Shown here: positions 1 to 64,000 of the stretch, one piece after another
How the letters are laid out: each line of letters begins with the position of its first letter
Numbering within the stretch: the stretch's first letter is position 1
Origin: Prosthecobacter sp.
Lineage (GTDB): Bacteria; Verrucomicrobiota; Verrucomicrobiia; Verrucomicrobiales; Verrucomicrobiaceae
Assembly: GCF_014879935.1 (NCBI RefSeq)
Contig: NZ_JACSRD010000127.1
Location: 1 to 64,000, forward strand
Direction of reading: 5' to 3'
DNA length: 64,000 nt
Translations under genes and position numbers: made by a program
The notes under the pieces: generated by a model
The model's input: the letters and a program-made list of their open reading frames with translations, nothing else
Databases searched by the model: none
Told to the model about the DNA's origin: nothing

Positions 1-44
1 CACTCTCTCCGTCGTCGGCAGCGTCAGATGTGTATAAGAGACAG
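1..44 (+). other. Sequencing adapter remnant (Nextera read 1 plus i5 index), not genomic
   Basis: Bases 12-44 equal the complete 33-nt Nextera read-1 adapter: the 14-nt part at 12-25 followed by the 19-nt transposon mosaic end at 26-44. Bases 4-11 (TCTCTCCG) equal Nextera XT i5 index S511 as I remember the index list, and bases 1-3 (CAC) fit the end of the P5 oligo. The identification rests on memory of kit sequences, but a 33-nt exact match is beyond chance. The native genome starts at base 45. Open frames that begin or end inside this stretch are artefacts. Confidence 0.98.
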
Positions 45-2212
<2,168 letters not shown>

Positions 2213-2216
<4 letters not shown>

Positions 2217-3910
2217 GTCTCCGATTCTGGCACCACGGACGCGCCGCTGGCAAGACGAACGATGGCACGACGCAACGCGGCAAACTCCACCGGTTTGGTC
2301 AGGTGCTCGGAAAATCCCGCCTCACGGCTGCGCTGGAGGTCGTTGTCCATCCCATAGCCGCTCATGGCGATGCCTGGGACGTCCCGCAACGACCGGACCC
2401 GGCGCATGACCTCATAGCCGCTGCCGTCCGGGAGGCCGAGATCGCTCAGCACCAGGTCAAAACGCTCCGTGGTTGCCACTTCGACCGCACGTTTCACGTT
2501 GGAGACGCCCAGCACGTCGAAACCCGCCCGAGTCAGCAGCCGTGTCAGCGTGCGCAAGGTGTCGGCGTGATCCTCCACCACCAGCAGACGCAGCCTCCGG
2601 TCATGCGGCCTGGCTTCGGGCAGCGCATCGCCCTGCTCAGCCGCAGGATCCGCGTCGCAGGCCGGGATTTCGATGATGAACGTCGCCCCGTGGCCCAAGC
2701 CATCGCTTTCCGCGCGGATGGAGCCCTCATGGCGGTCAATGATCGCGCGGCTGATGGCCAGGCCGAGCCCGAGACCGCCAAACTGCCGTGTGATGTTCGC
2801 CCCGCCCTGCTCAAAGGCATCGAAGATGCGCGGCAGCGCGGCCGCGGAGATGCCGATGCCCTGGTCCTGCACCCGCACCTCCCCGAGGCCGGCGGGCAGC
2901 TTCCGCGTGCTGACGCGGATCGGCCCCTTGTCGCGCGCGAACTTGATGGAGTTCTTCAGCACGTTCCAGAGCACCTGATGCAGGCGGGAGGGATCTGCCG
3001 CCACGGAACCGGCGGCGCTGTCAAAATCGAACTCGAACTGCACATGCTCGTTCCCTTCCTGCGACCGGCAGATGTCGCAGGCCTGCCGTACGGCCTCGTT
3101 CAGGTCCACCGCCTCCACCACGAGCTTCAACTTGCCCGTGGCGATGCGGTTGAGGTCCAGCAGGTCGTCCACCAGCTTCGTTTCGAGCTCGATGTTCCGT
3201 TTCATCATCAGCACGTCGGCGCGCACATCCGCACGCAGGCTGGAGTCCGCCTCCAGGGCAGACAGGGTCATCAAGACCGGCTTCAGCGGCGTGCGCAGCT
3301 CATGACTCAGCGCCGCGAAGAAGTGATCCTTGGCCATGCTGGCGTTTTCCGCCTCCTCCTTGGCCGTGCGCAGGCGGACATTCTCCTCCTGCTCGCTCAG
3401 ATCTGTCACCACCAGGCACAGCACGCGGTGATCGCCCAGCGGCAGCTCGCTCGCGGTCAAAAGCACCGGTGTTTGCCGGGCCGCCAGCCCGTTCATCTCG
3501 GCACGTTCCTTCACCACGCCGCCATCGCCGGTGACGACCTGCGCCAGCCGCAGCCACGTGTCCGCAGGCAGATGCGCCGTGATCAAGGAGCCGATGACGC
3601 GTTCCAGCGACGACTCCACCATCTCCGCAAAGCGCAGATTACAAAACAGGATGACGCCATCTCCCGAGACGGTGACCGCGCCTTCCTGCATCCTTTCCAC
3701 ATAGACGCGGTACGGCTGGTCGGCACCGGTGAGGGAATACACCTGATGGTTGTCCTGATCATGAACCACGACGGCGTCCACCGCGCCACGACGCAGGGCG
3801 TCGATGGTCTCCTCAGCCTCCTCCAGGCGATCCTGGAGTTCCTGGATGTCTGCCATGGCCGTCCGGCGGGACGGCTTGCGCAGCACGGGCCTGCGTACGG
3901 TCTTTTTCAT
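2213..3910 (-). CDS. PAS-containing hybrid histidine kinase with C-terminal receiver
   Basis: A 565-residue soluble hybrid kinase. A short coiled coil (about residues 21-45) leads into a PAS domain (about 45-170). HisKA follows with the acceptor His at residue 203 in ALSHELRTPLK, then HATPase with NVLKNSIKF, DQGIGIS and GLGLGLA motifs. A C-terminal receiver (about 440-555) has LLVVEDHAD and the acceptor Asp in LVLSDLGLPDG. It starts three bases after the stop of the upstream kaiB-like gene and its stop overlaps the next kinase start, so it is embedded in the kai cluster. Kinases downstream of Kai proteins can act as clock or stress output (as SasA does in cyanobacteria). That role is inferred here from position only: this protein has no KaiB-like sensor domain of the SasA type. 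Confidence 0.93.
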
Positions 3911-3913
3911 CGG

Positions 3914-4270
3914 TCACTGACGTGCGGGTTGAGTGATGCCCCGGAGGATGCGGTCGCTCCGGCCCAGATTGCCGATGAACTTCCGCCGGGGCGGCGGATG
4001 CATCTTCACCAGCGTCGGCGCGGCGACGAGCTGCGCCTCCGCGACAGCCTCCGGCTGCTGGTGGATGTCGATGACCTTCAACTGATAATGGCCCTCCAGG
4101 TGCTGCTTGCAGAGGCGGTTCAGATTCTCAACCGCCTGGGAGGACAAGGGCCCCGTCCCCGCCACGTAAAGGTGCAGCACGTAGTCCTCTTCCGCCGCGG
4201 CGGCTATCTGGCCCTCGTACTCCACAGGAGTCAGGTGCGTCTTGGTGGCAGGCGGCTTGGACGATGACAT
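3914..4270 (-). CDS. KaiB-like protein, first copy
   Basis: A small thioredoxin-like-fold protein of the KaiB family. It shows the family pattern: first strand YVLHLYVAGTGPLSSQAVENL, then LKVIDI, then APTLVK and a FIGNLG..D turn. In cyanobacteria KaiB binds the KaiC CI ring and sequesters KaiA; non-cyanobacterial KaiB proteins are linked to stress or time-keeping with KaiC alone. I chose the ATG at 4270 (MSSSKPP...), giving 118 residues. An upstream TTG at 4279 would add three residues; neither start has a clear ribosome site. It lies 21 bases after the second kaiB-like gene and 3 bases before a hybrid kinase. It is more divergent from cyanobacterial KaiB than its neighbour, so the two copies probably differ in partner or role. 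Confidence 0.9.
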   Translation of the reverse strand: MSSSKPPATKTHLTPVEYEGQIAAAAEEDYVLHLYVAGTGPLSSQAVENLNRLCKQHLEGHYQLKVIDIHQQPEAVAEAQLVAAPTLVKMHPPPRRKFIGNLGRSDRILRGITQPARQ

Positions 4271-4291
4271 TGGGAACAAATCGTCAGGGGG

Positions 4292-4645
4292 CTAACGAGT
4301 GATTGTGGTGAAATCCATACCGACCAGCACGCGGTCGATGTTTGAGAGATCGCCAACGATGCGTTTGATGGGTGACGGCAGCCGGCGCACGAGCGTGGGC
4401 AGCGCCACGATCTGGTCGGTGGCCGCCAGTTGCGGCTGCTGCATCAAATCGATGATCTCGATCTCGTAGTTCGCCTGCAGATGCTCCTCGCAGATGCGCT
4501 TGAGGTTGGAGAAGGCCGCCAGGGACTTAGGCGTCTGGCCGGCGACGTAGAGGCGCAGGATCCAGCCCTCATGCTTCTTGGCGGATGCCTTGCGACGCGC
4601 CGGTTTCTGCCGGCCGGAGTTTTTCTTTTCAGGCGAAGATCTCAT
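4292..4645 (-). CDS. kaiB: KaiB-like protein, second copy
   Basis: A 117-residue KaiB-family protein with a basic N-terminal extension of about 25 residues ([18 protein letters not shown] region) before the core. The core matches cyanobacterial KaiB closely by eye: [53 protein letters not shown] and the RVLVGMD end. Its ATG overlaps the stop of the kaiC gene by four bases (ATGA), so it is translationally coupled to KaiC. The expected role is reversible binding to the KaiC CI ring. Because the KaiC present here lacks most of CI, that partnership may be broken, or the damage may be an assembly error. Confidence 0.92.
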
Positions 4646-5970
4646 GACTTGGACTTGTTTGAAATTCCTTTGGACCGGCTGCGGCTCATCGCTTCCCGAT
4701 CGAGTTCCGTGCGCCGTGCCTTCTCCTCATGCACGGCATGGAGGCGCTTGTACTCCTGCTCCTCCGCGGCAAGCCCGGCGCGCAGGTTGGCGATCTGCGA
4801 CTCCAGGGCGGCGCGGCGGTGCTCGAACGCGATCCGCTGCCGCTCCATCTCCTCCTTCGCACGCTGCATTTCCAGCCGCTCTCCCGCCTCCTGCGCGGCG
4901 CGGGCGGAGCCGGTGAGCACACCACCCTGCCCCAGATAGGCAGGCACCAGGCGCACTCCTTTTGCGGTGATGAGGAACTCACGCAACTGGTTCGAGTGCG
5001 CCATGCCACGGGCCTTCAGCACGTAGAGCACGCGGTTGCGTTCCCCGGCCACCTCGACGCCTCGGGCCAGCAGCCAGGTGTCCACCAGCGAGGAAAGGCC
5101 CTCGTCCGTGGCCTCCTGCGCCCTGCCACCGCCGACCAGGCTGGTGAACACGCAGGTCACCCCATTCTTCCGCAGGTGATCCATCAGCCGCACCAGGATC
5201 GCGGCTGAATCATCCAGCGTGCCGGCAGCCTGCAGGTTCGACACCGGATCCAGGATGACCATGGACGGGTTGAAGGTGTCCACCAGCTTGTGCATGCGCA
5301 CCAGATGCATCTCCAGTCCATGCGTCGTCGGCCGCGCCGACTGGAATGACAGCAGTCCCTTGTCCACATGCTTTTGCAGATGGATGCCGATGCTCCTGGC
5401 GTTGCGCACAAGCTGCTGCGGCGACTCTTCGAACGAGAAATACGCGCACTTTTCGCCCCGGTTGCAGGCCGCCTCGGCGAGGTGCAGCGCCAGGCTGGTC
5501 TTCCCCGTGCCGGCCGTGCCGGAAATCAGCGTGGCACTGCCGCGATACGGCCCCTTCCCACCCAGCATCTCATCCAGCCCGGCGACCCCCGTTGAGAAGC
5601 GCTCGTTCGACACCGGATAATCCATGGACGCGCCGGTGATCGGCAGCACGGAGATGCCGTTCTCGTCGATGAGAAAAGGATACTCGTTCGTCCCGTGGAC
5701 CGATCCGCGGTATTTCACGATGCGCACCCTGCGCGTGGACACCTGCCCGACCACCCGGTTATCCAGCAGCACCACGCAATCCGAGACATATTCCTCCAGG
5801 CCCTGGCGGGTGAGCTGCCCCTTCCCCCGCTCCCCGGTGATCACCGTCGTCAGTCCCTTGCTTTTGAGCCAACGGAACAGCCGTTGCAGCTCGGAGCGCA
5901 GGATCGCCTCGTTTTGCAGCCCGGAGAACAAGGTTTCCAGCGTGTCGAGCACCACACGCTTCGCCTTCAC
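4642..5970 (-). CDS. kaiC: KaiC-like ATPase, N-terminally truncated
   Basis: A KaiC-family (RecA-like) ATPase and autokinase missing its start. From the GTG at 5970 the first residues ([15 protein letters not shown]) already correspond to the CI Walker B strand, so the CI Walker A and about 130 residues are absent. KaiC-like residues can be read upstream of the GTG to about 6000 ([14 protein letters not shown]), where homology stops. The CII half is intact: Walker A GTAGTGKT at 151-158, paired Glu 181-182 (FEES), Walker B MVILD at 237-241, and Ser-Ser 293-294 where cyanobacterial KaiC has its Ser431/Thr432 phosphosites. A predicted coiled-coil tail (about 357-430) replaces the KaiA-binding tail. 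It overlaps the downstream kaiB-like gene by four bases and the broken treZ upstream by GTGA. Confidence 0.88.
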
Positions 5971-7424
5971 CGTGGCGACCGCGTGCGCGACGCGGATGGA
6001 AACTGCTCCAGGAACTTCGCGCGGCCTTGGGCCACGAGAGCCGCCAGTTCAGGGTTGTGATCGGCGAAGTAGAGAAATGGTGATGACGACGCGAACTCCT
6101 GCCCCTGGAACAACATCGGCGTGTTCGGCCCCAGCAGCAGCAATGCGGTCAACGCCCGGAACTTGGCCGCGCTGGTCAGGGTATGAACGCGTCGTCCCCA
6201 CAGCGAGTTGGCGATCTGGTCATGGTTCTGGAGGAAATTGACAAAGTTCTCCGATTCCAGGTCGAGTGTGGGCGTGCCGCGTCGTGCGCGCTGCCATTTG
6301 TAGCGTTGTCCTTGGAACAGGAAGCCCCACTTCGCCGCCGAGATGAACTCCTGCGGGGAACCGTGGTAGTCCGAGTAATAGGCCTCGTTCCGCCCGGTCA
6401 TCGCCACGACCGCCGCGTGATGAAAATCATCATTCCACAACGCATCGATGCCATGTCCGCCCCGTTCCGGGGAACGCAGCAGTTTCGCATGCTGCGGCTC
6501 GTTCTCCGCGACCACGAAGATGCCCCGCCCGCCGGCCGCTTCACGCGCACGACGCGTGACTGCGGCCAGAATGTGGTCCGTGGATGAGTCAAAGATCTGC
6601 TGCGTGGCATCCAGACGCAGGCCGTCGAAGTGGAACTCGCGGACCCAATAGGCCGCATTCGAAAGGATCCACTCGCGTACCGGTTCGTAGCCCTCGCCGT
6701 CGAAGTTGAGCGCCTCGCCCCACTCGGTGCTGTATTTCGTGCTGAAGTAACTCGGCGAGAACTGCTTCAGATGATTCCCATCCGGCCCGAGGTGGTTGTA
6801 AACGACGTCCAGGATGACTCCGAGGCCGTTGGCGTGCGCACGATTGACGAAACGACGCAAATCGTCCGGCTCGCCATACAACCGCGTCGGCGCGAAGAAG
6901 TTCACGCCATCGTAACCCCAGCCATACAGACCTGGAAAATCGGCGACAGGCATGATCTCCAGCAAGGTGACACCCAACTCCGCCAGATGCGGCAATTGCT
7001 CCATCGCCGCGTCCCAGGTGCCCTGTGGCGTGAAGGTGCCGATGTGCATCTCGTAAAGCACCTGTCCTTTGCGTGACACGCCTTTCCATTGCCCGTCAGT
7101 CCACCCGAACTTCGTGGGATCGATGATGCGGGACGGACCATGCGGCCCTTCAGGTTGGAAACGTGACGCAGGATCGGGAAACTCACCGCTGTCGAGCCTG
7201 TAGCGGTAATGCATGCCGGCGGCTGCCTTGACACAGGTCCCAGACCAGTAGCCATGCGGCTCCGCCTTCAATTCAAAGCTCATCGCATCCGCGAGTGACT
7301 CACATTGCGCGACTTGTACCGCGACATGACGCGACGCCGGCGCCCAGACACGAAAACGCACGCCGCCTTCAGGCAGCACCTCGGCCCCCACGGGCATGCT
7401 TGGCTGCGTCGAAGAATGGCTCAT
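5967..7424 (-). CDS. treZ: Malto-oligosyltrehalose trehalohydrolase, C-terminally truncated
   Basis: A GH13 enzyme that releases trehalose from maltooligosyl-trehalose, in the TreY/TreZ pathway for the compatible solute trehalose. An N-terminal carbohydrate-binding-like domain (VRFRVWAPASRHVAVQV) precedes the catalytic barrel. All four GH13 regions are visible: ILDVVYNHLGPDGN, GLRLDATQQ (nucleophile Asp), FVVAENEPQ (acid Glu) and NFLQNHDQIAN. The frame ends soon after FASSSPFLYFADHNPEL, about 100 residues short of the family's usual length of roughly 600, with a foreign tail (ASRTRSPR) from the kaiC junction. I chose ATG 7424 (MSHSSTQPSMPV); ATG 7454 or a start further upstream are possible. 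No treY or treS is in the window. The product may be unstable. Confidence 0.9.
   Translation of the reverse strand: MSHSSTQPSMPVGAEVLPEGGVRFRVWAPASRHVAVQVAQCESLADAMSFELKAEPHGYWSGTCVKAAAGMHYRYRLDSGEFPDPASRFQPEGPHGPSRIIDPTKFGWTDGQWKGVSRKGQVLYEMHIGTFTPQGTWDAAMEQLPHLAELGVTLLEIMPVADFPGLYGWGYDGVNFFAPTRLYGEPDDLRRFVNRAHANGLGVILDVVYNHLGPDGNHLKQFSPSYFSTKYSTEWGEALNFDGEGYEPVREWILSNAAYWVREFHFDGLRLDATQQIFDSSTDHILAAVTRRAREAAGGRGIFVVAENEPQHAKLLRSPERGGHGIDALWNDDFHHAAVVAMTGRNEAYYSDYHGSPQEFISAAKWGFLFQGQRYKWQRARRGTPTLDLESENFVNFLQNHDQIANSLWGRRVHTLTSAAKFRALTALLLLGPNTPMLFQGQEFASSSPFLYFADHNPELAALVAQGRAKFLEQFPSASRTRSPR
5991..6003 (-). other. Junction between truncated treZ and truncated kaiC
   Basis: Reading on the minus strand, TreZ-type sequence (..GRAKFLEQFPS) is recognisable down to about 5994-5996 and then turns into unrelated residues (ASRTRSPR) and a stop at 5967. 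In another frame, KaiC-type sequence ([14 protein letters not shown]) begins at about 5994-5997. Both proteins therefore lose an end at the same point. A single deletion joining treZ to kaiC, or an assembly misjoin, explains this. The frames differ, so no fusion protein is made. Confidence 0.85.
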
Positions 7425-7519
7425 ACGATGGTCGGACGCGGTTCGCTTATTCATCGGGCGCCGAAGCCCGTGCGAGCGTAGTGAATCGCGGATTTTGGAC
7501 CTCTTTGAAGGCTCCCGTG

Positions 7520-8707
7520 TCACGACTGCGTCGCAGGCCAGGCTTTCCCGCCGCTCCGCCGCTCAAACCGCTGCGCAAAGTACTGGGCCAGACTGAGATC
7601 GAGCCGCGTGAACAGCAGGCGCGCGATGCGTTGCTTGAACCGCACCCACCAGTTCACCGGATCGCGCCATGACAGCTCCGGAACCGCCCTGCTTCGCGTC
7701 AGATCACGCTCAAACGTGGCCCTGGCCTGCTGGGCGAGTTTCGGGCTGTGAATGCGCAGCATGATCTCGAAATTGATGTTCAGGCTGCGCGGATCGAGGT
7801 TCGCCGAGCCGACGTACACAATGTCGTCGATGACAATGACCTTCGCGTGAAGCACCTGCGGCTGATATTCGTAGATCTGCGCCCCGCTGCGTTGAAACCG
7901 CCCGTAGAGAGCCCGTGACGCGGTCTGCATCAGCGGCACGTCGCTCTTGCCGGGAAACAGCAGCCGGAAGCTCCCGGCCAGCTTGCACGTGCGTAGCAGC
8001 GCCGCCTTCAACCGGCCCACGGGAAGGAAGTAGGCCATCGTGATCGCCACATCCTTCGCTCCGAGCAGATCAGCCCGCAGCGCCCGTTGCAAGGCGCTGC
8101 GTTGCACGCCCGGGCGCAGGAGCAGCAGCGACACATCCCTGCCCGCCTTCACCCATCCTGTGTGGCCGCGCCGGCGTGGCGTCCAGACGCGGCTGCCGGC
8201 CTTCTTCAACTGGGAATCGAACGCCGCCACGAGATGCTCCACCACCGGACCCTGGATGCTGATTCCGCCGTCCCTCCAGCCGTCATCCACGCCATCGCCC
8301 TCATATTCAGGCGCCACATTGCAGCCGCCGATGAAGGCCTCGCTGTCATCGACGACGAGAATCTTCCGGTGATCGCGAAACGGCCACAGACGCCAGCGCA
8401 TGGGATTGAACCACATGACTTGGCCGCCGAGCTCGGCCAGTTCGCTGAAGTAGGTGGCCGGCAGGCCGATGCAGCCGACATAATCGAGCAGCAACGTCAC
8501 CTGCACCCCGCGTCGTGCCGCCTCGGTGAAGGCATCGCGAAACCGTTCGCCGATCGGTGAGGCGCGGAAGATGTAATGCTCGAAGCGGATGCTCTCGGTG
8601 GCCTGCTGGACCGCCTGCAGCTCGGCCTCCAGCCATTTGCGCCCCGTGTCATGCCATTGCACGACATGGTCGTCGGGCGTTTTGATCACAGCAGGCTTCA
8701 TGGACAT
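7520..8707 (-). CDS. Phospholipase D-family cardiolipin synthase-like protein
   Basis: A 395-residue protein with two PLD domains. The first HxKxxxxD motif is in FRDHRKILVVDDSEAFIGGCN and the second in LHAKVIVIDDIVYVGSANLDPRS. This is the layout of bacterial cardiolipin synthases (ClsB type), which condense phosphatidyl groups at the inner membrane. It has no N-terminal transmembrane pair, again like ClsB. Its ATG at 8707 overlaps the stop of the upstream AI-2E-family gene by one base (TGATG), so the two are coupled. A second PLD gene lies at 23578-24873. Membrane-lipid adjustment under stress is an inference from the neighbouring genes. Confidence 0.92.
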   Translation of the reverse strand: MSMKPAVIKTPDDHVVQWHDTGRKWLEAELQAVQQATESIRFEHYIFRASPIGERFRDAFTEAARRGVQVTLLLDYVGCIGLPATYFSELAELGGQVMWFNPMRWRLWPFRDHRKILVVDDSEAFIGGCNVAPEYEGDGVDDGWRDGGISIQGPVVEHLVAAFDSQLKKAGSRVWTPRRRGHTGWVKAGRDVSLLLLRPGVQRSALQRALRADLLGAKDVAITMAYFLPVGRLKAALLRTCKLAGSFRLLFPGKSDVPLMQTASRALYGRFQRSGAQIYEYQPQVLHAKVIVIDDIVYVGSANLDPRSLNINFEIMLRIHSPKLAQQARATFERDLTRSRAVPELSWRDPVNWWVRFKQRIARLLFTRLDLSLAQYFAQRFERRSGGKAWPATQS

Positions 8708-10512
8708 CAGGATTTCAGCGGCGGTGGCGGCGGGATGAGATCGCCACCTTGATCAACCATCGTTTGCAACAGCTCGCGGGCCTCATGCAGCGAGGAGACG
8801 ATCCAGGTGGCACCCGATTCACGCAGGGGGCGTGGATCACGGTCTTCCCCGGGAAGCCCCCAGCGACACACGAGGATTTTCAAGCCGGGAAGCTTGTTGC
8901 GCAGACGGCGGCAGAGCGTGTTTGCCGCCAGTTGGGCCCGTGGAGGCAGGGCGCTGATGCACACCAGACCCGGCTTGTTTTTTGCCAGCTCGTCCACCAT
9001 TTCGCCGATGAGACAGTCCTCGGATGACTTTTCCATCACCACGCCACGCGGCAGGATCTTCTCCAGCATCTCCAGCGCCTGCGCATCCGCCTCTCCATGC
9101 AACGCACGCGCGAACATGCGGATGACCGGCCGGTCGTTTGCCGCGTCGTCCGCGCTGTTCTCGCCCTGAGGCTGGTCTTCTTCCAGCAACGCCAGGCTGG
9201 AGCGCATGCTTTGATACATCTGGCCGGCCTCGTCGTGGTCCAGATTGCCGAAAACCTCCTCGCGTCGCGTCAAGGCCAGCGCCGGCAATGCGATGTTTTC
9301 CAGCGCCAGCTCCTTGCCATCCTGCTTCACTGCGGATTCCAGCAGTTCCTGCGCCGTCTCCTCGTTGTCCGCGAGGTGATGCTGGTAGTAGCTCAGATGC
9401 GGCTGGGGCGGCGGATTGTCGCCCATCATGATCTCCACCCACTCCAGGGACGGGATGTGTTTGCAGAACACGACGATGCAGACCGTCAAGGGTGTGGCCA
9501 GCACGAGGCCCACACCGCCCCACAGCCACGTCCAGAACGCGATGGCCAGCAGCAACGCGAAATCGGAAACGCCGGCGCTGTGACCATACAGCAACGGTTC
9601 CACGATCATGTTGGTCATCAGTTCCAGCGAGACCACGAGGGTGAGAACCATCAGCGGATGCGACCACCCATCGAACACGGCGAGGCTCAGGCTCACCGGC
9701 AGCACGGCGGCAAGCCACGGCCCCACATACGGAATGAACCGCGACATGGCGGCCAGCGATCCCCACAACACGACGTAGGGCAGCCCGATCAACGCCAGCC
9801 CTCCTGCCAGACACACTCCGTAACCGGCATTCACCGTGCCCTGCATGAGCAGATAGCGGCTGATGCGCGCGCCCGATTCCTCGATGGCCTTCGTGGTGAC
9901 CGTGAGGCGGCTGTGGCCGACGAGACGCGCCAGCCGCTGGCTGATGTCGTCGAGACGCAGCAGCATGAAGATGACGAACACGATCACGAGTGCCGCGGTG
10001 CCCAGCACATCCGCCAAAGCGGGCACGATGGTGTTCAAGGCGCTCATCAACGCCGTCTCCACGTGCGCAGGTGGCGGCGGCGGCGTGGGTGCGGGCGGCT
10101 GGCCCGAGGTGCCGGAGGTTTCAGCCTCCTCGGCACGACTGACATCTCCCACGAGCCTCCGCAGGCCCTGGACGACGTTGTTGTCACCCAGTTGCTTCAC
10201 CGTCCTCACGCGGCTCTGGATGTTCTGCCGGTGGTTGGGCAGATCGTTGGCCAGCCGTGCGAGTTCCCCGCCCAGCAGCCACGCCACCACGGCGAGGATG
10301 GTGAAACTGCTCAACGTCACCACGCCCACTCCGACCATCCGCGGACAACGCAGCCGGCCCAGCACATTGACCAGCGGATGCAGCAGAAAGGTGAGCAGGC
10401 ACGCCAGCGCCACCGGCACGAGGATCTGTCGTGCCAGATACAGCGTCGCGATCAACAACAGCGCGGTGAAAAAGCCCAGAAAGCGGGACAACGTGCGGTT
10501 GAGCGTGTCCAT
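8707..10512 (-). CDS. AI-2E family transporter with soluble C-terminal extension
   Basis: The first 365 or so residues match the AI-2E transporter family (PF01594): an N-terminal hydrophobic pair (FFTALLLIATLYLARQILVPVALACLLTFLL), a cytoplasmic or periplasmic loop, then a cluster of membrane helices including VLGTAALVIVFVIFMLLR and WGGVGLVLATPLTVCIVV. The loop carries a Pro-rich insert near residue 145 (PAPTPPPPPAH). About 230 extra residues follow the membrane core. They are hydrophilic, and the last 130 alternate strand- and helix-like segments (RGVVMEKSSEDCLIGEMVDEL, GLVCISALPP, KILVCRWG), suggesting a Rossmann or cobalamin-binding-like fold. Family members export diverse small molecules or Na+; the substrate is unknown. 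It is coupled to the downstream PLD gene. Confidence 0.9.
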   Translation of the reverse strand: MDTLNRTLSRFLGFFTALLLIATLYLARQILVPVALACLLTFLLHPLVNVLGRLRCPRMVGVGVVTLSSFTILAVVAWLLGGELARLANDLPNHRQNIQSRVRTVKQLGDNNVVQGLRRLVGDVSRAEEAETSGTSGQPPAPTPPPPPAHVETALMSALNTIVPALADVLGTAALVIVFVIFMLLRLDDISQRLARLVGHSRLTVTTKAIEESGARISRYLLMQGTVNAGYGVCLAGGLALIGLPYVVLWGSLAAMSRFIPYVGPWLAAVLPVSLSLAVFDGWSHPLMVLTLVVSLELMTNMIVEPLLYGHSAGVSDFALLLAIAFWTWLWGGVGLVLATPLTVCIVVFCKHIPSLEWVEIMMGDNPPPQPHLSYYQHHLADNEETAQELLESAVKQDGKELALENIALPALALTRREEVFGNLDHDEAGQMYQSMRSSLALLEEDQPQGENSADDAANDRPVIRMFARALHGEADAQALEMLEKILPRGVVMEKSSEDCLIGEMVDELAKNKPGLVCISALPPRAQLAANTLCRRLRNKLPGLKILVCRWGLPGEDRDPRPLRESGATWIVSSLHEARELLQTMVDQGGDLIPPPPPLKS

Positions 10513-10612
10513 GAAGATGATGTCGAGTGTTCAGCGAACCCCGGCTGCGTGGTGGGGATGCAGCGTCAGGCCTGCAGCCGGCCTGCGCTGCGAAATGGCG
10601 GTTTCAAAACGC

Positions 10613-10942
10613 TCAGTGCTTTGACGAACGCAGAAACGCGGAGATCACCACGCCGACCGCGAAGGCGATGCCGATGGCGGTCACCGGATTGGCGGAAACC
10701 CAGCGCTCGGTGCGCTCATACTGCTGCGATGCATAACGCTCGGCATCGTTGAACTGCTTCGAAAGGCGGTCCTGCGCGTCATGCATCGCATGGCGGGCCT
10801 TGGAGCCGGCGCGGTTCACCGCCTCTACGGCGGGATCGAGCACGCGCTCGCGTGCCATCTTCGCAGTGTCCTCGGCAAGGACGCGCACGTCCTTTCGCAG
10901 AGTGTCTGTGGTCGGAGATCCGGAGAAGAATGTCGTTCTCAT
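10613..10942 (-). CDS. DUF883 (ElaB/YqjD-like) membrane-anchored protein
   Basis: A 109-residue protein from ATG 10942 with the DUF883 layout: a long amphipathic, charged helical region (LRKDVRVLAEDTAKMARERV to YERTERWVSANP) and a single C-terminal membrane helix (VTAIGIAFAVGVVISAFL) followed by a short basic tail. ElaB/YqjD in E. coli are stress-induced inner-membrane proteins, YqjD being ribosome-associated. Here it lies between the AI-2E gene and a sigma-54 regulator. An upstream in-frame start at 10990 would add 16 polar residues that do not look native. The 5' region (10943-11040) contains several hairpins. Confidence 0.85.
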   Translation of the reverse strand: MRTTFFSGSPTTDTLRKDVRVLAEDTAKMARERVLDPAVEAVNRAGSKARHAMHDAQDRLSKQFNDAERYASQQYERTERWVSANPVTAIGIAFAVGVVISAFLRSSKH

Positions 10943-11167
10943 GATGGTGGGGTGGTTTGGGGTTGTTGTTCGTCCTTGCGGACCTTTCAAAGGTTACGAG
11001 CGGCAAGGGGGTGGGGACGAATCACCTCCTTGCATCGCCCGTGCCATCGTGCCCGCCGCCTGTCCTGCGCTTGTGATTCGCGCGGCCGCCGCGCACCGGC
11101 GGCACACCTCGCATTTGCAATGTGCATGAGATCACGGCGGCCCGCGTTGCAGCTTGCACGAGGCGGC

Positions 11168-12511
11168 TCACGCGAGGCCCATCTTCTTTCGCTTCCGATA
11201 CAGTGTCGCCTGGTCGATGTCCAAAACGCGAGCCACCTCGGCCAGGTTCGAAAGCTTCCGCATCAGCGCCCGGATGTGCGCCTCCTCCAGCTTGTCCAAC
11301 GACACCGGCGCACCAACCGCAGGTCCATTGCCATCGCTGCTTGCCCCCGGAGCCGCGCCTGGCGCGGGAAAATCAGCCGCCGTCACCTCCGTCCCCTTTG
11401 CGAGGATCACCGCGCGTTCGATCGCATTGCGCAGTTCACGCAGGTTCCCCGGCCACTCGTGGGCGAGCACATGCTGGCGCGCATCGGCCGAAAGCTGTAC
11501 CGGCCGGCCGAACTGACGGCCGAAGAAGCCGACGAAGTTTTCGGCAAATGGCAGCAGGTCATCGAGACGGTCACGCAGCGGCGGCATTTCGACGGTGATG
11601 ACGTTCAGCCGGTAAAACAAATCCTCGCGGAACGTGCCGGCCTCCACCGCCTTCTTCAGATCACGATTGGTGGCGGCGATGATGCGCACATCGGCGGTGC
11701 GTGTGCGCGTCTCGCCGATGCGTTCGTATTCGCGGTCCTGCAGCAGCCGCAGCAGCTTTGGCTGCAGCTCCAGCGGCAGCTCCCCGATCTCGTCGAGGAA
11801 CAGCGTTCCGCCGTCCGCGGCCTTCACCTTTCCCCAATGGTCGCGCACCGCGCCGGTGAACGCGCCCTTCGTGTGGCCGAACAGCTCGCTTTCCAGCAGT
11901 TCACGGGACAAACCGGGGCAGTGCACGGTGATGAACGGCTTGTCCGCACGCCGGCTGCGCTGATGCACCTCACGAGCAGCCACGCTTTTGCCCGTTCCGC
12001 TTTCCCCCAGGATCAAAATGGACGCTGAGGTGGAGGCGGCACGGAACAGCACATCAAGCACCTCCCGGACCGCACGGCTGCCCGACTCGAAGACCGACTC
12101 GGGTGTCTGGTTTTCCACCTGGGTCTGCAGTTCGACCACACGTCCGGCCAGCCTGCGGTGTTTCTGCACTCTTGAGAGCACGATGCGGAACTGCTCCGGC
12201 GTGAACGGCTTCTCCAGGAAATCGAGAGCTCCGCGGCGCATGGCCTCCACGGCGGTCTTCGTCGTTGCGGCGGCGGTGAACACGACGACCGGGATGTTCG
12301 GGTTCTGGGCCTGGAATTTGACCAGCAGATCGAGCCCGTTTTCGACGTCCAGATTCACATCGAGCAGCACGAGGTCGAAGGCGGCCTCCTTGAGCGATTT
12401 CAGTGCCGTGTCTCCGCTGCTCGCGGTCTCGGCATAGTGCCCTTCGTCCTCCACCAGCTGGCTTACGGCGTCGCGAATGATCTTTTCGTCGTCAACGATG
12501 AGAACGTCCAT
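11168..12511 (-). CDS. Sigma-54-dependent response regulator (NtrC family)
   Basis: A 447-residue transcription activator. An N-terminal receiver (residues 1-115) has [10 protein letters not shown], the phospho-acceptor Asp in LVLLDVNLD and the KPF loop. A linker leads to an AAA+ domain with Walker A GESGTGKS, the sigma-54 contact motif GAFTGA, Walker [11 protein letters not shown] and the R-finger region. A C-terminal Fis-type helix-turn-helix follows ([22 protein letters not shown]). It should activate sigma-54 (-24/-12) promoters on phosphorylation. I chose ATG 12511; a TTG two codons upstream is less likely. The kinase gene ends 20 bases upstream, so the two form a two-component operon. 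Targets are unknown; the nearby DUF892/DUF1328/DUF883 genes are candidates. Confidence 0.95.
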
Positions 12512-12531
12512 GCCCAAGGAGTGTGTGAAAG

Positions 12532-13647
12532 TCAGTTGGCCGGGTCGCGCAGCGCTGGCACCGGCAGCGTGACGATGAATTTCGCGCCATTCTCATCCTG
12601 CCCGTTCTCGGCCAGCACGATGCTGCCGCCCATGCCGTCCACGAGGCGCTTCACGATCGAAAGCCCGAGACCGGTCGATGGCTCGTCGCCTGTGGGCTGG
12701 GCGCTCAGGCGGCCGTAGCGGCGGAACATCTGCGCCCGGTCCTCCGCGGTGAAGCCCGGACCCGAGTCCTTCACCACGCAGCGGACCACTCCGCCGGATG
12801 GATCCTCCAGCACGATGTGCACGCTGCCGCCGGGCGGGGAGAACTTGATCGCATTCGACAACAGGTTCTCAAAAACCTGCATCACGCCCTCGCGGTCCGC
12901 CTCCACCACGACATCGGCCTTCGGCAGCGCCGTGGTCAGTGTCAGATTCTTCGCCGCGGCGGCGGGCTGGTGGCTCGCAGCCAGGATGCGCACCGCGTCC
13001 GCCAGCTTCACCAACTCCTTGCGCAGACGGAGCTGTTCCGCACGCTGGTTCGCCAGAAATTCCTTCATGAACGACAGCATGCGCTCCGTGGCGTGCATGA
13101 TGTTCTCCACCAGGGGAGCGCAACGCGGAGGCAGTTCGGCAAGACGTGCCTGCAGCAGGCCCGCGCTCAGCTTCATTCCAGCCAGGCTGTTCTTCAGGTC
13201 ATGTGCGATGATGCCGAGGATCTCGTCCTTGTCCTCCGCCAGCATGCGCAACTGGTCGCTCGTGCGCTTCAGCGCCAGTTGCGTGCGCACGCGGGACACC
13301 AGCTCGGCCCGGTTGAAGGGCTTCGTCACGAAGTCCACGCCACCGACCTCCAGCGCCTGCACGATGAGGTTCTTGTCATCCGCGGCGGAAAGGAAGATTA
13401 CCGGGATGCCGGCCCAGCGGTCGTTCGCCTTGATCTTCTGGCAGGTAGTGATGCCGTCCGTGCCCGGCATCATCACATCCAGCAGGATCAGGTCCGGCGT
13501 CTGCTTCTCCAGCGTCTGCAGCGCCTCCTCCGCGCTGGAGGCCAGCAGGGTCGCGTAATGCATCATCGAAAGCACCTTGCTCACAATCCGGCGGTTCTCC
13601 TCCTGATCGTCCACAATGAGAATGGTCTCCAACGGCGGTGTGTTCAT
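12532..13647 (-). CDS. Receiver-histidine kinase, cognate of the NtrC-type regulator
   Basis: A 371-residue soluble protein with a receiver first ([14 protein letters not shown]; acceptor Asp in [13 protein letters not shown]; Lys in VTKPF) and a histidine kinase second. The acceptor His is in the variant box [15 protein letters not shown]. The HATPase motifs are [23 protein letters not shown] and STGLGLSI. This order (REC-HisKA-HATPase) is typical of kinases that receive phosphate from another kinase. ATG 13647 ([14 protein letters not shown]) is chosen because the receiver begins there; the upstream extension to 13770 is not homologous-looking. It lies in an operon with the sigma-54 regulator and is divergent from the DUF892 gene across a 227-bp gap with an inverted repeat. 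Confidence 0.93.
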
Positions 13648-13743
13648 GAATGCGATCCTGTTCGATTCCGCTGGTGGCGCGGCTGTTTGAGCAGAGACCG
13701 GAGGCCTTTTGAATACAAGTTTGAAATCGACAGGGTTTCCCTG

Positions 13744-13771
13744 ATTGCAACATGCAGTGATGCCTTGCAAT
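13744..13771. promoter_or_regulatory. Candidate operator: 7-bp inverted repeat in divergent promoter region
   Basis: ATTGCAA at 13744-13750 and TTGCAAT at 13765-13771 form a perfect inverted repeat with a 14-nt spacer. It lies in the gap between the divergent kinase gene (start 13647) and the DUF892 gene (start 13875). The arms are AT-rich in an otherwise GC-rich stretch. Regulator binding is inferred only. Confidence 0.35.
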
Positions 13772-13874
13772 TCGCAGCCCGCTCACGGCGGCGGAAGGCG
13801 GCCGCGTGCGCGTGACACTGGGAGAGACCGCCGCGACGGGCCTGGCACGCGATATGCCATGGAGATAGTCACCC

Positions 13875-14426
13875 ATGAAAAGCATCCATCCTCTCCACCA
13901 GCTCCTGCAGCATCAGTTGCGCAGCCTTTTCGACGCCGAGACGCAGTTCAACGTCCTCCTGCCGCGGATGATCGAAAAAACCACCGATGACAGCCTGCGC
14001 CACGGTCTCGTCGAGATTCGCGGCGACACGATGGAAAACATCGACCACATCCAGACCATCTGTCATCTGCTCGACACCTCACCGACCGGCGTCGTGTGCA
14101 AAACGATGCAGGATCTCATCCGCGAGGCCAGCGCCGCGACGCAGGCGGCCAAAGAGGGTGTCGTGACCGATCAGCAGCTCATGGCGAACGCACGCCAGAT
14201 CGTGCACTACGAGATCGCCAGCTTCGACCTGGCCTGCACCTTCGCCAATTCCGCCGGGCAGGAGGATGCCTGCGTGCTGCTGGCCATGCTGGCAAACCGT
14301 GCCGACTACCACAACCGGCTGCTGGAAAAGCTCGGCAGCGGAACGGCGACGGCCGCCTCCTCTGACAGCGTGAAACCACGCCGGCCCAAAGGTGCGAACA
14401 CCCGGAAACGTGTGCCTGCACGGTGA
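13875..14426 (+). CDS. DUF892 (YciF-type) ferritin-like protein
   Basis: A 183-residue protein of the YciF/DUF892 family, a helical ferritin-like fold. Visible helices carry Glu/His candidates for a di-metal site: [52 protein letters not shown] and [15 protein letters not shown]. YciF-type proteins are induced by stress in enterobacteria, and their enzymatic activity is not settled. A basic tail ([19 protein letters not shown]) follows, as often seen in this family. The gene is divergent from the two-component operon and 40 bases upstream of a DUF1328 gene on the same strand, probably one transcript. Confidence 0.9.
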
Positions 14427-14466
14427 CCCTTTTCGTCAAACGCAAACCCCACACCCCATTGTTGTC

Positions 14467-14631
14467 ATGCTACACTACACCATCGTCTTTCTCGTCGTCG
14501 CCCTCATCGCCGCCGCCCTTGGATTCAGCGGAGTCGCTGGAACCGCGACCGGCATCGCCCAGATCCTCTTCTTCGTCTTTCTGGTGCTGTTTCTGATCTC
14601 GTTCGTCACCGGACGCCGGCCGAGCGTCTGA
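14467..14631 (+). CDS. DUF1328 small membrane protein (YtjA-like)
   Basis: A 54-residue protein, almost entirely two membrane helices ([22 protein letters not shown] and [21 protein letters not shown]) with a short basic tail, the signature of DUF1328/YtjA. The function is unknown; homologues are often near stress genes. The ATG at 14467 is the only start that gives the family's normal N-terminus. It lies 40 bases after DUF892 and converges with the HD-domain gene, with no obvious terminator between. Confidence 0.9.
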
Positions 14632-14665
14632 CGCCCGTCCTTTAATGGCGCGCACGATGCAAGCC

Positions 14666-15127
14666 TCATCGTCGGGCATGAGCTTCGGAAAGATGATCCA
14701 CGGCATCCGCCAGCATCACCAGCCGCGTCTGCCAGTCGCAGGCCTGCAGGCGTTTGATGTGCACTAGGTCGTCCACTTCAGGATCGCGGGTGAGACGCTC
14801 CACGCGTGACGCCACCAGCCGGCCAAAATGCTCCTCCAGCTCCTCGAACTCCACGTCAGTCTCCTCCTGCACATTGTGCAGCAGTGCCGTGGCCAGCACA
14901 TTCATTTCCTGGCAGCGGAACAGCGCGGAAATCATCACCGCGACGCGGGTGGCATGCGCCAGTGACTCCGGCACCCGGTGTTCGTCCGCGATGACACCAT
15001 GCGCGGAGGCGGCGAAGGCCGAGGCCTTCCGCCACAGCGGATGCACGACGGCGGCAGCCAGATCAAACTGCTGTTCCTTCAACTGGTCGGAGATAAATGA
15101 GGCGAGCGCGTTCATAACCCGGCGCAT
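14666..15127 (-). CDS. HD-domain (RelA/SpoT hydrolase-like) protein with altered HD motif
   Basis: A 153-residue helical protein resembling the (p)ppGpp-hydrolase HD domain of RelA/SpoT/MESH1: AHATRVAVMISALF (first His), ATALLHNVQEETDVEFEELEEHFG, a VERLTRDP segment and RLVMLADAVDHLSEA in place of the usual KLADRLHN. The metal-binding HD pair reads HN, so catalysis may be weak or lost. It has no synthetase domain. It is downstream of tamA on the same strand (103-base gap) and may share its transcript. Whether it binds or cleaves any nucleotide is open. Confidence 0.75.
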   Translation of the reverse strand: MRRVMNALASFISDQLKEQQFDLAAAVVHPLWRKASAFAASAHGVIADEHRVPESLAHATRVAVMISALFRCQEMNVLATALLHNVQEETDVEFEELEEHFGRLVASRVERLTRDPEVDDLVHIKRLQACDWQTRLVMLADAVDHLSEAHARR

Positions 15128-15230
15128 CGTGGCAGCGCACGACGCTGGACGTGGGGCAGTCCCCGACCTCTGGATACGATTTATGGTCCGCCATTGCGGT
15201 TACGGACTTTCCCGGAGGCTGGAGCGGTTG

Positions 15231-17264
15231 TCAGAACGAAAAACCGACCGTCACGTGCAGCATGCCGCTCTTTTCATTCGCACGTGGGTTCGGATTGTGA
15301 CCGTAATCGATGCGGATGGGACCGAAAGGCAGGTGATACCGCAGGCCGGCACCCACGGCGTAACGAAAGTCCGACGAATATGCGAAGGGCGACGAGTTCC
15401 TGTCACGCCCCAGGCTGCCCATGTCCGCAAAGACGGCGAATTCGAGGTTCTTCACGATCTCATACGAAAACTCGGCGCTCAGAAACATCGCCGAGGTGCC
15501 GCCCAGCGGCGTTCCACCCGGCGTGACCGGCCCCAGCTCCCGTTGCGCGAAAGAACGCACGCTGGTGGGGCCGCCGTTGAAGACACGCGCATCGATGGGC
15601 AGTTCCTCGACGCCCGCTCCCTGGATCGACGTGAGCTGCCCGCCCGCCGCAAAGCGGAACCGGCGCGTGATCGGGCGATACCACGCGCCACGCAGTTCGG
15701 AGCGCAGAAAGCTGACATCGGAGCCGGCGACGTTCAGCGTGCTCTCCAGCCGTGCGGAGACATACCAGCCTTTTTTCGGCAGCACGGGATTGTCCCGCCG
15801 GTCATGCATCAGGTTCGCGCCGATCGTCGCCAGCGTGTAGTCCGTGGGACCGGTTTCGGGCAGCGTGAGATTTTTCGGGTCCACCGTGTTGGCGGAGGCA
15901 TTCACAAAGAAACTGTAGCTGAACGGAACGCTCACCCTTCGTGCCACATCCAGGCTCAGGCTGGATCCGAGCCGGTCATACTCGAAGCGGTTGAACTGCT
16001 CCAACGCGAGGCGCAGAGTCACCGCGTAGTCGCTGCCATAAAAAGCGGGATTGATCCAGCGCACGAAGCCGCCAGGCCCCGCCACGCTGTAGCTGAGCTC
16101 CCCATCCAGCGTGTTGCCGGTGTCGCGCCAGTTGGTGTTCTCATAGCTCACGCCGGCCTGGCCGCCGAGAAACGTATCGAATCCCACTTCAAAGCCCAGC
16201 GTGACCGGCTTCCGCTCCTCGCCCGTGATGCGCAGCACGCCACGCGTGGGATCTCCGGCGACAGGCAGCACTTCGGTGTCGAGCAGGTCGAACATCCGCG
16301 TGTCCAGCGCCCGCCTGAAGTAGAAGTCTGACTCCTCGGAGCGATAAATCCGCCCCTGCAACGGCCGGAACCGTGCCCGCAGCACACGTTCCGCACCGCG
16401 GCTGAAGTCGGGATGAACACTGAGGCCGGTGATGCGCACCTGCTGGCCCGGATTCACATGAAACAGCACGTCCACCGTGCCGCCACGTCGTCCCAGCCGG
16501 TATTCCGACTTCGTCTCCGCGTGCAGCCAGCCCTGCTCCACGCAAATCGAGCTGAGCTGCTTCTCAATCCGCTGCACCCGCGCCTCGTTGAAGGGCGTGC
16601 CTGCCACGGCGGTCAGTTCCGCCTGCATGCGCTGCCGGAGCGTCGGCGGTTCGCCGTCGATGCTGCTGTCGCCAAACACAAAGCGCGGCCCCTGGCTGAT
16701 GGTGAGAGTGATGTCCCGCCGCTTCTCAGCATCCAGTTCCTCCGCGGGTGTCATCACCACCGTCGCTTTCAAGTAACCCTCCGCGATGTAGCGCCGCTGC
16801 ACGAGGCTCACGCCTTGTTTCAAGTCCGCGTCCACCCACGGCACCGGCTTCTCGTCGGACTCGGGCCGCTCCAGCGTCGGTTTCACCAGATACTTCCTCA
16901 ATTCATCGTCCGGCAGCACCGTGTTGCCGATGATGGTGATCGTTCCCACTGTGATCCGCGTTCCAAGGTCCACCGCAAGGCCGATGACATTCGCATCGAG
17001 TTTCCACGTCACGGCGACATCCTCCCAGCCTTCACGCACGAGCAGTTGCCGCGTGAAAAAGGCCAGATCATCGGCCAGCGGCTCGCCCACAGGCGCGGAG
17101 CCGTTCAGGGTGATCTGATTACGCAGCATCGTGGCCACCTCGTCCCACTGCGCCTCCTCCAGCCCGTCCACCTGCACGCGGACGTTGTTCAGCGCCACTT
17201 CATAGGCCGGCAACGGCATCAGCAGCGCCAGCAGCATCATCAGCACGAGTGCGGTCCGTTTCAT
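15231..17264 (-). CDS. tamA: TamA/BamA-family outer membrane assembly protein
   Basis: A 677-residue Omp85-family protein. A signal peptide (KRTALVLMMLLALLMPLPA) is followed by POTRA-like repeats across about residues 20-320 (for example GTITIIGNTVLPDDELRKYL and GQQVRITGLSVHP). A 16-strand-type barrel occupies about 330-677, with the lid-lock loop motif GGPTSVRSFAQRELGP, a conserved DYGHNPNP turn and a terminal Phe (VTVGFSF), the usual outer-membrane insertion signal. The ATG overlaps the stop of tamB by four bases. With TamB it should help move lipids or assemble outer-membrane proteins between the two membranes. The tamB-tamA pairing separates it from the essential bamA. Confidence 0.9.
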   Translation of the reverse strand: MKRTALVLMMLLALLMPLPAYEVALNNVRVQVDGLEEAQWDEVATMLRNQITLNGSAPVGEPLADDLAFFTRQLLVREGWEDVAVTWKLDANVIGLAVDLGTRITVGTITIIGNTVLPDDELRKYLVKPTLERPESDEKPVPWVDADLKQGVSLVQRRYIAEGYLKATVVMTPAEELDAEKRRDITLTISQGPRFVFGDSSIDGEPPTLRQRMQAELTAVAGTPFNEARVQRIEKQLSSICVEQGWLHAETKSEYRLGRRGGTVDVLFHVNPGQQVRITGLSVHPDFSRGAERVLRARFRPLQGRIYRSEESDFYFRRALDTRMFDLLDTEVLPVAGDPTRGVLRITGEERKPVTLGFEVGFDTFLGGQAGVSYENTNWRDTGNTLDGELSYSVAGPGGFVRWINPAFYGSDYAVTLRLALEQFNRFEYDRLGSSLSLDVARRVSVPFSYSFFVNASANTVDPKNLTLPETGPTDYTLATIGANLMHDRRDNPVLPKKGWYVSARLESTLNVAGSDVSFLRSELRGAWYRPITRRFRFAAGGQLTSIQGAGVEELPIDARVFNGGPTSVRSFAQRELGPVTPGGTPLGGTSAMFLSAEFSYEIVKNLEFAVFADMGSLGRDRNSSPFAYSSDFRYAVGAGLRYHLPFGPIRIDYGHNPNPRANEKSGMLHVTVGFSF

Positions 17265-20200
17265 CGGACGGCCTCCGGTCCGCTGGGGTCATCCTTGGCA
17301 CGCGCGGCCTTGCCAAAACGCAGCACATAGCCAAGCAGCGCCTTCACACGGCCGCCTTGCATGAACCGCCCGGTGAAGCGCACGTTCGGCGTCACATCGT
17401 AGGTCGCCTCCACGTTGTCGCTCGTCCGGTCGCCTGCTCCGGGATTGTAGCTCAGGCGCAGCTTCGGCGGCTCGGCACGGATGGTCTTCTTCTTGTTGAA
17501 CAGCTTCCGATAGGCCTCGGAGATGACGAGAAACAACGCCCGCGTCGCAGCTTCGCTCGCCACCTGGCTGCTGTCGCCGCTGAAGGTCATGCCGGTGCTC
17601 AGCAGCGTCACGATGTCGGCCTCGGACAGCGGCGGGGAGCTGGTGAAGCGCGTCTTCGGCATCGGCGCGTTGCCGTAGGCATACATGGTGATGTCGTACA
17701 TGCCCACGCGTGACTCGCCGCGCACGTCGAGCTTCGGTGTCAGCGGATTCTCCGGATCCATCCACGCCACTCCACGTGTGATCTTCATCAGGCTGAAGGG
17801 CAGTTTCACCAGCATGCGGTCCACGTTGGCGAACCCCGTCACCTGCGGATCAGCGCCCGTGCCACCGAGGGCGATGTCGGCGGAGATGGCTCCGTTGATC
17901 AGGTTTCCAGAGATCACCACCGGATCACGCGTGCGCACCTTCACGTCAAAGGTCCAGTCCTTCATCAGCGGCGGCAGTTCGATCTGCGACTCGACCCGCG
18001 AGGTCGCCGGCGGCACGGGCGGCAGCTTCTCACCCTGCGGGATGATGTCCACCAGATCGGGCAGCAGGTCGATCTCCTGAAAAATGCGTCCGCGCACCGC
18101 CTCGACCGAGCCGCTGACATGAGCGGTCTGCAAACGGCCGGAACAGGCCAGATCCGCGTTCGCACGCAGGCTGGAGGTGGGGTTGCGAAAGATCAGCGCC
18201 TCCTGCGCACGCAAGGTCAGCTCGAGCTTCGGATTGTTCAGCGGCGCCACGTCCACCTCGCCACCGGCCTTCACGCGGCCGCCGGCCAGCATGACGGAGA
18301 CGTCGTCCAGCGTCACGCGCTGGTTGTCGCCACGGATGTGCACATGCACGTCACGGACGCTCGGCATGTCGGGCTGCACAAACGTGACCTCCGGCACATG
18401 CAGATCGATCGACGACTGCAATCGCGGCGACTTCACCGTGCCTTCCACCGTGGTGTGAATGCTCACGGTGCCAGGAACGGAGCGCACGATCTCCGAGGCG
18501 AACTCGCGCACAAAGCTGAGATCGCTCTTGGGCAGGTCCAGCGTGGCTTTCAGCGGCAGATTCATTGCCAGCTCCGGTTTGCGGGCCACTTCAGCCAGTT
18601 TCACCGGCACGTCGGCCTTCAACGTCAGCTTTTTCAGCGGCGGCTGCAAAACCTGAGCGTCAATTTTGAGGCGGTCGGACTGAAACGTCATCGCCACATC
18701 AACCGACGCCGGTTTGAGCGACGCCGGAACGAGTGGTGATGTGACATCGCGCAATCCGACGTCCAAAGCGGCATCAAGCGAATCCAGTCTGCCACGGGCT
18801 TTGAGATCCACTGTCACAACCGCGGTCGGCAGGTCCTTCAAACCGGCTGCTTTCGCGATTTGATCCAAAGGAAGCTCCGTGGCCACGAGCGCCACGTCCA
18901 CGGGCTGCCCCGCCGCCACGCCGGTCTGCATCAAATCGAACGGCACACGGGCGTGACCGGCCAGCAGGGCCTGATCGCCTTGCAACAGCGTCAGTTCGTT
19001 CAGATCGGCCAGCCTGTCTGTCACCGTTCCGTTCGCACGCAGCGTCCATGGCCCCAAAGCCAGGTTCAATTGACCGATCTCCGCCTTCTTGCACGCAAAC
19101 GTCGTCTCAAGATCGAGGTTCACGCTTTCAGGCATCGATCCCACGCGAAGTTCCGCAGCCGTCACTTTGGCAGAACCTTCAGCGCGCCACGGCTGCGCAT
19201 CCCCGGAAAGGTCGATGCGGGCGTCAACCTTGCCCGAATGCAGCATCGCCTGCCCCCATTCCGCCAGCAGCGGGTTGAGTCTTCGCAAGTCATGCAGCCC
19301 GAGCGCCGCATCCACCGCAAAGCTCCATGGCGCGGCCAGTTTGCTGCTGCCTTTGACGCTGATGCGGTTCTGATCGTCGAATACAATCTCAGCCGCACCC
19401 AGCGTGACCTCACTGCCGGCGGCGCTGGCATGCAGCTCGACCGCTGGAAGCGCGGCCTCGCCGATCTGGCCGTTTTGAAGGCTGACATCCACCACGCCAT
19501 TGAGCCGCCGCAGCGGATCGACCGCGTCGAACGACGCACGGCCGGTCGCCACCGCACGACCGCTGGCCGGTCGTCCCAACGCAGGCAGTCCGACGGTCGT
19601 GACAAAGGCCGTGGGATCATCCACCACGAGTTTCCAATCCAGCGTGACCGGCATCACCTCCACCATGCGCATGGAGGCCTTCACCGAGAGCATGTTCGAT
19701 CCGCCCAGACGCAGCGCCGGAATGTCCAGCGTGGCTTCCTGACCGTTCAAACCGAACTCCAGTGCGACCTGGGGCAGTTGGTAGTCCTCAAAGCCCACAT
19801 CGGTGCTTTCCACACGCCCTTTCAGCGTGCGTGTGGTCTGTCCGGTGCCTTCCGCATCAGCGGTGACGATCATCGTGCCCCGCGCCGGGATGCCGTTCTC
19901 CAGCGCCTGGCTCACATCACGCAATGTCGCCTGCCCCTGTGCTTTCCACGCGATCTTCTGCCATTCGCGCAAATCCGGCGGCAGATCGGCCTGGGCTCGG
20001 ATCGTCACCTCGTTGCCGCCGCGAATCACACGCAGCGCATCGATCACACCGTGGTTGTTTGCGATGCGTAGCGGCAGTTTCACCTCGTCAATCACCACTC
20101 CGGCGGCACGAATGCCCGACGCGGTGATCTCGCCATTCATCACGGCGTTTTGCGGGCCTTCCGCATGCAAATCCGCCCGGATCGACTCGAAGACCACATC

Positions 20201-21103
20201 GTCCGGCAGCGGCACGCCGGACAAATCATCGCTGCCGAGCTCATGCAGATGCAGATCAGCGACAACCTGCAAAGGACCTGCGAACACGCGATCCGCAGCG
20301 GCATCGATCCGCAGCGTTCCGTCTCCTTTTCCCGCCTCCAGACTCAGTTTCACCGTGTCGTCGCTGAACTTGGTGAGATCGACGGCCAGCCGGATCAGTT
20401 TCACCGCATAGGGCAGTTCCAGATCCGAGATGACAAGCTCGCGCTCCCCCCACCGCACCTGCGCTTCCGCATCAGTCACGTGGATGCCGGCGGAATCCAT
20501 GCGGAGCTCGGCACAGCGCAGGATTCCCGGCATGCCCTCCCCGACACGCAGCGCGAGCCCGCGCACGATGACGCGGCTGCCATCACGCAACGTGAGGTCA
20601 GCGCTCACATTGTCGATGTCGATGATGTCCGGCCACACCAGCGGTGGCGGCTTCGTCGGAGCGGGCTGCGGCTCTTTTTCGACGGGTGGCGGACTGTTTC
20701 GCAGATCCAGCGCCACATCGACGTCCTTCAACACCACGCGATGCACGACATCGGGATTGAAAGTGCGCACGAGCCGCCACGCATCGTATTCGACCCGCAC
20801 CTCACCCACGCTGGCTTTTTCAACGACACCGCCGTGCGCGGTCACATCGGCGATTTGAAGGTCGCCCAGCACGCGGCCCTTCACCTGCCATTGCAGGTCG
20901 ATGCCCGCCGCTCGGGCAAAGTGCACCCCGGCGCGTTGCGTGACGAGGCGCAGCAACGGCTCCTGAAACACAATCGCCACGAGGACAAGCAGGCCGAGCA
21001 CGACCGCCAGCCACCGCATCCACCACCGCAAGCGTGACCGCCATGTGTGCGCAAGCATGCCATTGCTTGCCGCAGTCTCGCTGGAGTTAAATCGGGCGCT
21101 CAC
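17261..21103 (-). CDS. tamB: TamB-like AsmA-family inter-membrane bridge protein
   Basis: A 1280-residue protein with one N-terminal membrane anchor (RWWMRWLAVVLGLLVLVAIVFQEPLL, about residues 25-50). A very long region of short alternating beta segments follows (many LKDVDVAL, VTADAEGTG, VDVALVATELPL-like strands), the groove-shaped AsmA/TamB architecture. The last 350 residues or so match DUF490/TamB, with LPPLMKDWTFDVKVRTRDPV, SGNLINGAISADIALGGTG and LLSTGMTFSGDSSQVASE. It carries a Pro-rich segment near residue 145. It lies 12 bases after the iron-permease-like gene and overlaps tamA, so it is in the middle of an operon. The predicted role is bulk phospholipid transfer or outer-membrane protein assembly across the periplasm. 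Confidence 0.9.
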   Translation of the reverse strand: MSARFNSSETAASNGMLAHTWRSRLRWWMRWLAVVLGLLVLVAIVFQEPLLRLVTQRAGVHFARAAGIDLQWQVKGRVLGDLQIADVTAHGGVVEKASVGEVRVEYDAWRLVRTFNPDVVHRVVLKDVDVALDLRNSPPPVEKEPQPAPTKPPPLVWPDIIDIDNVSADLTLRDGSRVIVRGLALRVGEGMPGILRCAELRMDSAGIHVTDAEAQVRWGERELVISDLELPYAVKLIRLAVDLTKFSDDTVKLSLEAGKGDGTLRIDAAADRVFAGPLQVVADLHLHELGSDDLSGVPLPDDVVFESIRADLHAEGPQNAVMNGEITASGIRAAGVVIDEVKLPLRIANNHGVIDALRVIRGGNEVTIRAQADLPPDLREWQKIAWKAQGQATLRDVSQALENGIPARGTMIVTADAEGTGQTTRTLKGRVESTDVGFEDYQLPQVALEFGLNGQEATLDIPALRLGGSNMLSVKASMRMVEVMPVTLDWKLVVDDPTAFVTTVGLPALGRPASGRAVATGRASFDAVDPLRRLNGVVDVSLQNGQIGEAALPAVELHASAAGSEVTLGAAEIVFDDQNRISVKGSSKLAAPWSFAVDAALGLHDLRRLNPLLAEWGQAMLHSGKVDARIDLSGDAQPWRAEGSAKVTAAELRVGSMPESVNLDLETTFACKKAEIGQLNLALGPWTLRANGTVTDRLADLNELTLLQGDQALLAGHARVPFDLMQTGVAAGQPVDVALVATELPLDQIAKAAGLKDLPTAVVTVDLKARGRLDSLDAALDVGLRDVTSPLVPASLKPASVDVAMTFQSDRLKIDAQVLQPPLKKLTLKADVPVKLAEVARKPELAMNLPLKATLDLPKSDLSFVREFASEIVRSVPGTVSIHTTVEGTVKSPRLQSSIDLHVPEVTFVQPDMPSVRDVHVHIRGDNQRVTLDDVSVMLAGGRVKAGGEVDVAPLNNPKLELTLRAQEALIFRNPTSSLRANADLACSGRLQTAHVSGSVEAVRGRIFQEIDLLPDLVDIIPQGEKLPPVPPATSRVESQIELPPLMKDWTFDVKVRTRDPVVISGNLINGAISADIALGGTGADPQVTGFANVDRMLVKLPFSLMKITRGVAWMDPENPLTPKLDVRGESRVGMYDITMYAYGNAPMPKTRFTSSPPLSEADIVTLLSTGMTFSGDSSQVASEAATRALFLVISEAYRKLFNKKKTIRAEPPKLRLSYNPGAGDRTSDNVEATYDVTPNVRFTGRFMQGGRVKALLGYVLRFGKAARAKDDPSGPEAVR

Positions 21104-21115
21104 CTGAATGGGTTC

Positions 21116-21535
21116 TCAGGATTTTCCGCGCACGGTTTTCTTTGCACGGCGTTCGTCGAGTTGATGCCGCGCACGCTCCGCCAGGCGGGTGTACTCCTTG
21201 CGGATCTCGTCGAGGTCATCCTCCTCCAGGTCTTCGAGGTCCAGCAGGGCCTTGTGCGCGCCTTTCACGGAGCGGATGAGCTCGTCGAGCTTCACCTGCA
21301 TGGCCTCCGCGTCGCGGTTCTGCGTGTTCTGGATGAGAAACACCATCAGGAAGGTGATGATGGTGGTGCCGGTGTTGATCACGAGCTGCCAGGTGTCGCT
21401 GTAGCCGAACAGAGGGCCGCTCAAGCCCCAGAGAACGATCACCGACACTGCCAGCGCGAAGGCAGCCGGCCGGCCGCTGGCCCGCGCAGTCTGCTTCGCA
21501 AACCGGGTGAACCAGGTCTGGTTGTGACTGTTCAT
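21116..21535 (-). CDS. Low-affinity iron permease family membrane protein
   Basis: A 139-residue protein matching the low-affinity iron permease family (PF04120): an N-terminal WFTRFAKQTARASGRPAAF, two membrane helices (FALAVSVIVLWGLSGPLFGY and TWQLVINTGTTIITFLMVFLIQNTQNRD), then a charged helical tail (LDELIRSVKGAHKALLDLEDLEEDDLDEIRKEY). The family name comes from fungal Fet4; iron transport by the short bacterial proteins is unproven. Its start overlaps the stop of the upstream hypothetical gene, and tamB starts 12 bases downstream. Confidence 0.85.
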   Translation of the reverse strand: MNSHNQTWFTRFAKQTARASGRPAAFALAVSVIVLWGLSGPLFGYSDTWQLVINTGTTIITFLMVFLIQNTQNRDAEAMQVKLDELIRSVKGAHKALLDLEDLEEDDLDEIRKEYTRLAERARHQLDERRAKKTVRGKS

Positions 21536-21846
21536 GATGGGTGACCGAGGGAATCAAGTGCCACACCGGACGTGCTGCCGCAGTCCGCCACCACGCCGTC
21601 GGTGAGGCAGCGTGTGACCGCCGCGCTGAAGCCCGGCCGGTGCCGGGCTGCGGCCACGCATTTCAGACGACGCGCCCACAGTTGCAGCGCCTTGGCCTCA
21701 TCCTGCGCGAGTTCGGCGATGAGCGTGTCCACATCATAGGATTCGTTGTAAACCGGCAGGCCGCCCACCTCCACGGAGTAGCGGATGATGACAGCGGTGC
21801 CGTCAGGCACCGGGTCGCTGGCAGAGAAGAGTCCGACGTCAGGCAT
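21532..21846 (-). CDS. Small hypothetical protein at head of tam operon
   Basis: A 104-residue soluble protein I do not recognise. The N-terminus looks like strands (DGTAVIIRYSVEVGGLPVYNESYDVD), followed by an acidic helix (TLIAELAQDEAKALQLWARRLKCVAAARH) and a second helical part. There is no signal peptide or membrane segment. It overlaps the iron-permease-like gene by four bases, which supports its being real. It is divergent from the cytochrome gene across 133 bases, where its promoter should lie. Confidence 0.65.
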   Translation of the reverse strand: MPDVGLFSASDPVPDGTAVIIRYSVEVGGLPVYNESYDVDTLIAELAQDEAKALQLWARRLKCVAAARHRPGFSAAVTRCLTDGVVADCGSTSGVALDSLGHPS

Positions 21847-21979
21847 GGTTGTCTCAACATCGCGGACGAAAGGCCGCGCGGCCGTGTGCTCCGGCTTTCA
21901 TCGGTTCATCCCCTGAGAGAGCGCTCGGCAGGAGACGGCAGACAGGCGCAGAACCCCGCCACGGCACGAATGCACGGGC

Positions 21980-23560
21980 ATGAACGCCTCACACTCTCGT
22001 CCTTCCCTCTTCCGGATGCTTCTGCTGCTACTCGTCGGCACAGTCACCGCCGTAGGCCAGTCCAAAAACTCGCAAACGCCCCCAGGCGAGCGGGAAGCCG
22101 CGCCCAAAGCACCGGCCACATCCGACATTGACCGCCCCGCGCCACGCGACGCCATTCAAGAAGCGCAGGCACCGGCTGCCAACGCCAATCCGCCCACCCA
22201 GGTCAGTCGCGATGACAAGACCGCGCCCGACAAGGCCCAGCCGTCATCACCTGCCTTCAATGACCAGGTGGACAAAGGCAGGATGCTCGGCTTCGACTTC
22301 GCCCGCGATCCGCTGAATGCCAAACGTCCCGGCCAGACCGCCGATGAAATCATGCGGCAGGACATGGCTGCGAAACCTGATGTGACCGCCCTGCAGCGGG
22401 AGTTGCTGGAAAGTCGATACAACCTCACTCCGAAGCTCGACACCGAGGTTACCATGGCACGCGGAAAACCTCTGGCGGTGGGCCCCACGGCAAAGCTGAA
22501 GGATGGACGCACCTGGGAGGATCTGGCGAAGATGACGGCCGACGAGATCCGCGAGAAGGACTGCTTTCCCTACCCTTCCCTGCCGCATCCGAAGCATGCG
22601 ACGGGCGGACAGGTGTTTCCCCAGGTGCAAACCAAGCAGTTCCCACGACTCGAGCGCTTTGACGTCGAATTCGACATTCCAGAAGCCTTCCTGCCCGAGT
22701 TTCCGCCTGCAATCTTCCTGCAAAGCCGTCCAGAACTGGGCGATGTGTCGCGAGGCGAGGTCGTCTCCATCAACAACTTCCACCGCCTCTTCAAAGATCT
22801 CGTGACGCCAGTGCAGCTTGACGGCCTGCGCATGCTGGTGACGCCGCTGCCGCAGGAGGAGTTCAACGCCACCGACGACCGCAAGACCGAGCATCCGAGC
22901 CTGGGCGTCACCTGCCTGGACTGCCATGTGAACGGACACACGACAGGCCAGTTCCATCTCAACCCGGACGACCGTCCCCAGCATCGCCGCTTCCGTCTCG
23001 ACACTGTGAGCCTGCGCGGAATGTTCAACCAGCAGGTCCACGGCTCCAAACGCAGCCTGCGCTCGGTCGAGGATTTCACCGAGTTCGAACAGCGCACCGC
23101 CTACTTCAATGGCGACCCGGTTCGTGCCGTGAAAAAGGGCATGGTGCCGCTGGACCGCATCCGCGTGAGCCACATGGCGCAGATGCAGAACATGTTCGAC
23201 TTCCCGCCCGCGCCCAAGCTCACCGTGCAGGGCCGGCTTGACCCGGCGAAGGCCAGCGAGAGCGAGATGCGCGGTGAGGCGCTGTTCCTCGGCAAGGCGC
23301 AGTGTGCCGTGTGCCATCCGCCGCCCGTCTTCATGGACCAGCAGTTGCATGACCTGAAAGCCGAGCGCTTCCTCAACGAGCCGCCACGCGGACCGATCAA
23401 GACCTTCACGCTCCGCGGCATCAAGGAAAGCCCGCCCTACATGCATGACGGGCGCTGTTTCACGCTGGAGGACACGGTGGAGTTCTTCAATCTCGTGCTC
23501 GGCCTCAATCTCAACGCGCAGGAGAAGACGGACCTCGTCGCCTTCATGCGCTGCCTGTGA
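21980..23560 (+). CDS. Exported dihaem cytochrome c (peroxidase-like)
   Basis: A 526-residue secreted protein. A signal peptide (FRMLLLLLVGTVTAVGQS) is followed by an Ala/Pro-rich linker to about residue 95. Two haem c sites are visible: CLDCH near residue 313 and CAVCH near 436. The C-terminal part (GEALFLGKAQCAVCHPPPVF, then FTLRGIKESPPYMHDGRCFTLEDTVEFF) matches the dihaem cytochrome c peroxidase/MauG superfamily, including the conserved YMHDG...TLEDTVEFFN segment. The N-terminal half (FDVEFDIPEAFLPEFPPAIFL) is less familiar. It is probably a periplasmic oxidoreductase; the substrate is unknown. The downstream PLD gene overlaps or nearly touches it. Confidence 0.85.
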   Translation: MNASHSRPSLFRMLLLLLVGTVTAVGQSKNSQTPPGEREAAPKAPATSDIDRPAPRDAIQEAQAPAANANPPTQVSRDDKTAPDKAQPSSPAFNDQVDKGRMLGFDFARDPLNAKRPGQTADEIMRQDMAAKPDVTALQRELLESRYNLTPKLDTEVTMARGKPLAVGPTAKLKDGRTWEDLAKMTADEIREKDCFPYPSLPHPKHATGGQVFPQVQTKQFPRLERFDVEFDIPEAFLPEFPPAIFLQSRPELGDVSRGEVVSINNFHRLFKDLVTPVQLDGLRMLVTPLPQEEFNATDDRKTEHPSLGVTCLDCHVNGHTTGQFHLNPDDRPQHRRFRLDTVSLRGMFNQQVHGSKRSLRSVEDFTEFEQRTAYFNGDPVRAVKKGMVPLDRIRVSHMAQMQNMFDFPPAPKLTVQGRLDPAKASESEMRGEALFLGKAQCAVCHPPPVFMDQQLHDLKAERFLNEPPRGPIKTFTLRGIKESPPYMHDGRCFTLEDTVEFFNLVLGLNLNAQEKTDLVAFMRCL

Positions 23561-23577
23561 CCGAATGTGACGAAGTC

Positions 23578-24873
23578 ATGCAGAATCCCTTCCTGCCTCA
23601 GCCGCCACGCCGCCACAGCCTGCGCAAACGGGCCGTGGCGGCCGTGGTGGGCGGCCTGGTGACGACGATCCTGGCGCGGAATTTTTTTGAGAGCGAGAAG
23701 AAGGTGAAGCACCCGCTGATCGTCGATTATGGCGTCGATGATCCGCAGTTCGAGCGCACGGTGAGCCAGTTGCTCGGACCGCCGCTCATCGGCGGCAACT
23801 CGGTGACGATCCTCGAAAACGGCTGCCAGATCTTTCCGGCGATGCTGGACGCGATCCGCTCAGCCCAAAAGACCGTCACACTGGAGAATTTCGTCTTCTC
23901 CCGTGGCAGGATCGCCCGGCAGTTCGCCGAGGCGCTGGCCGAACGCGCGCGTGCCGGCGTGAACGTGCACTTCCTTCAGGACGCGATGGGCTGCAACTGC
24001 CTGCATGGCGAGGAGATGAAGCTCATGAAGCAGGCCGGCTGCGATGTGGAGATCTTCCGCTACATCAACCTGCGATTCAACGAGCGCACGCACCGCAAGC
24101 TGCTCATCATTGATGGCCACACCGGCTTCATCGGCGGCGCCGGCATCTCCGACGAGTGGGATGGCGACGCCGACGCCCCGGACCGGTGGCGCGACACGCA
24201 GTATCACGTGGAGGGGCCGGTCATCGCGCAGATGCAGCAGGCCTTCCTCGACAACTGGATCCAGACACGCGGCATGGTGCTGCACGGGCCGGCCTATTTC
24301 CCGGAACTGAAGCCCCGGGACGGAATGGAATGCCAGGTGTTTCAAAGCTCCTCTTGCGAAGGCGCGGACAGCGCCCGGCTGATGTTCCTCTTCGCCATCG
24401 CGGCGGCCCGGAAAAGCATCCGCATCGCCAACGCCTACTTCATTCCCGACGATCTGGCGGTCAGCACGCTCATCGAGGCCCGTGTGCGCGGCGTGGAGAT
24501 CGATGTCATCGTTCCCGGCCCTCTCATCGACCAGCATCTGGCCCGTTATGTCAGCCGCTCGCGCTGGGGCCGAATGCTGGAGAGCGGCGTGCGCTTCCAC
24601 GAATACCAGGAGGCCCGCTATCACTGCAAATACATGATCGTGGACGATCTCTGGACCTCCGTCGGCTCCTGCAACTTCGACAACCGCTCCTTGCGCCTGA
24701 ATGACGAGGCCAATCTCAACGTGCTCGACGCAAAATTCGCCCGGCGGCACGTCGAGGTGTTCGAGAAGGACAAGGCGAGGTCGCATGAGATCACGCTGCC
24801 GCAGTGGCGCTCACGACCGCTGGCGGAGAAGATCCAGGGAAATCTGGGCTGCCTGCTCAGGTCGCAGCTTTGA
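23578..24873 (+). CDS. Phospholipase D-family cardiolipin synthase-like protein, second copy
   Basis: A 431-residue two-domain PLD protein. A basic N-terminus and one hydrophobic segment (RAVAAVVGGLVTTILA) suggest membrane attachment. The HKD motifs are THRKLLIIDGHTGFIGGAG and YHCKYMIVDDLWTSVGSCNFDNRS; the second has Cys after His, which still fits HxKxxxxD. Cardiolipin synthesis is likely. I chose ATG 23578; a GTG at 23557 overlapping the cytochrome stop would add seven residues. Its 3' end overlaps the convergent phosphatase-family gene by 17 bases. It is only distantly similar to the PLD gene at 7520-8707, so the copies are not a recent duplication. Confidence 0.92.
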   Translation: MQNPFLPQPPRRHSLRKRAVAAVVGGLVTTILARNFFESEKKVKHPLIVDYGVDDPQFERTVSQLLGPPLIGGNSVTILENGCQIFPAMLDAIRSAQKTVTLENFVFSRGRIARQFAEALAERARAGVNVHFLQDAMGCNCLHGEEMKLMKQAGCDVEIFRYINLRFNERTHRKLLIIDGHTGFIGGAGISDEWDGDADAPDRWRDTQYHVEGPVIAQMQQAFLDNWIQTRGMVLHGPAYFPELKPRDGMECQVFQSSSCEGADSARLMFLFAIAAARKSIRIANAYFIPDDLAVSTLIEARVRGVEIDVIVPGPLIDQHLARYVSRSRWGRMLESGVRFHEYQEARYHCKYMIVDDLWTSVGSCNFDNRSLRLNDEANLNVLDAKFARRHVEVFEKDKARSHEITLPQWRSRPLAEKIQGNLGCLLRSQL

Positions 24874-25615
24874 ACTCCGCCTCCGGCTGCACCTCCACAT
24901 CCGCCACCAGCGGCAAATGATCCGAGGCCATGCACGCCAGCCGGCTGTTGATCACACGCACAGCTTCGCAACGCAGGTCCGAGCTGACCAGGATGTAATC
25001 CAGCCGCAGCAGCGGCCAGCGTGAGGGAAAGGTCGGCCGCGCCCGTTGTCCGAGGATCATCCTCTGCGTGTCGCGCATGCCCTTCATGGCGCTGCGATAG
25101 ACGCTGGAGCCGGGAATCGCATTGAAATCACCGCACAGCACCGATGGCGCGGTGCATTCCGGGTGCTGCAGCCATTCCCCGCCCATCAAGGCGGCGATTT
25201 GAGCCTTCCGCTCGTTGTTGCTGAGGCCCAGGTGGGTGTTGATGACCTGGATCTGCCTCCCTTCGACCTCCGCGCTCACCCACAGGGCCCCACGCGGCTC
25301 GAAGGCGAGACGTTCGTTCACCGTCGGCAGTCCGGCGGCCTTTCTGACGCGCAGCGGCCAGCGTGCGAGCACCGCGTCACCGTATTCCTCCTCACGGATG
25401 CGGAAGGCGGGGTGGAAATGGAACTCCATGTTGAGGTGCGCGGCGATCACCTGCGCCTGATGCGCCCTGCCGCTGCGATCCCGCGAGACATCCAGCTCCT
25501 GGAGCGCCACGATGTCCGGATTCTCCTCGGCGATCACCGCCGCGATGCGTGCGTGATCGAGCCGCCGGTCGCGGCCGACACAGCCATGCACGTTGTAGGT
25601 CATGATGCGGATCAC
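24857..25615 (-). CDS. Endonuclease/exonuclease/phosphatase family protein
   Basis: A protein of about 252 residues with the complete EEP fold signature: MTYNVHGC, IVALQELD (catalytic Glu), INTHLGLSNNERK, LCGDFNAIPG (Asp-Phe-Asn), RLDYILVS and the final SDHLPLVADV (catalytic Asp-His). Family members cleave phosphodiesters in DNA, inositol phosphates or phospholipids. The lack of a signal peptide and the gene's position opposite a cardiolipin synthase suggest, but do not show, a lipid or nucleic acid role. The GTG at 25615 gives the usual family start; ATG 25603 is the alternative. The longer frame from TTG 25645 would begin inside the upstream terminator's T-run and is rejected. Confidence 0.9.
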   Translation of the reverse strand: MIRIMTYNVHGCVGRDRRLDHARIAAVIAEENPDIVALQELDVSRDRSGRAHQAQVIAAHLNMEFHFHPAFRIREEEYGDAVLARWPLRVRKAAGLPTVNERLAFEPRGALWVSAEVEGRQIQVINTHLGLSNNERKAQIAALMGGEWLQHPECTAPSVLCGDFNAIPGSSVYRSAMKGMRDTQRMILGQRARPTFPSRWPLLRLDYILVSSDLRCEAVRVINSRLACMASDHLPLVADVEVQPEAEFKAAT

Positions 25616-25643
25616 AGCAGCTCCGGTGGCATGTTTTGCAGGC

Positions 25644-25680
25644 AAAAAAGAGGCGCGGGGCCTTTGGGGACCTCGCGCCT
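25644..25680 (-). terminator. Rho-independent terminator after the ECF sigma gene
   Basis: On the minus strand a GC-rich hairpin (AGGCGCGGGG at 25651-25660 pairing with CCTCGCGCCT at 25671-25680, one wobble) is followed at once by CTTTTTTG (25643-25650). This is a classical terminator, about 105 bases beyond the stop of the sigma factor gene and just before the start of the downstream EEP gene, which must then have its own promoter. Confidence 0.8.
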
Positions 25681-25785
25681 GACGATCACTTCATCTTCGC
25701 TCCTCCGTGAGTCAGAGTGTCGAATCCGTGGTCACTGATGAAATCGCGGGGAACAGCATTCGTGGATGCCTCAGCCGCAATTTTT

Positions 25786-26445
25786 TCACGCGGCCTCCAG
25801 CGCGTTGATGTGGCTGCGTTGCAAGGAGGCGCGCAGCTTGCGCAGACCCAGCTCCATGCGCGTCTTCACCGTTCCGAGCGGCTGCTGCGTGTAGGCGGCC
25901 ACCTCCCGCTGCGTCATCCCTTTGAGGAAGGCCAGCCGGATGACGTGGCTTTGGGATTCCGGCAGCGCGTCGAGGTGCTCGTTGAGCAGGCGGCTGACAT
26001 CCGCCTGCTCGTTGTCGGCGTTGGCGTCCTGGATGACCGCCTCGGTGTTGCGGCATTCCTCCTCCATGCGGTCCTTCACACGGCAGTAAACCTGCGAACG
26101 GCGCACATGATCGATGGCACGGCGGCGGCACAGCACCATCAGCCAGGCCAGCGGGCGTCCTTTGGCAGGATCGTAATGACCGGCGTGGCGCCAGAGTTCG
26201 AGGAAGCATTCCTGCAGCACGTCTTCCGCGGCGGTGTCGTCACTGATGGTGCGGAGGATCGCGGTCTTGCAGAGACGGCGGTAACGTTGGATGAAGGTCT
26301 CCAGCGCGGAGGCATCCTGGCGTTGGATCGCTTCCATGAGCGCCTCGTCGGTGACCTCGACGGCGGCATCGGCCATGGGCGGAGGCGGCAGGACGACGTT
26401 AAAGTTGGAGGTGAGCGTATGAGAGGAGGGGGTGTGTGAGTTCAT
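25786..26445 (-). CDS. ECF-type RNA polymerase sigma factor
   Basis: A 219-residue sigma-70 family protein from ATG 26445. The sigma-2 region (LETFIQRYRRLCKTAILRTI, DDTAAEDVLQECFLELWRHAGHY, RPLAWLMVLCRRRAIDHVRR) and sigma-4 region (LPESQSHVIRLAFLKGMTQREVAAYTQQPLGTVKTRM) are both present, with a longer acidic linker between them than the minimal ECF. The architecture recalls the SigK/ECF19 type. No anti-sigma gene is adjacent, so how it is controlled is unclear. It is followed by a strong terminator and is divergent from a small gene, with two short palindromes in the shared upstream region. Confidence 0.93.
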   Translation of the reverse strand: MNSHTPSSHTLTSNFNVVLPPPPMADAAVEVTDEALMEAIQRQDASALETFIQRYRRLCKTAILRTISDDTAAEDVLQECFLELWRHAGHYDPAKGRPLAWLMVLCRRRAIDHVRRSQVYCRVKDRMEEECRNTEAVIQDANADNEQADVSRLLNEHLDALPESQSHVIRLAFLKGMTQREVAAYTQQPLGTVKTRMELGLRKLRASLQRSHINALEAA

Positions 26446-26503
26446 GGGCGCAGTGTAAAAACCCTCGCGCAGCCACCAACCCGAACCGGCCCTGTTCACG
26501 CGG

Positions 26504-26552
26504 TCAGGCGATGCCTGATGAGAGCCATGATCCCTCAGTGATCCCGTCACTG
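26504..26552. promoter_or_regulatory. Two short palindromes in the sigma/small-gene divergent region
   Basis: TCAGGC-GAT-GCCTGA at 26504-26518 and CAGTGA-TCCCG-TCACTG at 26536-26552 are perfect inverted repeats in the 197-base gap between the divergent sigma factor gene and the small gene at 26643. They could be operator sites. No -35/-10 pair is clear enough to call. Confidence 0.3.
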
Positions 26553-26642
26553 CCGCCACTCAGCGCAGGCACCGTTCAGGTTCACGAAAACGCCTCATGC
26601 CACGCACATCCACGCTCCGCCGGGAACACGAAAATCTGCGCC

Positions 26643-26879
26643 ATGCAAGCCACCCACCACACCCACGTCTGGCCCGCCCACAGCCTGAACCGAGTTCATC
26701 ATGAGTTGCGACGCGAATTTGCCCACGCTGCCCCCGACATGATCGCTCGTGCGATCGACCAGGCCTGCACGGTGATGAAACCGGAGGACGGCAGCAACCG
26801 GCTGCTGGCACTCGCGCACAAGGAACTGGCGCTGCTGCTGGCCTTGTCACGTGGAGCACGCCAGCCAGTCATGCTTTGA
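26643..26879 (+). CDS. Small helical hypothetical protein
   Basis: A 78-residue soluble protein from ATG 26643. It is His-rich at the N-terminus (MQATHHTHVWPAH), then shows two or three predicted helices (NRVHHELRREFAHAAPDMIARAIDQACTVM and NRLLALAHKELALLLALS). The pattern of a helix, a conserved-looking 'P..IARAIDQA' segment and a final helix resembles small three-helix-bundle proteins with a dimerisation fold, but I cannot name a family with confidence. The frame is open further upstream, but residues before this ATG look like untranslated sequence. Divergent from the ECF sigma factor, so possibly one of its targets. Confidence 0.5.
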   Translation: MQATHHTHVWPAHSLNRVHHELRREFAHAAPDMIARAIDQACTVMKPEDGSNRLLALAHKELALLLALSRGARQPVML

Positions 26880-27053
26880 CCGCGGCACCGCACGAGGGAT
26901 GCGAAGGTGTCCGGCCACCGCATGCTCAATCACATCATGCATGGCCGGGCTGCGGCAGCGGCACTGCCGGCAGGAGTGCCGTCTCAGGAAGAAACGACAA
27001 AGCCGGTGACGCTGCTGTCCGCGATTCCTTGGGCGAACCCCAATCCAAACACC

Positions 27054-27182
27054 ATGAAACATCTTCCATCCACCGAGACCTGGAAACGTTGGGAAAGCGG
27101 CAAGATCGGCTACATCCTGCTCTGGCTGCTGGGCATCCCCCTGCCCGTGCTGTTGATCATCTACCTGCTGCGTGGTGATTGA
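27054..27182 (+). CDS. Small single-pass membrane protein
   Basis: A 42-residue protein: a polar N-terminus (MKHLPSTETWKRWESGK) and one membrane helix (IGYILLWLLGIPLPVLLIIYLLRG). It is too short for most gene callers, but the hydrophobic profile and a start placed just before the polar segment make it credible. Its stop overlaps the TTG start of the HAD gene. The 174 bases before it (26880-27053) carry a weak hairpin (GGCACTGCCGGCAGGAGTGCC) and no other gene. Confidence 0.55.
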   Translation: MKHLPSTETWKRWESGKIGYILLWLLGIPLPVLLIIYLLRGD

Positions 27183-27898
27183 GTGCCGACCCGACGCCCT
27201 CTGCCGTGAACTCCACCTCACCGCTGCCCTATCGTGCGCTGGCCACCGATTTTGACGGAACGCTGGCGCACGACGGCATGGTGAGCCAGTCCACTCTGGA
27301 CGCGGTGACGCGTCTGAAGGCGGCCGGTTACCGGCTCATCCTGGTGACCGGCCGTGAGTGGAATGACCTCCTCGCCACCTGCCCGCACACAGCTCTGTTT
27401 GACCTCATGGTCATCGAAAACGGAGCGGTGCTGGTGGATCCTGCGGCCCAGACGATGGAAACGCTGGCGGAACCGCCGCCGACGGAGTTCGTCACGCGTC
27501 TGGTGGCCAAGGGACTGCCAGTGCAGGTGGGAAAGGTGATCGTCGCGACCTGGGAGCCGCATGAGACCGAGGTGCTTCAGGTGATCAAAGACCTCGGACT
27601 CGAACTGCAGGTGATCTTTAACAAAGGCGCGGTGATGGTCCTGCCAGGCGGCGTGAACAAGGCCACCGGTCTGCACGTGGCGCTGTCCCGGATGGGGCTC
27701 GATCCGGGAGAGGTGGTGGGCGTCGGCGACGCGGAGAATGATCACGCCTTTTTGCAGATCTGCGGCTGGTCCGTGGCCGTCGCCAACGCGCTTCCCGCCA
27801 TCCGTGAAAAGGTGAATGCAGTGACCTCACGTGACCACGGTGATGGTGTCGAGGAATTGATCGAACACCTGCTGGCAAACACGCAATCCACTCCATGA
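27179..27898 (+). CDS. HAD-superfamily phosphatase (Cof/SPP-like, type IIB)
   Basis: A hydrolase of about 239 residues. The HAD motifs are all visible: motif I DFDGTLAHDG, motif II VTGRE, the motif III Lys in GGVNKATGL, and motif IV VGVGDAENDHAFL. The cap between motifs II and III is type IIB, as in Cof-type sugar phosphatases and sucrose-phosphate phosphatases. The substrate is probably a sugar phosphate, which fits the kinase gene next to it. The start is uncertain: TTG 27179 overlaps the previous stop, GTG 27206 also keeps motif I. It is coupled to the next gene by an ATGA overlap. Confidence 0.88.
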   Translation: MSADPTPSAVNSTSPLPYRALATDFDGTLAHDGMVSQSTLDAVTRLKAAGYRLILVTGREWNDLLATCPHTALFDLMVIENGAVLVDPAAQTMETLAEPPPTEFVTRLVAKGLPVQVGKVIVATWEPHETEVLQVIKDLGLELQVIFNKGAVMVLPGGVNKATGLHVALSRMGLDPGEVVGVGDAENDHAFLQICGWSVAVANALPAIREKVNAVTSRDHGDGVEELIEHLLANTQSTP

Positions 27899-28641
27899 AA
27901 GTCCTCATGATCGATGTCGGCGGAACGAGCGTGAAGCTCATGGCCAGCGGCCACGAAGGTTTCCGCCGCTTTCCCTCAGGAAGAACCCTCACCGCCGCAA
28001 AGATGGTCAAAGGCGTGCTGGCAGCCACGGATGACTGGCAGTACGAGGCCATCACGCTCGGATTCCCCGGCATCGTCCGCGACGGCCGCATCGCACGCGA
28101 GCCGCTGAACCTCGCCGGAGGCTGGATGAACTACGATTTCGCCAAGGCATTCAAGCGGCCCGTGCGCATCGTCAATGACGCTGCCATGCAAGCGCTGGCC
28201 AATTACGACGGCGGACGACTGCTCTTCCTCGGCCTGGGCACCAGCGTGGGCGCGGCCCTCATCGCGGATGACACGGTGGTGCCGCTGGAGATCGGCATGA
28301 TGCCACTTTCAAAATCAGAGGCCCTTCTCGACCGTCTGAGCAAAGAGGCGCTGGATTCACGTGGCAGACGCCGCTGGCTCAAAGCCGTGAACCGCGCCGT
28401 GCTGCTGCTGCGTGACATTTTTCAGCCGGATCGCTTCCAGCTCGGTGGCGGAAATGCCAAGCACCTCGATCCCGTCCCCGAAGGCTGTTTCATCGGCGAC
28501 AATCAGGATGCCTTCCGCGGCGCCATCCGGCTGTGGACGGGTGCGGACATGCTGGCGGAGCAGGGCTCGACGACACTGCGGATCACACGCATGCCGCGCC
28601 GCAAAACCGCCGGCAAAACACTCAAGACGCACGGCCGGTAG
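27895..28641 (+). CDS. ROK-family sugar kinase, polyphosphate-glucokinase-like
   Basis: A 248-residue protein of the ROK/ASKHA fold. It shows the phosphate-1 loop MIDVGGTSVKLM, GFPGIVRDGRI, LNLAGGWMNYDF, the catalytic Asp in VNDAAMQAL, and the phosphate-2 loop LFLGLGTSVGAALI. The LNLAGGW segment and GFPG are typical of polyphosphate/ATP glucokinases (PPGK), so glucose is the likely substrate. The zinc-binding Cys cluster of many ROK proteins is absent, as in PPGK. The C-terminus has a basic tail (RMPRRKTAGKTLKTHGR). It follows the HAD phosphatase with a four-base overlap, a pair that could phosphorylate and dephosphorylate sugars. Confidence 0.85.
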   Translation: MKVLMIDVGGTSVKLMASGHEGFRRFPSGRTLTAAKMVKGVLAATDDWQYEAITLGFPGIVRDGRIAREPLNLAGGWMNYDFAKAFKRPVRIVNDAAMQALANYDGGRLLFLGLGTSVGAALIADDTVVPLEIGMMPLSKSEALLDRLSKEALDSRGRRRWLKAVNRAVLLLRDIFQPDRFQLGGGNAKHLDPVPEGCFIGDNQDAFRGAIRLWTGADMLAEQGSTTLRITRMPRRKTAGKTLKTHGR

Positions 28642-28659
28642 GGCACCCGGTTCACTGCC

Positions 28660-28971
28660 ATGCAGGGCCACCTCGTCCAGATCCTCCTGCCGCTCTACGA
28701 CAATGCGCATCATCCGCTGCCGGCGCATCTTCACGAGGAGGTGAAAGCCAGCCTCACGCTCGAGTTTGGTGGAGTGACGGCGTATGTGCACGCGCCGGCC
28801 GAAGGACGCTGGAAGGACGGCACCCGCGAGACACGGGATGAGATGGTGATGTATGAGGTGGTGACCGACACTCTCGATGCCGCGTGGTGGGGCCGTTACC
28901 GCAAGGTGCTGACCACGCGTTTCCAGCAGAAGGAGATCATGATGCGGGCGCTGCCGATGCAGAGGCTGTAG
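28660..28971 (+). CDS. Conserved hypothetical protein
   Basis: A 103-residue soluble protein with a pattern I recall from other bacterial genomes but cannot name: VQILLPLYDNAHHPLPAHLHEEVKASL, then LEFGGVTAYVHAPAEGRWKD, DEMVMYEVVTD, and a Trp-rich WWGRYRKVLTTRFQQKEIMMRA ending. It looks like a small alpha/beta ferredoxin-like fold. It starts 18 bases after the kinase gene on the same strand, so it is likely in that operon. No enzyme motif is visible. Confidence 0.75.
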   Translation: MQGHLVQILLPLYDNAHHPLPAHLHEEVKASLTLEFGGVTAYVHAPAEGRWKDGTRETRDEMVMYEVVTDTLDAAWWGRYRKVLTTRFQQKEIMMRALPMQRL

Positions 28972-29049
28972 CCGCAGCCCGATGCCAGAAGGCGTCCAGA
29001 ATGGGCCGTGCACGCGATTACACCTCTAAATCCCGCAGCTCCGTCACCT

Positions 29050-29595
29050 ATGAACACCATCGACCGCGCCATCGACATTGATCTGCCTCTGCAAGCCGTT
29101 TACAACCAGTGGACCCGCTTTGAGGACTTCCCCCTGTTCATGGAAGGCGTGACGAATGTGCGCCAGGACGACTTCCAGCATGTGCACTGGGAGGCGCAGA
29201 TCGCCGGACGCAAAAAAACCTGGGAGGCGGAGATCCTGGAGCAGGAACCCGATCACCTCATCACCTGGCGCACGACGGGCGGCGTGAAGATGGCCGGACG
29301 TGTGGAGTTTGATGCCGTGGGCGGATGCTGCACGCGCCTTTCCCTGCATTTGGACTACGAGCCCGAGGGTGTGCTGGAGAAGACGGTGTCAGCGATCGGG
29401 CTGGTGAAAGCGCGGGTGGGCAGCGACCTGCTGCGCTTCAAAGAATTCGTCGAAAACGCCATCGTGCTGCCAGATGGCTGGCGCGGGGAGATTCATCAGG
29501 AGGAAAGGCCGAGCGCGAGCTTCAATTCCAGCGAGATGGGAGCCTCGCGGATGCCACCCTCCGGCTTTTGGGAGCTCCAGCGCAGCCAGGGCTGA
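29050..29595 (+). CDS. SRPBCC-family (cyclase/dehydrase-like) protein
   Basis: A 181-residue protein whose first 145 residues match the START/SRPBCC polyketide-cyclase-like fold: RAIDIDLPLQAVYNQWTRFEDFPLFMEGV, HWEAQIAGRKKTWEAEI, HLITWRTTGGVKMAGRVEFD and a long C-terminal helix (GLVKARVGSDLLRFKEFVEN). These proteins bind hydrophobic ligands; many bacterial copies lie near stress and DUF892/DUF883 genes, as here. A tail of about 35 residues after the domain looks disordered. ATG 29050 is chosen because the domain starts at once. Confidence 0.87.
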   Translation: MNTIDRAIDIDLPLQAVYNQWTRFEDFPLFMEGVTNVRQDDFQHVHWEAQIAGRKKTWEAEILEQEPDHLITWRTTGGVKMAGRVEFDAVGGCCTRLSLHLDYEPEGVLEKTVSAIGLVKARVGSDLLRFKEFVENAIVLPDGWRGEIHQEERPSASFNSSEMGASRMPPSGFWELQRSQG

Positions 29596-29626
29596 CATTT
29601 TCCACGCGAGCCCCACCCGGAGCCCG

Positions 29627-29644
29627 ATCAGGCCGCCGCCTGAT
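29627..29644 (+). terminator. Weak hairpin after SRPBCC gene
   Basis: ATCAGGC-CGCC-GCCTGAT forms a perfect 7-bp stem with a 4-base loop, 32 bases after the SRPBCC stop. There is no T-run after it, so termination is possible but not shown. Confidence 0.3.
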
Positions 29645-29708
29645 GCCTTAACCGGGCGCACCTCTCCGGCCACAGCGCCACTCATGGCGATTCACTCCCT
29701 GTATCGCT

Positions 29709-30065
29709 ATGAAAACATCTCTCTCCATTCTCACTCTGGCCCTGCTGGCCTCCACCGCCGCCCTGGCGCAAAACTCCACCACCCGGACCACCACGCTGAA
29801 TCCGGATGGTTCCACCACCACACAGGTGACCACCTCCAATGGCACGATCAGCCAGTTTGTGCCCGGCACCACCTTCATCGTGCAGGAAACCACCGGACCC
29901 GTGACCTATCGCTACGGCAAGGCGGTGACCTACGTCACCAAGGGCGGCAAAGTCGTCAATGCGGACGAGGTGAAGTCACGCATCCGTGTGGGACTGCCGG
30001 TCAGCGTCCATTACGTGATGGATGGCGACACCCGCGTGGTGCAACGCGTCGTGATTGAAGATTGA
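29709..30065 (+). CDS. Small secreted protein of unknown function
   Basis: A 118-residue exported protein. A clear signal peptide (KTSLSILTLALLASTAALAQ) is followed by a Thr/Ser-rich segment (NSTTRTTTLNPDGSTTTQVTTSNGT) and a compact strand-rich domain (FVPGTTFIVQETTGPVTYRYGKAVTYV, then VKSRIRVGLPVSVHYVMDGDTRVVQRVVI). The domain is reminiscent of small periplasmic beta-barrel proteins common in Verrucomicrobiota, but I have no family name. It stands alone, 113 bases after the SRPBCC gene, and ends before a hairpin shared with the convergent gene. Confidence 0.72.
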   Translation: MKTSLSILTLALLASTAALAQNSTTRTTTLNPDGSTTTQVTTSNGTISQFVPGTTFIVQETTGPVTYRYGKAVTYVTKGGKVVNADEVKSRIRVGLPVSVHYVMDGDTRVVQRVVIED

Positions 30066-30088
30066 GAAACTGTCCCCACGACAGCAAA

Positions 30089-30116
30089 GAAGCGGCGGCC
30101 CTGCGGCCGTCGCTTC
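30089..30116. terminator. Bidirectional hairpin between convergent genes
   Basis: GAAGCGGCGGCC (30089-30100) and GGCCGTCGCTTC (30105-30116) form a 12-bp stem with a single mismatch and a CTGC loop. It lies between the convergent genes ending at 30065 and 30147. On the minus strand it is followed by TTTG; no long T-run is present on either side. Confidence 0.55.
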
Positions 30117-30146
30117 CATTCGCAACCTTGGGCAGCGATCACCCAT

Positions 30147-30638
30147 TCACTGTCCGACGGTCAGCATGCGCTTCATCGGATTGCCTTCCTGTTCCTTCTC
30201 CGGGCAGGTGATTTCATAGGTTCCCGGCTTCAGGTCCACGTGCATGACCTTGGTGTCGTCACTGCTGACGTTCATGAGGAACTTCTCATCCAGGCCTTCG
30301 CATTTGATGCGGAAGTTGTGCTTCTCCTTGCCGGCGTTCTTCACCACAAACGCCGTTTTGCCGGCGCTCAAGGTGGCGGGCATGTCGATCCCGCTGTCGT
30401 CGATCTTCACATCGACCTTGTTGGCATCGGAATCAGGGGTGACGGCGTCAACGAGAGCCTCGGCGGCCTTCTTGGTGCCGTCCACGACGGCCTGACCGGC
30501 TTCCTTGGTCTTTTCACCGGCCTTCTGCAGCATCTCCTTGGTTTTTTCACCCAGGGTCTTGTCGTCTTTCTTGTCCTCCGCGGGAGCGATCGCGACCGCT
30601 GCGGCGGAGGCCAGCATGATAAGTGTGAGTGTCTTCAT
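30147..30638 (-). CDS. Exported cupredoxin-like protein with Lys/Glu-rich helix
   Basis: A 163-residue protein. A signal peptide (KTLTLIMLASAAAVAIAPAE) is followed by a charged, Lys-rich helix (DKTLGEKTKEMLQKAGEKTKEAGQAVVDGTKKAAEALVDAV) resembling LEA-like or DUF883-like amphipathic helices. A C-terminal beta domain of about 95 residues follows (IDMPATLSAGKTAFVVKNAGKEKHNFRIKCEGL, then LKPGTYEITCPEKEQEGNPMKRMLTV). That domain has the plastocyanin order His...Cys...Met, but the second His expected between Cys and Met is missing, so type-1 copper binding is doubtful. It starts at ATG 30638 and converges with the small secreted gene. Confidence 0.75.
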   Translation of the reverse strand: MKTLTLIMLASAAAVAIAPAEDKKDDKTLGEKTKEMLQKAGEKTKEAGQAVVDGTKKAAEALVDAVTPDSDANKVDVKIDDSGIDMPATLSAGKTAFVVKNAGKEKHNFRIKCEGLDEKFLMNVSSDDTKVMHVDLKPGTYEITCPEKEQEGNPMKRMLTVGQ

Positions 30639-30732
30639 GCCCGGAGTTCGCGCACGCCGACTGGGTGTATGCATGGAACGGGACGCCCGATGTCCGTCTC
30701 GGGCGGAAAGCTGAATGCGCGGCGGCTCCGCG

Positions 30733-33700
30733 TCACGGCAGCTTCCGCTCGCTCGCCTTCAGCAATTTCGGCTGCGGGCGCTGCTTCCACTTGGCGACGT
30801 CCGCCGTCAGCACTCCGATGGCTTTTTGCAACTGCGTGTCGATGCCCTTCGGCCAGTCGCCCGGCTGCGGCCACAGCACGTGGTCAGGCACAGCTCCGTT
30901 CAATTCCATGTCGATGCCCGTTTCCAGCCCATACCAGCCACGGAATGGCAACCGCAGCGATCCCACGTCCATGATCCGAGTGCTGCCTGTGCTGATGACT
31001 CCGCCGGCGGTCGGCACACCGACCACCTGGCCACGATGCAGCGTCTTCATCGCATGGCTGAAGATCTCTGCATTGCTGTAGCTGTTCTGATTGCACAAGA
31101 CGACGACCGGCTTGCTCCAGGTGGCATACACCATGCGATCCTGCGGGTAGCCAGCCTTCGGACTGCCCCGTGGCAAGGCGATGGCGTGCCGCGGCTGCGT
31201 CAGCGCGGTGAGCAGATGGTCCGCCGTCGATCCGCCGCCGTTTTCACGCACATCGATCACCAAGGCGTCTTTCCCTGCCCCGGCGGCATAAAGCTCCTCC
31301 TGGAAGCGCTCAAAGCTCGCATCGTCCATGGCAGTGATGTGCAGGTAGCCCAGCGTGCCTTTCGACGCCTGCTCCACCACGGTGCGGTTCTGTTTGATCC
31401 ACTGCTCGTAGAGCAGCTTCCGCGCAGCCAGGTAGCTGATCGGCCGCAGCGTGACCTCGCGCTCCTTCCCGTCCGCCGCTTTCACCCGAAGGCTGATGTC
31501 GCGTTCCGGCGGTCCGTTCAGCACCTCGCTCACGTCCATTCCGGGCCGCACTTCACGATCATCCACGCGCAGGATCAGTTCCCCGGCCCGGATGCGGCTC
31601 TGGCGCTGGCTGGCGGGGCTTTTGGCCAGCACATCACGCACTTTCCAGCCTGGACCGGCATGCGTCGGATCAAATCGCAGCCCCAGATGCGCCGTCTCGT
31701 CCTTCCAGGTGTTCGCAGATGAAGCAGACGATGCTTCCAGGGTGAATCCGAGGTGCGAGCCGTTCAATTCCCCCAACATGAGCTGCACCACCTCCACCAC
31801 GGAGCGCATGTCCGGCATGGCGGCGGCCACTGGCGCGTATTTGGCACGCACGGCATCCCAGTCGCGGTTTCCCAGATGGTCGTCGTAGTAATGATCGCGC
31901 ATCACACGCCAGCACTGGTCGAACACGGCCCGCTGCTTTTCAGCGCGGACCACGCTTTGCTGCGCTTTGAAGCGATGCGTGGTCATGCTGGGAGAAGTCT
32001 TCGTTGTCACGCTCACCGGCGAGCCCTCGTTCAGGCCCACGATCTGGTCGTTGTTCTTGATCCAGCGTGCCTGCGTGATGCTGTTCGGCACCAGCAGTTT
32101 TGGCCGCAGGTCGTCGGGAAACTCCACGGTGTAGGTGGCGGTCTGTTTGTCCTCCCGCATCACGGTGAAGGCCAGTTTCTTCGAGTCCGGCGACCACACG
32201 AGGCCGAACTCGGCCATGTTGGGCAATGAGATGTGCCGGATGCGCTCGTGGATGTCCTCCAGGTCGATCTTCATCGCCATCTTCGGCTTCGGTGCGGGCA
32301 CCACCTTCTTCGGTTCTTCCTTGGCCGTGTCTTCCTCCTTCGTTTTGTCCACCGGTTTGGCCTCAGTCTTGGCTGGCGGCAGGCCGGCAGCTTTCGGCGC
32401 CTCCTTCACCTCCGCCGTGACCGCACGTGTCGGCACCGCAGGCTTGGTCGATTTCCCAGCCGGCACCAGAACCGGCGGCGGCTGGGATTTGGAGATCTTT
32501 TCCCGTGCCTTCGCCAGCACCCGCTCGCGTTTCGTCTGCTCATCGTCCTCTGCACGCACCCAGGCATAGTAGATGTCGATCTCATCCCCCTGCCGCCGGC
32601 CGGTCCAGGCGATCATCTTGCCGTCGGGCGACCACACCGGCGACTCGTCGTTGTCGGGATGCCGGGAGAGGTTGAAGGGCGGCCGCGAACCATCCAGCGG
32701 CAGCAGCCAGATGTCGCTGTTGAACCACTCATCGCTGTGCGAATACACGATCCACGTGCTGTCCGGTGAAAAGCTGAAGCTGGGCTGGTTCCACGACTCC
32801 ACAATGCGCTTCGCGTTCTTCCCGTCGCCATCCGCCAGCCACAGATCGCCACGCTCCCTCGTGTAGGCCAGCCGCTTGCCGTCCGGCGAGAATTGCAGGC
32901 GCGATTCGACCTCCACGTCGTTCGTGATGCGTGTCAGTTTGAAGTCACGATTCTCCCACCAGAACTTCTTCGCGTTGGCCGGCTCCGCCTTCCAGATGTC
33001 CGCCTGCCCTTCCGCATCGCTCACGAACCACAACGCCTTCGCATCCGGCGAAAACACGACCGCACGCTCCTCCTCGGCCGATTTCGTCACCTGACGCGGC
33101 TCCTTCAGCTCCGTGTCCATCACCCACACATCCCCGCCGGAGATGAATGCCATCTGCAGGCCGTTGTCAGTGAAGGTGATGCTCGTCGCGCGATCCAGCA
33201 CCGTGCGGTCCACGGGCGACTGCACGATGTCCCCCACTTCTTCGATGACGATCTTCTCCGGCTGCGACTTCCCGTCCGTGCGCAGGCGATAGAGGTCAAA
33301 CTGATGCCGGAACACCAGGACCGAGCCATCCCGTGAAAGCGTGGGAAACACCACCGAGTCTGTGTTGAACTGGGTGAGCTGGCGGTTCTTCCCGCTGGCG
33401 AGATCATGCTCCCACAGATTGAAGACCCCGTCCTTGCGGCTGGAGACATGGTAGAAACCCTTTCCGTCCGGCTTCCACAGCGGCCAGCGCGTCTCCGTGC
33501 TTTCCCCGATGACCTTCCTGCAACTGCCGTCCTCGCGATTCAGCAGCCATGTCTGCCCCGCACGCGACCCGCGATACCCCTGCCGCCACCAGACTTCCCC
33601 CTCCCGGGTGAACAGCACCCGCTTCCCATCCGGCGAGACCGAGCCCTCCGTCGCATAATCATCCAGCAGCACCTCCTCGGCCTTCCGCGTCGTCACATCG

Positions 33701-34113
33701 AGCCGTGCGAGCCTGTTCGCATACTTCCAGAAGTGATCCCGCGTGACGCTCACGAGCAAACCCTTGCCATCCGGAAACCATTCTTCGATCTGGTAGCCTT
33801 CCGTGTGCCAGGTGAGCTGTTTCGGCTCGCCGCCCTTCGCCGGCATCACATACACCTGCTTCGATCCGTCACGGTCGCTCACAAAGGCGATCTGCTGGCC
33901 ATCGGCAGAGTAGGCGGGTGACGACTCCACCGCCGGATGCTGCGTCAACCTCCGCGCCACACCGCCCTCCGTTCCCACTTCCCACACGTCCCCACGCCAC
34001 GCGAACACCAGCGACGAACCATCCGGCGAAAGCGCCGGCTCCTGAGGCAGACGGATGACCTCGGCAGAAGCCACGATGGACAGACACAGCAATGAAAGAA
34101 CAGCTCGACGCAT
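30733..34113 (-). CDS. Tricorn-like S41 family protease, exported
   Basis: A 1126-residue homologue of archaeal Tricorn protease. A signal peptide (RRAVLSLLCLSIVASAE) starts at ATG 34113. Two WD40-like/PD40 propellers follow (many 'SPDGK' blades, e.g. ALSPDGSSLVFAWRGDVW and FSPDGKRLAYTRERGDLW). A long Lys/Pro/Glu-rich linker interrupts at about residues 550-610. The catalytic half has GSHLGF (Ser-His pair), a PDZ domain (HAGPGWKVRDVLAKSPA...ELILRVDDREV) and the S41 core DVRENGGGSTAD, NQNSYSNAEIF (nucleophile Ser) and PTAGGVISTG. Tricorn degrades peptides from the proteasome; a secreted copy in a Gram-negative envelope more likely digests peptides in the periplasm or outside. No proteasome gene is in the window. 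Confidence 0.92.
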   Translation of the reverse strand: MRRAVLSLLCLSIVASAEVIRLPQEPALSPDGSSLVFAWRGDVWEVGTEGGVARRLTQHPAVESSPAYSADGQQIAFVSDRDGSKQVYVMPAKGGEPKQLTWHTEGYQIEEWFPDGKGLLVSVTRDHFWKYANRLARLDVTTRKAEEVLLDDYATEGSVSPDGKRVLFTREGEVWWRQGYRGSRAGQTWLLNREDGSCRKVIGESTETRWPLWKPDGKGFYHVSSRKDGVFNLWEHDLASGKNRQLTQFNTDSVVFPTLSRDGSVLVFRHQFDLYRLRTDGKSQPEKIVIEEVGDIVQSPVDRTVLDRATSITFTDNGLQMAFISGGDVWVMDTELKEPRQVTKSAEEERAVVFSPDAKALWFVSDAEGQADIWKAEPANAKKFWWENRDFKLTRITNDVEVESRLQFSPDGKRLAYTRERGDLWLADGDGKNAKRIVESWNQPSFSFSPDSTWIVYSHSDEWFNSDIWLLPLDGSRPPFNLSRHPDNDESPVWSPDGKMIAWTGRRQGDEIDIYYAWVRAEDDEQTKRERVLAKAREKISKSQPPPVLVPAGKSTKPAVPTRAVTAEVKEAPKAAGLPPAKTEAKPVDKTKEEDTAKEEPKKVVPAPKPKMAMKIDLEDIHERIRHISLPNMAEFGLVWSPDSKKLAFTVMREDKQTATYTVEFPDDLRPKLLVPNSITQARWIKNNDQIVGLNEGSPVSVTTKTSPSMTTHRFKAQQSVVRAEKQRAVFDQCWRVMRDHYYDDHLGNRDWDAVRAKYAPVAAAMPDMRSVVEVVQLMLGELNGSHLGFTLEASSASSANTWKDETAHLGLRFDPTHAGPGWKVRDVLAKSPASQRQSRIRAGELILRVDDREVRPGMDVSEVLNGPPERDISLRVKAADGKEREVTLRPISYLAARKLLYEQWIKQNRTVVEQASKGTLGYLHITAMDDASFERFQEELYAAGAGKDALVIDVRENGGGSTADHLLTALTQPRHAIALPRGSPKAGYPQDRMVYATWSKPVVVLCNQNSYSNAEIFSHAMKTLHRGQVVGVPTAGGVISTGSTRIMDVGSLRLPFRGWYGLETGIDMELNGAVPDHVLWPQPGDWPKGIDTQLQKAIGVLTADVAKWKQRPQPKLLKASERKLP

Positions 34114-34205
34114 CTCCGACAAACGCCAGGCAACGCCCGCTGCTTTCGTCAGCGCAGGCAAGCGTCTCGATCAACATTCCGCCACGCGTCGAAGAGGTCC
34201 TTCGG

Positions 34206-37200
34206 TCATGGGGCCAGATCGGTGACTTCGACGCGAATGAATTTCCGGTTGATGACCTCGGGTGATGCCAGCAGACGGAATGTCACCGACTCAGTCTGAC
34301 CATCCGGGTAGGGCACCGGAATTCCGACCTGCTGCACTTGGACCTGCGTGCGGTCCCACGTCGCCAAATCATCCGACACGGCCACCACGTAGCTGATGTC
34401 GGGCCTGACGATCCGCCGGACGAAGGTCAGGTGCAGGTACTTTTTCCCGTCGGAGACGTTGGTCATCAGTTGGTTCACCTGATAGGCATCGGGAGCACTG
34501 GGGACGCCCGGATGCAGGTTGAAGGCGTATTCGGCGAAGTTGTTGAGAAGGTCGCGGTCAGGATTCGCCCCCTTGGCCTGATCTGCCGGACTCAGTCCTT
34601 TCAGGAAAGCCGAGGCCCAACTGCTGAAGCTCTGCACTTCATGCAGCAGACCCTTCTTGCGGAGGAAATCGTTCACCCGGGCATGGGTCGCATTGGGAAC
34701 CGTGCCATCAAAGGTGGGATCCGGGGCGGTGCTGGCCACGGCCTTGTCTCCCACAAGGACAGGCAGTTGCTCCCGCAGTGATTTGGTGGACGTGACGAAC
34801 TTCGACAAGTCCGTGGTCTCACTGCCGATCAGCGTCGGTCCATCCAGGGACTGCGAAGCAGACTGTGCGTCGGCCATGATCTTCTGCTCAGCCTCGAAGT
34901 CTTTGGGCTCCAGCGGGCACAGATGGTCCACGGAGCCACCCACTCTGAAATTCCGCACGAATTCAGACGCTGCTGTGTATTCGGTCATGCCACTCTGGAT
35001 CGCGTTCTTGAAGGCCACACGCTGGTTGTTGCCAGTGGAGTTAAGAAGCCCGGCGAAGGTCTCGATGGCTTTCTCGGCATTGAGTTGACCGGCGTTGTAG
35101 TCACTGATCGCATCGGCCACTGACATCCCCGCATCGAAAGTTTGGAGCAAACGAATCACCGCCTCGAGGGCATAAGTGGCCGCCTTGATCGCTCCCACGT
35201 CCCCGGCATCGATCTTGAGGTAAGACCTGGTCGATTCCGAATCCGAGAACGAGGTGATAAAGGCGGGTGAGGACGCCTTGCTCAAGTGGCTGCGGATGGT
35301 GCCCAGCGCGGGCAGGACGCTGTTCGTCAGATAATCGATACCTGCGGAGGTGTGCGTTCCAGGTGTCGCCACCAGGTTGCCGATCCCGTCCTTCGGGAAG
35401 GTGTGGGCACGTTCATAGATGTTTGAGTCCAGGATTCCGAGTCCGCTCAGTGCATTCTGAAAGGCCGCACCCTGCTCCAGCATGGCAAAACCGGTGATGG
35501 CTTTGAAAAAATTGGCCTCCGCATGGTTTGCGTCGATAGCGAGCGCGGCGGCAAACGCAGCATCCGCTCCGCTGAGGCCCACATCCGTCTGAAGCTGTAG
35601 ATTTGCCCGCCCGAGGCGCACGTGATCAGCGGCGGTCACCGGAACCCCCAAAGTCGAGAAATGCAGACTCACCACACCCAACTGGCGCGACTCGTCATCC
35701 CGCACTCGGATATGATAGGTGGTTCCTGAGACAGCCTGGAACGCGAGACTGTTTTCCCCTGCCTCACTGGCGTCCCCATTCTTGGCGATCAAAGTCAGTG
35801 TCTCCGCCACCACGGAACTGCCGGTGAAGACTTCCATGATCGTGTCCGTGCCACTGCCGAGCGTGTCAAACGACACCCAACCGTCACTCGGCGCCGTCCA
35901 CTTCCACCAGATGGACCGGATCGGCGTCAGCCAGAAAAACGCCGGGGCATCCGGCTCCCCGTTTTCATAGCTCACACTGAGGTCGATCCAGCTCGAATTC
36001 GATCCGCTGGACGCCGTGCCCAGGTCCGTCGCATTGGCGAACTGATCATTTGGCGGCGGTTGACTGATGCCCAGCACGAAACTGCCGCTGCCAAACGAGG
36101 CATCAACGGCGATCTGGTAGGTGACCCCCTGCGTTGCGTTCAGAGCAGTTGAGAAAGAGGAACTGCCGCTTCCAGCCACGACCTGAGTCAGTGAGTTCAC
36201 AGCGAACCCAGTGTAAATCCCCAGCAGCGCATTCATTGAATTGCCCGAGGGGGGGACCACGGACACGTGGAACGTTGCCGTGGCAGGTGCCGTCCACACA
36301 TACCAGACAGAACGGCCTCCGGCGGAAGCGCCATGGTTGGGTTCTCCCGCCTCCTTGGAAGCTCCGCTGGTAGTTCCAGAGACAAATCTGGGCACCCCAT
36401 TCAGCACTGTGCCACTGGCAAAACCATCATTCGCCGGCGGGGCAACGGGATCGCTGACGGTGAGTGTGAAGCTGCCGGAAGTCGGAAGCGAGCTGTCCAC
36501 TGCGATTCGATAGGTAGCCCCTCCAACCGCTTGAAATCTCGCGACACCCACGCCGACCGCACTCGCGAGTTCAATGAGGCCATTGACCGAAGCACCGGAA
36601 TAAATCCCGACCACTGCGGGATGAATAATGTTCGACAACCGCACATTCACCTCACCTGAAGAAGGCGCTGTCCACACGTACCAGACAGACCGTCCACCAG
36701 GTTCGCTGGCATGATTCGGCTCTCCGGATTCCTTGGTCGCCCCGGTGTTGCTCCCGTTGAGAGTTCCCCCCCCCGATGGCAGCACTGCCGCAGCACCAAA
36801 ATCATCGTTGGCTGGTGGAGGGACGGGGGCGCTGACGGACAGGGTGAAAGTGCCCCCTACCGCATAATAATCATCCACAGCGATTCGATACGTCACTCCG
36901 CCTACAGCCTGAAATGCCCCAATGGAACCAAACGCCGAACTCGCCACCGTGGTCAGGGCGTTCACGGACGCGCCCGTGTAAGCCCCAACCAGGGTATATA
37001 CCGTGCTGTTTGAAGTCTGCACCCAAACCTCGCCGGACGACGGGGCGGTCCATGAATACCAAACCGAACGCCCTCCAGCGTAGCCGCCGTGGGCAGGCTC
37101 GCCACTCTCCTTGGATGCACCCACATTGGTCCCGTTCACAGAAATCGCCCCACTCGCCAGAGGCATCGCGACACCAAAGCTGTCGTTGGCAGGCGGAGGC

Positions 37201-37661
37201 TGTGGATAATCAATAGCCAGCACAATCGAACCGGTGCTCCCACTGTAACCGTCCACTGCTATTTGATATGTTGCGCCAGACGTCACATTGACGCTCATCA
37301 GACTGGTGGAGTTTCCCCCACTATCATCGTCCTGGCCGATGCTGGTAAGGCTATTAACAGCCGTCCCTGTGTAGATCCCCAAGGTCGTGTCAAAGTTGCT
37401 GCCAATCGTCTTGATAGTGTAAAGCCCGCTCGTCGGCGCCGTCCATGACCACCACACCGACGCACCGCCAGCATTGTTTCCGTGATTGGGCTCCCCGCTC
37501 TCCTTCGTCGCACCGACATTGGTGCCAGACGTCGTGATCGAGTCACTCCCCGACAACACGATGCGACTGGCGAAGTTATCATTCACCGGAGCGGCGAACG
37601 CGGTTGTGGCAAGCAGGAGACTGCCGAGAATTCCAGGGAGGGCATAACGTGGAAGGTGCAT
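34206..37661 (-). CDS. Large exported protein with five beta-sandwich-like repeats
   Basis: A 1151-residue secreted protein. A signal peptide (ALPGILGSLLLATTAFA) is followed by five repeats of about 125 residues, at about 24-150, 150-280, 280-405, 405-535 and 535-670. Each opens with a 'PxNDxFxxA' segment, then 'GEPxH...GGxSVWYxWTAPxSG', a 'GIYTGxxVNxL' strand and a final 'YxIAVD' strand. This resembles the PPC-like or carbohydrate-binding beta sandwiches of secreted enzymes. The next 370 residues are helical with a TPR-like start (AFAAALAIDANHAEANFFKAI). The tail (NPDRDLLNNFAEYAFNLHP, then SYVVAVSDDLATW and a final RKFIRVEV) is related to the tail of the next giant protein. The role is unknown; adhesion or surface binding is a guess. 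Confidence 0.85.
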   Translation of the reverse strand: MHLPRYALPGILGSLLLATTAFAAPVNDNFASRIVLSGSDSITTSGTNVGATKESGEPNHGNNAGGASVWWSWTAPTSGLYTIKTIGSNFDTTLGIYTGTAVNSLTSIGQDDDSGGNSTSLMSVNVTSGATYQIAVDGYSGSTGSIVLAIDYPQPPPANDSFGVAMPLASGAISVNGTNVGASKESGEPAHGGYAGGRSVWYSWTAPSSGEVWVQTSNSTVYTLVGAYTGASVNALTTVASSAFGSIGAFQAVGGVTYRIAVDDYYAVGGTFTLSVSAPVPPPANDDFGAAAVLPSGGGTLNGSNTGATKESGEPNHASEPGGRSVWYVWTAPSSGEVNVRLSNIIHPAVVGIYSGASVNGLIELASAVGVGVARFQAVGGATYRIAVDSSLPTSGSFTLTVSDPVAPPANDGFASGTVLNGVPRFVSGTTSGASKEAGEPNHGASAGGRSVWYVWTAPATATFHVSVVPPSGNSMNALLGIYTGFAVNSLTQVVAGSGSSSFSTALNATQGVTYQIAVDASFGSGSFVLGISQPPPNDQFANATDLGTASSGSNSSWIDLSVSYENGEPDAPAFFWLTPIRSIWWKWTAPSDGWVSFDTLGSGTDTIMEVFTGSSVVAETLTLIAKNGDASEAGENSLAFQAVSGTTYHIRVRDDESRQLGVVSLHFSTLGVPVTAADHVRLGRANLQLQTDVGLSGADAAFAAALAIDANHAEANFFKAITGFAMLEQGAAFQNALSGLGILDSNIYERAHTFPKDGIGNLVATPGTHTSAGIDYLTNSVLPALGTIRSHLSKASSPAFITSFSDSESTRSYLKIDAGDVGAIKAATYALEAVIRLLQTFDAGMSVADAISDYNAGQLNAEKAIETFAGLLNSTGNNQRVAFKNAIQSGMTEYTAASEFVRNFRVGGSVDHLCPLEPKDFEAEQKIMADAQSASQSLDGPTLIGSETTDLSKFVTSTKSLREQLPVLVGDKAVASTAPDPTFDGTVPNATHARVNDFLRKKGLLHEVQSFSSWASAFLKGLSPADQAKGANPDRDLLNNFAEYAFNLHPGVPSAPDAYQVNQLMTNVSDGKKYLHLTFVRRIVRPDISYVVAVSDDLATWDRTQVQVQQVGIPVPYPDGQTESVTFRLLASPEVINRKFIRVEVTDLAP

Positions 37662-37710
37662 GGCAAAAGGGTCAGTGAGGTGATTGAACGACGGCTGTCT
37701 CTAGCAGATA

Positions 37711-37725
37711 CCGGATGCGATCCGG
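37711..37725. other. Short perfect hairpin in gap between giant-protein genes
   Basis: CCGGAT-GCG-ATCCGG forms a 6-bp perfect stem. It lies in the 214-base gap (37662-37875) between the stop of the delta-60 protein gene and the start of the five-repeat gene, both on the minus strand. No T-run follows. The rest of the gap shows no gene. Confidence 0.35.
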
Positions 37726-37875
37726 CTTGTTACAAAGTTTTCAGCCGCTGGGCCATCCATTTCCTGATGCTCCCTGCTTTGGGCCCTGGCGAACTGCTCA
37801 CTTGAGGTCCCACCAAGGTTCTGTGACAACCCGAAGTCCGGGACCTCGACCCTCTTCGCCCGGCCGGTTTACGGC

Positions 37876-40800
37876 TCACGGTGGCGTCGTCACCTTCAGG
37901 TGGACGAAACGTCTTCCATTGCTGCCAGCCGGGATCGTCGCCCTCACCTGCTGCGTGGTTCCATTGTTAGAGAGCACTTGTTCGGTCACTCCCGCAGTGC
38001 TCCAAGTGGTTCCAGGCAAGGCGTCACTCCATTCCACCGTGAATTGCGTCCCAACGTCCGCCTCATTTTTACTTCGGGTGTAGGTGAACTCGAGGTTGCC
38101 CCCATTGCGAGCCAAGCTGGCAGGCAGGCCGCTCGGCCGTGTGGGGTCGAGGGTGCAGCCCCTCTCGATCAGATTAGCGAGCCCATCATGATCCGGATCT
38201 GCATTGTCTGCCGCGTTTCCAGTGTTGCTGGTCGTCCCAAAGTATTGAAGCCTCCAGTATTGGCCGAGCGACATGAGCGTGGCGCTCAAGTTGATGTCAA
38301 AGGAGGGCTCGTCCGCGTCGTTTGACTCGATATGAAGCACCGCGCTTTCGGGTGCGCCACTGAGCGGAGTGTAGCGAACGGTGAAGGTCAGGCTCTGTCC
38401 CGGATGGATCGCTGCAAATGAAACCGGCGCTTCCAACAAGGTGAACTGCGAGGCGTTCACTCCGTCGATGTAGGGTCCAGGAATGACGTTGCCAATCAAA
38501 AGATCAGCGCCGCCAGTGTTTCGGATGGTGATATGCCGGTCCATGCCCTGCCCGACGACTGCGGTGCCAAACTGCACACTGGAAGCGCCGTCCTCGAGGG
38601 AGGTTGCAAAGGCATCTTCCACCGCGATCTCCGGGGCAGGCGTGACAAAGCTCAAGATCTCACCCTCGCTGAAGAGGTCGTAATTTGTCTCTTCAGCATA
38701 CGCTAGAATGTAGTATCGCGTTCCTGGTGTCAGATTATTCGCGGTGGCGTTGATGCTTTGAATCGAAGTGCCTGAAATAATTAGCTGCTCCGGAGCAATG
38801 TACATCCAGCTCACCTGATCCGTGCTGATGAAGAAGGCTGGTGTGGCCGTGCCTCCATTCGCGTCCACTGTTCCATGCAAAATCGCCGTGGTGCTGGTGA
38901 CATTCGATTCAGGCAGCGTGACCACAGTCGGTGCCGGGATGTTGTTGTAGCGCACGACCACGGCGGAATAGTGGCCGTCGGCACCGCGGACATTGCCAGC
39001 GGCGACGATCTGGCCGTCGGGCTGGAGTTTGACGGAAGCGATGTAAGCATCCGAACTGTTGAAATTCGTCGTCAACAGGCCGTCGCCATCAAATGCCGGG
39101 TCGGGAGTGCCGTCCGTCAGAAAGCGTGCCATCGCAAACTGGTTGAAACCGCCCACCGTGGCAGTTCCAGCAATGAGGATGTGACCATCAACTCCAATGA
39201 CGATGTCATTGCCCTCCGTGGCGCTGCCAGCGCCGAACGTTCTGCGTGCGATGCCACTGGCGCCGAAACTGGTGTCCACAGATCCGTTGGGGAGATACCG
39301 GACCATTTCAAAGGAGCAATCCGTTCCGGCGCTACGGCCGCCGACAATAAACCTGCCATCGCTTTGCATCGCCATGGCCCACGCACAGCCGTTTTCGCCA
39401 CCAGCGTTGGTATTGAGCACCTTTCCAGCAGTGCCAAAACTGGCATCCAGTGTGCCATTGGGAAGATACCGCGCCACCACGTGGCCGCCCCCCGCACCTT
39501 CGCGATCACCGGACACCAGAATCATGCCATCGCTCAGGATGATGACGTTGTTGGCAGTCTCGGTCCCGCCAAAATCTGTGGTCACCTTCCCGGCCAGACC
39601 AAATGTGCTGTCGATGGCACCTGTGTTCAAATAGCGCGCAATAACGAAGTCCGTGCCGTTGCCGCCGCACACCACAATCTTGCCATCGCTCTGCACAGCG
39701 ACACCAATCGCCTCATCACTTCCGCCCCCAAAATCCGTGGTGACTTTGCCATCTGAGTCGAATGTGCCGTCCAGAACACCACTGGTGGAATAGCGCAACA
39801 GCACGGCGTCACCAGCCTGACTGCCAACGACCAGTGGCCGCCCGCTAGCGTCGGCGCAGATGCCGAGCGCATAGGCTCCCTCAGTGGTGGCAGTGCCGGT
39901 GCTGGTGTAATCGACACTGCCATCCGTATTCCGCCGGAGAAGCAGCACGTTGTTTGCGTTTCCACCGAAATTGGAGGTCGTCACAAACACCACCTTGCCG
40001 TCATCCTGGAGAAACATGTCGGCATCGTTACCCTCCGTGCCACTGTGGGCATGGCTGGCGATGCCACTGCTGCCAAAGTTCTCATCCGGGCTGCCAATCG
40101 CAGGAAGGGTCGATGTGACGACCACATTGAACTGCGTTTCTTTCTGGTAGAACGCCACATTGAGACTTCCAGGGAGAACGGCATGGTTCACATCAGACAA
40201 CGCAGCGAACGACACCCTGCCTAAGTACTCCTGCCCTGCAACCAACGTCCCGGCAGGCACTTGATAGCCAAGAGAATTTGTCACCGGGGAGGTGGAAGCA
40301 AACACATCATGCGTGGTGATGCCGTCGATACCACTGTTGATCGTGTCATCGGCATGGCTGCCGTAGCCGGCGAAGGTGTTGGTCGCGACGGTCAAGATCG
40401 CATTCGGGGAGATGTAATACTTGCCTCCCAACCACACACCACCGCCCAGCGTCACTTGGGGTGTGTTCGGGTAAAGGTCACCTGTCAGTGAGAGGGGCAC
40501 ACTGACACCTCCCACCGTGACGGTGTAGGTTCCACTGCCAAAGCGTGCGTCCAGATCCGCCAGCGAGGGGGAGCCCCAATCATTCGCATTCGGGCTGCCA
40601 TAACGCCACATGGCGTCCTGACTGCTGTAGAGCAGGGCACCTCCATTGTGAGTCGCAGGCGCATCGCTCAGGTGGAATGACTGGAAGGGACCGGTCACGA
40701 CAGGAGCGGCACCGAGCGCATCAATGCCCGCGCCCTCGACATTCACGGAAAACCCGTAAGCCCCCCCATAATCCGGTGTGGAACCGGGAGGTTCCGGGTT

Positions 40801-43800
40801 TACTCCGACACTGGTCGCGGAAGTCTGTGTGTAGCTGATGCTCTTGCCAACCACCACCCTTTCAATCGTGTAATTGCCGACCGTGCTGAAGGTCATGACG
40901 TTGCCCAAGCCGGTGACATGGTAGTCACCCAGCTCCGCCTGTGCCTGCACATAATAGAGCGTTCCAGGGGTGAGGCCGGCAAGGGTCGTCCTGGTGATGC
41001 CTTGGGGAGTCGTTCCCGAGATCAGTGTTTGATCCGCGCCAGCCAGACTCCAGTTCACCTGATCCGTGCTGATGCGGAAACTCGGCACCACAACGTTTCC
41101 GTTGGCATTCACAGTACCATTCAGCGTGGCAGAGGTGGAAGTGACATCCGTGGCCCCCTGCGTGGTGACAGTGGGGGCAGAGATGTTGTTGTAGCGTACG
41201 ACCACGGCGGAGTAATGACCGTCCGCGCCGCGCACATTGCCAGCGGCAACGATCTTGCCATCCGCCTGGAGTTTGATGGAGGCGATATAGGCGTCCGTGC
41301 TGTTGAAGTTCGTTGTCAACAGGCCGTCGCCGTCAAAGGAGGTGTCGAGAGTGCCGTCTGGCAGATAGCGGGCCATGGCGAACTGACTGAAGCCACCGAC
41401 GGTCGCGGTTCCCGCGATGACGATGCGTCCGTCCGGACCGATGGCAATGTCATTGCCCTCAGTGAAGCTGTTGAGACCAAAAGTGGTGCGCACAAAGCCG
41501 TTGCTGCCAAAACTGGTGTCCACCGTGCCGTTGGCGAGGTAGCGCACCATGGCAAAGCAGATGTTTGCGTTCACATCACGTCCGCCAACGATGAGCTTGC
41601 CATCCTCTTGCAGCGCCATGGCACAAGCGCAGCCGTTTTCCCCGCCGATGCTTGGCGTGACCACTTTGCCCGCCGTGCCAAAGGTGCTGTCGAGCATGCC
41701 GTTGGTGAGATAGCGTGCCACCACGAAGCCGGAGGTGCCGCCGGGCTCGCAATCGCCTGAGACGAGGATTTTGCCATCGCTGAGCACGATGATGTTGTTC
41801 GCCGTCTCAGAACCTCCGAAATCGGTCGTGACTTTGCCAGCGATGCCAAAAGTAGTGTCGAGTGCGCCCGTGCTCAAATAGCGGGCGATGATGAAATCGG
41901 CACCATTTGTGCCGCAGACGACGATCTTGCCGTCGCCTTGCACTGCGACCCCAATGGCCTCGTCGCTGACGCCGCCGAAATCAGTCACGACCTTGCCATC
42001 CGTGTCAAAAGTGGCGTCCAGCACCCCGCTGGTGGTATAGCGCAGCAGAACCGCATTCCCACTTTCAGCACCAACAACACACAGTTTGCCGCCGGCATCC
42101 ACGCAAACCCCGAGTGAATACACGCTTTGAGTGACGCTGGTGCCGAGATGACTGAAACTGGCGCTGCCATCCGTGTTGCGGCGGAGCAGCACGGCGTATT
42201 CGGAGGAGCCGCCGAAGTTTGAAGTCGTGGTGATCACCGTCCTGCCATCCGGTTGAAGGATCATATCCAGGTCATTCCCCTCGGTGCCATTGACAATGTT
42301 TCCTGTGTTGACCACGCCTCCTGTTCCATACCCCACATCCAGGCTGCCGATCGCTGGGTAGGCACGACTGACAATCACCTCATACGTCTGCGTGGTCACC
42401 CCATCCGGCGCTGTACAGACCACAGAAATCGCCGAGTTATCCCCCAGACCCAGCTGAATAGCCCCGCTGGCGGTTCCGGAGGCCACGGTGACCCCGTTCA
42501 CCTTCACCGTTGCCCCGCTCGCGGCCACCGTAGGGGTGATGGTGGTGCTGGTAGTCGTGTAGGGCGCCATCACCAGATACGTTGTGTTGGCGCCAAAGGG
42601 CACCGTGAACGCCCCCGCGCTGGCGGTGAGGTTTGAGAGATTCGCATTGTTGCTCAACGCTGTGTTGAATGTGCCCGCTGCCGTAGCGGTGCCTGCCGCG
42701 TTGCTGGCCGTGAGACGGTAGTGGTATGTGGTCCCAGGCGTGAGGCCCGTGAGGTTCGCGCTCACGTTCTGCGCCGTGGTTCCGTTGTTCGGGGAAAGCG
42801 TCACACTGGCCGTGCTGCCGTAGCTAGCGGTCAGGCCATATTCGAACTGCGCAGTTGTCGGTGCGCCTTGGGGATTGACGGTGCCGTTGAGCGTGACGCT
42901 GGAGGGGGTAACGCTGCTGATGGCAGCGAGTGTGACAACCGGCGCGTCCACGATGCGGAGTACCACCTCATTGCCAGAGCCTCCCGTGTAGGAAATCTGC
43001 GCTTTATAAGTGCCGCCGCCCACTCCCACATTCGTCAGCGTGTGGATGCTGTCCTGCGCCTTGCCATTGAAGGTGCCCGTGACGGCGTCCGTGCCATCGT
43101 TCTGCACGATGGTGAATACCTGGCCGATGGATGGCGCGAAGCGCAGGGTGATGTTGAGGAAGGCACTGGCTAGATCCACCGTCCCGGAAACATTGATCTG
43201 ATCCGAGGCCGGGCCGCTGACCAGGTCCACATTGTAGCTCACGCCGGAGGCCAGCGTGACATTGCCGGTGGTGGTAAGCGTTGAGGCGCTGGAGCCGCCG
43301 AGATCAATCACAGAACCGCTGGTGGCTGTAAAGGTCCCGACTGTCCCGTTCCCCGTGATCTTTCCCCCTTGCAGGGCCACCAGCAGGCCGCCGAGATTCG
43401 AGCTGGCGAGCGAGAGCGTTGCCGCCGGATTGATGCGCACCCCGTTGCTGATGGTGTGCGAGCCGTTGCCAAGGTTCAGCGTGGCCGCATTCGTGCCATC
43501 ACCCACCACCAGCCCGCCCGCGCCGGGACTGATGGCAGTGCCGGTGGCGTTCACTGTGCCCTTGTTGAAGACGATGGTCTTCGATCCCGCGCCCGTGCGA
43601 ATGTTGGTAAAGTTCAGCGTGCCTCCATTGATGTTCACCGTGCCCGTGCTCGTAGCATTGTCAGCGATGGCCAAATCCCGTCCCGTGATGGTGCCGCCGT
43701 TGGCATTCAGCGTGCCCGTCCCCGTTGCGTTGGTGCCAAAATAGAGATCCTTGGTGGTTCCCAGATTCACACTCCCTCCGGAGACCGTGAGCGTGCCCGT

Positions 43801-46023
43801 ACCATTGAAGCCCACATGCGAGTGGCCGTTGATCATCAGCGTGCCCGCGCTCAGCGTGTAGGTGCCCGTGCCGCCAGACTGCTCGCCAACGAACATGCCG
43901 CCCGTGGCGGTGCTCGTGCCTCCGCTTTGGATCATGGTGCCGTTGGCTGCCCGGCCCACCGAGAGGATGCCGCCCACGTTCACCGTGCCGGCGCTCTGGG
44001 TGAAGGTGCCGCTGGCCGCAAAGCCCACGCCGAGGTTGCTCGTCGTCGTCACCGTGCCCGTGCCGGAGAGTTGATACAGCCCCGTGGCACCGGCCACGGT
44101 GCCCAGCCGCACAAACGCCACCGAAACATCCCCCCCCGTTTGATTGAACACACCCTGCCCCGCGTAGCCGACATGCAACGTTTGCGTGGAGTTCAGGGCT
44201 CCGGCAGACATCTGGTAGCTGCCGTAGGCCCCGGCCTGGTCGGCCAGTTCGATGGCATTTCCGTTCGCGGTGAAAGTGCCCCCATTTTGAAGAAAACTGC
44301 CCGTTCCGGCATATCCGATCACCGTGGAGTTCGTGACCGTGAGAGTGGAGGCAGTCAGGATGTAGGTTCCACGCCCAGTGGTCGAAAAACCGAGATACAG
44401 ATTCTGGCCGGAATTTGACCCGCCGGTCTGATAAAACGTACCAGCGCCGGCGTGCCCCACCGACTGCGTGCCTGAGGAGGAGACAGTGCCCGCGGAGACG
44501 TTCAGGGTTCCCTGGCTGCCGCCAAACTCACCCACATACAAAGCGGGCGGCGAGAAAGCGCCGCCGGAGAAGTTCATCACGCCCACACCGCTGGTGCCCA
44601 CGCTGGTCCAGTTTGGATTGGTGATGTTGTTGCCGCCGTTATTGTAAATCTCTGCTGCGCCCGCAGTCGGGGCCACGGAGAGATTCGTGTTCACGGACCC
44701 GGGTTGGTTCGTCGTCGTCGTGGTGAAGCCCTCGTAGCGGGCGATGGCGAAGTCGCGATTGTTTCCAGATCGGTAATACCCAGCCAGCAGGATTTTGCCA
44801 TCGTTCTGCAACGCCATGCCATAGGCTTCTTCGCTTGTGCTGCCAAAGTCGGTCGTTTTTGTGCCGCCGCTGCCGAAGCTGCTGTCCAGTGCGCCACTGG
44901 CGTTGTAACGCGCCAGCGCAAAATCGTAGTTCCCACCAGTTGAGTAGGAGTATCCCTCCGCCAGAATCCGACCATCGCTCATGACCAAGACACCACGGTA
45001 GCCATCATGACTCGTGCCACTGACATTCGTGGTCACTTTGCCACCGTTGCCGAATGTGGTGTCCACCGTGCCGTTCGTGTTAAACCGCGCCAGCGCAGAC
45101 CCGCTCTCGGCTAGAAATGGATTGATGACGTATTCTCCCGCCACCACTATCCTTCCGTCATTCTGGAGCACCAGACCATTGCAAAGGTCGTCCTCTGACC
45201 CAACTGAAAGCGTCATTTTTCCGCCGCTGCCAAAGGTGGGGTCGAGCAAGCCGTCCGAGTCGTAGCGCACTAGCGCGAAGTCCTTGTTGCCAGACGTCCA
45301 GGATTGCCCGGCCACGACAATTTTGCCGTCATTCTGCACAGCGACACAGGTGCCCTCATCGTCACCCGTCCCGATTGCGGTTGTAACCTTGCCTCCAACG
45401 CCGAATGTGGTGTCAAGCGAGCCATCGGCATTATAGCGGGCCACGGCGATGTCATAGTTGCTACCCCCGGTATACGCTGATCCGACCACCAAGATCTTGC
45501 CATCACGTTGCAGGGCTGCGGCGTTGCCATAGTTCGAACTGTTGCCAATATCAGTTACAACCTTGCCCCCATTGCCAAAGCTGGCATCCAAAGTCCCGTT
45601 CACATTAAATCGGATCAAGGCGAAGTCTTCGAAGGTGCCTGATCCGGAACCCGAATTGGTAAAGCCAGCGACGAGAATTCGACCATCGCTTTGGACGACG
45701 ACAGATTTAGCGCTTTCGTCGCTCGTGCCGATGGTCATGGTGACTTTGCCTCCGGTTCCGAAGCTGCTATCCAGAGTTCCGTTGCTGGTGTACCGGGTCA
45801 GGGCAAAATCCCAGTTGCTCCCGTTGTAGGTTTCGCCAGCCACCACCACCTTGCCATCCGCCTGTATCATCACACTCAGGCCCGTCTCATTGCTGCTGCC
45901 GATGGATGTCGTCACCTTCCCCCCAGAGCCAAAGGTAGTATCTAAATCTCCCGGCGCGGCCGAAGCGGCGGCTGCCAGGATGAGGGCGGTAAGCATGAGG
46001 ACGAGACTGGGGGCGGATTTCAT
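37876..46023 (-). CDS. Giant exported delta-60 repeat protein
   Basis: A protein of about 2715 residues from ATG 46023 (signal peptide KSAPSLVLMLTALILAAAASA). In order, with residues numbered from an upstream start at 46050: delta-60 propeller-type repeats at 30-445 (units such as DLDTTFGSGGKVTT...ADGKVVVAGE...FALTRY); a Gly/Thr/Asn-rich beta-solenoid-like region at 455-1030 (units such as GAGTFYQTGGSNSGQNLYLG), as in autotransporter-associated repeats; a fibronectin-like domain near 1040-1130; a cadherin-like sandwich near 1135-1225; a delta-60 block at 1228-1610 plus sandwich; a unique module at 1727-1975; a second, very similar delta-60 block at 1977-2370 plus sandwich; an ASPM/choice-of-anchor-like domain near 2470-2590; and a tail with DPDHDGLANLIE. 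Surface location is likely; function is unknown. Confidence 0.9.
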   Translation of the reverse strand: MKSAPSLVLMLTALILAAAASAAPGDLDTTFGSGGKVTTSIGSSNETGLSVMIQADGKVVVAGETYNGSNWDFALTRYTSNGTLDSSFGTGGKVTMTIGTSDESAKSVVVQSDGRILVAGFTNSGSGSGTFEDFALIRFNVNGTLDASFGNGGKVVTDIGNSSNYGNAAALQRDGKILVVGSAYTGGSNYDIAVARYNADGSLDTTFGVGGKVTTAIGTGDDEGTCVAVQNDGKIVVAGQSWTSGNKDFALVRYDSDGLLDPTFGSGGKMTLSVGSEDDLCNGLVLQNDGRIVVAGEYVINPFLAESGSALARFNTNGTVDTTFGNGGKVTTNVSGTSHDGYRGVLVMSDGRILAEGYSYSTGGNYDFALARYNASGALDSSFGSGGTKTTDFGSTSEEAYGMALQNDGKILLAGYYRSGNNRDFAIARYEGFTTTTTNQPGSVNTNLSVAPTAGAAEIYNNGGNNITNPNWTSVGTSGVGVMNFSGGAFSPPALYVGEFGGSQGTLNVSAGTVSSSGTQSVGHAGAGTFYQTGGSNSGQNLYLGFSTTGRGTYILTASTLTVTNSTVIGYAGTGSFLQNGGTFTANGNAIELADQAGAYGSYQMSAGALNSTQTLHVGYAGQGVFNQTGGDVSVAFVRLGTVAGATGLYQLSGTGTVTTTSNLGVGFAASGTFTQSAGTVNVGGILSVGRAANGTMIQSGGTSTATGGMFVGEQSGGTGTYTLSAGTLMINGHSHVGFNGTGTLTVSGGSVNLGTTKDLYFGTNATGTGTLNANGGTITGRDLAIADNATSTGTVNINGGTLNFTNIRTGAGSKTIVFNKGTVNATGTAISPGAGGLVVGDGTNAATLNLGNGSHTISNGVRINPAATLSLASSNLGGLLVALQGGKITGNGTVGTFTATSGSVIDLGGSSASTLTTTGNVTLASGVSYNVDLVSGPASDQINVSGTVDLASAFLNITLRFAPSIGQVFTIVQNDGTDAVTGTFNGKAQDSIHTLTNVGVGGGTYKAQISYTGGSGNEVVLRIVDAPVVTLAAISSVTPSSVTLNGTVNPQGAPTTAQFEYGLTASYGSTASVTLSPNNGTTAQNVSANLTGLTPGTTYHYRLTASNAAGTATAAGTFNTALSNNANLSNLTASAGAFTVPFGANTTYLVMAPYTTTSTTITPTVAASGATVKVNGVTVASGTASGAIQLGLGDNSAISVVCTAPDGVTTQTYEVIVSRAYPAIGSLDVGYGTGGVVNTGNIVNGTEGNDLDMILQPDGRTVITTTSNFGGSSEYAVLLRRNTDGSASFSHLGTSVTQSVYSLGVCVDAGGKLCVVGAESGNAVLLRYTTSGVLDATFDTDGKVVTDFGGVSDEAIGVAVQGDGKIVVCGTNGADFIIARYLSTGALDTTFGIAGKVTTDFGGSETANNIIVLSDGKILVSGDCEPGGTSGFVVARYLTNGMLDSTFGTAGKVVTPSIGGENGCACAMALQEDGKLIVGGRDVNANICFAMVRYLANGTVDTSFGSNGFVRTTFGLNSFTEGNDIAIGPDGRIVIAGTATVGGFSQFAMARYLPDGTLDTSFDGDGLLTTNFNSTDAYIASIKLQADGKIVAAGNVRGADGHYSAVVVRYNNISAPTVTTQGATDVTSTSATLNGTVNANGNVVVPSFRISTDQVNWSLAGADQTLISGTTPQGITRTTLAGLTPGTLYYVQAQAELGDYHVTGLGNVMTFSTVGNYTIERVVVGKSISYTQTSATSVGVNPEPPGSTPDYGGAYGFSVNVEGAGIDALGAAPVVTGPFQSFHLSDAPATHNGGALLYSSQDAMWRYGSPNANDWGSPSLADLDARFGSGTYTVTVGGVSVPLSLTGDLYPNTPQVTLGGGVWLGGKYYISPNAILTVATNTFAGYGSHADDTINSGIDGITTHDVFASTSPVTNSLGYQVPAGTLVAGQEYLGRVSFAALSDVNHAVLPGSLNVAFYQKETQFNVVVTSTLPAIGSPDENFGSSGIASHAHSGTEGNDADMFLQDDGKVVFVTTSNFGGNANNVLLLRRNTDGSVDYTSTGTATTEGAYALGICADASGRPLVVGSQAGDAVLLRYSTSGVLDGTFDSDGKVTTDFGGGSDEAIGVAVQSDGKIVVCGGNGTDFVIARYLNTGAIDSTFGLAGKVTTDFGGTETANNVIILSDGMILVSGDREGAGGGHVVARYLPNGTLDASFGTAGKVLNTNAGGENGCAWAMAMQSDGRFIVGGRSAGTDCSFEMVRYLPNGSVDTSFGASGIARRTFGAGSATEGNDIVIGVDGHILIAGTATVGGFNQFAMARFLTDGTPDPAFDGDGLLTTNFNSSDAYIASVKLQPDGQIVAAGNVRGADGHYSAVVVRYNNIPAPTVVTLPESNVTSTTAILHGTVDANGGTATPAFFISTDQVSWMYIAPEQLIISGTSIQSINATANNLTPGTRYYILAYAEETNYDLFSEGEILSFVTPAPEIAVEDAFATSLEDGASSVQFGTAVVGQGMDRHITIRNTGGADLLIGNVIPGPYIDGVNASQFTLLEAPVSFAAIHPGQSLTFTVRYTPLSGAPESAVLHIESNDADEPSFDINLSATLMSLGQYWRLQYFGTTSNTGNAADNADPDHDGLANLIERGCTLDPTRPSGLPASLARNGGNLEFTYTRSKNEADVGTQFTVEWSDALPGTTWSTAGVTEQVLSNNGTTQQVRATIPAGSNGRRFVHLKVTTPP
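38680..40120 (-). repeat. Internal module duplication, copy B
   Basis: This part of the giant gene encodes a delta-60 block and sandwich domain that match copy A (40868-42365) almost segment for segment. Shared segments include TEGND, SGVLD.TFD.DGKV.TDFGG.SDEAIGVAVQ, GKVTTDFGG.ETANN and ADGHYSAVVVRYNNI. The DNA is alignable by eye over long runs, e.g. 38941-39090 against 41181-41330. Confidence 0.85.
40868..42365 (-). repeat. Internal module duplication, copy A
   Basis: First copy (in reading order) of the delta-60 plus sandwich module. It is separated from copy B by a unique module of about 250 residues (40120-40868). Copy A begins at YPAIGSLDVGYGTGG and copy B at LPAIGSPDENFGSSG, showing the same junction. 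Confidence 0.85.
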
Positions 46024-46197
46024 GATGGGTGAAGTGGAGAAGAGCATCACAGGCGGGTGGAAATGGATTCAGCCAAGCCGTGGAATGAGGCCTTTGTAGA
46101 GCGTCCATGGCTTGTGGGCATCGTCTGCCCTACGGCACGGCCTGGATGGAGCCGGGCGAATGCTGCCGGGGTCTGGCGGCTTTGGAAATACGTCGTT

Positions 46198-47013
46198 TTA
46201 CGCATGCGGACCGCTGGCAGAGGGTGGGGTGGGACCGGGATTGGGCAGAAGGCAGGCCGGATCGAGAAGACGACGCGCCTCGGCCGCCGCTGCCGCGCGG
46301 TTTTCGACGCGGAGCTTGGCGAGGATGTTTTCCACGTGCTTCGCGATGGTGCGTGGCTGCGCGCCCAGAATGATGGCGATCTCGCCGTTGCGTTTGCCTT
46401 CAGACAGCCAGTGCAGCACCTCACACTCCCGGCGGGTCAGCCCGTGGTTCCGCCAGGAGCGATAGTCCATCTCCGGCGCGCCCCGCAGGCTGCTGAAGAG
46501 ACGCGCGTTCTCAAAGGCACGCACAAAGTGCGGCTGCAGCATCTGCATGAGCTGTTTCTCCCCGGCGGTGAAGCCGGTTTCGCGGTTCACCGCCACGCCC
46601 AAAATGTGATCTGGCACCGGCAGGATGATGCCGAGCTGATCCCGCACCCCGAAATGCCTCACCACCTCCTGATACAGGCCCGTGGCCTGAAACTGGGGCT
46701 GCGAGAGGAAATCGCCGATGGTGAACACCGTCTCGCTGCCGCCAGCATCCAGGTGGGCGATGCCCGGATGCTCATGGCAGTGCGCCTGCCACCGTGCCAT
46801 GAACTCCTCCCGCGTGAAGGGAATCGGCCGGTCAAAGACGTTCAGCGCCGCTCCCGTCTTCAGATCGATCTGGTCAAAGGAGATGTAAGTCGCCGGCAGC
46901 AGCTCGGCGATGATCCCCATCAGATGCCGTGGGAAGTTGCCCACGTCCTTCACCTCATAGAGGCGGTGCAGGGTCTCCAAAACACGGGCGGTCGGGAATG
47001 AGGTGTCAGCCAT
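46198..47013 (-). CDS. LuxR-type helix-turn-helix regulator
   Basis: A 271-residue transcription regulator from ATG 47013. The first 190 residues are a GAF-like sensor domain (LETLHRLYEVKDVGNFPRHLMGIIAELLPATYISFDQID, HFGVRDQLGIILPVPDHILGVAVNRE). The C-terminal LuxR DNA-binding domain reads GLTRRECEVLHWLSEGKRNGEIAIILGAQPRTIAKHVENILAKL, close to the family consensus. The last 20 residues are a Pro-rich tail. The ligand is unknown. It lies 174 bases upstream of the giant delta-60 gene on the same strand and is a candidate regulator of it. An in-frame extension to 47142 looks untranslated. Confidence 0.92.
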   Translation of the reverse strand: MADTSFPTARVLETLHRLYEVKDVGNFPRHLMGIIAELLPATYISFDQIDLKTGAALNVFDRPIPFTREEFMARWQAHCHEHPGIAHLDAGGSETVFTIGDFLSQPQFQATGLYQEVVRHFGVRDQLGIILPVPDHILGVAVNRETGFTAGEKQLMQMLQPHFVRAFENARLFSSLRGAPEMDYRSWRNHGLTRRECEVLHWLSEGKRNGEIAIILGAQPRTIAKHVENILAKLRVENRAAAAAEARRLLDPACLLPNPGPTPPSASGPHA

Positions 47014-47152
47014 GATCACGGCGGCAGGAACGGGGAGAGAATGACAAACTAACTTAAATGTACCAGCATAATGTTGACCATGATTGTTCGGACGCGCTTG
47101 TGGCACTGCCCTCCAATGCCGGGGTTCCTTGAATTCTGGCAATGGTGGTGTC

Positions 47153-47761
47153 TCACGGCCGCTGCAGTGCGGTGAGGAGTTCGTTGAACTTGTCCTGCAC
47201 CTGGCTGAGCTCGGTGGCGGTGGGTGGGTCGCTGAAGGTCAGGCTCAGTGGAGAGACGCCGGCGGGATTCAGCGCGGTGGCGGCCATGGCGGCGTCCAGC
47301 GTGGACTGGCTGACCTCGCCGGGCGAGCCGTCGGCACCGTTGTTGCCGTCGTTGCCCCGGGGGATGCTGAAGGTGAAGCGCACGTAGCTGCCATCAAAGC
47401 TCACGCTGGCGCTGGCAGGCTCCCCAGGATCGAGCGTGGTCACATCATCCACGATGGCCTGTGCAAAGGGCGGCCCCTGCGGCCCTTCGGGACCGGCGGC
47501 TCCATCACTGCCATTCTGTCCGGGCGGTCCTTCGGCCCCGTTTTGCCCTCTGGGCAGGGCAAAGGTGAAGTGCAGCGTGTGGTCCACCACACTGACCTGC
47601 GCGAGGGCGGGATCTCCGGGATTGACGGTGCTGACGCCGTCCACCTGCGCGTCGGTGACGGTGATGATGGCATCAATGAGCGCCTTGAGGCTGGTGAGCT
47701 GCGAACGCATCACCGCGCTGGAGAGATCACTGGCTTCGGCGGGCTGGGCGGGGTCGAACAT
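47153..47761 (-). CDS. Collagen-like protein, possible tail-fibre or surface protein
   Basis: A 202-residue protein from ATG 47761 with two short Gly-x-y blocks (GQNGAEGPPGQNGSDGAAG and GNDGNNGADGSPG). Each follows a related module: VNPGDPALAQVSVVDHTLHFTFALPRG and LDPGEPASASVSFDGSYVRFTFSIPRG. That internal duplication of about 55 residues is common in phage tail fibres and bacterial collagen-like proteins. A GTG at 47881, directly after the previous stop, would add 40 low-complexity residues; I prefer the ATG. It follows the conserved protein gene at 47882 on the same strand, and the function is probably linked. Confidence 0.7.
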   Translation of the reverse strand: MFDPAQPAEASDLSSAVMRSQLTSLKALIDAIITVTDAQVDGVSTVNPGDPALAQVSVVDHTLHFTFALPRGQNGAEGPPGQNGSDGAAGPEGPQGPPFAQAIVDDVTTLDPGEPASASVSFDGSYVRFTFSIPRGNDGNNGADGSPGEVSQSTLDAAMAATALNPAGVSPLSLTFSDPPTATELSQVQDKFNELLTALQRP

Positions 47762-47881
47762 GAGACTTTGAGACTTGGGAGATTCAGCGAAGGGCGGAGG
47801 GTTGGAGGCGGTGCTCGGTTGCTGGGGGGCGGTTTGGACTCTTGGCCCTTTGCCCTTGGCTCTTTGCCCTCCGCCCTGCAC

Positions 47882-48688
47882 TTACAGGCCGGTCAGTGTC
47901 CACTGCTGCCAGTCGCTCCAGGTGCCGAAGTCCTCGCCTTTGTAGAGGTAGCGCAGGCGCACCTTGATGATGACGCTCTGCCCGGCGGGCGGCAGCCAGT
48001 TCAGGGTGTAGTTGGGGCGCAGATCGATGTCGCTCTTGATGCCGGCCGCTCCCAGGTCGAACTCCATCCTCACCCCGTCGAACTGGTTCTTCCTCCACAG
48101 CACCTCCATCTTCCCGTCGGTGGTGGAACGCAGGTCAAAGTCCGGTGCCGTGCTGCCCGGTGGGGGCGGGGCGGCGGCCACGGTGCCTTCCACGCCCAGA
48201 TCCTCGCCGATGGCGGGGTTGTAACCGGTGGCGGTCTTGATCTTGTCGCCGATGTAGGTGAACACGCGCTTCATGCAGCCGTTGGCCACGGCGGCGGGAG
48301 CCCCGGCAGGCGGGGTGAAGCCCTGCCAGGCCACGTTTCCGACCACATTGTCGCCATAGAGCGCCACCTCGATGCATTGGTAGCAGGCGGAGCTGGCTGG
48401 GGCCAGGGCGCCCCGGTAGGTGTCCAGGCCGTAGATGGCGGTGTCCACATCCAGCAGGATGGCCGTCACGTCACCGGCATCCAGGGCCAGGGTGGTGGCG
48501 TGGGTGGGCAGCTTGATCTTGAAGTTGCGCAACCAGACGATCTGGTCGCCGATGCGGACGGGGAAATAGACTTGATGTCTCATGGTGGAACGTTTCTTGG
48601 ATGTGAGGTGGGTGGTGAGCGGGGGTAAAACGGTGTCGTAGTGAAGGCCGGAATCCCAGGTTTTCCCGAACTGGTCCCAGGAGGGCAT
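47882..48688 (-). CDS. Hypothetical protein, probable tail-fibre or surface partner
   Basis: A 268-residue protein I recognise only as a type seen beside collagen-like genes in related bacteria. It opens with a Trp-rich segment (MPSWDQFGKTWDSGLHYDTVLPPLTTH), followed by strand-rich sequence (HQVYFPVRIGDQIVWLRNFKIKLP, DAGDVTAILLDVDTAIYGLD) and a C-terminal Trp-rich part (LPPAGQSVIIKVRLRYLYKGEDFGTWSDWQQWTL) resembling a small beta-sandwich. It has no signal peptide. The start at 48688 is fixed by a perfect ribosome site. The start directly follows the stop of the heptad-repeat frame. Confidence 0.7.
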   Translation of the reverse strand: MPSWDQFGKTWDSGLHYDTVLPPLTTHLTSKKRSTMRHQVYFPVRIGDQIVWLRNFKIKLPTHATTLALDAGDVTAILLDVDTAIYGLDTYRGALAPASSACYQCIEVALYGDNVVGNVAWQGFTPPAGAPAAVANGCMKRVFTYIGDKIKTATGYNPAIGEDLGVEGTVAAAPPPPGSTAPDFDLRSTTDGKMEVLWRKNQFDGVRMEFDLGAAGIKSDIDLRPNYTLNWLPPAGQSVIIKVRLRYLYKGEDFGTWSDWQQWTLTGL

Positions 48689-49168
48689 CTAGCGGGACCT
48701 CCTGAGGTGGGGCGTATCCGGGCTGTGAGGAGCGATGACTTCGGCGCGGCGGCCATGCGGCTTGGAAAGGAGAGCGCCAAAACCGCCCGTCTGCGGCATC
48801 CTGATCTCAATGGGGGCCCTCTCTTCCGCCAAGTGACGCATCCCGTTGTAAAGGTGAGCCATCACCTTCCGAAGGTGATGACTCACTCTGGCAGGGTGAG
48901 CGCTCACTCCGGGGTGGTGAGGTCTCACTTTCCCAAGGTGATCCCTCCCTGCGACAAGGTGAGCCGGGAAATCGAGAAGGTGATGCCTCCCTTTTCCGAC
49001 GTGGTGCATCACCTTGAAAAGTTGGGCCATCACTCTGGCGAGGTGATGGGGTCCGACGCCGGTCTTTCCTGTCTCTTCACGACGCCTCCTGTGCAGGCCG
49101 CCAGCCAACGCCCGCGTGATGTTGCCGCCGGTCGCTGCCGCTGAAAGGGAGATCGGTGACGCGTTCAT
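48689..49168 (-). CDS. Possible His-rich heptad-repeat protein (coding status uncertain)
   Basis: An open frame of 159 codons on the minus strand. Its middle is made of seven-residue units such as HHLRKVM, AHLYNGM and DHLGKVR, translated from a 21-bp tandem repeat. Its TAG stop is immediately before the ATG at 48688, and the ribosome site for that gene lies inside it, an arrangement typical of operon genes. Against it: the 21-bp period keeps frames open on both strands (a frame of similar length reads 48641-49144 on the plus strand), there is no clear ribosome site at 49168, and the sequence is low in complexity. Confidence 0.35.
   Translation of the reverse strand: MNASPISLSAAATGGNITRALAGGLHRRRREETGKTGVGPHHLARVMAQLFKVMHHVGKGRHHLLDFPAHLVAGRDHLGKVRPHHPGVSAHPARVSHHLRKVMAHLYNGMRHLAEERAPIEIRMPQTGGFGALLSKPHGRRAEVIAPHSPDTPHLRRSR
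48697..48703 (-). promoter_or_regulatory. Consensus ribosome binding site (AGGAGGT)
   Basis: On the minus strand AGGAGGT lies 8 bases before the ATG at 48688. This is unusual here because most genes in the window lack a clear Shine-Dalgarno sequence. It decides the start of the 268-residue protein and suggests efficient translation independent of the upstream frame. Confidence 0.85.
48830..49060. repeat. Array of eleven degenerate 21-bp repeats, several near-palindromic
   Basis: Eleven in-register units of exactly 21 bases run from 48830 to 49060. The best unit (48851-48871) contains AAGGTGA-GCCA-TCACCTT, a perfect 7-bp inverted repeat. Several others keep TGA-N4-TCA (48872, 48893, 48914) or a similar GGTG...TCACC form (48998, 49019); units at 48935-48997 have lost the right arm. 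The array lies between the divergent kinase gene and the tail-fibre-like genes. It could be an iteron-like binding array or encode a heptad-repeat protein. Confidence 0.9.
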
Positions 49169-49292
49169 GTTTCACCGGCTTTACCCAACTCACCACAGCA
49201 GCGTCACAAACTTTATTTGCCGAAAGGCGGTGGAGAGTTCTTGCGCCGATGGCAAGGGCGCCGCTACCATCCGCGGCCAGCAACGCCTGCGA

Positions 49293-52200
49293 ATGGACGA
49301 TCCCGACGCCACCGTACCCATGTTCAAGTCCACGCCGCAGGCTGGCGCAGGCGGTTTGTCTCCTCAGGAGGTGGGAAACCTCATGGCGGTGGGTGCGGAG
49401 GCCTTCGAGTCCCGGCGCACCTCCCGTCCGCGTGCATGGAATCCGCCGAGCACCGAGGAACTGCAGAAGATGCTGCCGCAGTATGAGATCAGCGGCTTCA
49501 TCGCCCGCGGCGGCATGGGCGCGGTGTACAAGGGGGTGCAGCGCGCGCTGGATCGTACGGTGGCCATCAAAATCCTGCCGCCCGAGATCGTGGATGACGG
49601 CGAGGCGAACTACGCGCAGCGCTTCAAGCAGGAGGCGCGCGCGATGGCGAAGTTCAAACATCCGGGCATCGTCACGGTGTACGAGGCGGGGGAGGCGGAA
49701 TTGCAGGGTCAAGACAGTCAAGGAGCTGCGCGTCAAGAGAGTCAAGGTGGGAAGCTGCTCTACTTTGTGATGGAGTTCATCGAGGGCACGGACGTGGCGC
49801 AACTCGTCGCCACGCACGGCCAGCTTCCACCGCAGGAGGCGATCCGTATCACCACCGCGGTGTGTGACGCGCTGGCCTATGCGCACGCTCGTGGCGTGGT
49901 GCATCGGGACATCAAGCCCTCGAACATCATGATCGATGCCGACGGCCAGGTGAAAGTGGCGGACTTTGGCCTCGCGAAGGTGACCGCGCACGACAGTAGT
50001 GGCATCACGCGCAGCAGTGTCACGATGGGCACGCCTGATTTTGTGGCACCGGAGGCCATGCTCGCCGGGACGCTGGTGGACCAGCGCGCGGACATCTATG
50101 CGGTGGGCGTGATGCTGTATCAAATGCTCACCGGCCACATCCCGCGCGGGCGCTTCTCCCCCATCAGCGCGGTGGTGCCGCAGAGCGATCCGAAGCTCGA
50201 CGCCATCGTGGACAAGGCGATGCAGACGGACCGCGAGAAGCGCTACAGCAGCGCGGTGGAGATGAAGACGGAGGTGGAGGCTGTAGCCGCGCCTGCAAAG
50301 GCGTGGTCAGGAGATGCTTCGTCTGACCACCGGCTTGCGCCGGCAGCTACAAGCAACGGCGTGTCCGCGGCTGCAAAGACACGGCGGAAGATGTCGATGC
50401 TGGTCGGTGCGGCGGCGGTGATAGTGCTCGGTGCGGGGGCATTCTGGATGACGCGGAAGGATGAAGAAGGTAGGGCGGCTGGTCCCGCAGCAGCCGCGAG
50501 TGCCCCGTCGGCGGCGCTTGCAGGAGCAAGCGCCCTACCCAGCGCCACCGTCTCCATCCCCGGCCTGCCGGACCTGCCGCCGCTTGCGATCCCCGCTGGT
50601 GAGCCGGGGCTGGTGAAAGAGATCACACTCGCGCCGCAGCCGTTTCTGCACCGCATCGCGCTGCTGCCGGACTCGCGGAGGATGCTGGCCTTCAAAGGAA
50701 GCAGGGTGGAACTGCTCGACCTCCAGACCGAGGGCACGGTGTGGTCCGTGGATGCGGGCGGGGACGCCGAAGCGGTGGCCGTCAGCCGGGATGGCAGCCG
50801 CTTTGCGCACTATCGCTACGCGCTGAATCGGAACGCCAAGGACTTTCGACCCGAAGATCAGAAGGCCGTGATCACCCTGCGTGCGACGAAGGACGGCTCC
50901 GTGATCCAGAGCTGGACGGTCCCTGTCGGGCTCATGAGTGTGCCGGGCGGCTCACTGGCGATGGCACCCTTCGGGAGACGTCTCGTGGCGAGGGTGGGAG
51001 CAGACAAGAGCGGCAAGGGGCCCACGACGTTCGTGGCCTTGGATGAAGGGCACGCGGAGCCTGTCGCCCGCTGGTCGGTGGCGGAGCATAATGGGCACAT
51101 GATCTTTTGCGTGGACGAGGATCATTTCCTCTCGACCGGCAACGGTCCGGCCATGCTGCTGACCGTGGCCCAACCCGGAAAGGCTGAGGTTTTCGCGCAA
51201 ACGGGGGCGGAACTTAATAGTGCGATCAGCCCGGATGGGCTCCAGCTTGTTACCTGCGATCGCAGCGCCGGGATGGCCGTATGGGATACCTCGACACGCC
51301 AGCGCCTGAGGAATCTGGAAGGGGCGCCGCAAAAGGCCGATCTCGTCGCCATTTCCCGCTCAGGTGCCGTCGTGATGATGGGGGATGCGGTGCTGCGGGA
51401 TAAGAACAAAGCCACGCCGCAGGCTTACTCCGCGCCCTTTGGCATCTGGGACAGCCACACGGGCAAGAGGCTCGCCACGCTCTCTCCACCGAGGGCCGGG
51501 CAGACCTACAATGGGTCCAGCTCCGCCACCATCGCCGACAACAGTACCTTTTTCGCCACGGTCGCGCGGTACGATCCACCTCGGGAGGGAGGAGGCGCGA
51601 ACGTGGTGCAGATATGGCGGCTGCCAGCACCGCTCAAACCTGACAAAGCCAAGACCTCCGCCGCCACCGGCCTCCGATGGCCTCACATGCCGACCGAGGA
51701 GGACAGGAAGCTGGCCTTCACGAACACGCTGGGGATGAAATTCGTGCCGGTGCCGGGGACGGAGGTGCTTTTCTGCATTCATGAGACGCGGAAGCAGGAT
51801 TACGCGGCCTACGCGGCGGCGGTGCCGAAGGTGGATGCGCTGTGGCGGCAGCCAGCGTTTTATCGCGACACGCCTGTGAGTCCGACGCCTGACCATCCGG
51901 TGGCATGGGTGAACCTGGGGGACTGTCAGGGCTTTTGTGCTTGGCTGAGCACCAAGGAGGGGCGGAAATACCGCCTGCCCTCCGATTACGAGTGGAGCTG
52001 CGCCGTGGGCATCAGTGAGCGGGAGGACCGGGAGGCACTGCCGACGGTGAGAGGTGCGGTGTTCATATCCGTGTTCGCCTGGGGCACGCAGTGGCCGCCG
52101 CCGAAGGGCGCAGGCAATCTGGGTGACGAGACGCTGAAGCGCGTCACCGGCCAGGAACCGGTGATAACCGGCTATGATGATGGCTTTGCCACCACCGCGC

Positions 52201-52442
52201 CGGTGATGAGCTTCCCACCCAATGCGCTGGGCATCCATGACCTGGCCGGAAACGTGTGGGAGTTCTGCTCGGACTGGTACGATTCCTTGCAACAGAAGAT
52301 CACCGTCCGTGGCAGCAGCTACAACAATGGCAATCCAGAGCCCAACGCCGCATTCGTGGCCGCCGTGATTCGCAACGGGCAGCCGCAGGATCGCGGCGCC
52401 ATCAACACTGGCTTCCGCATCGTGGCGGAGCGGCTGCCGTGA
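49293..52442 (+). CDS. Ser/Thr protein kinase fused to formylglycine-enzyme-like domain
   Basis: A membrane protein of about 1049 residues from ATG 49293 (MDDPDATVPMFK). A Hanks-type kinase at about 63-330 has the P-loop ARGGMGAVYKG, VAIK, HRDIKPSN, DFG and APE motifs, so it should be active. A single membrane helix (LVGAAAVIVLGAGAFWM) lies near 365-385. The next 400 residues or so are outside the membrane and look propeller-like (LLPDSRRMLAFKGSRVELLDL, VAVSRDGSRFAHY). The C-terminal part (about 808-1049) is a SUMF1/FGE-sulfatase-type domain (MKFVPVPGTEVLFCIHETR, HPVAWVNLGDCQGFCAWL, DLAGNVWEFCSDWY, NTGFRIVAE), probably a binding domain here. Three in-frame repeat insertions interrupt the linkers. 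A sigma factor gene follows 112 bases downstream. Confidence 0.93.
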   Translation: MDDPDATVPMFKSTPQAGAGGLSPQEVGNLMAVGAEAFESRRTSRPRAWNPPSTEELQKMLPQYEISGFIARGGMGAVYKGVQRALDRTVAIKILPPEIVDDGEANYAQRFKQEARAMAKFKHPGIVTVYEAGEAELQGQDSQGAARQESQGGKLLYFVMEFIEGTDVAQLVATHGQLPPQEAIRITTAVCDALAYAHARGVVHRDIKPSNIMIDADGQVKVADFGLAKVTAHDSSGITRSSVTMGTPDFVAPEAMLAGTLVDQRADIYAVGVMLYQMLTGHIPRGRFSPISAVVPQSDPKLDAIVDKAMQTDREKRYSSAVEMKTEVEAVAAPAKAWSGDASSDHRLAPAATSNGVSAAAKTRRKMSMLVGAAAVIVLGAGAFWMTRKDEEGRAAGPAAAASAPSAALAGASALPSATVSIPGLPDLPPLAIPAGEPGLVKEITLAPQPFLHRIALLPDSRRMLAFKGSRVELLDLQTEGTVWSVDAGGDAEAVAVSRDGSRFAHYRYALNRNAKDFRPEDQKAVITLRATKDGSVIQSWTVPVGLMSVPGGSLAMAPFGRRLVARVGADKSGKGPTTFVALDEGHAEPVARWSVAEHNGHMIFCVDEDHFLSTGNGPAMLLTVAQPGKAEVFAQTGAELNSAISPDGLQLVTCDRSAGMAVWDTSTRQRLRNLEGAPQKADLVAISRSGAVVMMGDAVLRDKNKATPQAYSAPFGIWDSHTGKRLATLSPPRAGQTYNGSSSATIADNSTFFATVARYDPPREGGGANVVQIWRLPAPLKPDKAKTSAATGLRWPHMPTEEDRKLAFTNTLGMKFVPVPGTEVLFCIHETRKQDYAAYAAAVPKVDALWRQPAFYRDTPVSPTPDHPVAWVNLGDCQGFCAWLSTKEGRKYRLPSDYEWSCAVGISEREDREALPTVRGAVFISVFAWGTQWPPPKGAGNLGDETLKRVTGQEPVITGYDDGFATTAPVMSFPPNALGIHDLAGNVWEFCSDWYDSLQQKITVRGSSYNNGNPEPNAAFVAAVIRNGQPQDRGAINTGFRIVAERLP
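49708..49747 (+). repeat. In-frame direct-repeat insertion inside kinase domain
   Basis: A 16-bp unit (GTCAAGACAGTCAAGG) at 49708-49723 recurs with one change at 49732-49747; the period is 24 bases (8 codons). It encodes a Gln/Ser-rich insert (GQDSQGAARQESQGG) between the strand ending TVYEAGE and the hinge strand LLYFVMEF, where kinases normally have a short turn. Confidence 0.75.
50283..50350 (+). repeat. Palindromic element in kinase coding sequence (1)
   Basis: A 68-bp imperfect palindrome. The ends are GTAGC (50283) and GCTAC (50350); the core arms GTGGTCAG (50303-50310) and CTGACCAC (50323-50330) are perfect with a 12-base loop, and the intermediate arms match with few gaps. It is read through in frame in the juxtamembrane linker (VAAPAKAWSGDASSDHRLAP). 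It looks like a small REP/MITE-type element. Confidence 0.8.
50469..50539 (+). repeat. Palindromic element in kinase coding sequence (2)
   Basis: A 71-bp element bounded by GGTAGGGCG (50469-50477) and its exact reverse complement CGCCCTACC (50531-50539). Inside are two sub-hairpins: GCGGCTG/CAGCCGC (50475-50481, 50491-50497) and GCGCTTGC-AGGA-GCAAGCGC (50514-50533). It is translated as an Ala-rich stretch just after the membrane helix. Confidence 0.85.
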
Positions 52443-52554
52443 CCGTTGGCGTGAAGGCTTTGGCTGATCCGGGCGCTGTGCGTCCAGAGCAAACGTCACT
52501 GATCGCCTAAAGGCTTGACTCCCACCCAGCATCCGCATCACTTCACCGCAGCGC

Positions 52555-53301
52555 ATGGCAGCACTTCCCCCCAAAGGCGATGGCAGATTCCCCACCACGG
52601 AGTGGACGCTGGTGGCCCGGCTGCACCACGATGATCCGGCGGTGAGCAGGCGCGCACTGGATGACCTCTGCACGCAATACCATTTCCCGCTCTACTGCTA
52701 CCTCCGTCGCAGAGGGCTGGCGCATCATGACGCGGAGGACGCGCTGCACGATTTCATGGCCCGGCTGCTGCGGCTCGATTCCTTTGGCATGGCCGACGCG
52801 GAAAAAGGCCGGCTGCGCACCTTTCTGCTGGTGGCCTTGCAACGTTACCTCATCAACTGGCGGCGCGCTGCGCTGCGCCACCGCGCCCGTGAAATGAGCG
52901 CCGATGCCGAGGCGGCGATCGCCGCTGCCGAGGGCCGCTTTCAACGTGAGGAGACCGGCCATCAGGAAAGCCCGGACCGCCTTTACGACCGCCAGTGGGC
53001 GCAGGAACTCATGAACCTGGTGCTGCTGCGCCTCCGTGCAAAGTACGCGGCGAAGAAGAAAGAACGCTTGTTCGAAACCCTGCGCCCGGTTTTGCTGAAC
53101 GGAGGCAGCCTCAACGGCTTTGACAGCACGCGCATGGCTGAGGAACTGGGCATGCGCTCCGGTGCCCTGCGCACCGCCCTCATGCGTCTGCTGGAAGACT
53201 ACCGCGAGGCGCTGCGGCATGAGATCCTGCAAACGGTGGAGAACAAGGACATGGCCCGGGAGGAATTCCAGGCGCTGGCCGTTCTCTTCAAGCAGGAGTG
53301 A
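52555..53301 (+). CDS. ECF-like RNA polymerase sigma factor paired with Ser/Thr kinase
   Basis: A 248-residue sigma-70-family protein. Its start (FPTTEWTLVARLHHDDPAVSRRALDDL) is typical of sigma factors found beside Ser/Thr kinases in Planctomycetes and Verrucomicrobiota. Region 2 is LCTQYHFPLYCYLRRRGLAHHDAEDALHDFMARLL with GRLRTFLLVALQRYLINWRR; region 4 is weaker (GFDSTRMAEELGMRSGALRTALMRLLEDYREALRHEI). The linker between them is long. It follows the kinase-FGE gene on the same strand, so kinase-based control of the sigma factor, as reported for other STK-linked ECF groups, is plausible. No anti-sigma protein is evident. Confidence 0.88.
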   Translation: MAALPPKGDGRFPTTEWTLVARLHHDDPAVSRRALDDLCTQYHFPLYCYLRRRGLAHHDAEDALHDFMARLLRLDSFGMADAEKGRLRTFLLVALQRYLINWRRAALRHRAREMSADAEAAIAAAEGRFQREETGHQESPDRLYDRQWAQELMNLVLLRLRAKYAAKKKERLFETLRPVLLNGGSLNGFDSTRMAEELGMRSGALRTALMRLLEDYREALRHEILQTVENKDMAREEFQALAVLFKQE

Positions 53302-53313
53302 CCTCGCCGACGT

Positions 53314-55110
53314 CTAGTTCGTCTTCAGCACCTCAATGAACGCCTCCTGGGGGATGTTCACCTTGCCGATGGCTTTCATCTTCTTCTTACCTTCCTTCTG
53401 CTTCTCCAAAAGCTTGCGTTTGCGGGTGATGTCGCCGCCGTAGCACTTCGCCGTCACGTCCTTGCGCAGGGCGCTGATGGATTCACGGGCGATGATCTTC
53501 CCGCCGATGGCCGCCTGGATGGCGACGACGAAGAGCTGCTGGGGAATGACCTCCTTGAGCTTGCCGCAGAGCTGACGACCGCGGCTTTCCGCCTTCGAAC
53601 GATGCACGATGCAGGAAAACGCGTCCACGGGGTCGCCCGCGATGAGGATGTCCATCTTCACGAGCTCCGCAGGCTCGTAGCCGGCGTGCTCATAGTCCAT
53701 GCTGCCGTATCCGCGGGTGATGGACTTCAGCTTGTCGTTGAAATCGACCAGGATCTCATTGAGCGGCATCACCGTGTGCAGCAGCACACGACGATCGTCC
53801 AACGTTTCCGTGTTGTTCACCATTCCACGCTTGTCCATGACCAGCTGCATCATGTCACCGATGTATTCGTTCGGGATCATGATGTTCACCTTCACCATGG
53901 GTTCACGGATCTCGTCGATCTCCTGGGCCGACGGCAGGAAGCAGGGATTGTCCACCTCCATCTCGGTGCCGTCGGTCTTGCGGACCTGATAAATGACCGA
54001 AGGATACGTCGAAATGACGTCCATGTTGAATTCGCGCCGGAGCCTTTCCTGCACGATCTCCATGTGCAGAAGGCCTAGAAAGCCGCAGCGGAAGCCGAAG
54101 CCGAGCGCGGCGGAGCTCTCACTCATGAAGGTGAAGGCCGCGTCGTTGATTTGAAGCTTGCCCACGGCGAGCTTGAGCGCCTCGAAGTCATCCGTGCTCA
54201 CGGGATAAATGCCGCTGAACACCAGGGGATGGATCTCCTTGAAGCCCGGCAGCGGCTGTGGCGAGGGCTTGCGGGATTCTGTGATGGTATCGCCGATTTT
54301 GACATCCGCCGTCGATTTCACATTGGCGATGAGATAGCCCACATCCCCGGCTTCGAGCTTCTCACACGTCGTCATCTTCGGCCGGAAAATGCCCACATCC
54401 TTGATTTCGTAATCAAGACCTGTGGCCATCATGCGAACCTTCTGCCCGCGAATGATGGTTCCACTGACAACGCGGACGTAGCTCACCACCCCACGATACG
54501 CGTCGAACACTGAGTCAAAAACGGAAGCCCTGAGGTAGCCGTCACCCGGGTCCTTGGGCGGAGGGATGTAGGCAACGATCGCCTCAAGGATGTCCTCGAT
54601 TCCGATGCCCATTTTGGCGCTCGCAGGCACAGCCTCATCGGCCGGAAGCTGCAGGATGTCCTCCAACTGCCGTTTGCACTTGTCGATGTCGGCGCTGGGA
54701 AGATCGACTTTGTTGATCACCGGGATGACATGCAGATTCTGCTGCATTGCCAGGTTCAAATTCGCCACGGTTTGCGCCTCCACTCCCTGGGAAGCATCAA
54801 TCAGCAACAACGCCCCCTCACAGGCGGCCAACGAACGGCTGACCTCATAGCTGAAATCGACGTGGCCCGGAGTGTCCAGCAGGTTCAGCTTGTACATCTG
54901 CCCGTCACGCGCCTTGTAGTTCATGCACACGGGATGCGCCTTGATGGTGATGCCTCGTTCACGCTCCAGATCCATCGCATCGAGGAGCTGATCCTGCTGC
55001 TCACGCTGGGTAATGGTCTTGGTGAACTCCAACAGACGGTCAGAAAGCGTGGTCTTGCCGTGGTCGATGTGGGCAATGATGGAGAAATTGCGGGTGTTGG
55101 CGATGGACAT
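53314..55110 (-). CDS. lepA: Elongation factor 4 (back-translocating GTPase)
   Basis: A 598-residue translational GTPase of the usual LepA length. The G motifs are AHIDHGKTTLSDRL (G1), RGITIKAHP (G2), DTPGHVDFSYE (G3), NKVDLPSAD (G4) and PASAKMG (G5). Domain II, the V domain (CGFLGLLHMEIVQERL) and the LepA-specific C-terminal domain (KCYGGDITRKRKLLEKQKEGKKKMK) are complete. It binds ribosomes under stress such as high ionic strength or low pH. It is convergent with the sigma factor gene 12 bases away and divergent from the pterin dehydratase gene. Confidence 0.98.
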   Translation of the reverse strand: MSIANTRNFSIIAHIDHGKTTLSDRLLEFTKTITQREQQDQLLDAMDLERERGITIKAHPVCMNYKARDGQMYKLNLLDTPGHVDFSYEVSRSLAACEGALLLIDASQGVEAQTVANLNLAMQQNLHVIPVINKVDLPSADIDKCKRQLEDILQLPADEAVPASAKMGIGIEDILEAIVAYIPPPKDPGDGYLRASVFDSVFDAYRGVVSYVRVVSGTIIRGQKVRMMATGLDYEIKDVGIFRPKMTTCEKLEAGDVGYLIANVKSTADVKIGDTITESRKPSPQPLPGFKEIHPLVFSGIYPVSTDDFEALKLAVGKLQINDAAFTFMSESSAALGFGFRCGFLGLLHMEIVQERLRREFNMDVISTYPSVIYQVRKTDGTEMEVDNPCFLPSAQEIDEIREPMVKVNIMIPNEYIGDMMQLVMDKRGMVNNTETLDDRRVLLHTVMPLNEILVDFNDKLKSITRGYGSMDYEHAGYEPAELVKMDILIAGDPVDAFSCIVHRSKAESRGRQLCGKLKEVIPQQLFVVAIQAAIGGKIIARESISALRKDVTAKCYGGDITRKRKLLEKQKEGKKKMKAIGKVNIPQEAFIEVLKTN

Positions 55111-55206
55111 TCCGGGGGCGGTTCAGGGGGCGGCGTATCTAGTCCAGAGCCAGAGGGAATGCAATTCCGATACTTGAAGCCGCGCGCCCCAGGACGATGC
55201 TGGCTC

Positions 55207-55500
55207 ATGAAACCCGCGCTTTTGGATGAAACGGCCGCCCAGCAGGCCCTGGCGTCACTGACAGGCTGGCGGATCGAGGGGAAGGAACTCGTCAAAGAGT
55301 GCTCATTCCCCAGCTATCTCGCTGGAATCGATTTTGTGAATCGAATCGCCCACGTTGCCGAGGCGATGAACCACCATCCCGACCTCCGCGTAGGGTGGAG
55401 AAAGGTCACGATGACTCTCAGCACCCACAGCTCAGGTGGACTGACTCATCTAGACTTCGAACTGGCTCGCAAGGCCGATGCACTGCTGGCATCGATGTGA
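55207..55500 (+). CDS. Pterin-4a-carbinolamine dehydratase
   Basis: A 97-residue protein of the PCD/DCoH family. The active-site signature is complete: AEAMNHHPDLRVGWRKVTMTLSTHSSGGLTHLDFELA. The enzyme dehydrates 4a-hydroxytetrahydrobiopterin to recycle the cofactor of aromatic amino acid hydroxylases. No such hydroxylase is nearby, so another role in pterin repair is possible. ATG 55207 gives the normal family length. It ends before a hairpin shared with the convergent purH. Confidence 0.95.
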   Translation: MKPALLDETAAQQALASLTGWRIEGKELVKECSFPSYLAGIDFVNRIAHVAEAMNHHPDLRVGWRKVTMTLSTHSSGGLTHLDFELARKADALLASM

Positions 55501-55507
55501 GACCGTC

Positions 55508-55530
55508 GGCACCCCATTCGCTGGAGTGCC
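55508..55530. terminator. Hairpin between convergent PCD and purH genes
   Basis: GGCACCCCA and TGGAGTGCC form a 9-bp stem with one mismatch and a TTCGC loop in the 42-base gap between the stops at 55500 and 55543. No T-run is present, so it may act as a weak bidirectional terminator or an mRNA end stabiliser. Confidence 0.45.
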
Positions 55531-55542
55531 ACGCATGCGCTC

Positions 55543-57081
55543 TTAATGCAGGAAGTGGCGGTAGCCGGTGAAGACCATGGCCATCTTGCTATCGTTCGCG
55601 GCGGCGATGACTTCCTCGTCCTTCACGGAGCCGCCGGGCTGGATGGCGGCGGTGGCACCGGCGTCGGACGCGGCAAGCAGGCCATCGGGGAAGGGGAACA
55701 TGGCGTCGGAGGCGACGATGCTGCCTTTGAGGCTGAGTCCGGCTTCCTTGGCCTTCCACACGGCGATGCGGCAGGAATCGACGCGGCTCATCTGGCCGGC
55801 GCCGATGGCGAGGGTGCGGTCATGGGAGGCGAAGACGATGGCGTTGGATTTGACGTGTTTGACGACGCGCCAGCCAAAGCGCATGGCCTCCAGTTCCTCA
55901 CGGGTGGGCGGACGGATGGTTTTGACCTTGGTTTCGAGATCGTCGAGTCCGAGCGCACGTGCGTCGCTGTCCATGACCATGACACCGCCGGGAGCGGAGC
56001 GGATCACGGGCTCGGCGAGCGCTTCCGCGATGCCGGGGAGCATCTGGATGAGGCGGAGATTTTTCTTTTTCTGCAGCAAGGCGCGTGCATCGGCATCGAA
56101 GTCGGGCGCGATGATGACGTCGGTGAAGATCTCGGAGATGATGCGGGCGAGACCGAGTGTCATGCTGCGGTTGACGACAATGACACCGCCAAAGGGAGCC
56201 TGCTTGTCGGTCTCGAAGGCCTTGTCCCAGGCCTCGCGCAGGTCCTCATCGGCGCAACCGACGCCGCAGGGGTTGGTGTGCTTCAAAATGGCGACGGTGG
56301 GGCGCCGGAACTCGAGGGCGATGCGCGCGGCGGACTCGATGTCGAGCACGTTGGTGTAACTGAGGTCCTTGCCGTGCAACTTGGAGAAGTAGTCGCCGAA
56401 GTTGCCGTAGAGGGAGGTCTTCTGGTGAGGGTTGTCGCCGTAACGGAGTTCGGCGTAGAGCGGCAGGGAAAGATTGAAGGTCTTCTGGGTGACCTGCTCC
56501 TTGTTCAGGTAGGCGGCGATGGCGGAGTCGTAACTGCCGGTGCGCTGGAAGACCTTGCAGGCGAGACGCTCACGGGTGGCGAGGGTGGTGTCGCCGCCGT
56601 TTTCCTTCATCTCGTCGAGCACGACGGAATAATCGGCCGGATCGGTGATGACAGTGACCCAGCGGTGGTTTTTCGCCGCGGAGCGGAGCATGGAAGGACC
56701 GCCGATGTCGATGTTTTCGATGGCCTCCTCAAGCGTGACGTCTTTTTTGGCCACCGTCTGCTCAAAGGGGTAGAGATTGACGACGACGAGGTCGATGACG
56801 GGGATGTCGTGCTTGGTGGCGTTTTTCTTGTCCTCCTCGTTGTCGCGGCGCTGGAGGAGTCCGCCGTGGACCTTTGGATGCAGCGTTTTGACCCGGCCGT
56901 CGAACATTTCAGGAAACCCGGTGTGCTCGGAGACATCGATCACCTGCAATCCGCCTTCCTTCAGATGCTTTGCCGTGCCACCGGTGGAAAGCAGCTCCAC
57001 GTTGAGCGCCGCGAGCCCCTTGGCGAAGTCGAGGAGACCGGTTTTGTCAGAAACAGAAAGCAAGGCGCGGGCGATGGGCAT
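55543..57081 (-). CDS. purH: Bifunctional AICAR formyltransferase/IMP cyclohydrolase
   Basis: A 512-residue enzyme catalysing the last two steps of IMP synthesis. The N-terminal cyclohydrolase has ALLSVSDKTGLLDFAKGL, LLSTGGTAKHLKEGG, RVKTLHPKVHGGLL and NLYPFEQTV. The C-terminal formyltransferase has YGDNPHQKTSLYG, LKHTNPCGVG (the catalytic Lys-His), DKAFETDKQAPFGGVIVVN and the terminal VASDAMFPFPDGLLAASDAGATA...GSVKDEEVIAAAN. ATG 57081 gives the standard N-terminus; the frame is open upstream for 149 more codons without homology. It is complete and in a housekeeping context. Confidence 0.98.
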   Translation of the reverse strand: MPIARALLSVSDKTGLLDFAKGLAALNVELLSTGGTAKHLKEGGLQVIDVSEHTGFPEMFDGRVKTLHPKVHGGLLQRRDNEEDKKNATKHDIPVIDLVVVNLYPFEQTVAKKDVTLEEAIENIDIGGPSMLRSAAKNHRWVTVITDPADYSVVLDEMKENGGDTTLATRERLACKVFQRTGSYDSAIAAYLNKEQVTQKTFNLSLPLYAELRYGDNPHQKTSLYGNFGDYFSKLHGKDLSYTNVLDIESAARIALEFRRPTVAILKHTNPCGVGCADEDLREAWDKAFETDKQAPFGGVIVVNRSMTLGLARIISEIFTDVIIAPDFDADARALLQKKKNLRLIQMLPGIAEALAEPVIRSAPGGVMVMDSDARALGLDDLETKVKTIRPPTREELEAMRFGWRVVKHVKSNAIVFASHDRTLAIGAGQMSRVDSCRIAVWKAKEAGLSLKGSIVASDAMFPFPDGLLAASDAGATAAIQPGGSVKDEEVIAAANDSKMAMVFTGYRHFLH

Positions 57082-57199
57082 GAGTGGTGGAGGGGGAGTT
57101 CGGGGGCGCGGAGTAAAGGGAGATTTGGCAGGGTGCCAAGAGCATTCTGTGGGCCGGTTTTGTGCCCCTATGACGCGGTCAGACGGCTCCGGACAACCA

Positions 57200-57640
57200 T
57201 CACTGTGCCGCAGGGACCGTCGGCACATACGGCGGGTAAAATTTTCGCGCGCCGAACTCGATGTAGCGGTTTTCGGCCGTCTTGAGATAAACCGGTGCCT
57301 TGGCGCTGCCAAAATCATCGGCTCTTTGGTAAACGTGGTGTCTGCCGGTGCTGTCGAGCGCGAGCTTGAACATGCTGGCATCCTCGAACGAGGCTGCGTC
57401 TGCCATGCGCCGATAGAGGCCTTTCTCCTGGCCTTTGAAACGCAGGTTCGGCTGGTAACGGTCATCCGGCCCCAAAGCGGCGTAGTAGTTCGTGTCACCC
57501 AGCGCCGTGGGATACTCGGTCCACTCATATTCCGTCTGCCGCAGATGAATGCGCCAGGACAGGACGACCAACGAAGTCAGCAGCACCACCCAACCGAACA
57601 GCAGGCGTCCGGGCGTGTCGCGGATTTCATTCACAGCCAT
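57200..57640 (-). CDS. Hypothetical membrane-anchored protein
   Basis: A 146-residue protein from ATG 57640. One N-terminal membrane helix (LLFGWVVLLTSLVVLSW) is followed by a soluble domain with many Tyr residues (TEYEWTEYPTALGDTNYYAALG, FKGQEKGLYRRMADAASFED, YIEFGARKFYPPYVPT). I do not recognise a family. It begins 11 bases after the stop of the upstream small membrane protein gene, so the two form an operon. The soluble part probably faces the periplasm. Confidence 0.72.
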   Translation of the reverse strand: MAVNEIRDTPGRLLFGWVVLLTSLVVLSWRIHLRQTEYEWTEYPTALGDTNYYAALGPDDRYQPNLRFKGQEKGLYRRMADAASFEDASMFKLALDSTGRHHVYQRADDFGSAKAPVYLKTAENRYIEFGARKFYPPYVPTVPAAQ

Positions 57641-57651
57641 TAACGGTGGGA

Positions 57652-58074
57652 TCAGCCCATCTGGGCGAGTTTCTTCGTGGTGAAATACAGCACCAAAGTG
57701 ACCACGATGCTCTGCAGGATGCCAAACACCGCCCACTTCACACAGATCATGCCCGGCAGCGGCATGACCGCGTAAAAGACCGGCGCGTAAGCGGTGCCGA
57801 TGAGGCCGACGAAGAAGCCAAAGCGGGCGGCGGATTTGATGGTCACGGTGTTCGCAGCGCAGCGGTTGATCCAGATCACGGTCAGCCCGGCGGCGGCCAT
57901 GCACTGGCCGACCACGAGCCATTTGAGGAAGTGCTTCATCGTGTCCGACGAGCGCCAAAGATGCATGGAGGCGACGTAGTCGGCCTGCATGGCAAGCTGG
58001 TGGATGAGGAGGTCGGTGATCCAGATGGCCGCGAAGGTGGCCATGAAGATGACAATGGTACGTTTGGGATTCAT
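57652..58074 (-). CDS. Hypothetical four-helix membrane protein
   Basis: A 140-residue integral membrane protein from ATG 58074 (MNPKRTIVIFMATFAAIWITDLLIHQLAM). About four membrane helices are visible, including FLKWLVVGQCMAAAGLTVIWI, FGFFVGLIGTAYAPVFYAVM and WAVFGILQSIVVTLVLYF. A short loop carries Trp-Arg-Ser-Ser-Asp after the first helix. The type is seen as a DUF-class membrane protein in related bacteria; no function can be assigned. It is cotranscribed with the gene at 57200 and divergent from the oxidoreductase gene. Confidence 0.75.
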   Translation of the reverse strand: MNPKRTIVIFMATFAAIWITDLLIHQLAMQADYVASMHLWRSSDTMKHFLKWLVVGQCMAAAGLTVIWINRCAANTVTIKSAARFGFFVGLIGTAYAPVFYAVMPLPGMICVKWAVFGILQSIVVTLVLYFTTKKLAQMG

Positions 58075-58184
58075 GGGCGCATTGAGTTGGGATTGGAAGT
58101 AAAGCCTATCAGACATGCACTTCGCACGGCAATGCTGATTTAGTCGTTGTCATCCTGCGGCCTTCCGGCTTCGATGTCGGTCCT

Positions 58185-59258
<1,074 letters not shown>

Positions 59259-59484
59259 GCCCGACGGGGCGTTTAGCGCAGGCAATGGCAGGAGACTGAA
59301 GCCACAAAGGCCCCATTCTGGGTCTGCAACGCGTGATTATTAACTACAACCAATCAATGTAACACCAAAACACATGGTGCCGTGTCATTGTGCTTTTACT
59401 CACTGGGGATTGGCTGCCTTCGTGGGCTGCTCTCAACATTCCTGCTTGCTCCACCTGCCGTCTTGTTTTCTTCTGACGCCGCAC

Positions 59485-59964
59485 ATGGCTTTCAAACTTG
59501 TCATCATCTCGGGCGCGCAAACGGGCGTCGAACGGTCAACTCTGGAATGGACCTTGAAATATGAGCTGCCGCATGGTGGCTGGTGTCCGAAGGGACTGCT
59601 GGCGTCGGCTGAGGCTCCGGATTCGCGGTTCAAGCTCAAGGAAACCGAGTCGGACGATGTCCTGGAGGCCATCAGTTCGAATGTTCGCGATGCGGAGGCC
59701 ACGCTCGTCTTCACGCTGGCCGCCAAGGCGACCGGAACCGCCCAGAAAGCCGTCAGCACAGCCAAGAAGCAGAAAAAACCCGTGTTGCATGTGCATCGCG
59801 GCATTCTCGGCGTCTCTGAGAAGATCGTGGCCTTCCTGGACAAACATTACGTCCGCCGCCTGCACATCACCGGGTCCACCGAGGCCGACGAGGCCGGGCT
59901 GGGGATCTGGGCGGCATCGGAGTTGGAAAAAGCGAAGGCGATTCTCGATCGACGGCCGGATTGA
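59485..59964 (+). CDS. Putative molybdenum carrier (MoCo carrier-like) protein
   Basis: A 159-residue Rossmann-like protein matching the putative molybdenum carrier family (PF12694): VIISGAQTGVERSTLEWTLKYELPHGGWCPKGLLA, ATLVFTLAAKATGTAQKAVSTAKKQKKPVLHV, and LHITGSTEADEAGLG. Algal MoCo carrier proteins bind the cofactor; bacterial copies of this family are untested and resemble nucleotide-binding LOG/TIR-like folds. In front lies a 226-base region (59259-59484) with an AT-rich patch at 59333-59375 that may hold its promoter. No molybdenum genes are nearby. Confidence 0.82.
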   Translation: MAFKLVIISGAQTGVERSTLEWTLKYELPHGGWCPKGLLASAEAPDSRFKLKETESDDVLEAISSNVRDAEATLVFTLAAKATGTAQKAVSTAKKQKKPVLHVHRGILGVSEKIVAFLDKHYVRRLHITGSTEADEAGLGIWAASELEKAKAILDRRPD

Positions 59965-60090
59965 GGTGGCGAACGCACCGATTCGCACTCCGAACGCCTC
60001 ATCTCATCGAGTCAGGCAGCGGTCGTGTTTCACGTGGCATGCGCTCCCCCTTCTCAATTGACGCTGTTCCTTTTTAGTCAGCATGTTGGC

Positions 60091-61539
60091 ATGGCGTTTG
60101 CCTCAATGCCGGTCCTCGCAACCAGCCAGCCATCGTTCCCGAATGATCCCAACCTTCTCCCGGCCAGTCGTGGGCAAGCGTTGATTGACAAGCCGGGCCG
60201 CCTCCTCCTTCTGTCGCTTTTTATGCATTTCCTCGTCGTCGCCTCGTCCACCGCAACGCTTCCATCCATGGGCATGATCGCGCCGTTTGCGCTGCTGCTG
60301 CTGTGCATCGCGCTGATGCCGCTGTTTGCCGCGCATTTCTGGGAGCACCACTACCCGAAGGTCGCCATCGGTCTGGGCCTGGTGACCGCCGCCTACTATG
60401 TGTTCGTGCAAAAAGACTGGCATCCCCTGCACCACGCGGCGCACGAATACGTGAGCTTCATGGCATTGGTCGGCTCCCTGTTCGTCATCTCTGGCGGCAT
60501 CAACATCCGCGTGAAGGGCGAGGCGACGCCCATGGTGAACACGGTGTTCCTCTTGATCGGCGCTGTGCTGGCGAATGTGATCGGCACGACTGGGGCGTCG
60601 ATGTTGATGATCCGCCCGTGGATCAAGATGAACCGCTACCGCATCACCGGCTTCCACATCGTGTTCTTCATCTTCATCGTCAGCAATGTCGGTGGCAGCC
60701 TCACTCCGATCGGTGATCCGCCGCTGTTCCTCGGTTTCCTGCGTGGCGTGCCATTCTGGTGGGTGCTGGGGCATTGCTGGCAGGCCTGGGCGATGGCGGT
60801 GGGACTGCTGCTCGCCATTTTCTATGCGATGGACGCGCACAACTTCCGCCGCGCACCCAAGGAGGTGCGGGAGCTTGAGACCGCGCACGAGGACTGGTTT
60901 TTCCGCGGCTTGCTGAATGTGGTGTGGCTGGCGCTGGTCCTGGGCGCGGTGTTCCTGCCGAAGAACCTCCAGGAAACCACCGTGCTGGGCGTGTTTTCCA
61001 TTCCAGCGCTGGTGATGTTCGCCGCGGCCGCCGCCTCCTATTTCACCACCAAGCCGGAGGTGCACGAGGCCAATGACTTCAACTTCGGCCCCGTGAAGGA
61101 GGTCGGTTTCCTCTTCATCGGCATCTTCCTGACCATGATTCCGGCCCTGCAGATCCTGCAAAGCGGCGAGGCGGTGAAAATCGACACGCCGCTGCAATAC
61201 TATTTCAGCACCGGAGCGCTCTCCGCTTTCCTCGACAACGCCCCCACCTACCTCTCATTCCTGGCGGCAGCCATGGGGCACGAGCATCTGTCAGTGGATT
61301 CCACCAGCGATGTTCTCGGCTTCACGACGGCGCATGCGGCCCATCTCACAGCGATCTCCCTCGGCGCCGTCTTCTTTGGCGCGGGCAGCTACATCGGCAA
61401 CGGCCCGAATTTCATGGTGAAGGCCATCGCGGATAAGTCCAAGGTGCATGCGCCGTCTTTCATCGGCTACATGGCCCGCTTCTCGATCCCCATTCTTCTG
61501 CCGGTATTGATCGTCGTGGGCTGGATCATGGTGAAGTGA
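60091..61539 (+). CDS. Sodium:proton antiporter/citrate-type ion transporter (CitMHS_2-like)
   Basis: An integral membrane protein of about 482 residues with some twelve hydrophobic helices. The conserved features are HFWEHHYPKVAIGLGL, NVIGTTGASMLMIRPWIKMNRYR, SNVGGSLTPIGDPPLFLGF and LSAFLDNAPTYLSFLAAAMG, the two re-entrant-loop signatures (GTTGAS.., DNAPTY..) of the ion transporter superfamily that includes NhaD. The predicted role is Na+/H+ exchange or dicarboxylate transport; NhaD-like seems more likely. ATG 60091 or 60106 are the probable starts. The TolC-family gene begins nine bases after its stop, so the two are an operon. Confidence 0.9.
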   Translation: MAFASMPVLATSQPSFPNDPNLLPASRGQALIDKPGRLLLLSLFMHFLVVASSTATLPSMGMIAPFALLLLCIALMPLFAAHFWEHHYPKVAIGLGLVTAAYYVFVQKDWHPLHHAAHEYVSFMALVGSLFVISGGINIRVKGEATPMVNTVFLLIGAVLANVIGTTGASMLMIRPWIKMNRYRITGFHIVFFIFIVSNVGGSLTPIGDPPLFLGFLRGVPFWWVLGHCWQAWAMAVGLLLAIFYAMDAHNFRRAPKEVRELETAHEDWFFRGLLNVVWLALVLGAVFLPKNLQETTVLGVFSIPALVMFAAAAASYFTTKPEVHEANDFNFGPVKEVGFLFIGIFLTMIPALQILQSGEAVKIDTPLQYYFSTGALSAFLDNAPTYLSFLAAAMGHEHLSVDSTSDVLGFTTAHAAHLTAISLGAVFFGAGSYIGNGPNFMVKAIADKSKVHAPSFIGYMARFSIPILLPVLIVVGWIMVK

Positions 61540-61548
61540 CCCGACGCC

Positions 61549-63015
61549 ATGACCGCCACCGACCGCCGGATGACCCAGCCACAGAAAACCTTCCTGTCCC
61601 GGAGGACAAGGCACGGCCTTGGATTGATATGCGTGTGCCTGGGGGCCTCCGGCTGCGCTTTTTTCCCGCCTCTTGGCACCCGACGCCTCACAAACGACAT
61701 CGCTGGTGTCCACGCCAAGGCGCCTTCGAAGTGGACCGCCCTGCCCCGCATCGAGCCGGATGACGCCACCGGCTGGCTGGATGAATTCGGCAGCGCAAAG
61801 CTGCAAACGCTGGTCCGGCAGGCCGTCGAAAACAATCCAGGCCTCAAAGCGACCGGAGCGCGCGTCGAACAAGCCAGAGCACAGATGATGCAGGCCGGGG
61901 CGGGTCTCTTCCCTGCCTTCACCGCCAGCGGAGCCGGAAGTCGTTCGCAAAGTCCAGGCGACCAGCGCTTTTCGGGCATCAACGCCATCGCCAATCGATT
62001 CACCGGCAACTGGCTCAGCATGAGCTGGGAGATCGATTTCTGGGGCCGGGTGGCCGATTCACGCCGTGCGGCCAAAGCGGGCTCCGAGGCGGCCGAGGAA
62101 GACTGGCATGCGGCTCGACTTTCCCTCGCTGCAAACACCGTGCAGACCGCTGTCACACTGGCCGAGGCGGAAACGCTGCTCGCTTTGGCGCAAAACAACG
62201 TGGCCACTCGCAAGACCCAGCTCGGCATCCTGGAACGCCAGCTAGATCGGGGCATCGACCCGGATCGTGCGGCACTCGATGTCAGTCTGAGCCGTGCGGA
62301 TCTGGCACGCGCGGAAGCGACGGTGCAGCAACGCAGCGCGACGGTTGATTCGACACGACGCATTCTGGAAACGCTCCTCGGAAACTACCCTGCCAGCCTT
62401 GAGAAAGGCCTGGGTGCCCTGCCCTCCTTGCAGCGCCGCATCCCGGCCGGCCTGCCTTCGGAGATGCTTCTCCGTCGTCCCGACCTGCGTGCGGCCGAGC
62501 GCCGTCTCGCGTCCGCGCTCGCCAGTGAAAGCGCGGCGAAAAAGGCCATGCTGCCGAGCATTCGTCTCACCGGCGGTGCCGGGCGCACCTCCCAGGAGAT
62601 CGAGACCTTGATCCGTCCGGAGACCGCCATCTGGAATATTGGCACTCAAGTGGGCCAGACGTTGTTTCAGGGTGGCCTGTTGAAAGCGGGTGTCGATCTG
62701 CAACGTGGCCGTTACCGCGAGATCCTGCAAACTTACGCCTCCAGTGTGCTCACCGCCTTCCGCGAGGTCGAGACCGCTCTCGCCGCGGAGCAATTCCTGC
62801 TTCAGCAGGAAGCCGCGCTCGAACGAGCGGCCGATGAGGCTGAACGGGCGGAAAAACTGGCTTTAGGACAGTATGAAAAGGGTTTGAGCGAGGTGCTGAC
62901 ACTTCTGGATGCCCGGCAGCGTGCTTTTGATGCCCGCAGCTCCCTCACCAGCGTGAAGGCCCAGCGTCTGCGCAATCGAGCCGCCCTCCATCTGGCGCTC
63001 GGGGGCGAGTTTTGA
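61549..63015 (+). CDS. Outer membrane efflux lipoprotein (TolC/NodT family)
   Basis: A 488-residue outer-membrane factor. A basic N-terminus and a hydrophobic signal end in a lipobox (LGASGC), so it is probably lipidated. Two internally similar outer-membrane efflux halves follow, with the family signatures LVRQAVENNPGLKATGARVEQARAQ, WEIDFWGRVADSRRAAKAG, RAALDVSLSRADLARAEATVQQRSA, LLRRPDLRAAERRLASA and QTLFQGGLLKAGVDLQRGRY. It would form the outer duct of an RND or MFS efflux pump. The pump and membrane-fusion genes are not next to it. ATG 61570 is an alternative start. Confidence 0.94.
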   Translation: MTATDRRMTQPQKTFLSRRTRHGLGLICVCLGASGCAFFPPLGTRRLTNDIAGVHAKAPSKWTALPRIEPDDATGWLDEFGSAKLQTLVRQAVENNPGLKATGARVEQARAQMMQAGAGLFPAFTASGAGSRSQSPGDQRFSGINAIANRFTGNWLSMSWEIDFWGRVADSRRAAKAGSEAAEEDWHAARLSLAANTVQTAVTLAEAETLLALAQNNVATRKTQLGILERQLDRGIDPDRAALDVSLSRADLARAEATVQQRSATVDSTRRILETLLGNYPASLEKGLGALPSLQRRIPAGLPSEMLLRRPDLRAAERRLASALASESAAKKAMLPSIRLTGGAGRTSQEIETLIRPETAIWNIGTQVGQTLFQGGLLKAGVDLQRGRYREILQTYASSVLTAFREVETALAAEQFLLQQEAALERAADEAERAEKLALGQYEKGLSEVLTLLDARQRAFDARSSLTSVKAQRLRNRAALHLALGGEF

Positions 63016-63021
63016 GCCGCC

Positions 63022-63837
63022 TTACTCCTCCAGGAACAGCGTTTCGCCGTAGCGCAGTTTTTTCAGACGCTTCTTCATCGGCACCACGGCCCGGCGCACC
63101 GTCTCCTGCGGCTTGGAGGCCCGGGACCTTGGCTCCACCATGGCGATTTCCTGGTAGCGTGGCCTGGATCGCGTCCCGGCCACTGGCGCAGCAGAAGCTG
63201 GGACGGGTGCATCCGCGAGCACGACGGCGGTGTCATCACCGATGGGAATGGCCGCTTCGCTCGCGGCCAGAGAACCGTGACCGACGATCTCCACCGGCGT
63301 GCCCAGGGGCGTTTCGCGGAAGAAAATGGCTGCCATCTTTGTCGGCAGCCGGATGCAGCCGTGCGAGGCCGGATAACCGGGCAGATACCCCTCATGCATG
63401 CCGATGCCACCGACGATGCGCATGAAATAACGCATGTTTGCCCCGAGGAAGGTCGTGCCGGCTGGTTTGGGATCCACCCGAGTGTCAACGTCACCCACCT
63501 CAATGTCTCCAGCGGAGTTCAAATACGCGCCGAACAGCGACGAGCGGTGATGCAGGTCTTTTTCGATGATGCTGTACCGGCCGTTGACCGTTCCGTTGCC
63601 TTCACGGCCGGATGAAATGGGCGACACGCCCACCAGCTCCCCGCCCTTGTAGTAGAACACACGTTGCTCGCTGAGATTGATCACAATGCGTGGCTTTCCC
63701 TGCACACCATCCCCTTTCCACCAGTAGCGGGACTCCTGCGGCGGAGCCTGGACGGTGGCCTGTGGGGACGAACAACTGCTGGCAAACAGGGCGGCAGCCG
63801 TGGCCAGGCACCCAATGAGATGTCGCGCGTGTTTCAT
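63022..63837 (-). CDS. L,D-transpeptidase (YkuD family) lipoprotein
   Basis: A 271-residue exported protein. A signal peptide with lipobox (ATAAALFASSCSS) indicates lipidation. The YkuD domain covers about residues 45-195: RIVINLSEQRVFYYKGGELVGVSPISSG and the active site HEGYLPGYPASHGCIRLP with the catalytic Cys. The enzyme links peptidoglycan stems (3-3 crosslinks) or attaches proteins to the wall. A basic C-terminal tail follows (RSRPRYQEIAMVEPRSRASKPQETVRRAVVPMKKRLKKL). It is convergent with the TolC-family gene, six bases away. Confidence 0.95.
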   Translation of the reverse strand: MKHARHLIGCLATAAALFASSCSSPQATVQAPPQESRYWWKGDGVQGKPRIVINLSEQRVFYYKGGELVGVSPISSGREGNGTVNGRYSIIEKDLHHRSSLFGAYLNSAGDIEVGDVDTRVDPKPAGTTFLGANMRYFMRIVGGIGMHEGYLPGYPASHGCIRLPTKMAAIFFRETPLGTPVEIVGHGSLAASEAAIPIGDDTAVVLADAPVPASAAPVAGTRSRPRYQEIAMVEPRSRASKPQETVRRAVVPMKKRLKKLRYGETLFLEE

Positions 63838-63890
63838 GGCCGCTAGACTGCTACGCCGGTCACGGAATTCCAGAGGGAATCCCGCCCGGT

Positions 63891-64000
63891 TTAGGCATAG
63901 GGCACCGGGGTGCCGGTGCTGTTCGCCAGTTTTTTGAAGCGTTGGATGAGTTCGTTGGTCACCTTGCCCGGTTTGCCGTCGCCGATGGGGCGGCGGTCAT
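63891..64000 (-). CDS. C-terminus of branched-chain aminotransferase-like gene (partial)
   Basis: The last 36 codons of a minus-strand gene that runs off the right edge: DRRPIGDGKPGKVTNELIQR followed by FKKLANSTGTPVPYA and TAA. The IGDGKPGxVT pattern near the end is characteristic of class IV (branched-chain amino acid) aminotransferases. The gene ends 53 bases before the L,D-transpeptidase start, on the same strand and upstream of it. Confidence 0.7.
   Translation of the reverse strand, partial: DRRPIGDGKPGKVTNELIQRFKKLANSTGTPVPYA

Follow-up and report, generated by a model that had tools for sequence, protein, structure and literature searches.

What is a row of eleven 21-bp units, many of them palindromic, doing between two divergent sets of genes? 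This arrangement lies in a contig of Prosthecobacter sp., within the 64,000 nucleotides that we analysed (the window). The original prediction, which was made from the letters alone, read it as an iteron-like or cooperative binding array and noted that a coding reading competes, because 21 bp is also seven codons. We think it somewhat probable that the units are operator-like sites in helical phase and that they control the two-gene cassette next to them. The features that matter are as follows.

46198 to 47142, minus strand: gene for a LuxR-type (GerE) regulator, downstream of gene2 and on the same strand
47153 to 47761, minus strand: gene2, encoding a collagen-like protein (MFDPAQPAEASDLSSAVMRSQL...); homology with its relatives begins at the ATG that ends at 47761
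47882 to 48688, minus strand: gene1, a 268-amino-acid ORF with a leader (MPSWDQFGKTWDSG) that has repeated WD motifs (the "WDSG" leader), then helices, and an FN3-like fold at the C-terminus
48833 to 49063, no strand: the 21-bp array, 11 units with the dyad GTGA-N4-TCAC, from register, lag-21, and symmetry tests
49293 to 52442, plus strand: gene for a Ser/Thr protein kinase with a C-terminal FGE-sulfatase domain, divergent from the cassette; its ORF opens at 49116

As predicted, the array is flanked by divergent genes: gene1 starts 144 bp away on the minus strand, and the kinase gene probably starts at 49293, 229 bp away on the plus strand. Gene1 has no family match in Pfam, NCBIfam, or PHROGs. 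In its AlphaFold model (pLDDT 80, pTM 0.55), the N-terminal half is helical, and the C-terminal part aligns with FN3 domains in Foldseek. The ORF of gene2 reaches 47881, but the likely start is the ATG at 47761 (the stop is at 47153), and its Pfam match to the collagen-like family is just under the cut-off. In general, these resources barely see the proteins of the cassette, whether collagen-like or FN3-like. Upstream of the likely start of gene2, the junction with gene1 contains a short 14/21-bp tandem repeat (47834–47877; CTTGGCCCTTTGCC), and relatives have 7-bp satellites at the same position. A very large ORF of 2724 amino acids (37876–46050), on the same strand as the cassette and past the LuxR gene, contains repeated "LDTTFGSGGKV...DGKILVAG" units and autotransporter-like stretches.

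The structure of the array itself is as the original prediction described it. The units begin at 48833, 48854, and so on to 49043, the last one ends at 49063, and the 21-bp register is exact. GGTGA occurs in phase at 48853, 48874, 48895, 48916, 48937, 48958, 48979, and 49042. At 48853 the inverted repeat GGTGA-GCCA-TCACC is perfect, and this unit, taken with its flanks, is the best of the array (AAGGTGA-GCCA-TCACCTT, 48851–48868). Four successive units (48854–48928) keep TGA-N4-TCA, and others keep it in part. With 116 of 210 positions matching at lag 21, the array gives the strongest such signal in the 64 kb (the second-best place has 89), and none of 500 shuffles that preserved local composition by position modulo 3 reached this score (maximum 98). 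Dyad pairing is 71%, versus 51% in column-permuted versions (p = 0.005, or p = 0.01 with other settings). Tandem Repeats Finder did not detect the array because the copies are too divergent. We found no sigma-70-type promoter near it.

A search with the exact two-dyad pattern found no second copy of the unit in the organism's own genome and nothing comparable in 68 genomes of the family or 388 of the phylum. Pattern matches in viral contigs gave no clear relative. We read two of them: one (L057, 6480–6760, from a viral collection) has an AT-rich 21-bp array (CTATCACCTTTTTACAGTGAA) before a gene and may be a true iteron set that is unrelated to the cassette, and the other (L067) has a 21-bp repeat that looks coding. 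Further arrays did appear once the unit was dropped and only the period was kept. The clue came when we looked, under loose criteria, for GGTGA recurring every 21 bp. This led to a relative (L025) in which a 21-bp array with a very different sequence immediately precedes a gene that has a similar leader (TWDTPGLTWDSG); the partner of that gene resembles gene2.

Gene1 and gene2 form a two-gene cassette that is present in multiple copies in the Verrucomicrobiaceae. Gene2 matches 13 times within its own genome, and 30 of 67 genomes of the family contain matches; beyond the family it is almost absent (1 other genome of the 115 that we sampled across the phylum). Ten of the loci (L246, L252, L254, L275, L276, L280, L282, L283, L316, and L320) are from several metagenome-assembled genomes (MiH and ME isolates) that bear the title "Akkermansia muciniphila" and carry this Verrucomicrobiaceae cassette, and the species label looks wrong.

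Scanning genome contigs with a gene2 alignment gave 80 loci; upstream sequence of 2 kb or more was available for 51, and 47 of these have an array. Searching with gene1 added 20 loci, of which 19 have upstream DNA, and every one of the 19 bears an array just before gene1. In the organism's own genome, seven more cassette loci have arrays (L225–L228, L333, L334, and L335), and some other copies of gene2, mostly partial, show none. Across the class, the period is 21, 22, or 41–44 bp, mostly with a site every 20–22 bp, and the array lies either before gene1 or before gene2 (between the two genes). Upstream of gene2, over 2.6 kb per locus (154 kb across all loci), we counted 37, 8, 14, 39, and 7 array peaks at lags of 21, 22, 41, 42, and 44 bp, versus 6, 0, 0, 3, and 0 in the rest of these loci; 7-bp satellites account for a few of the upstream peaks, as they too give a signal at lag 21. 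As background, 400 kb of one genome has such peaks at only about seven places. The median size of an array is 10 units and 246 bp, and the sequence of the unit mostly differs from locus to locus. Dyad symmetry is significant (p < 0.05) in 28 of 83 arrays, and about two thirds are below significance. In three arrays with asymmetric units (L335, L336, and L347), the orientation of the unit flips part-way through. Separately, perfect or near-perfect 7-bp satellites (TTCGTCA, GATCCGC, or CTCTGTG) lie beside cassette genes, sometimes along with a 21-bp array (L274 5837–5998, L287 525–600, L290 4220–4340, and L304 3823–3960).

The orthologous locus of the window (L259) has a gene1 that is 76% identical and the same kinase neighbor. 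The best units of its 21-bp array are AAGGTA-N4-TACCTT, versus AAGGTGA-N4-TCACCTT in the window, and the two arrays have diverged. In contrast, an array with 12 copies of GGTA-N4-TACC is conserved at five loci (L334, L338, L340, L343, and L351) from four genomes and at least three genera. Its units are 21 bp apart except for a single 22-bp step mid-array, and the alignment has no indel columns over 274 bp. Identity is 81–92%, as compared to 72–85% at fourfold sites of gene1. The palindrome arms are invariant at 83% of positions, versus 66% for the spacers (Fisher p = 0.004). There are no compensatory columns; rather, the arm sequence GGTA/TACC is itself retained. This strict test of conservation concerns one array family, and the window's own array lies outside it. 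Overall, the class of arrays is real, it is linked to the cassette, and it is constrained in at least one lineage.

Are these arrays sites on DNA, or do they have some other origin? Consider first the competing reading in the original prediction, a heptad-repeat protein encoded on one strand. The window array does have an open frame on both strands, and the minus-strand ORF through it stops exactly at the start of gene1 (TAG-ATG). The heptad ORF at L025 also ends just before gene1, and for 65 arrays with periods of 21 or 42 bp, open frames are slightly more common in the sense direction than in antisense (59 versus 48). However, any 21-bp repeat that lacks a stop codon remains open, periods of 22, 41, 43, and 44 bp break the frame, and among arrays of other periods, the sense strand lacks an open frame in half. 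In the L334-type array, the best-kept positions are those of the palindrome arms. No codon-position signal was seen: a bias at p < 0.05 occurs in 3 of 63 arrays, which is the chance level, and p = 0.45 for the window. As the frame is not kept across the class and the variation has no third-position bias, we rejected a heptad-repeat gene, and we consider a coding role to be very improbable. Alternatively, the arrays could act as RNA, with serial hairpins in the cassette mRNA, in its leader or between the cistrons, that control stability or translation. Transcription does probably run through the arrays, which in some loci separate gene1 from gene2, and many of the dyads could fold as hairpins, some of them long (L251). 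But over 64 arrays, the folding energy of the sense strand is no different from that of the antisense strand (Wilcoxon p = 0.64), and mismatches in the dyads are symmetric between strands (53 G-T versus 57 A-C), so there is no preference for G-U pairs on one strand. Given also the lack of compensatory changes in the conserved array and of any match in Rfam, a structured RNA element is not supported, and we judge this reading to be quite unlikely.

Another possibility is that slippage and exchange at cassette junctions produce a satellite-like minisatellite whose period is a by-product and which has no function. Units differ between loci even if the neighboring genes are 75–90% identical, some arrays look freshly homogenized (L228, L226, and L261), and gene2 can also be preceded by simple repeats of 7 or 8 bp, all of which would fit. 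On the other hand, slippage does not readily explain the conserved L334 family, with no indels and with more conservation than fourfold sites across genera; nor the enrichment of dyads over the class; nor why so many unrelated units have periods that are confined to about 21 bp and its double. We consider this explanation unlikely, though less so than hairpins. The arrays might also be the ends of a mobile cassette and serve in recombination or transposition. In a family with 41-bp units, blocks of array, gene1, and gene2 that are 80–94% identical are found at different genomic places (L266 1676–4086, L284 3979–6783, L289 430–3298, and L294 4243–6464). The homology runs from the array to the stop codon of gene2, which raises the possibility that the whole cassette moves together, and its modules are mosaic. 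In many loci, though, the array is internal, between gene1 and gene2. Also, a non-exhaustive search revealed no association of the arrays with a recombinase gene, and because units differ between cassettes, the arrays cannot pair with each other. A role as mobile ends thus seems improbable.

We return to the phased operator array. Palindromic sites in helical phase are present in the window (p = 0.005 for the dyad) and across the class (28 of 83 arrays, with periods of 21, 22, or 42 bp). From the lack of indels, the retention of the arms, the enrichment of dyads, and the flipped units, we infer binding of a protein to double-stranded DNA. Copies of a DNA-binding protein with two-fold symmetry would line up along a single face of the helix, at adjacent sites two turns apart, and would then cooperatively repress or activate the promoter of the cassette. 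Of the original prediction, the cooperative binding array is what we favor over coding. An iteron in the replication sense is not, as these arrays are chromosomal, multicopy, and tied to the cassette, and no initiator was found among six neighboring ORFs.

Which protein might bind? In many cassettes, the obvious candidate would be a Cro/C1-type (XRE) helix-turn-helix gene, which lies directly upstream of the array and on the same strand in about 30 loci. Eight of nine such genes that we tested match HTH_3 or HTH_31 in Pfam (one of these is below the cut-offs). A model built from the cassette HTH genes, and so biased towards them, has no hits in 400 kb of background DNA. Neither in the window nor at L259 does an XRE gene adjoin the array. 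At L305 and L313, DNA with the XRE gene is 90.6% identical up to the array; this is followed by unrelated arrays and gene1, and then by a similar gene2. Two more pairs are comparable (L263/L264 and L250/L324), and across the three pairs, the XRE regions are 87–91% identical and the arrays are unrelated. More broadly, the similarity of arrays tracks gene1 and not the XRE gene: with few exceptions, arrays are alike only if their gene1 is closely related. Therefore, the XRE protein is not the specific binder everywhere, and we rejected one cognate XRE protein per array as a general rule. Because XRE, array, gene1, and gene2 modules combine differently in such pairs, the cassette is mosaic. For the window, the LuxR-type gene is a possible, putative binder of the array, but it is a weaker candidate, as it is not conserved: it was not seen at the L259 orthologue.

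Several known systems resemble these arrays in part. Cro/C1-type regulators bind cooperatively to arrays of operators, as at lambda OR or with the controller proteins of restriction-modification systems. These are also rows of short palindromes in regulatory DNA, at a spacing of about two helical turns, and often lie by an HTH_3 gene. The cassette arrays differ in having far more sites and in that most cassettes have another unit, with near-identical regulators beside unrelated arrays; the co-evolution of regulator and site that is expected for XRE operators was not found. Iterons of plasmid and phage origins are direct repeats of about 20–22 bp in helical phase, like the cassette arrays, but the latter are chromosomal and accompany many copies of a collagen-like gene cassette, and by Pfam no replication initiator gene is among the six ORFs near the window array (kinase, LuxR, collagen-like, and no-match proteins). 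CRISPR arrays have repeats of about 23–50 bp, unique spacers, and cas genes nearby; here, the units are 21 bp, there are no separate spacers of CRISPR size, and no Cas domain was found among the neighboring ORFs tested. TIGR-Tas arrays consist of tandem units with a 36-nt guide unit (PMC12045711), and their repeats are likewise similar within a locus and dissimilar between loci, some are palindromic, and some arrays have a double unit. However, the unit of the cassette arrays is 21 or 42 bp, and we rejected this system because the Nop domain (PF01798) was detected in 4 archaeal controls and in 0 of 40 family genomes. REP/BIME elements (PMC3733652 for the class) are also short palindromes in intergenic DNA, but REPs share one sequence family across a genome, whereas cassette loci mostly have a private unit and a 21-bp phase. 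A limited literature search, without most subscription journals, found no earlier description of such an array or cassette.

More speculatively, the arrays might be interchangeable DNA addresses that allow surface-protein cassettes to be expressed separately, for example one at a time, and that are exchanged between cassettes. Each mosaic cassette would then comprise an HTH gene, a phased array, a WDSG/FN3 protein, and a collagen-like protein, with many per genome and mostly private arrays. We regard this scheme as doubtful. If the operator reading is true, these arrays would be an undescribed class of cis-regulatory DNA, with many long, helically phased arrays of sites per genome, all tied to one multicopy protein family. 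Heptad-repeat ORFs that are annotated in such regions are probably not genes. The combination of fixed geometry and changing sequence is unusual, and it would make a clean test case for the origin of new protein-DNA specificities or of new arrays.
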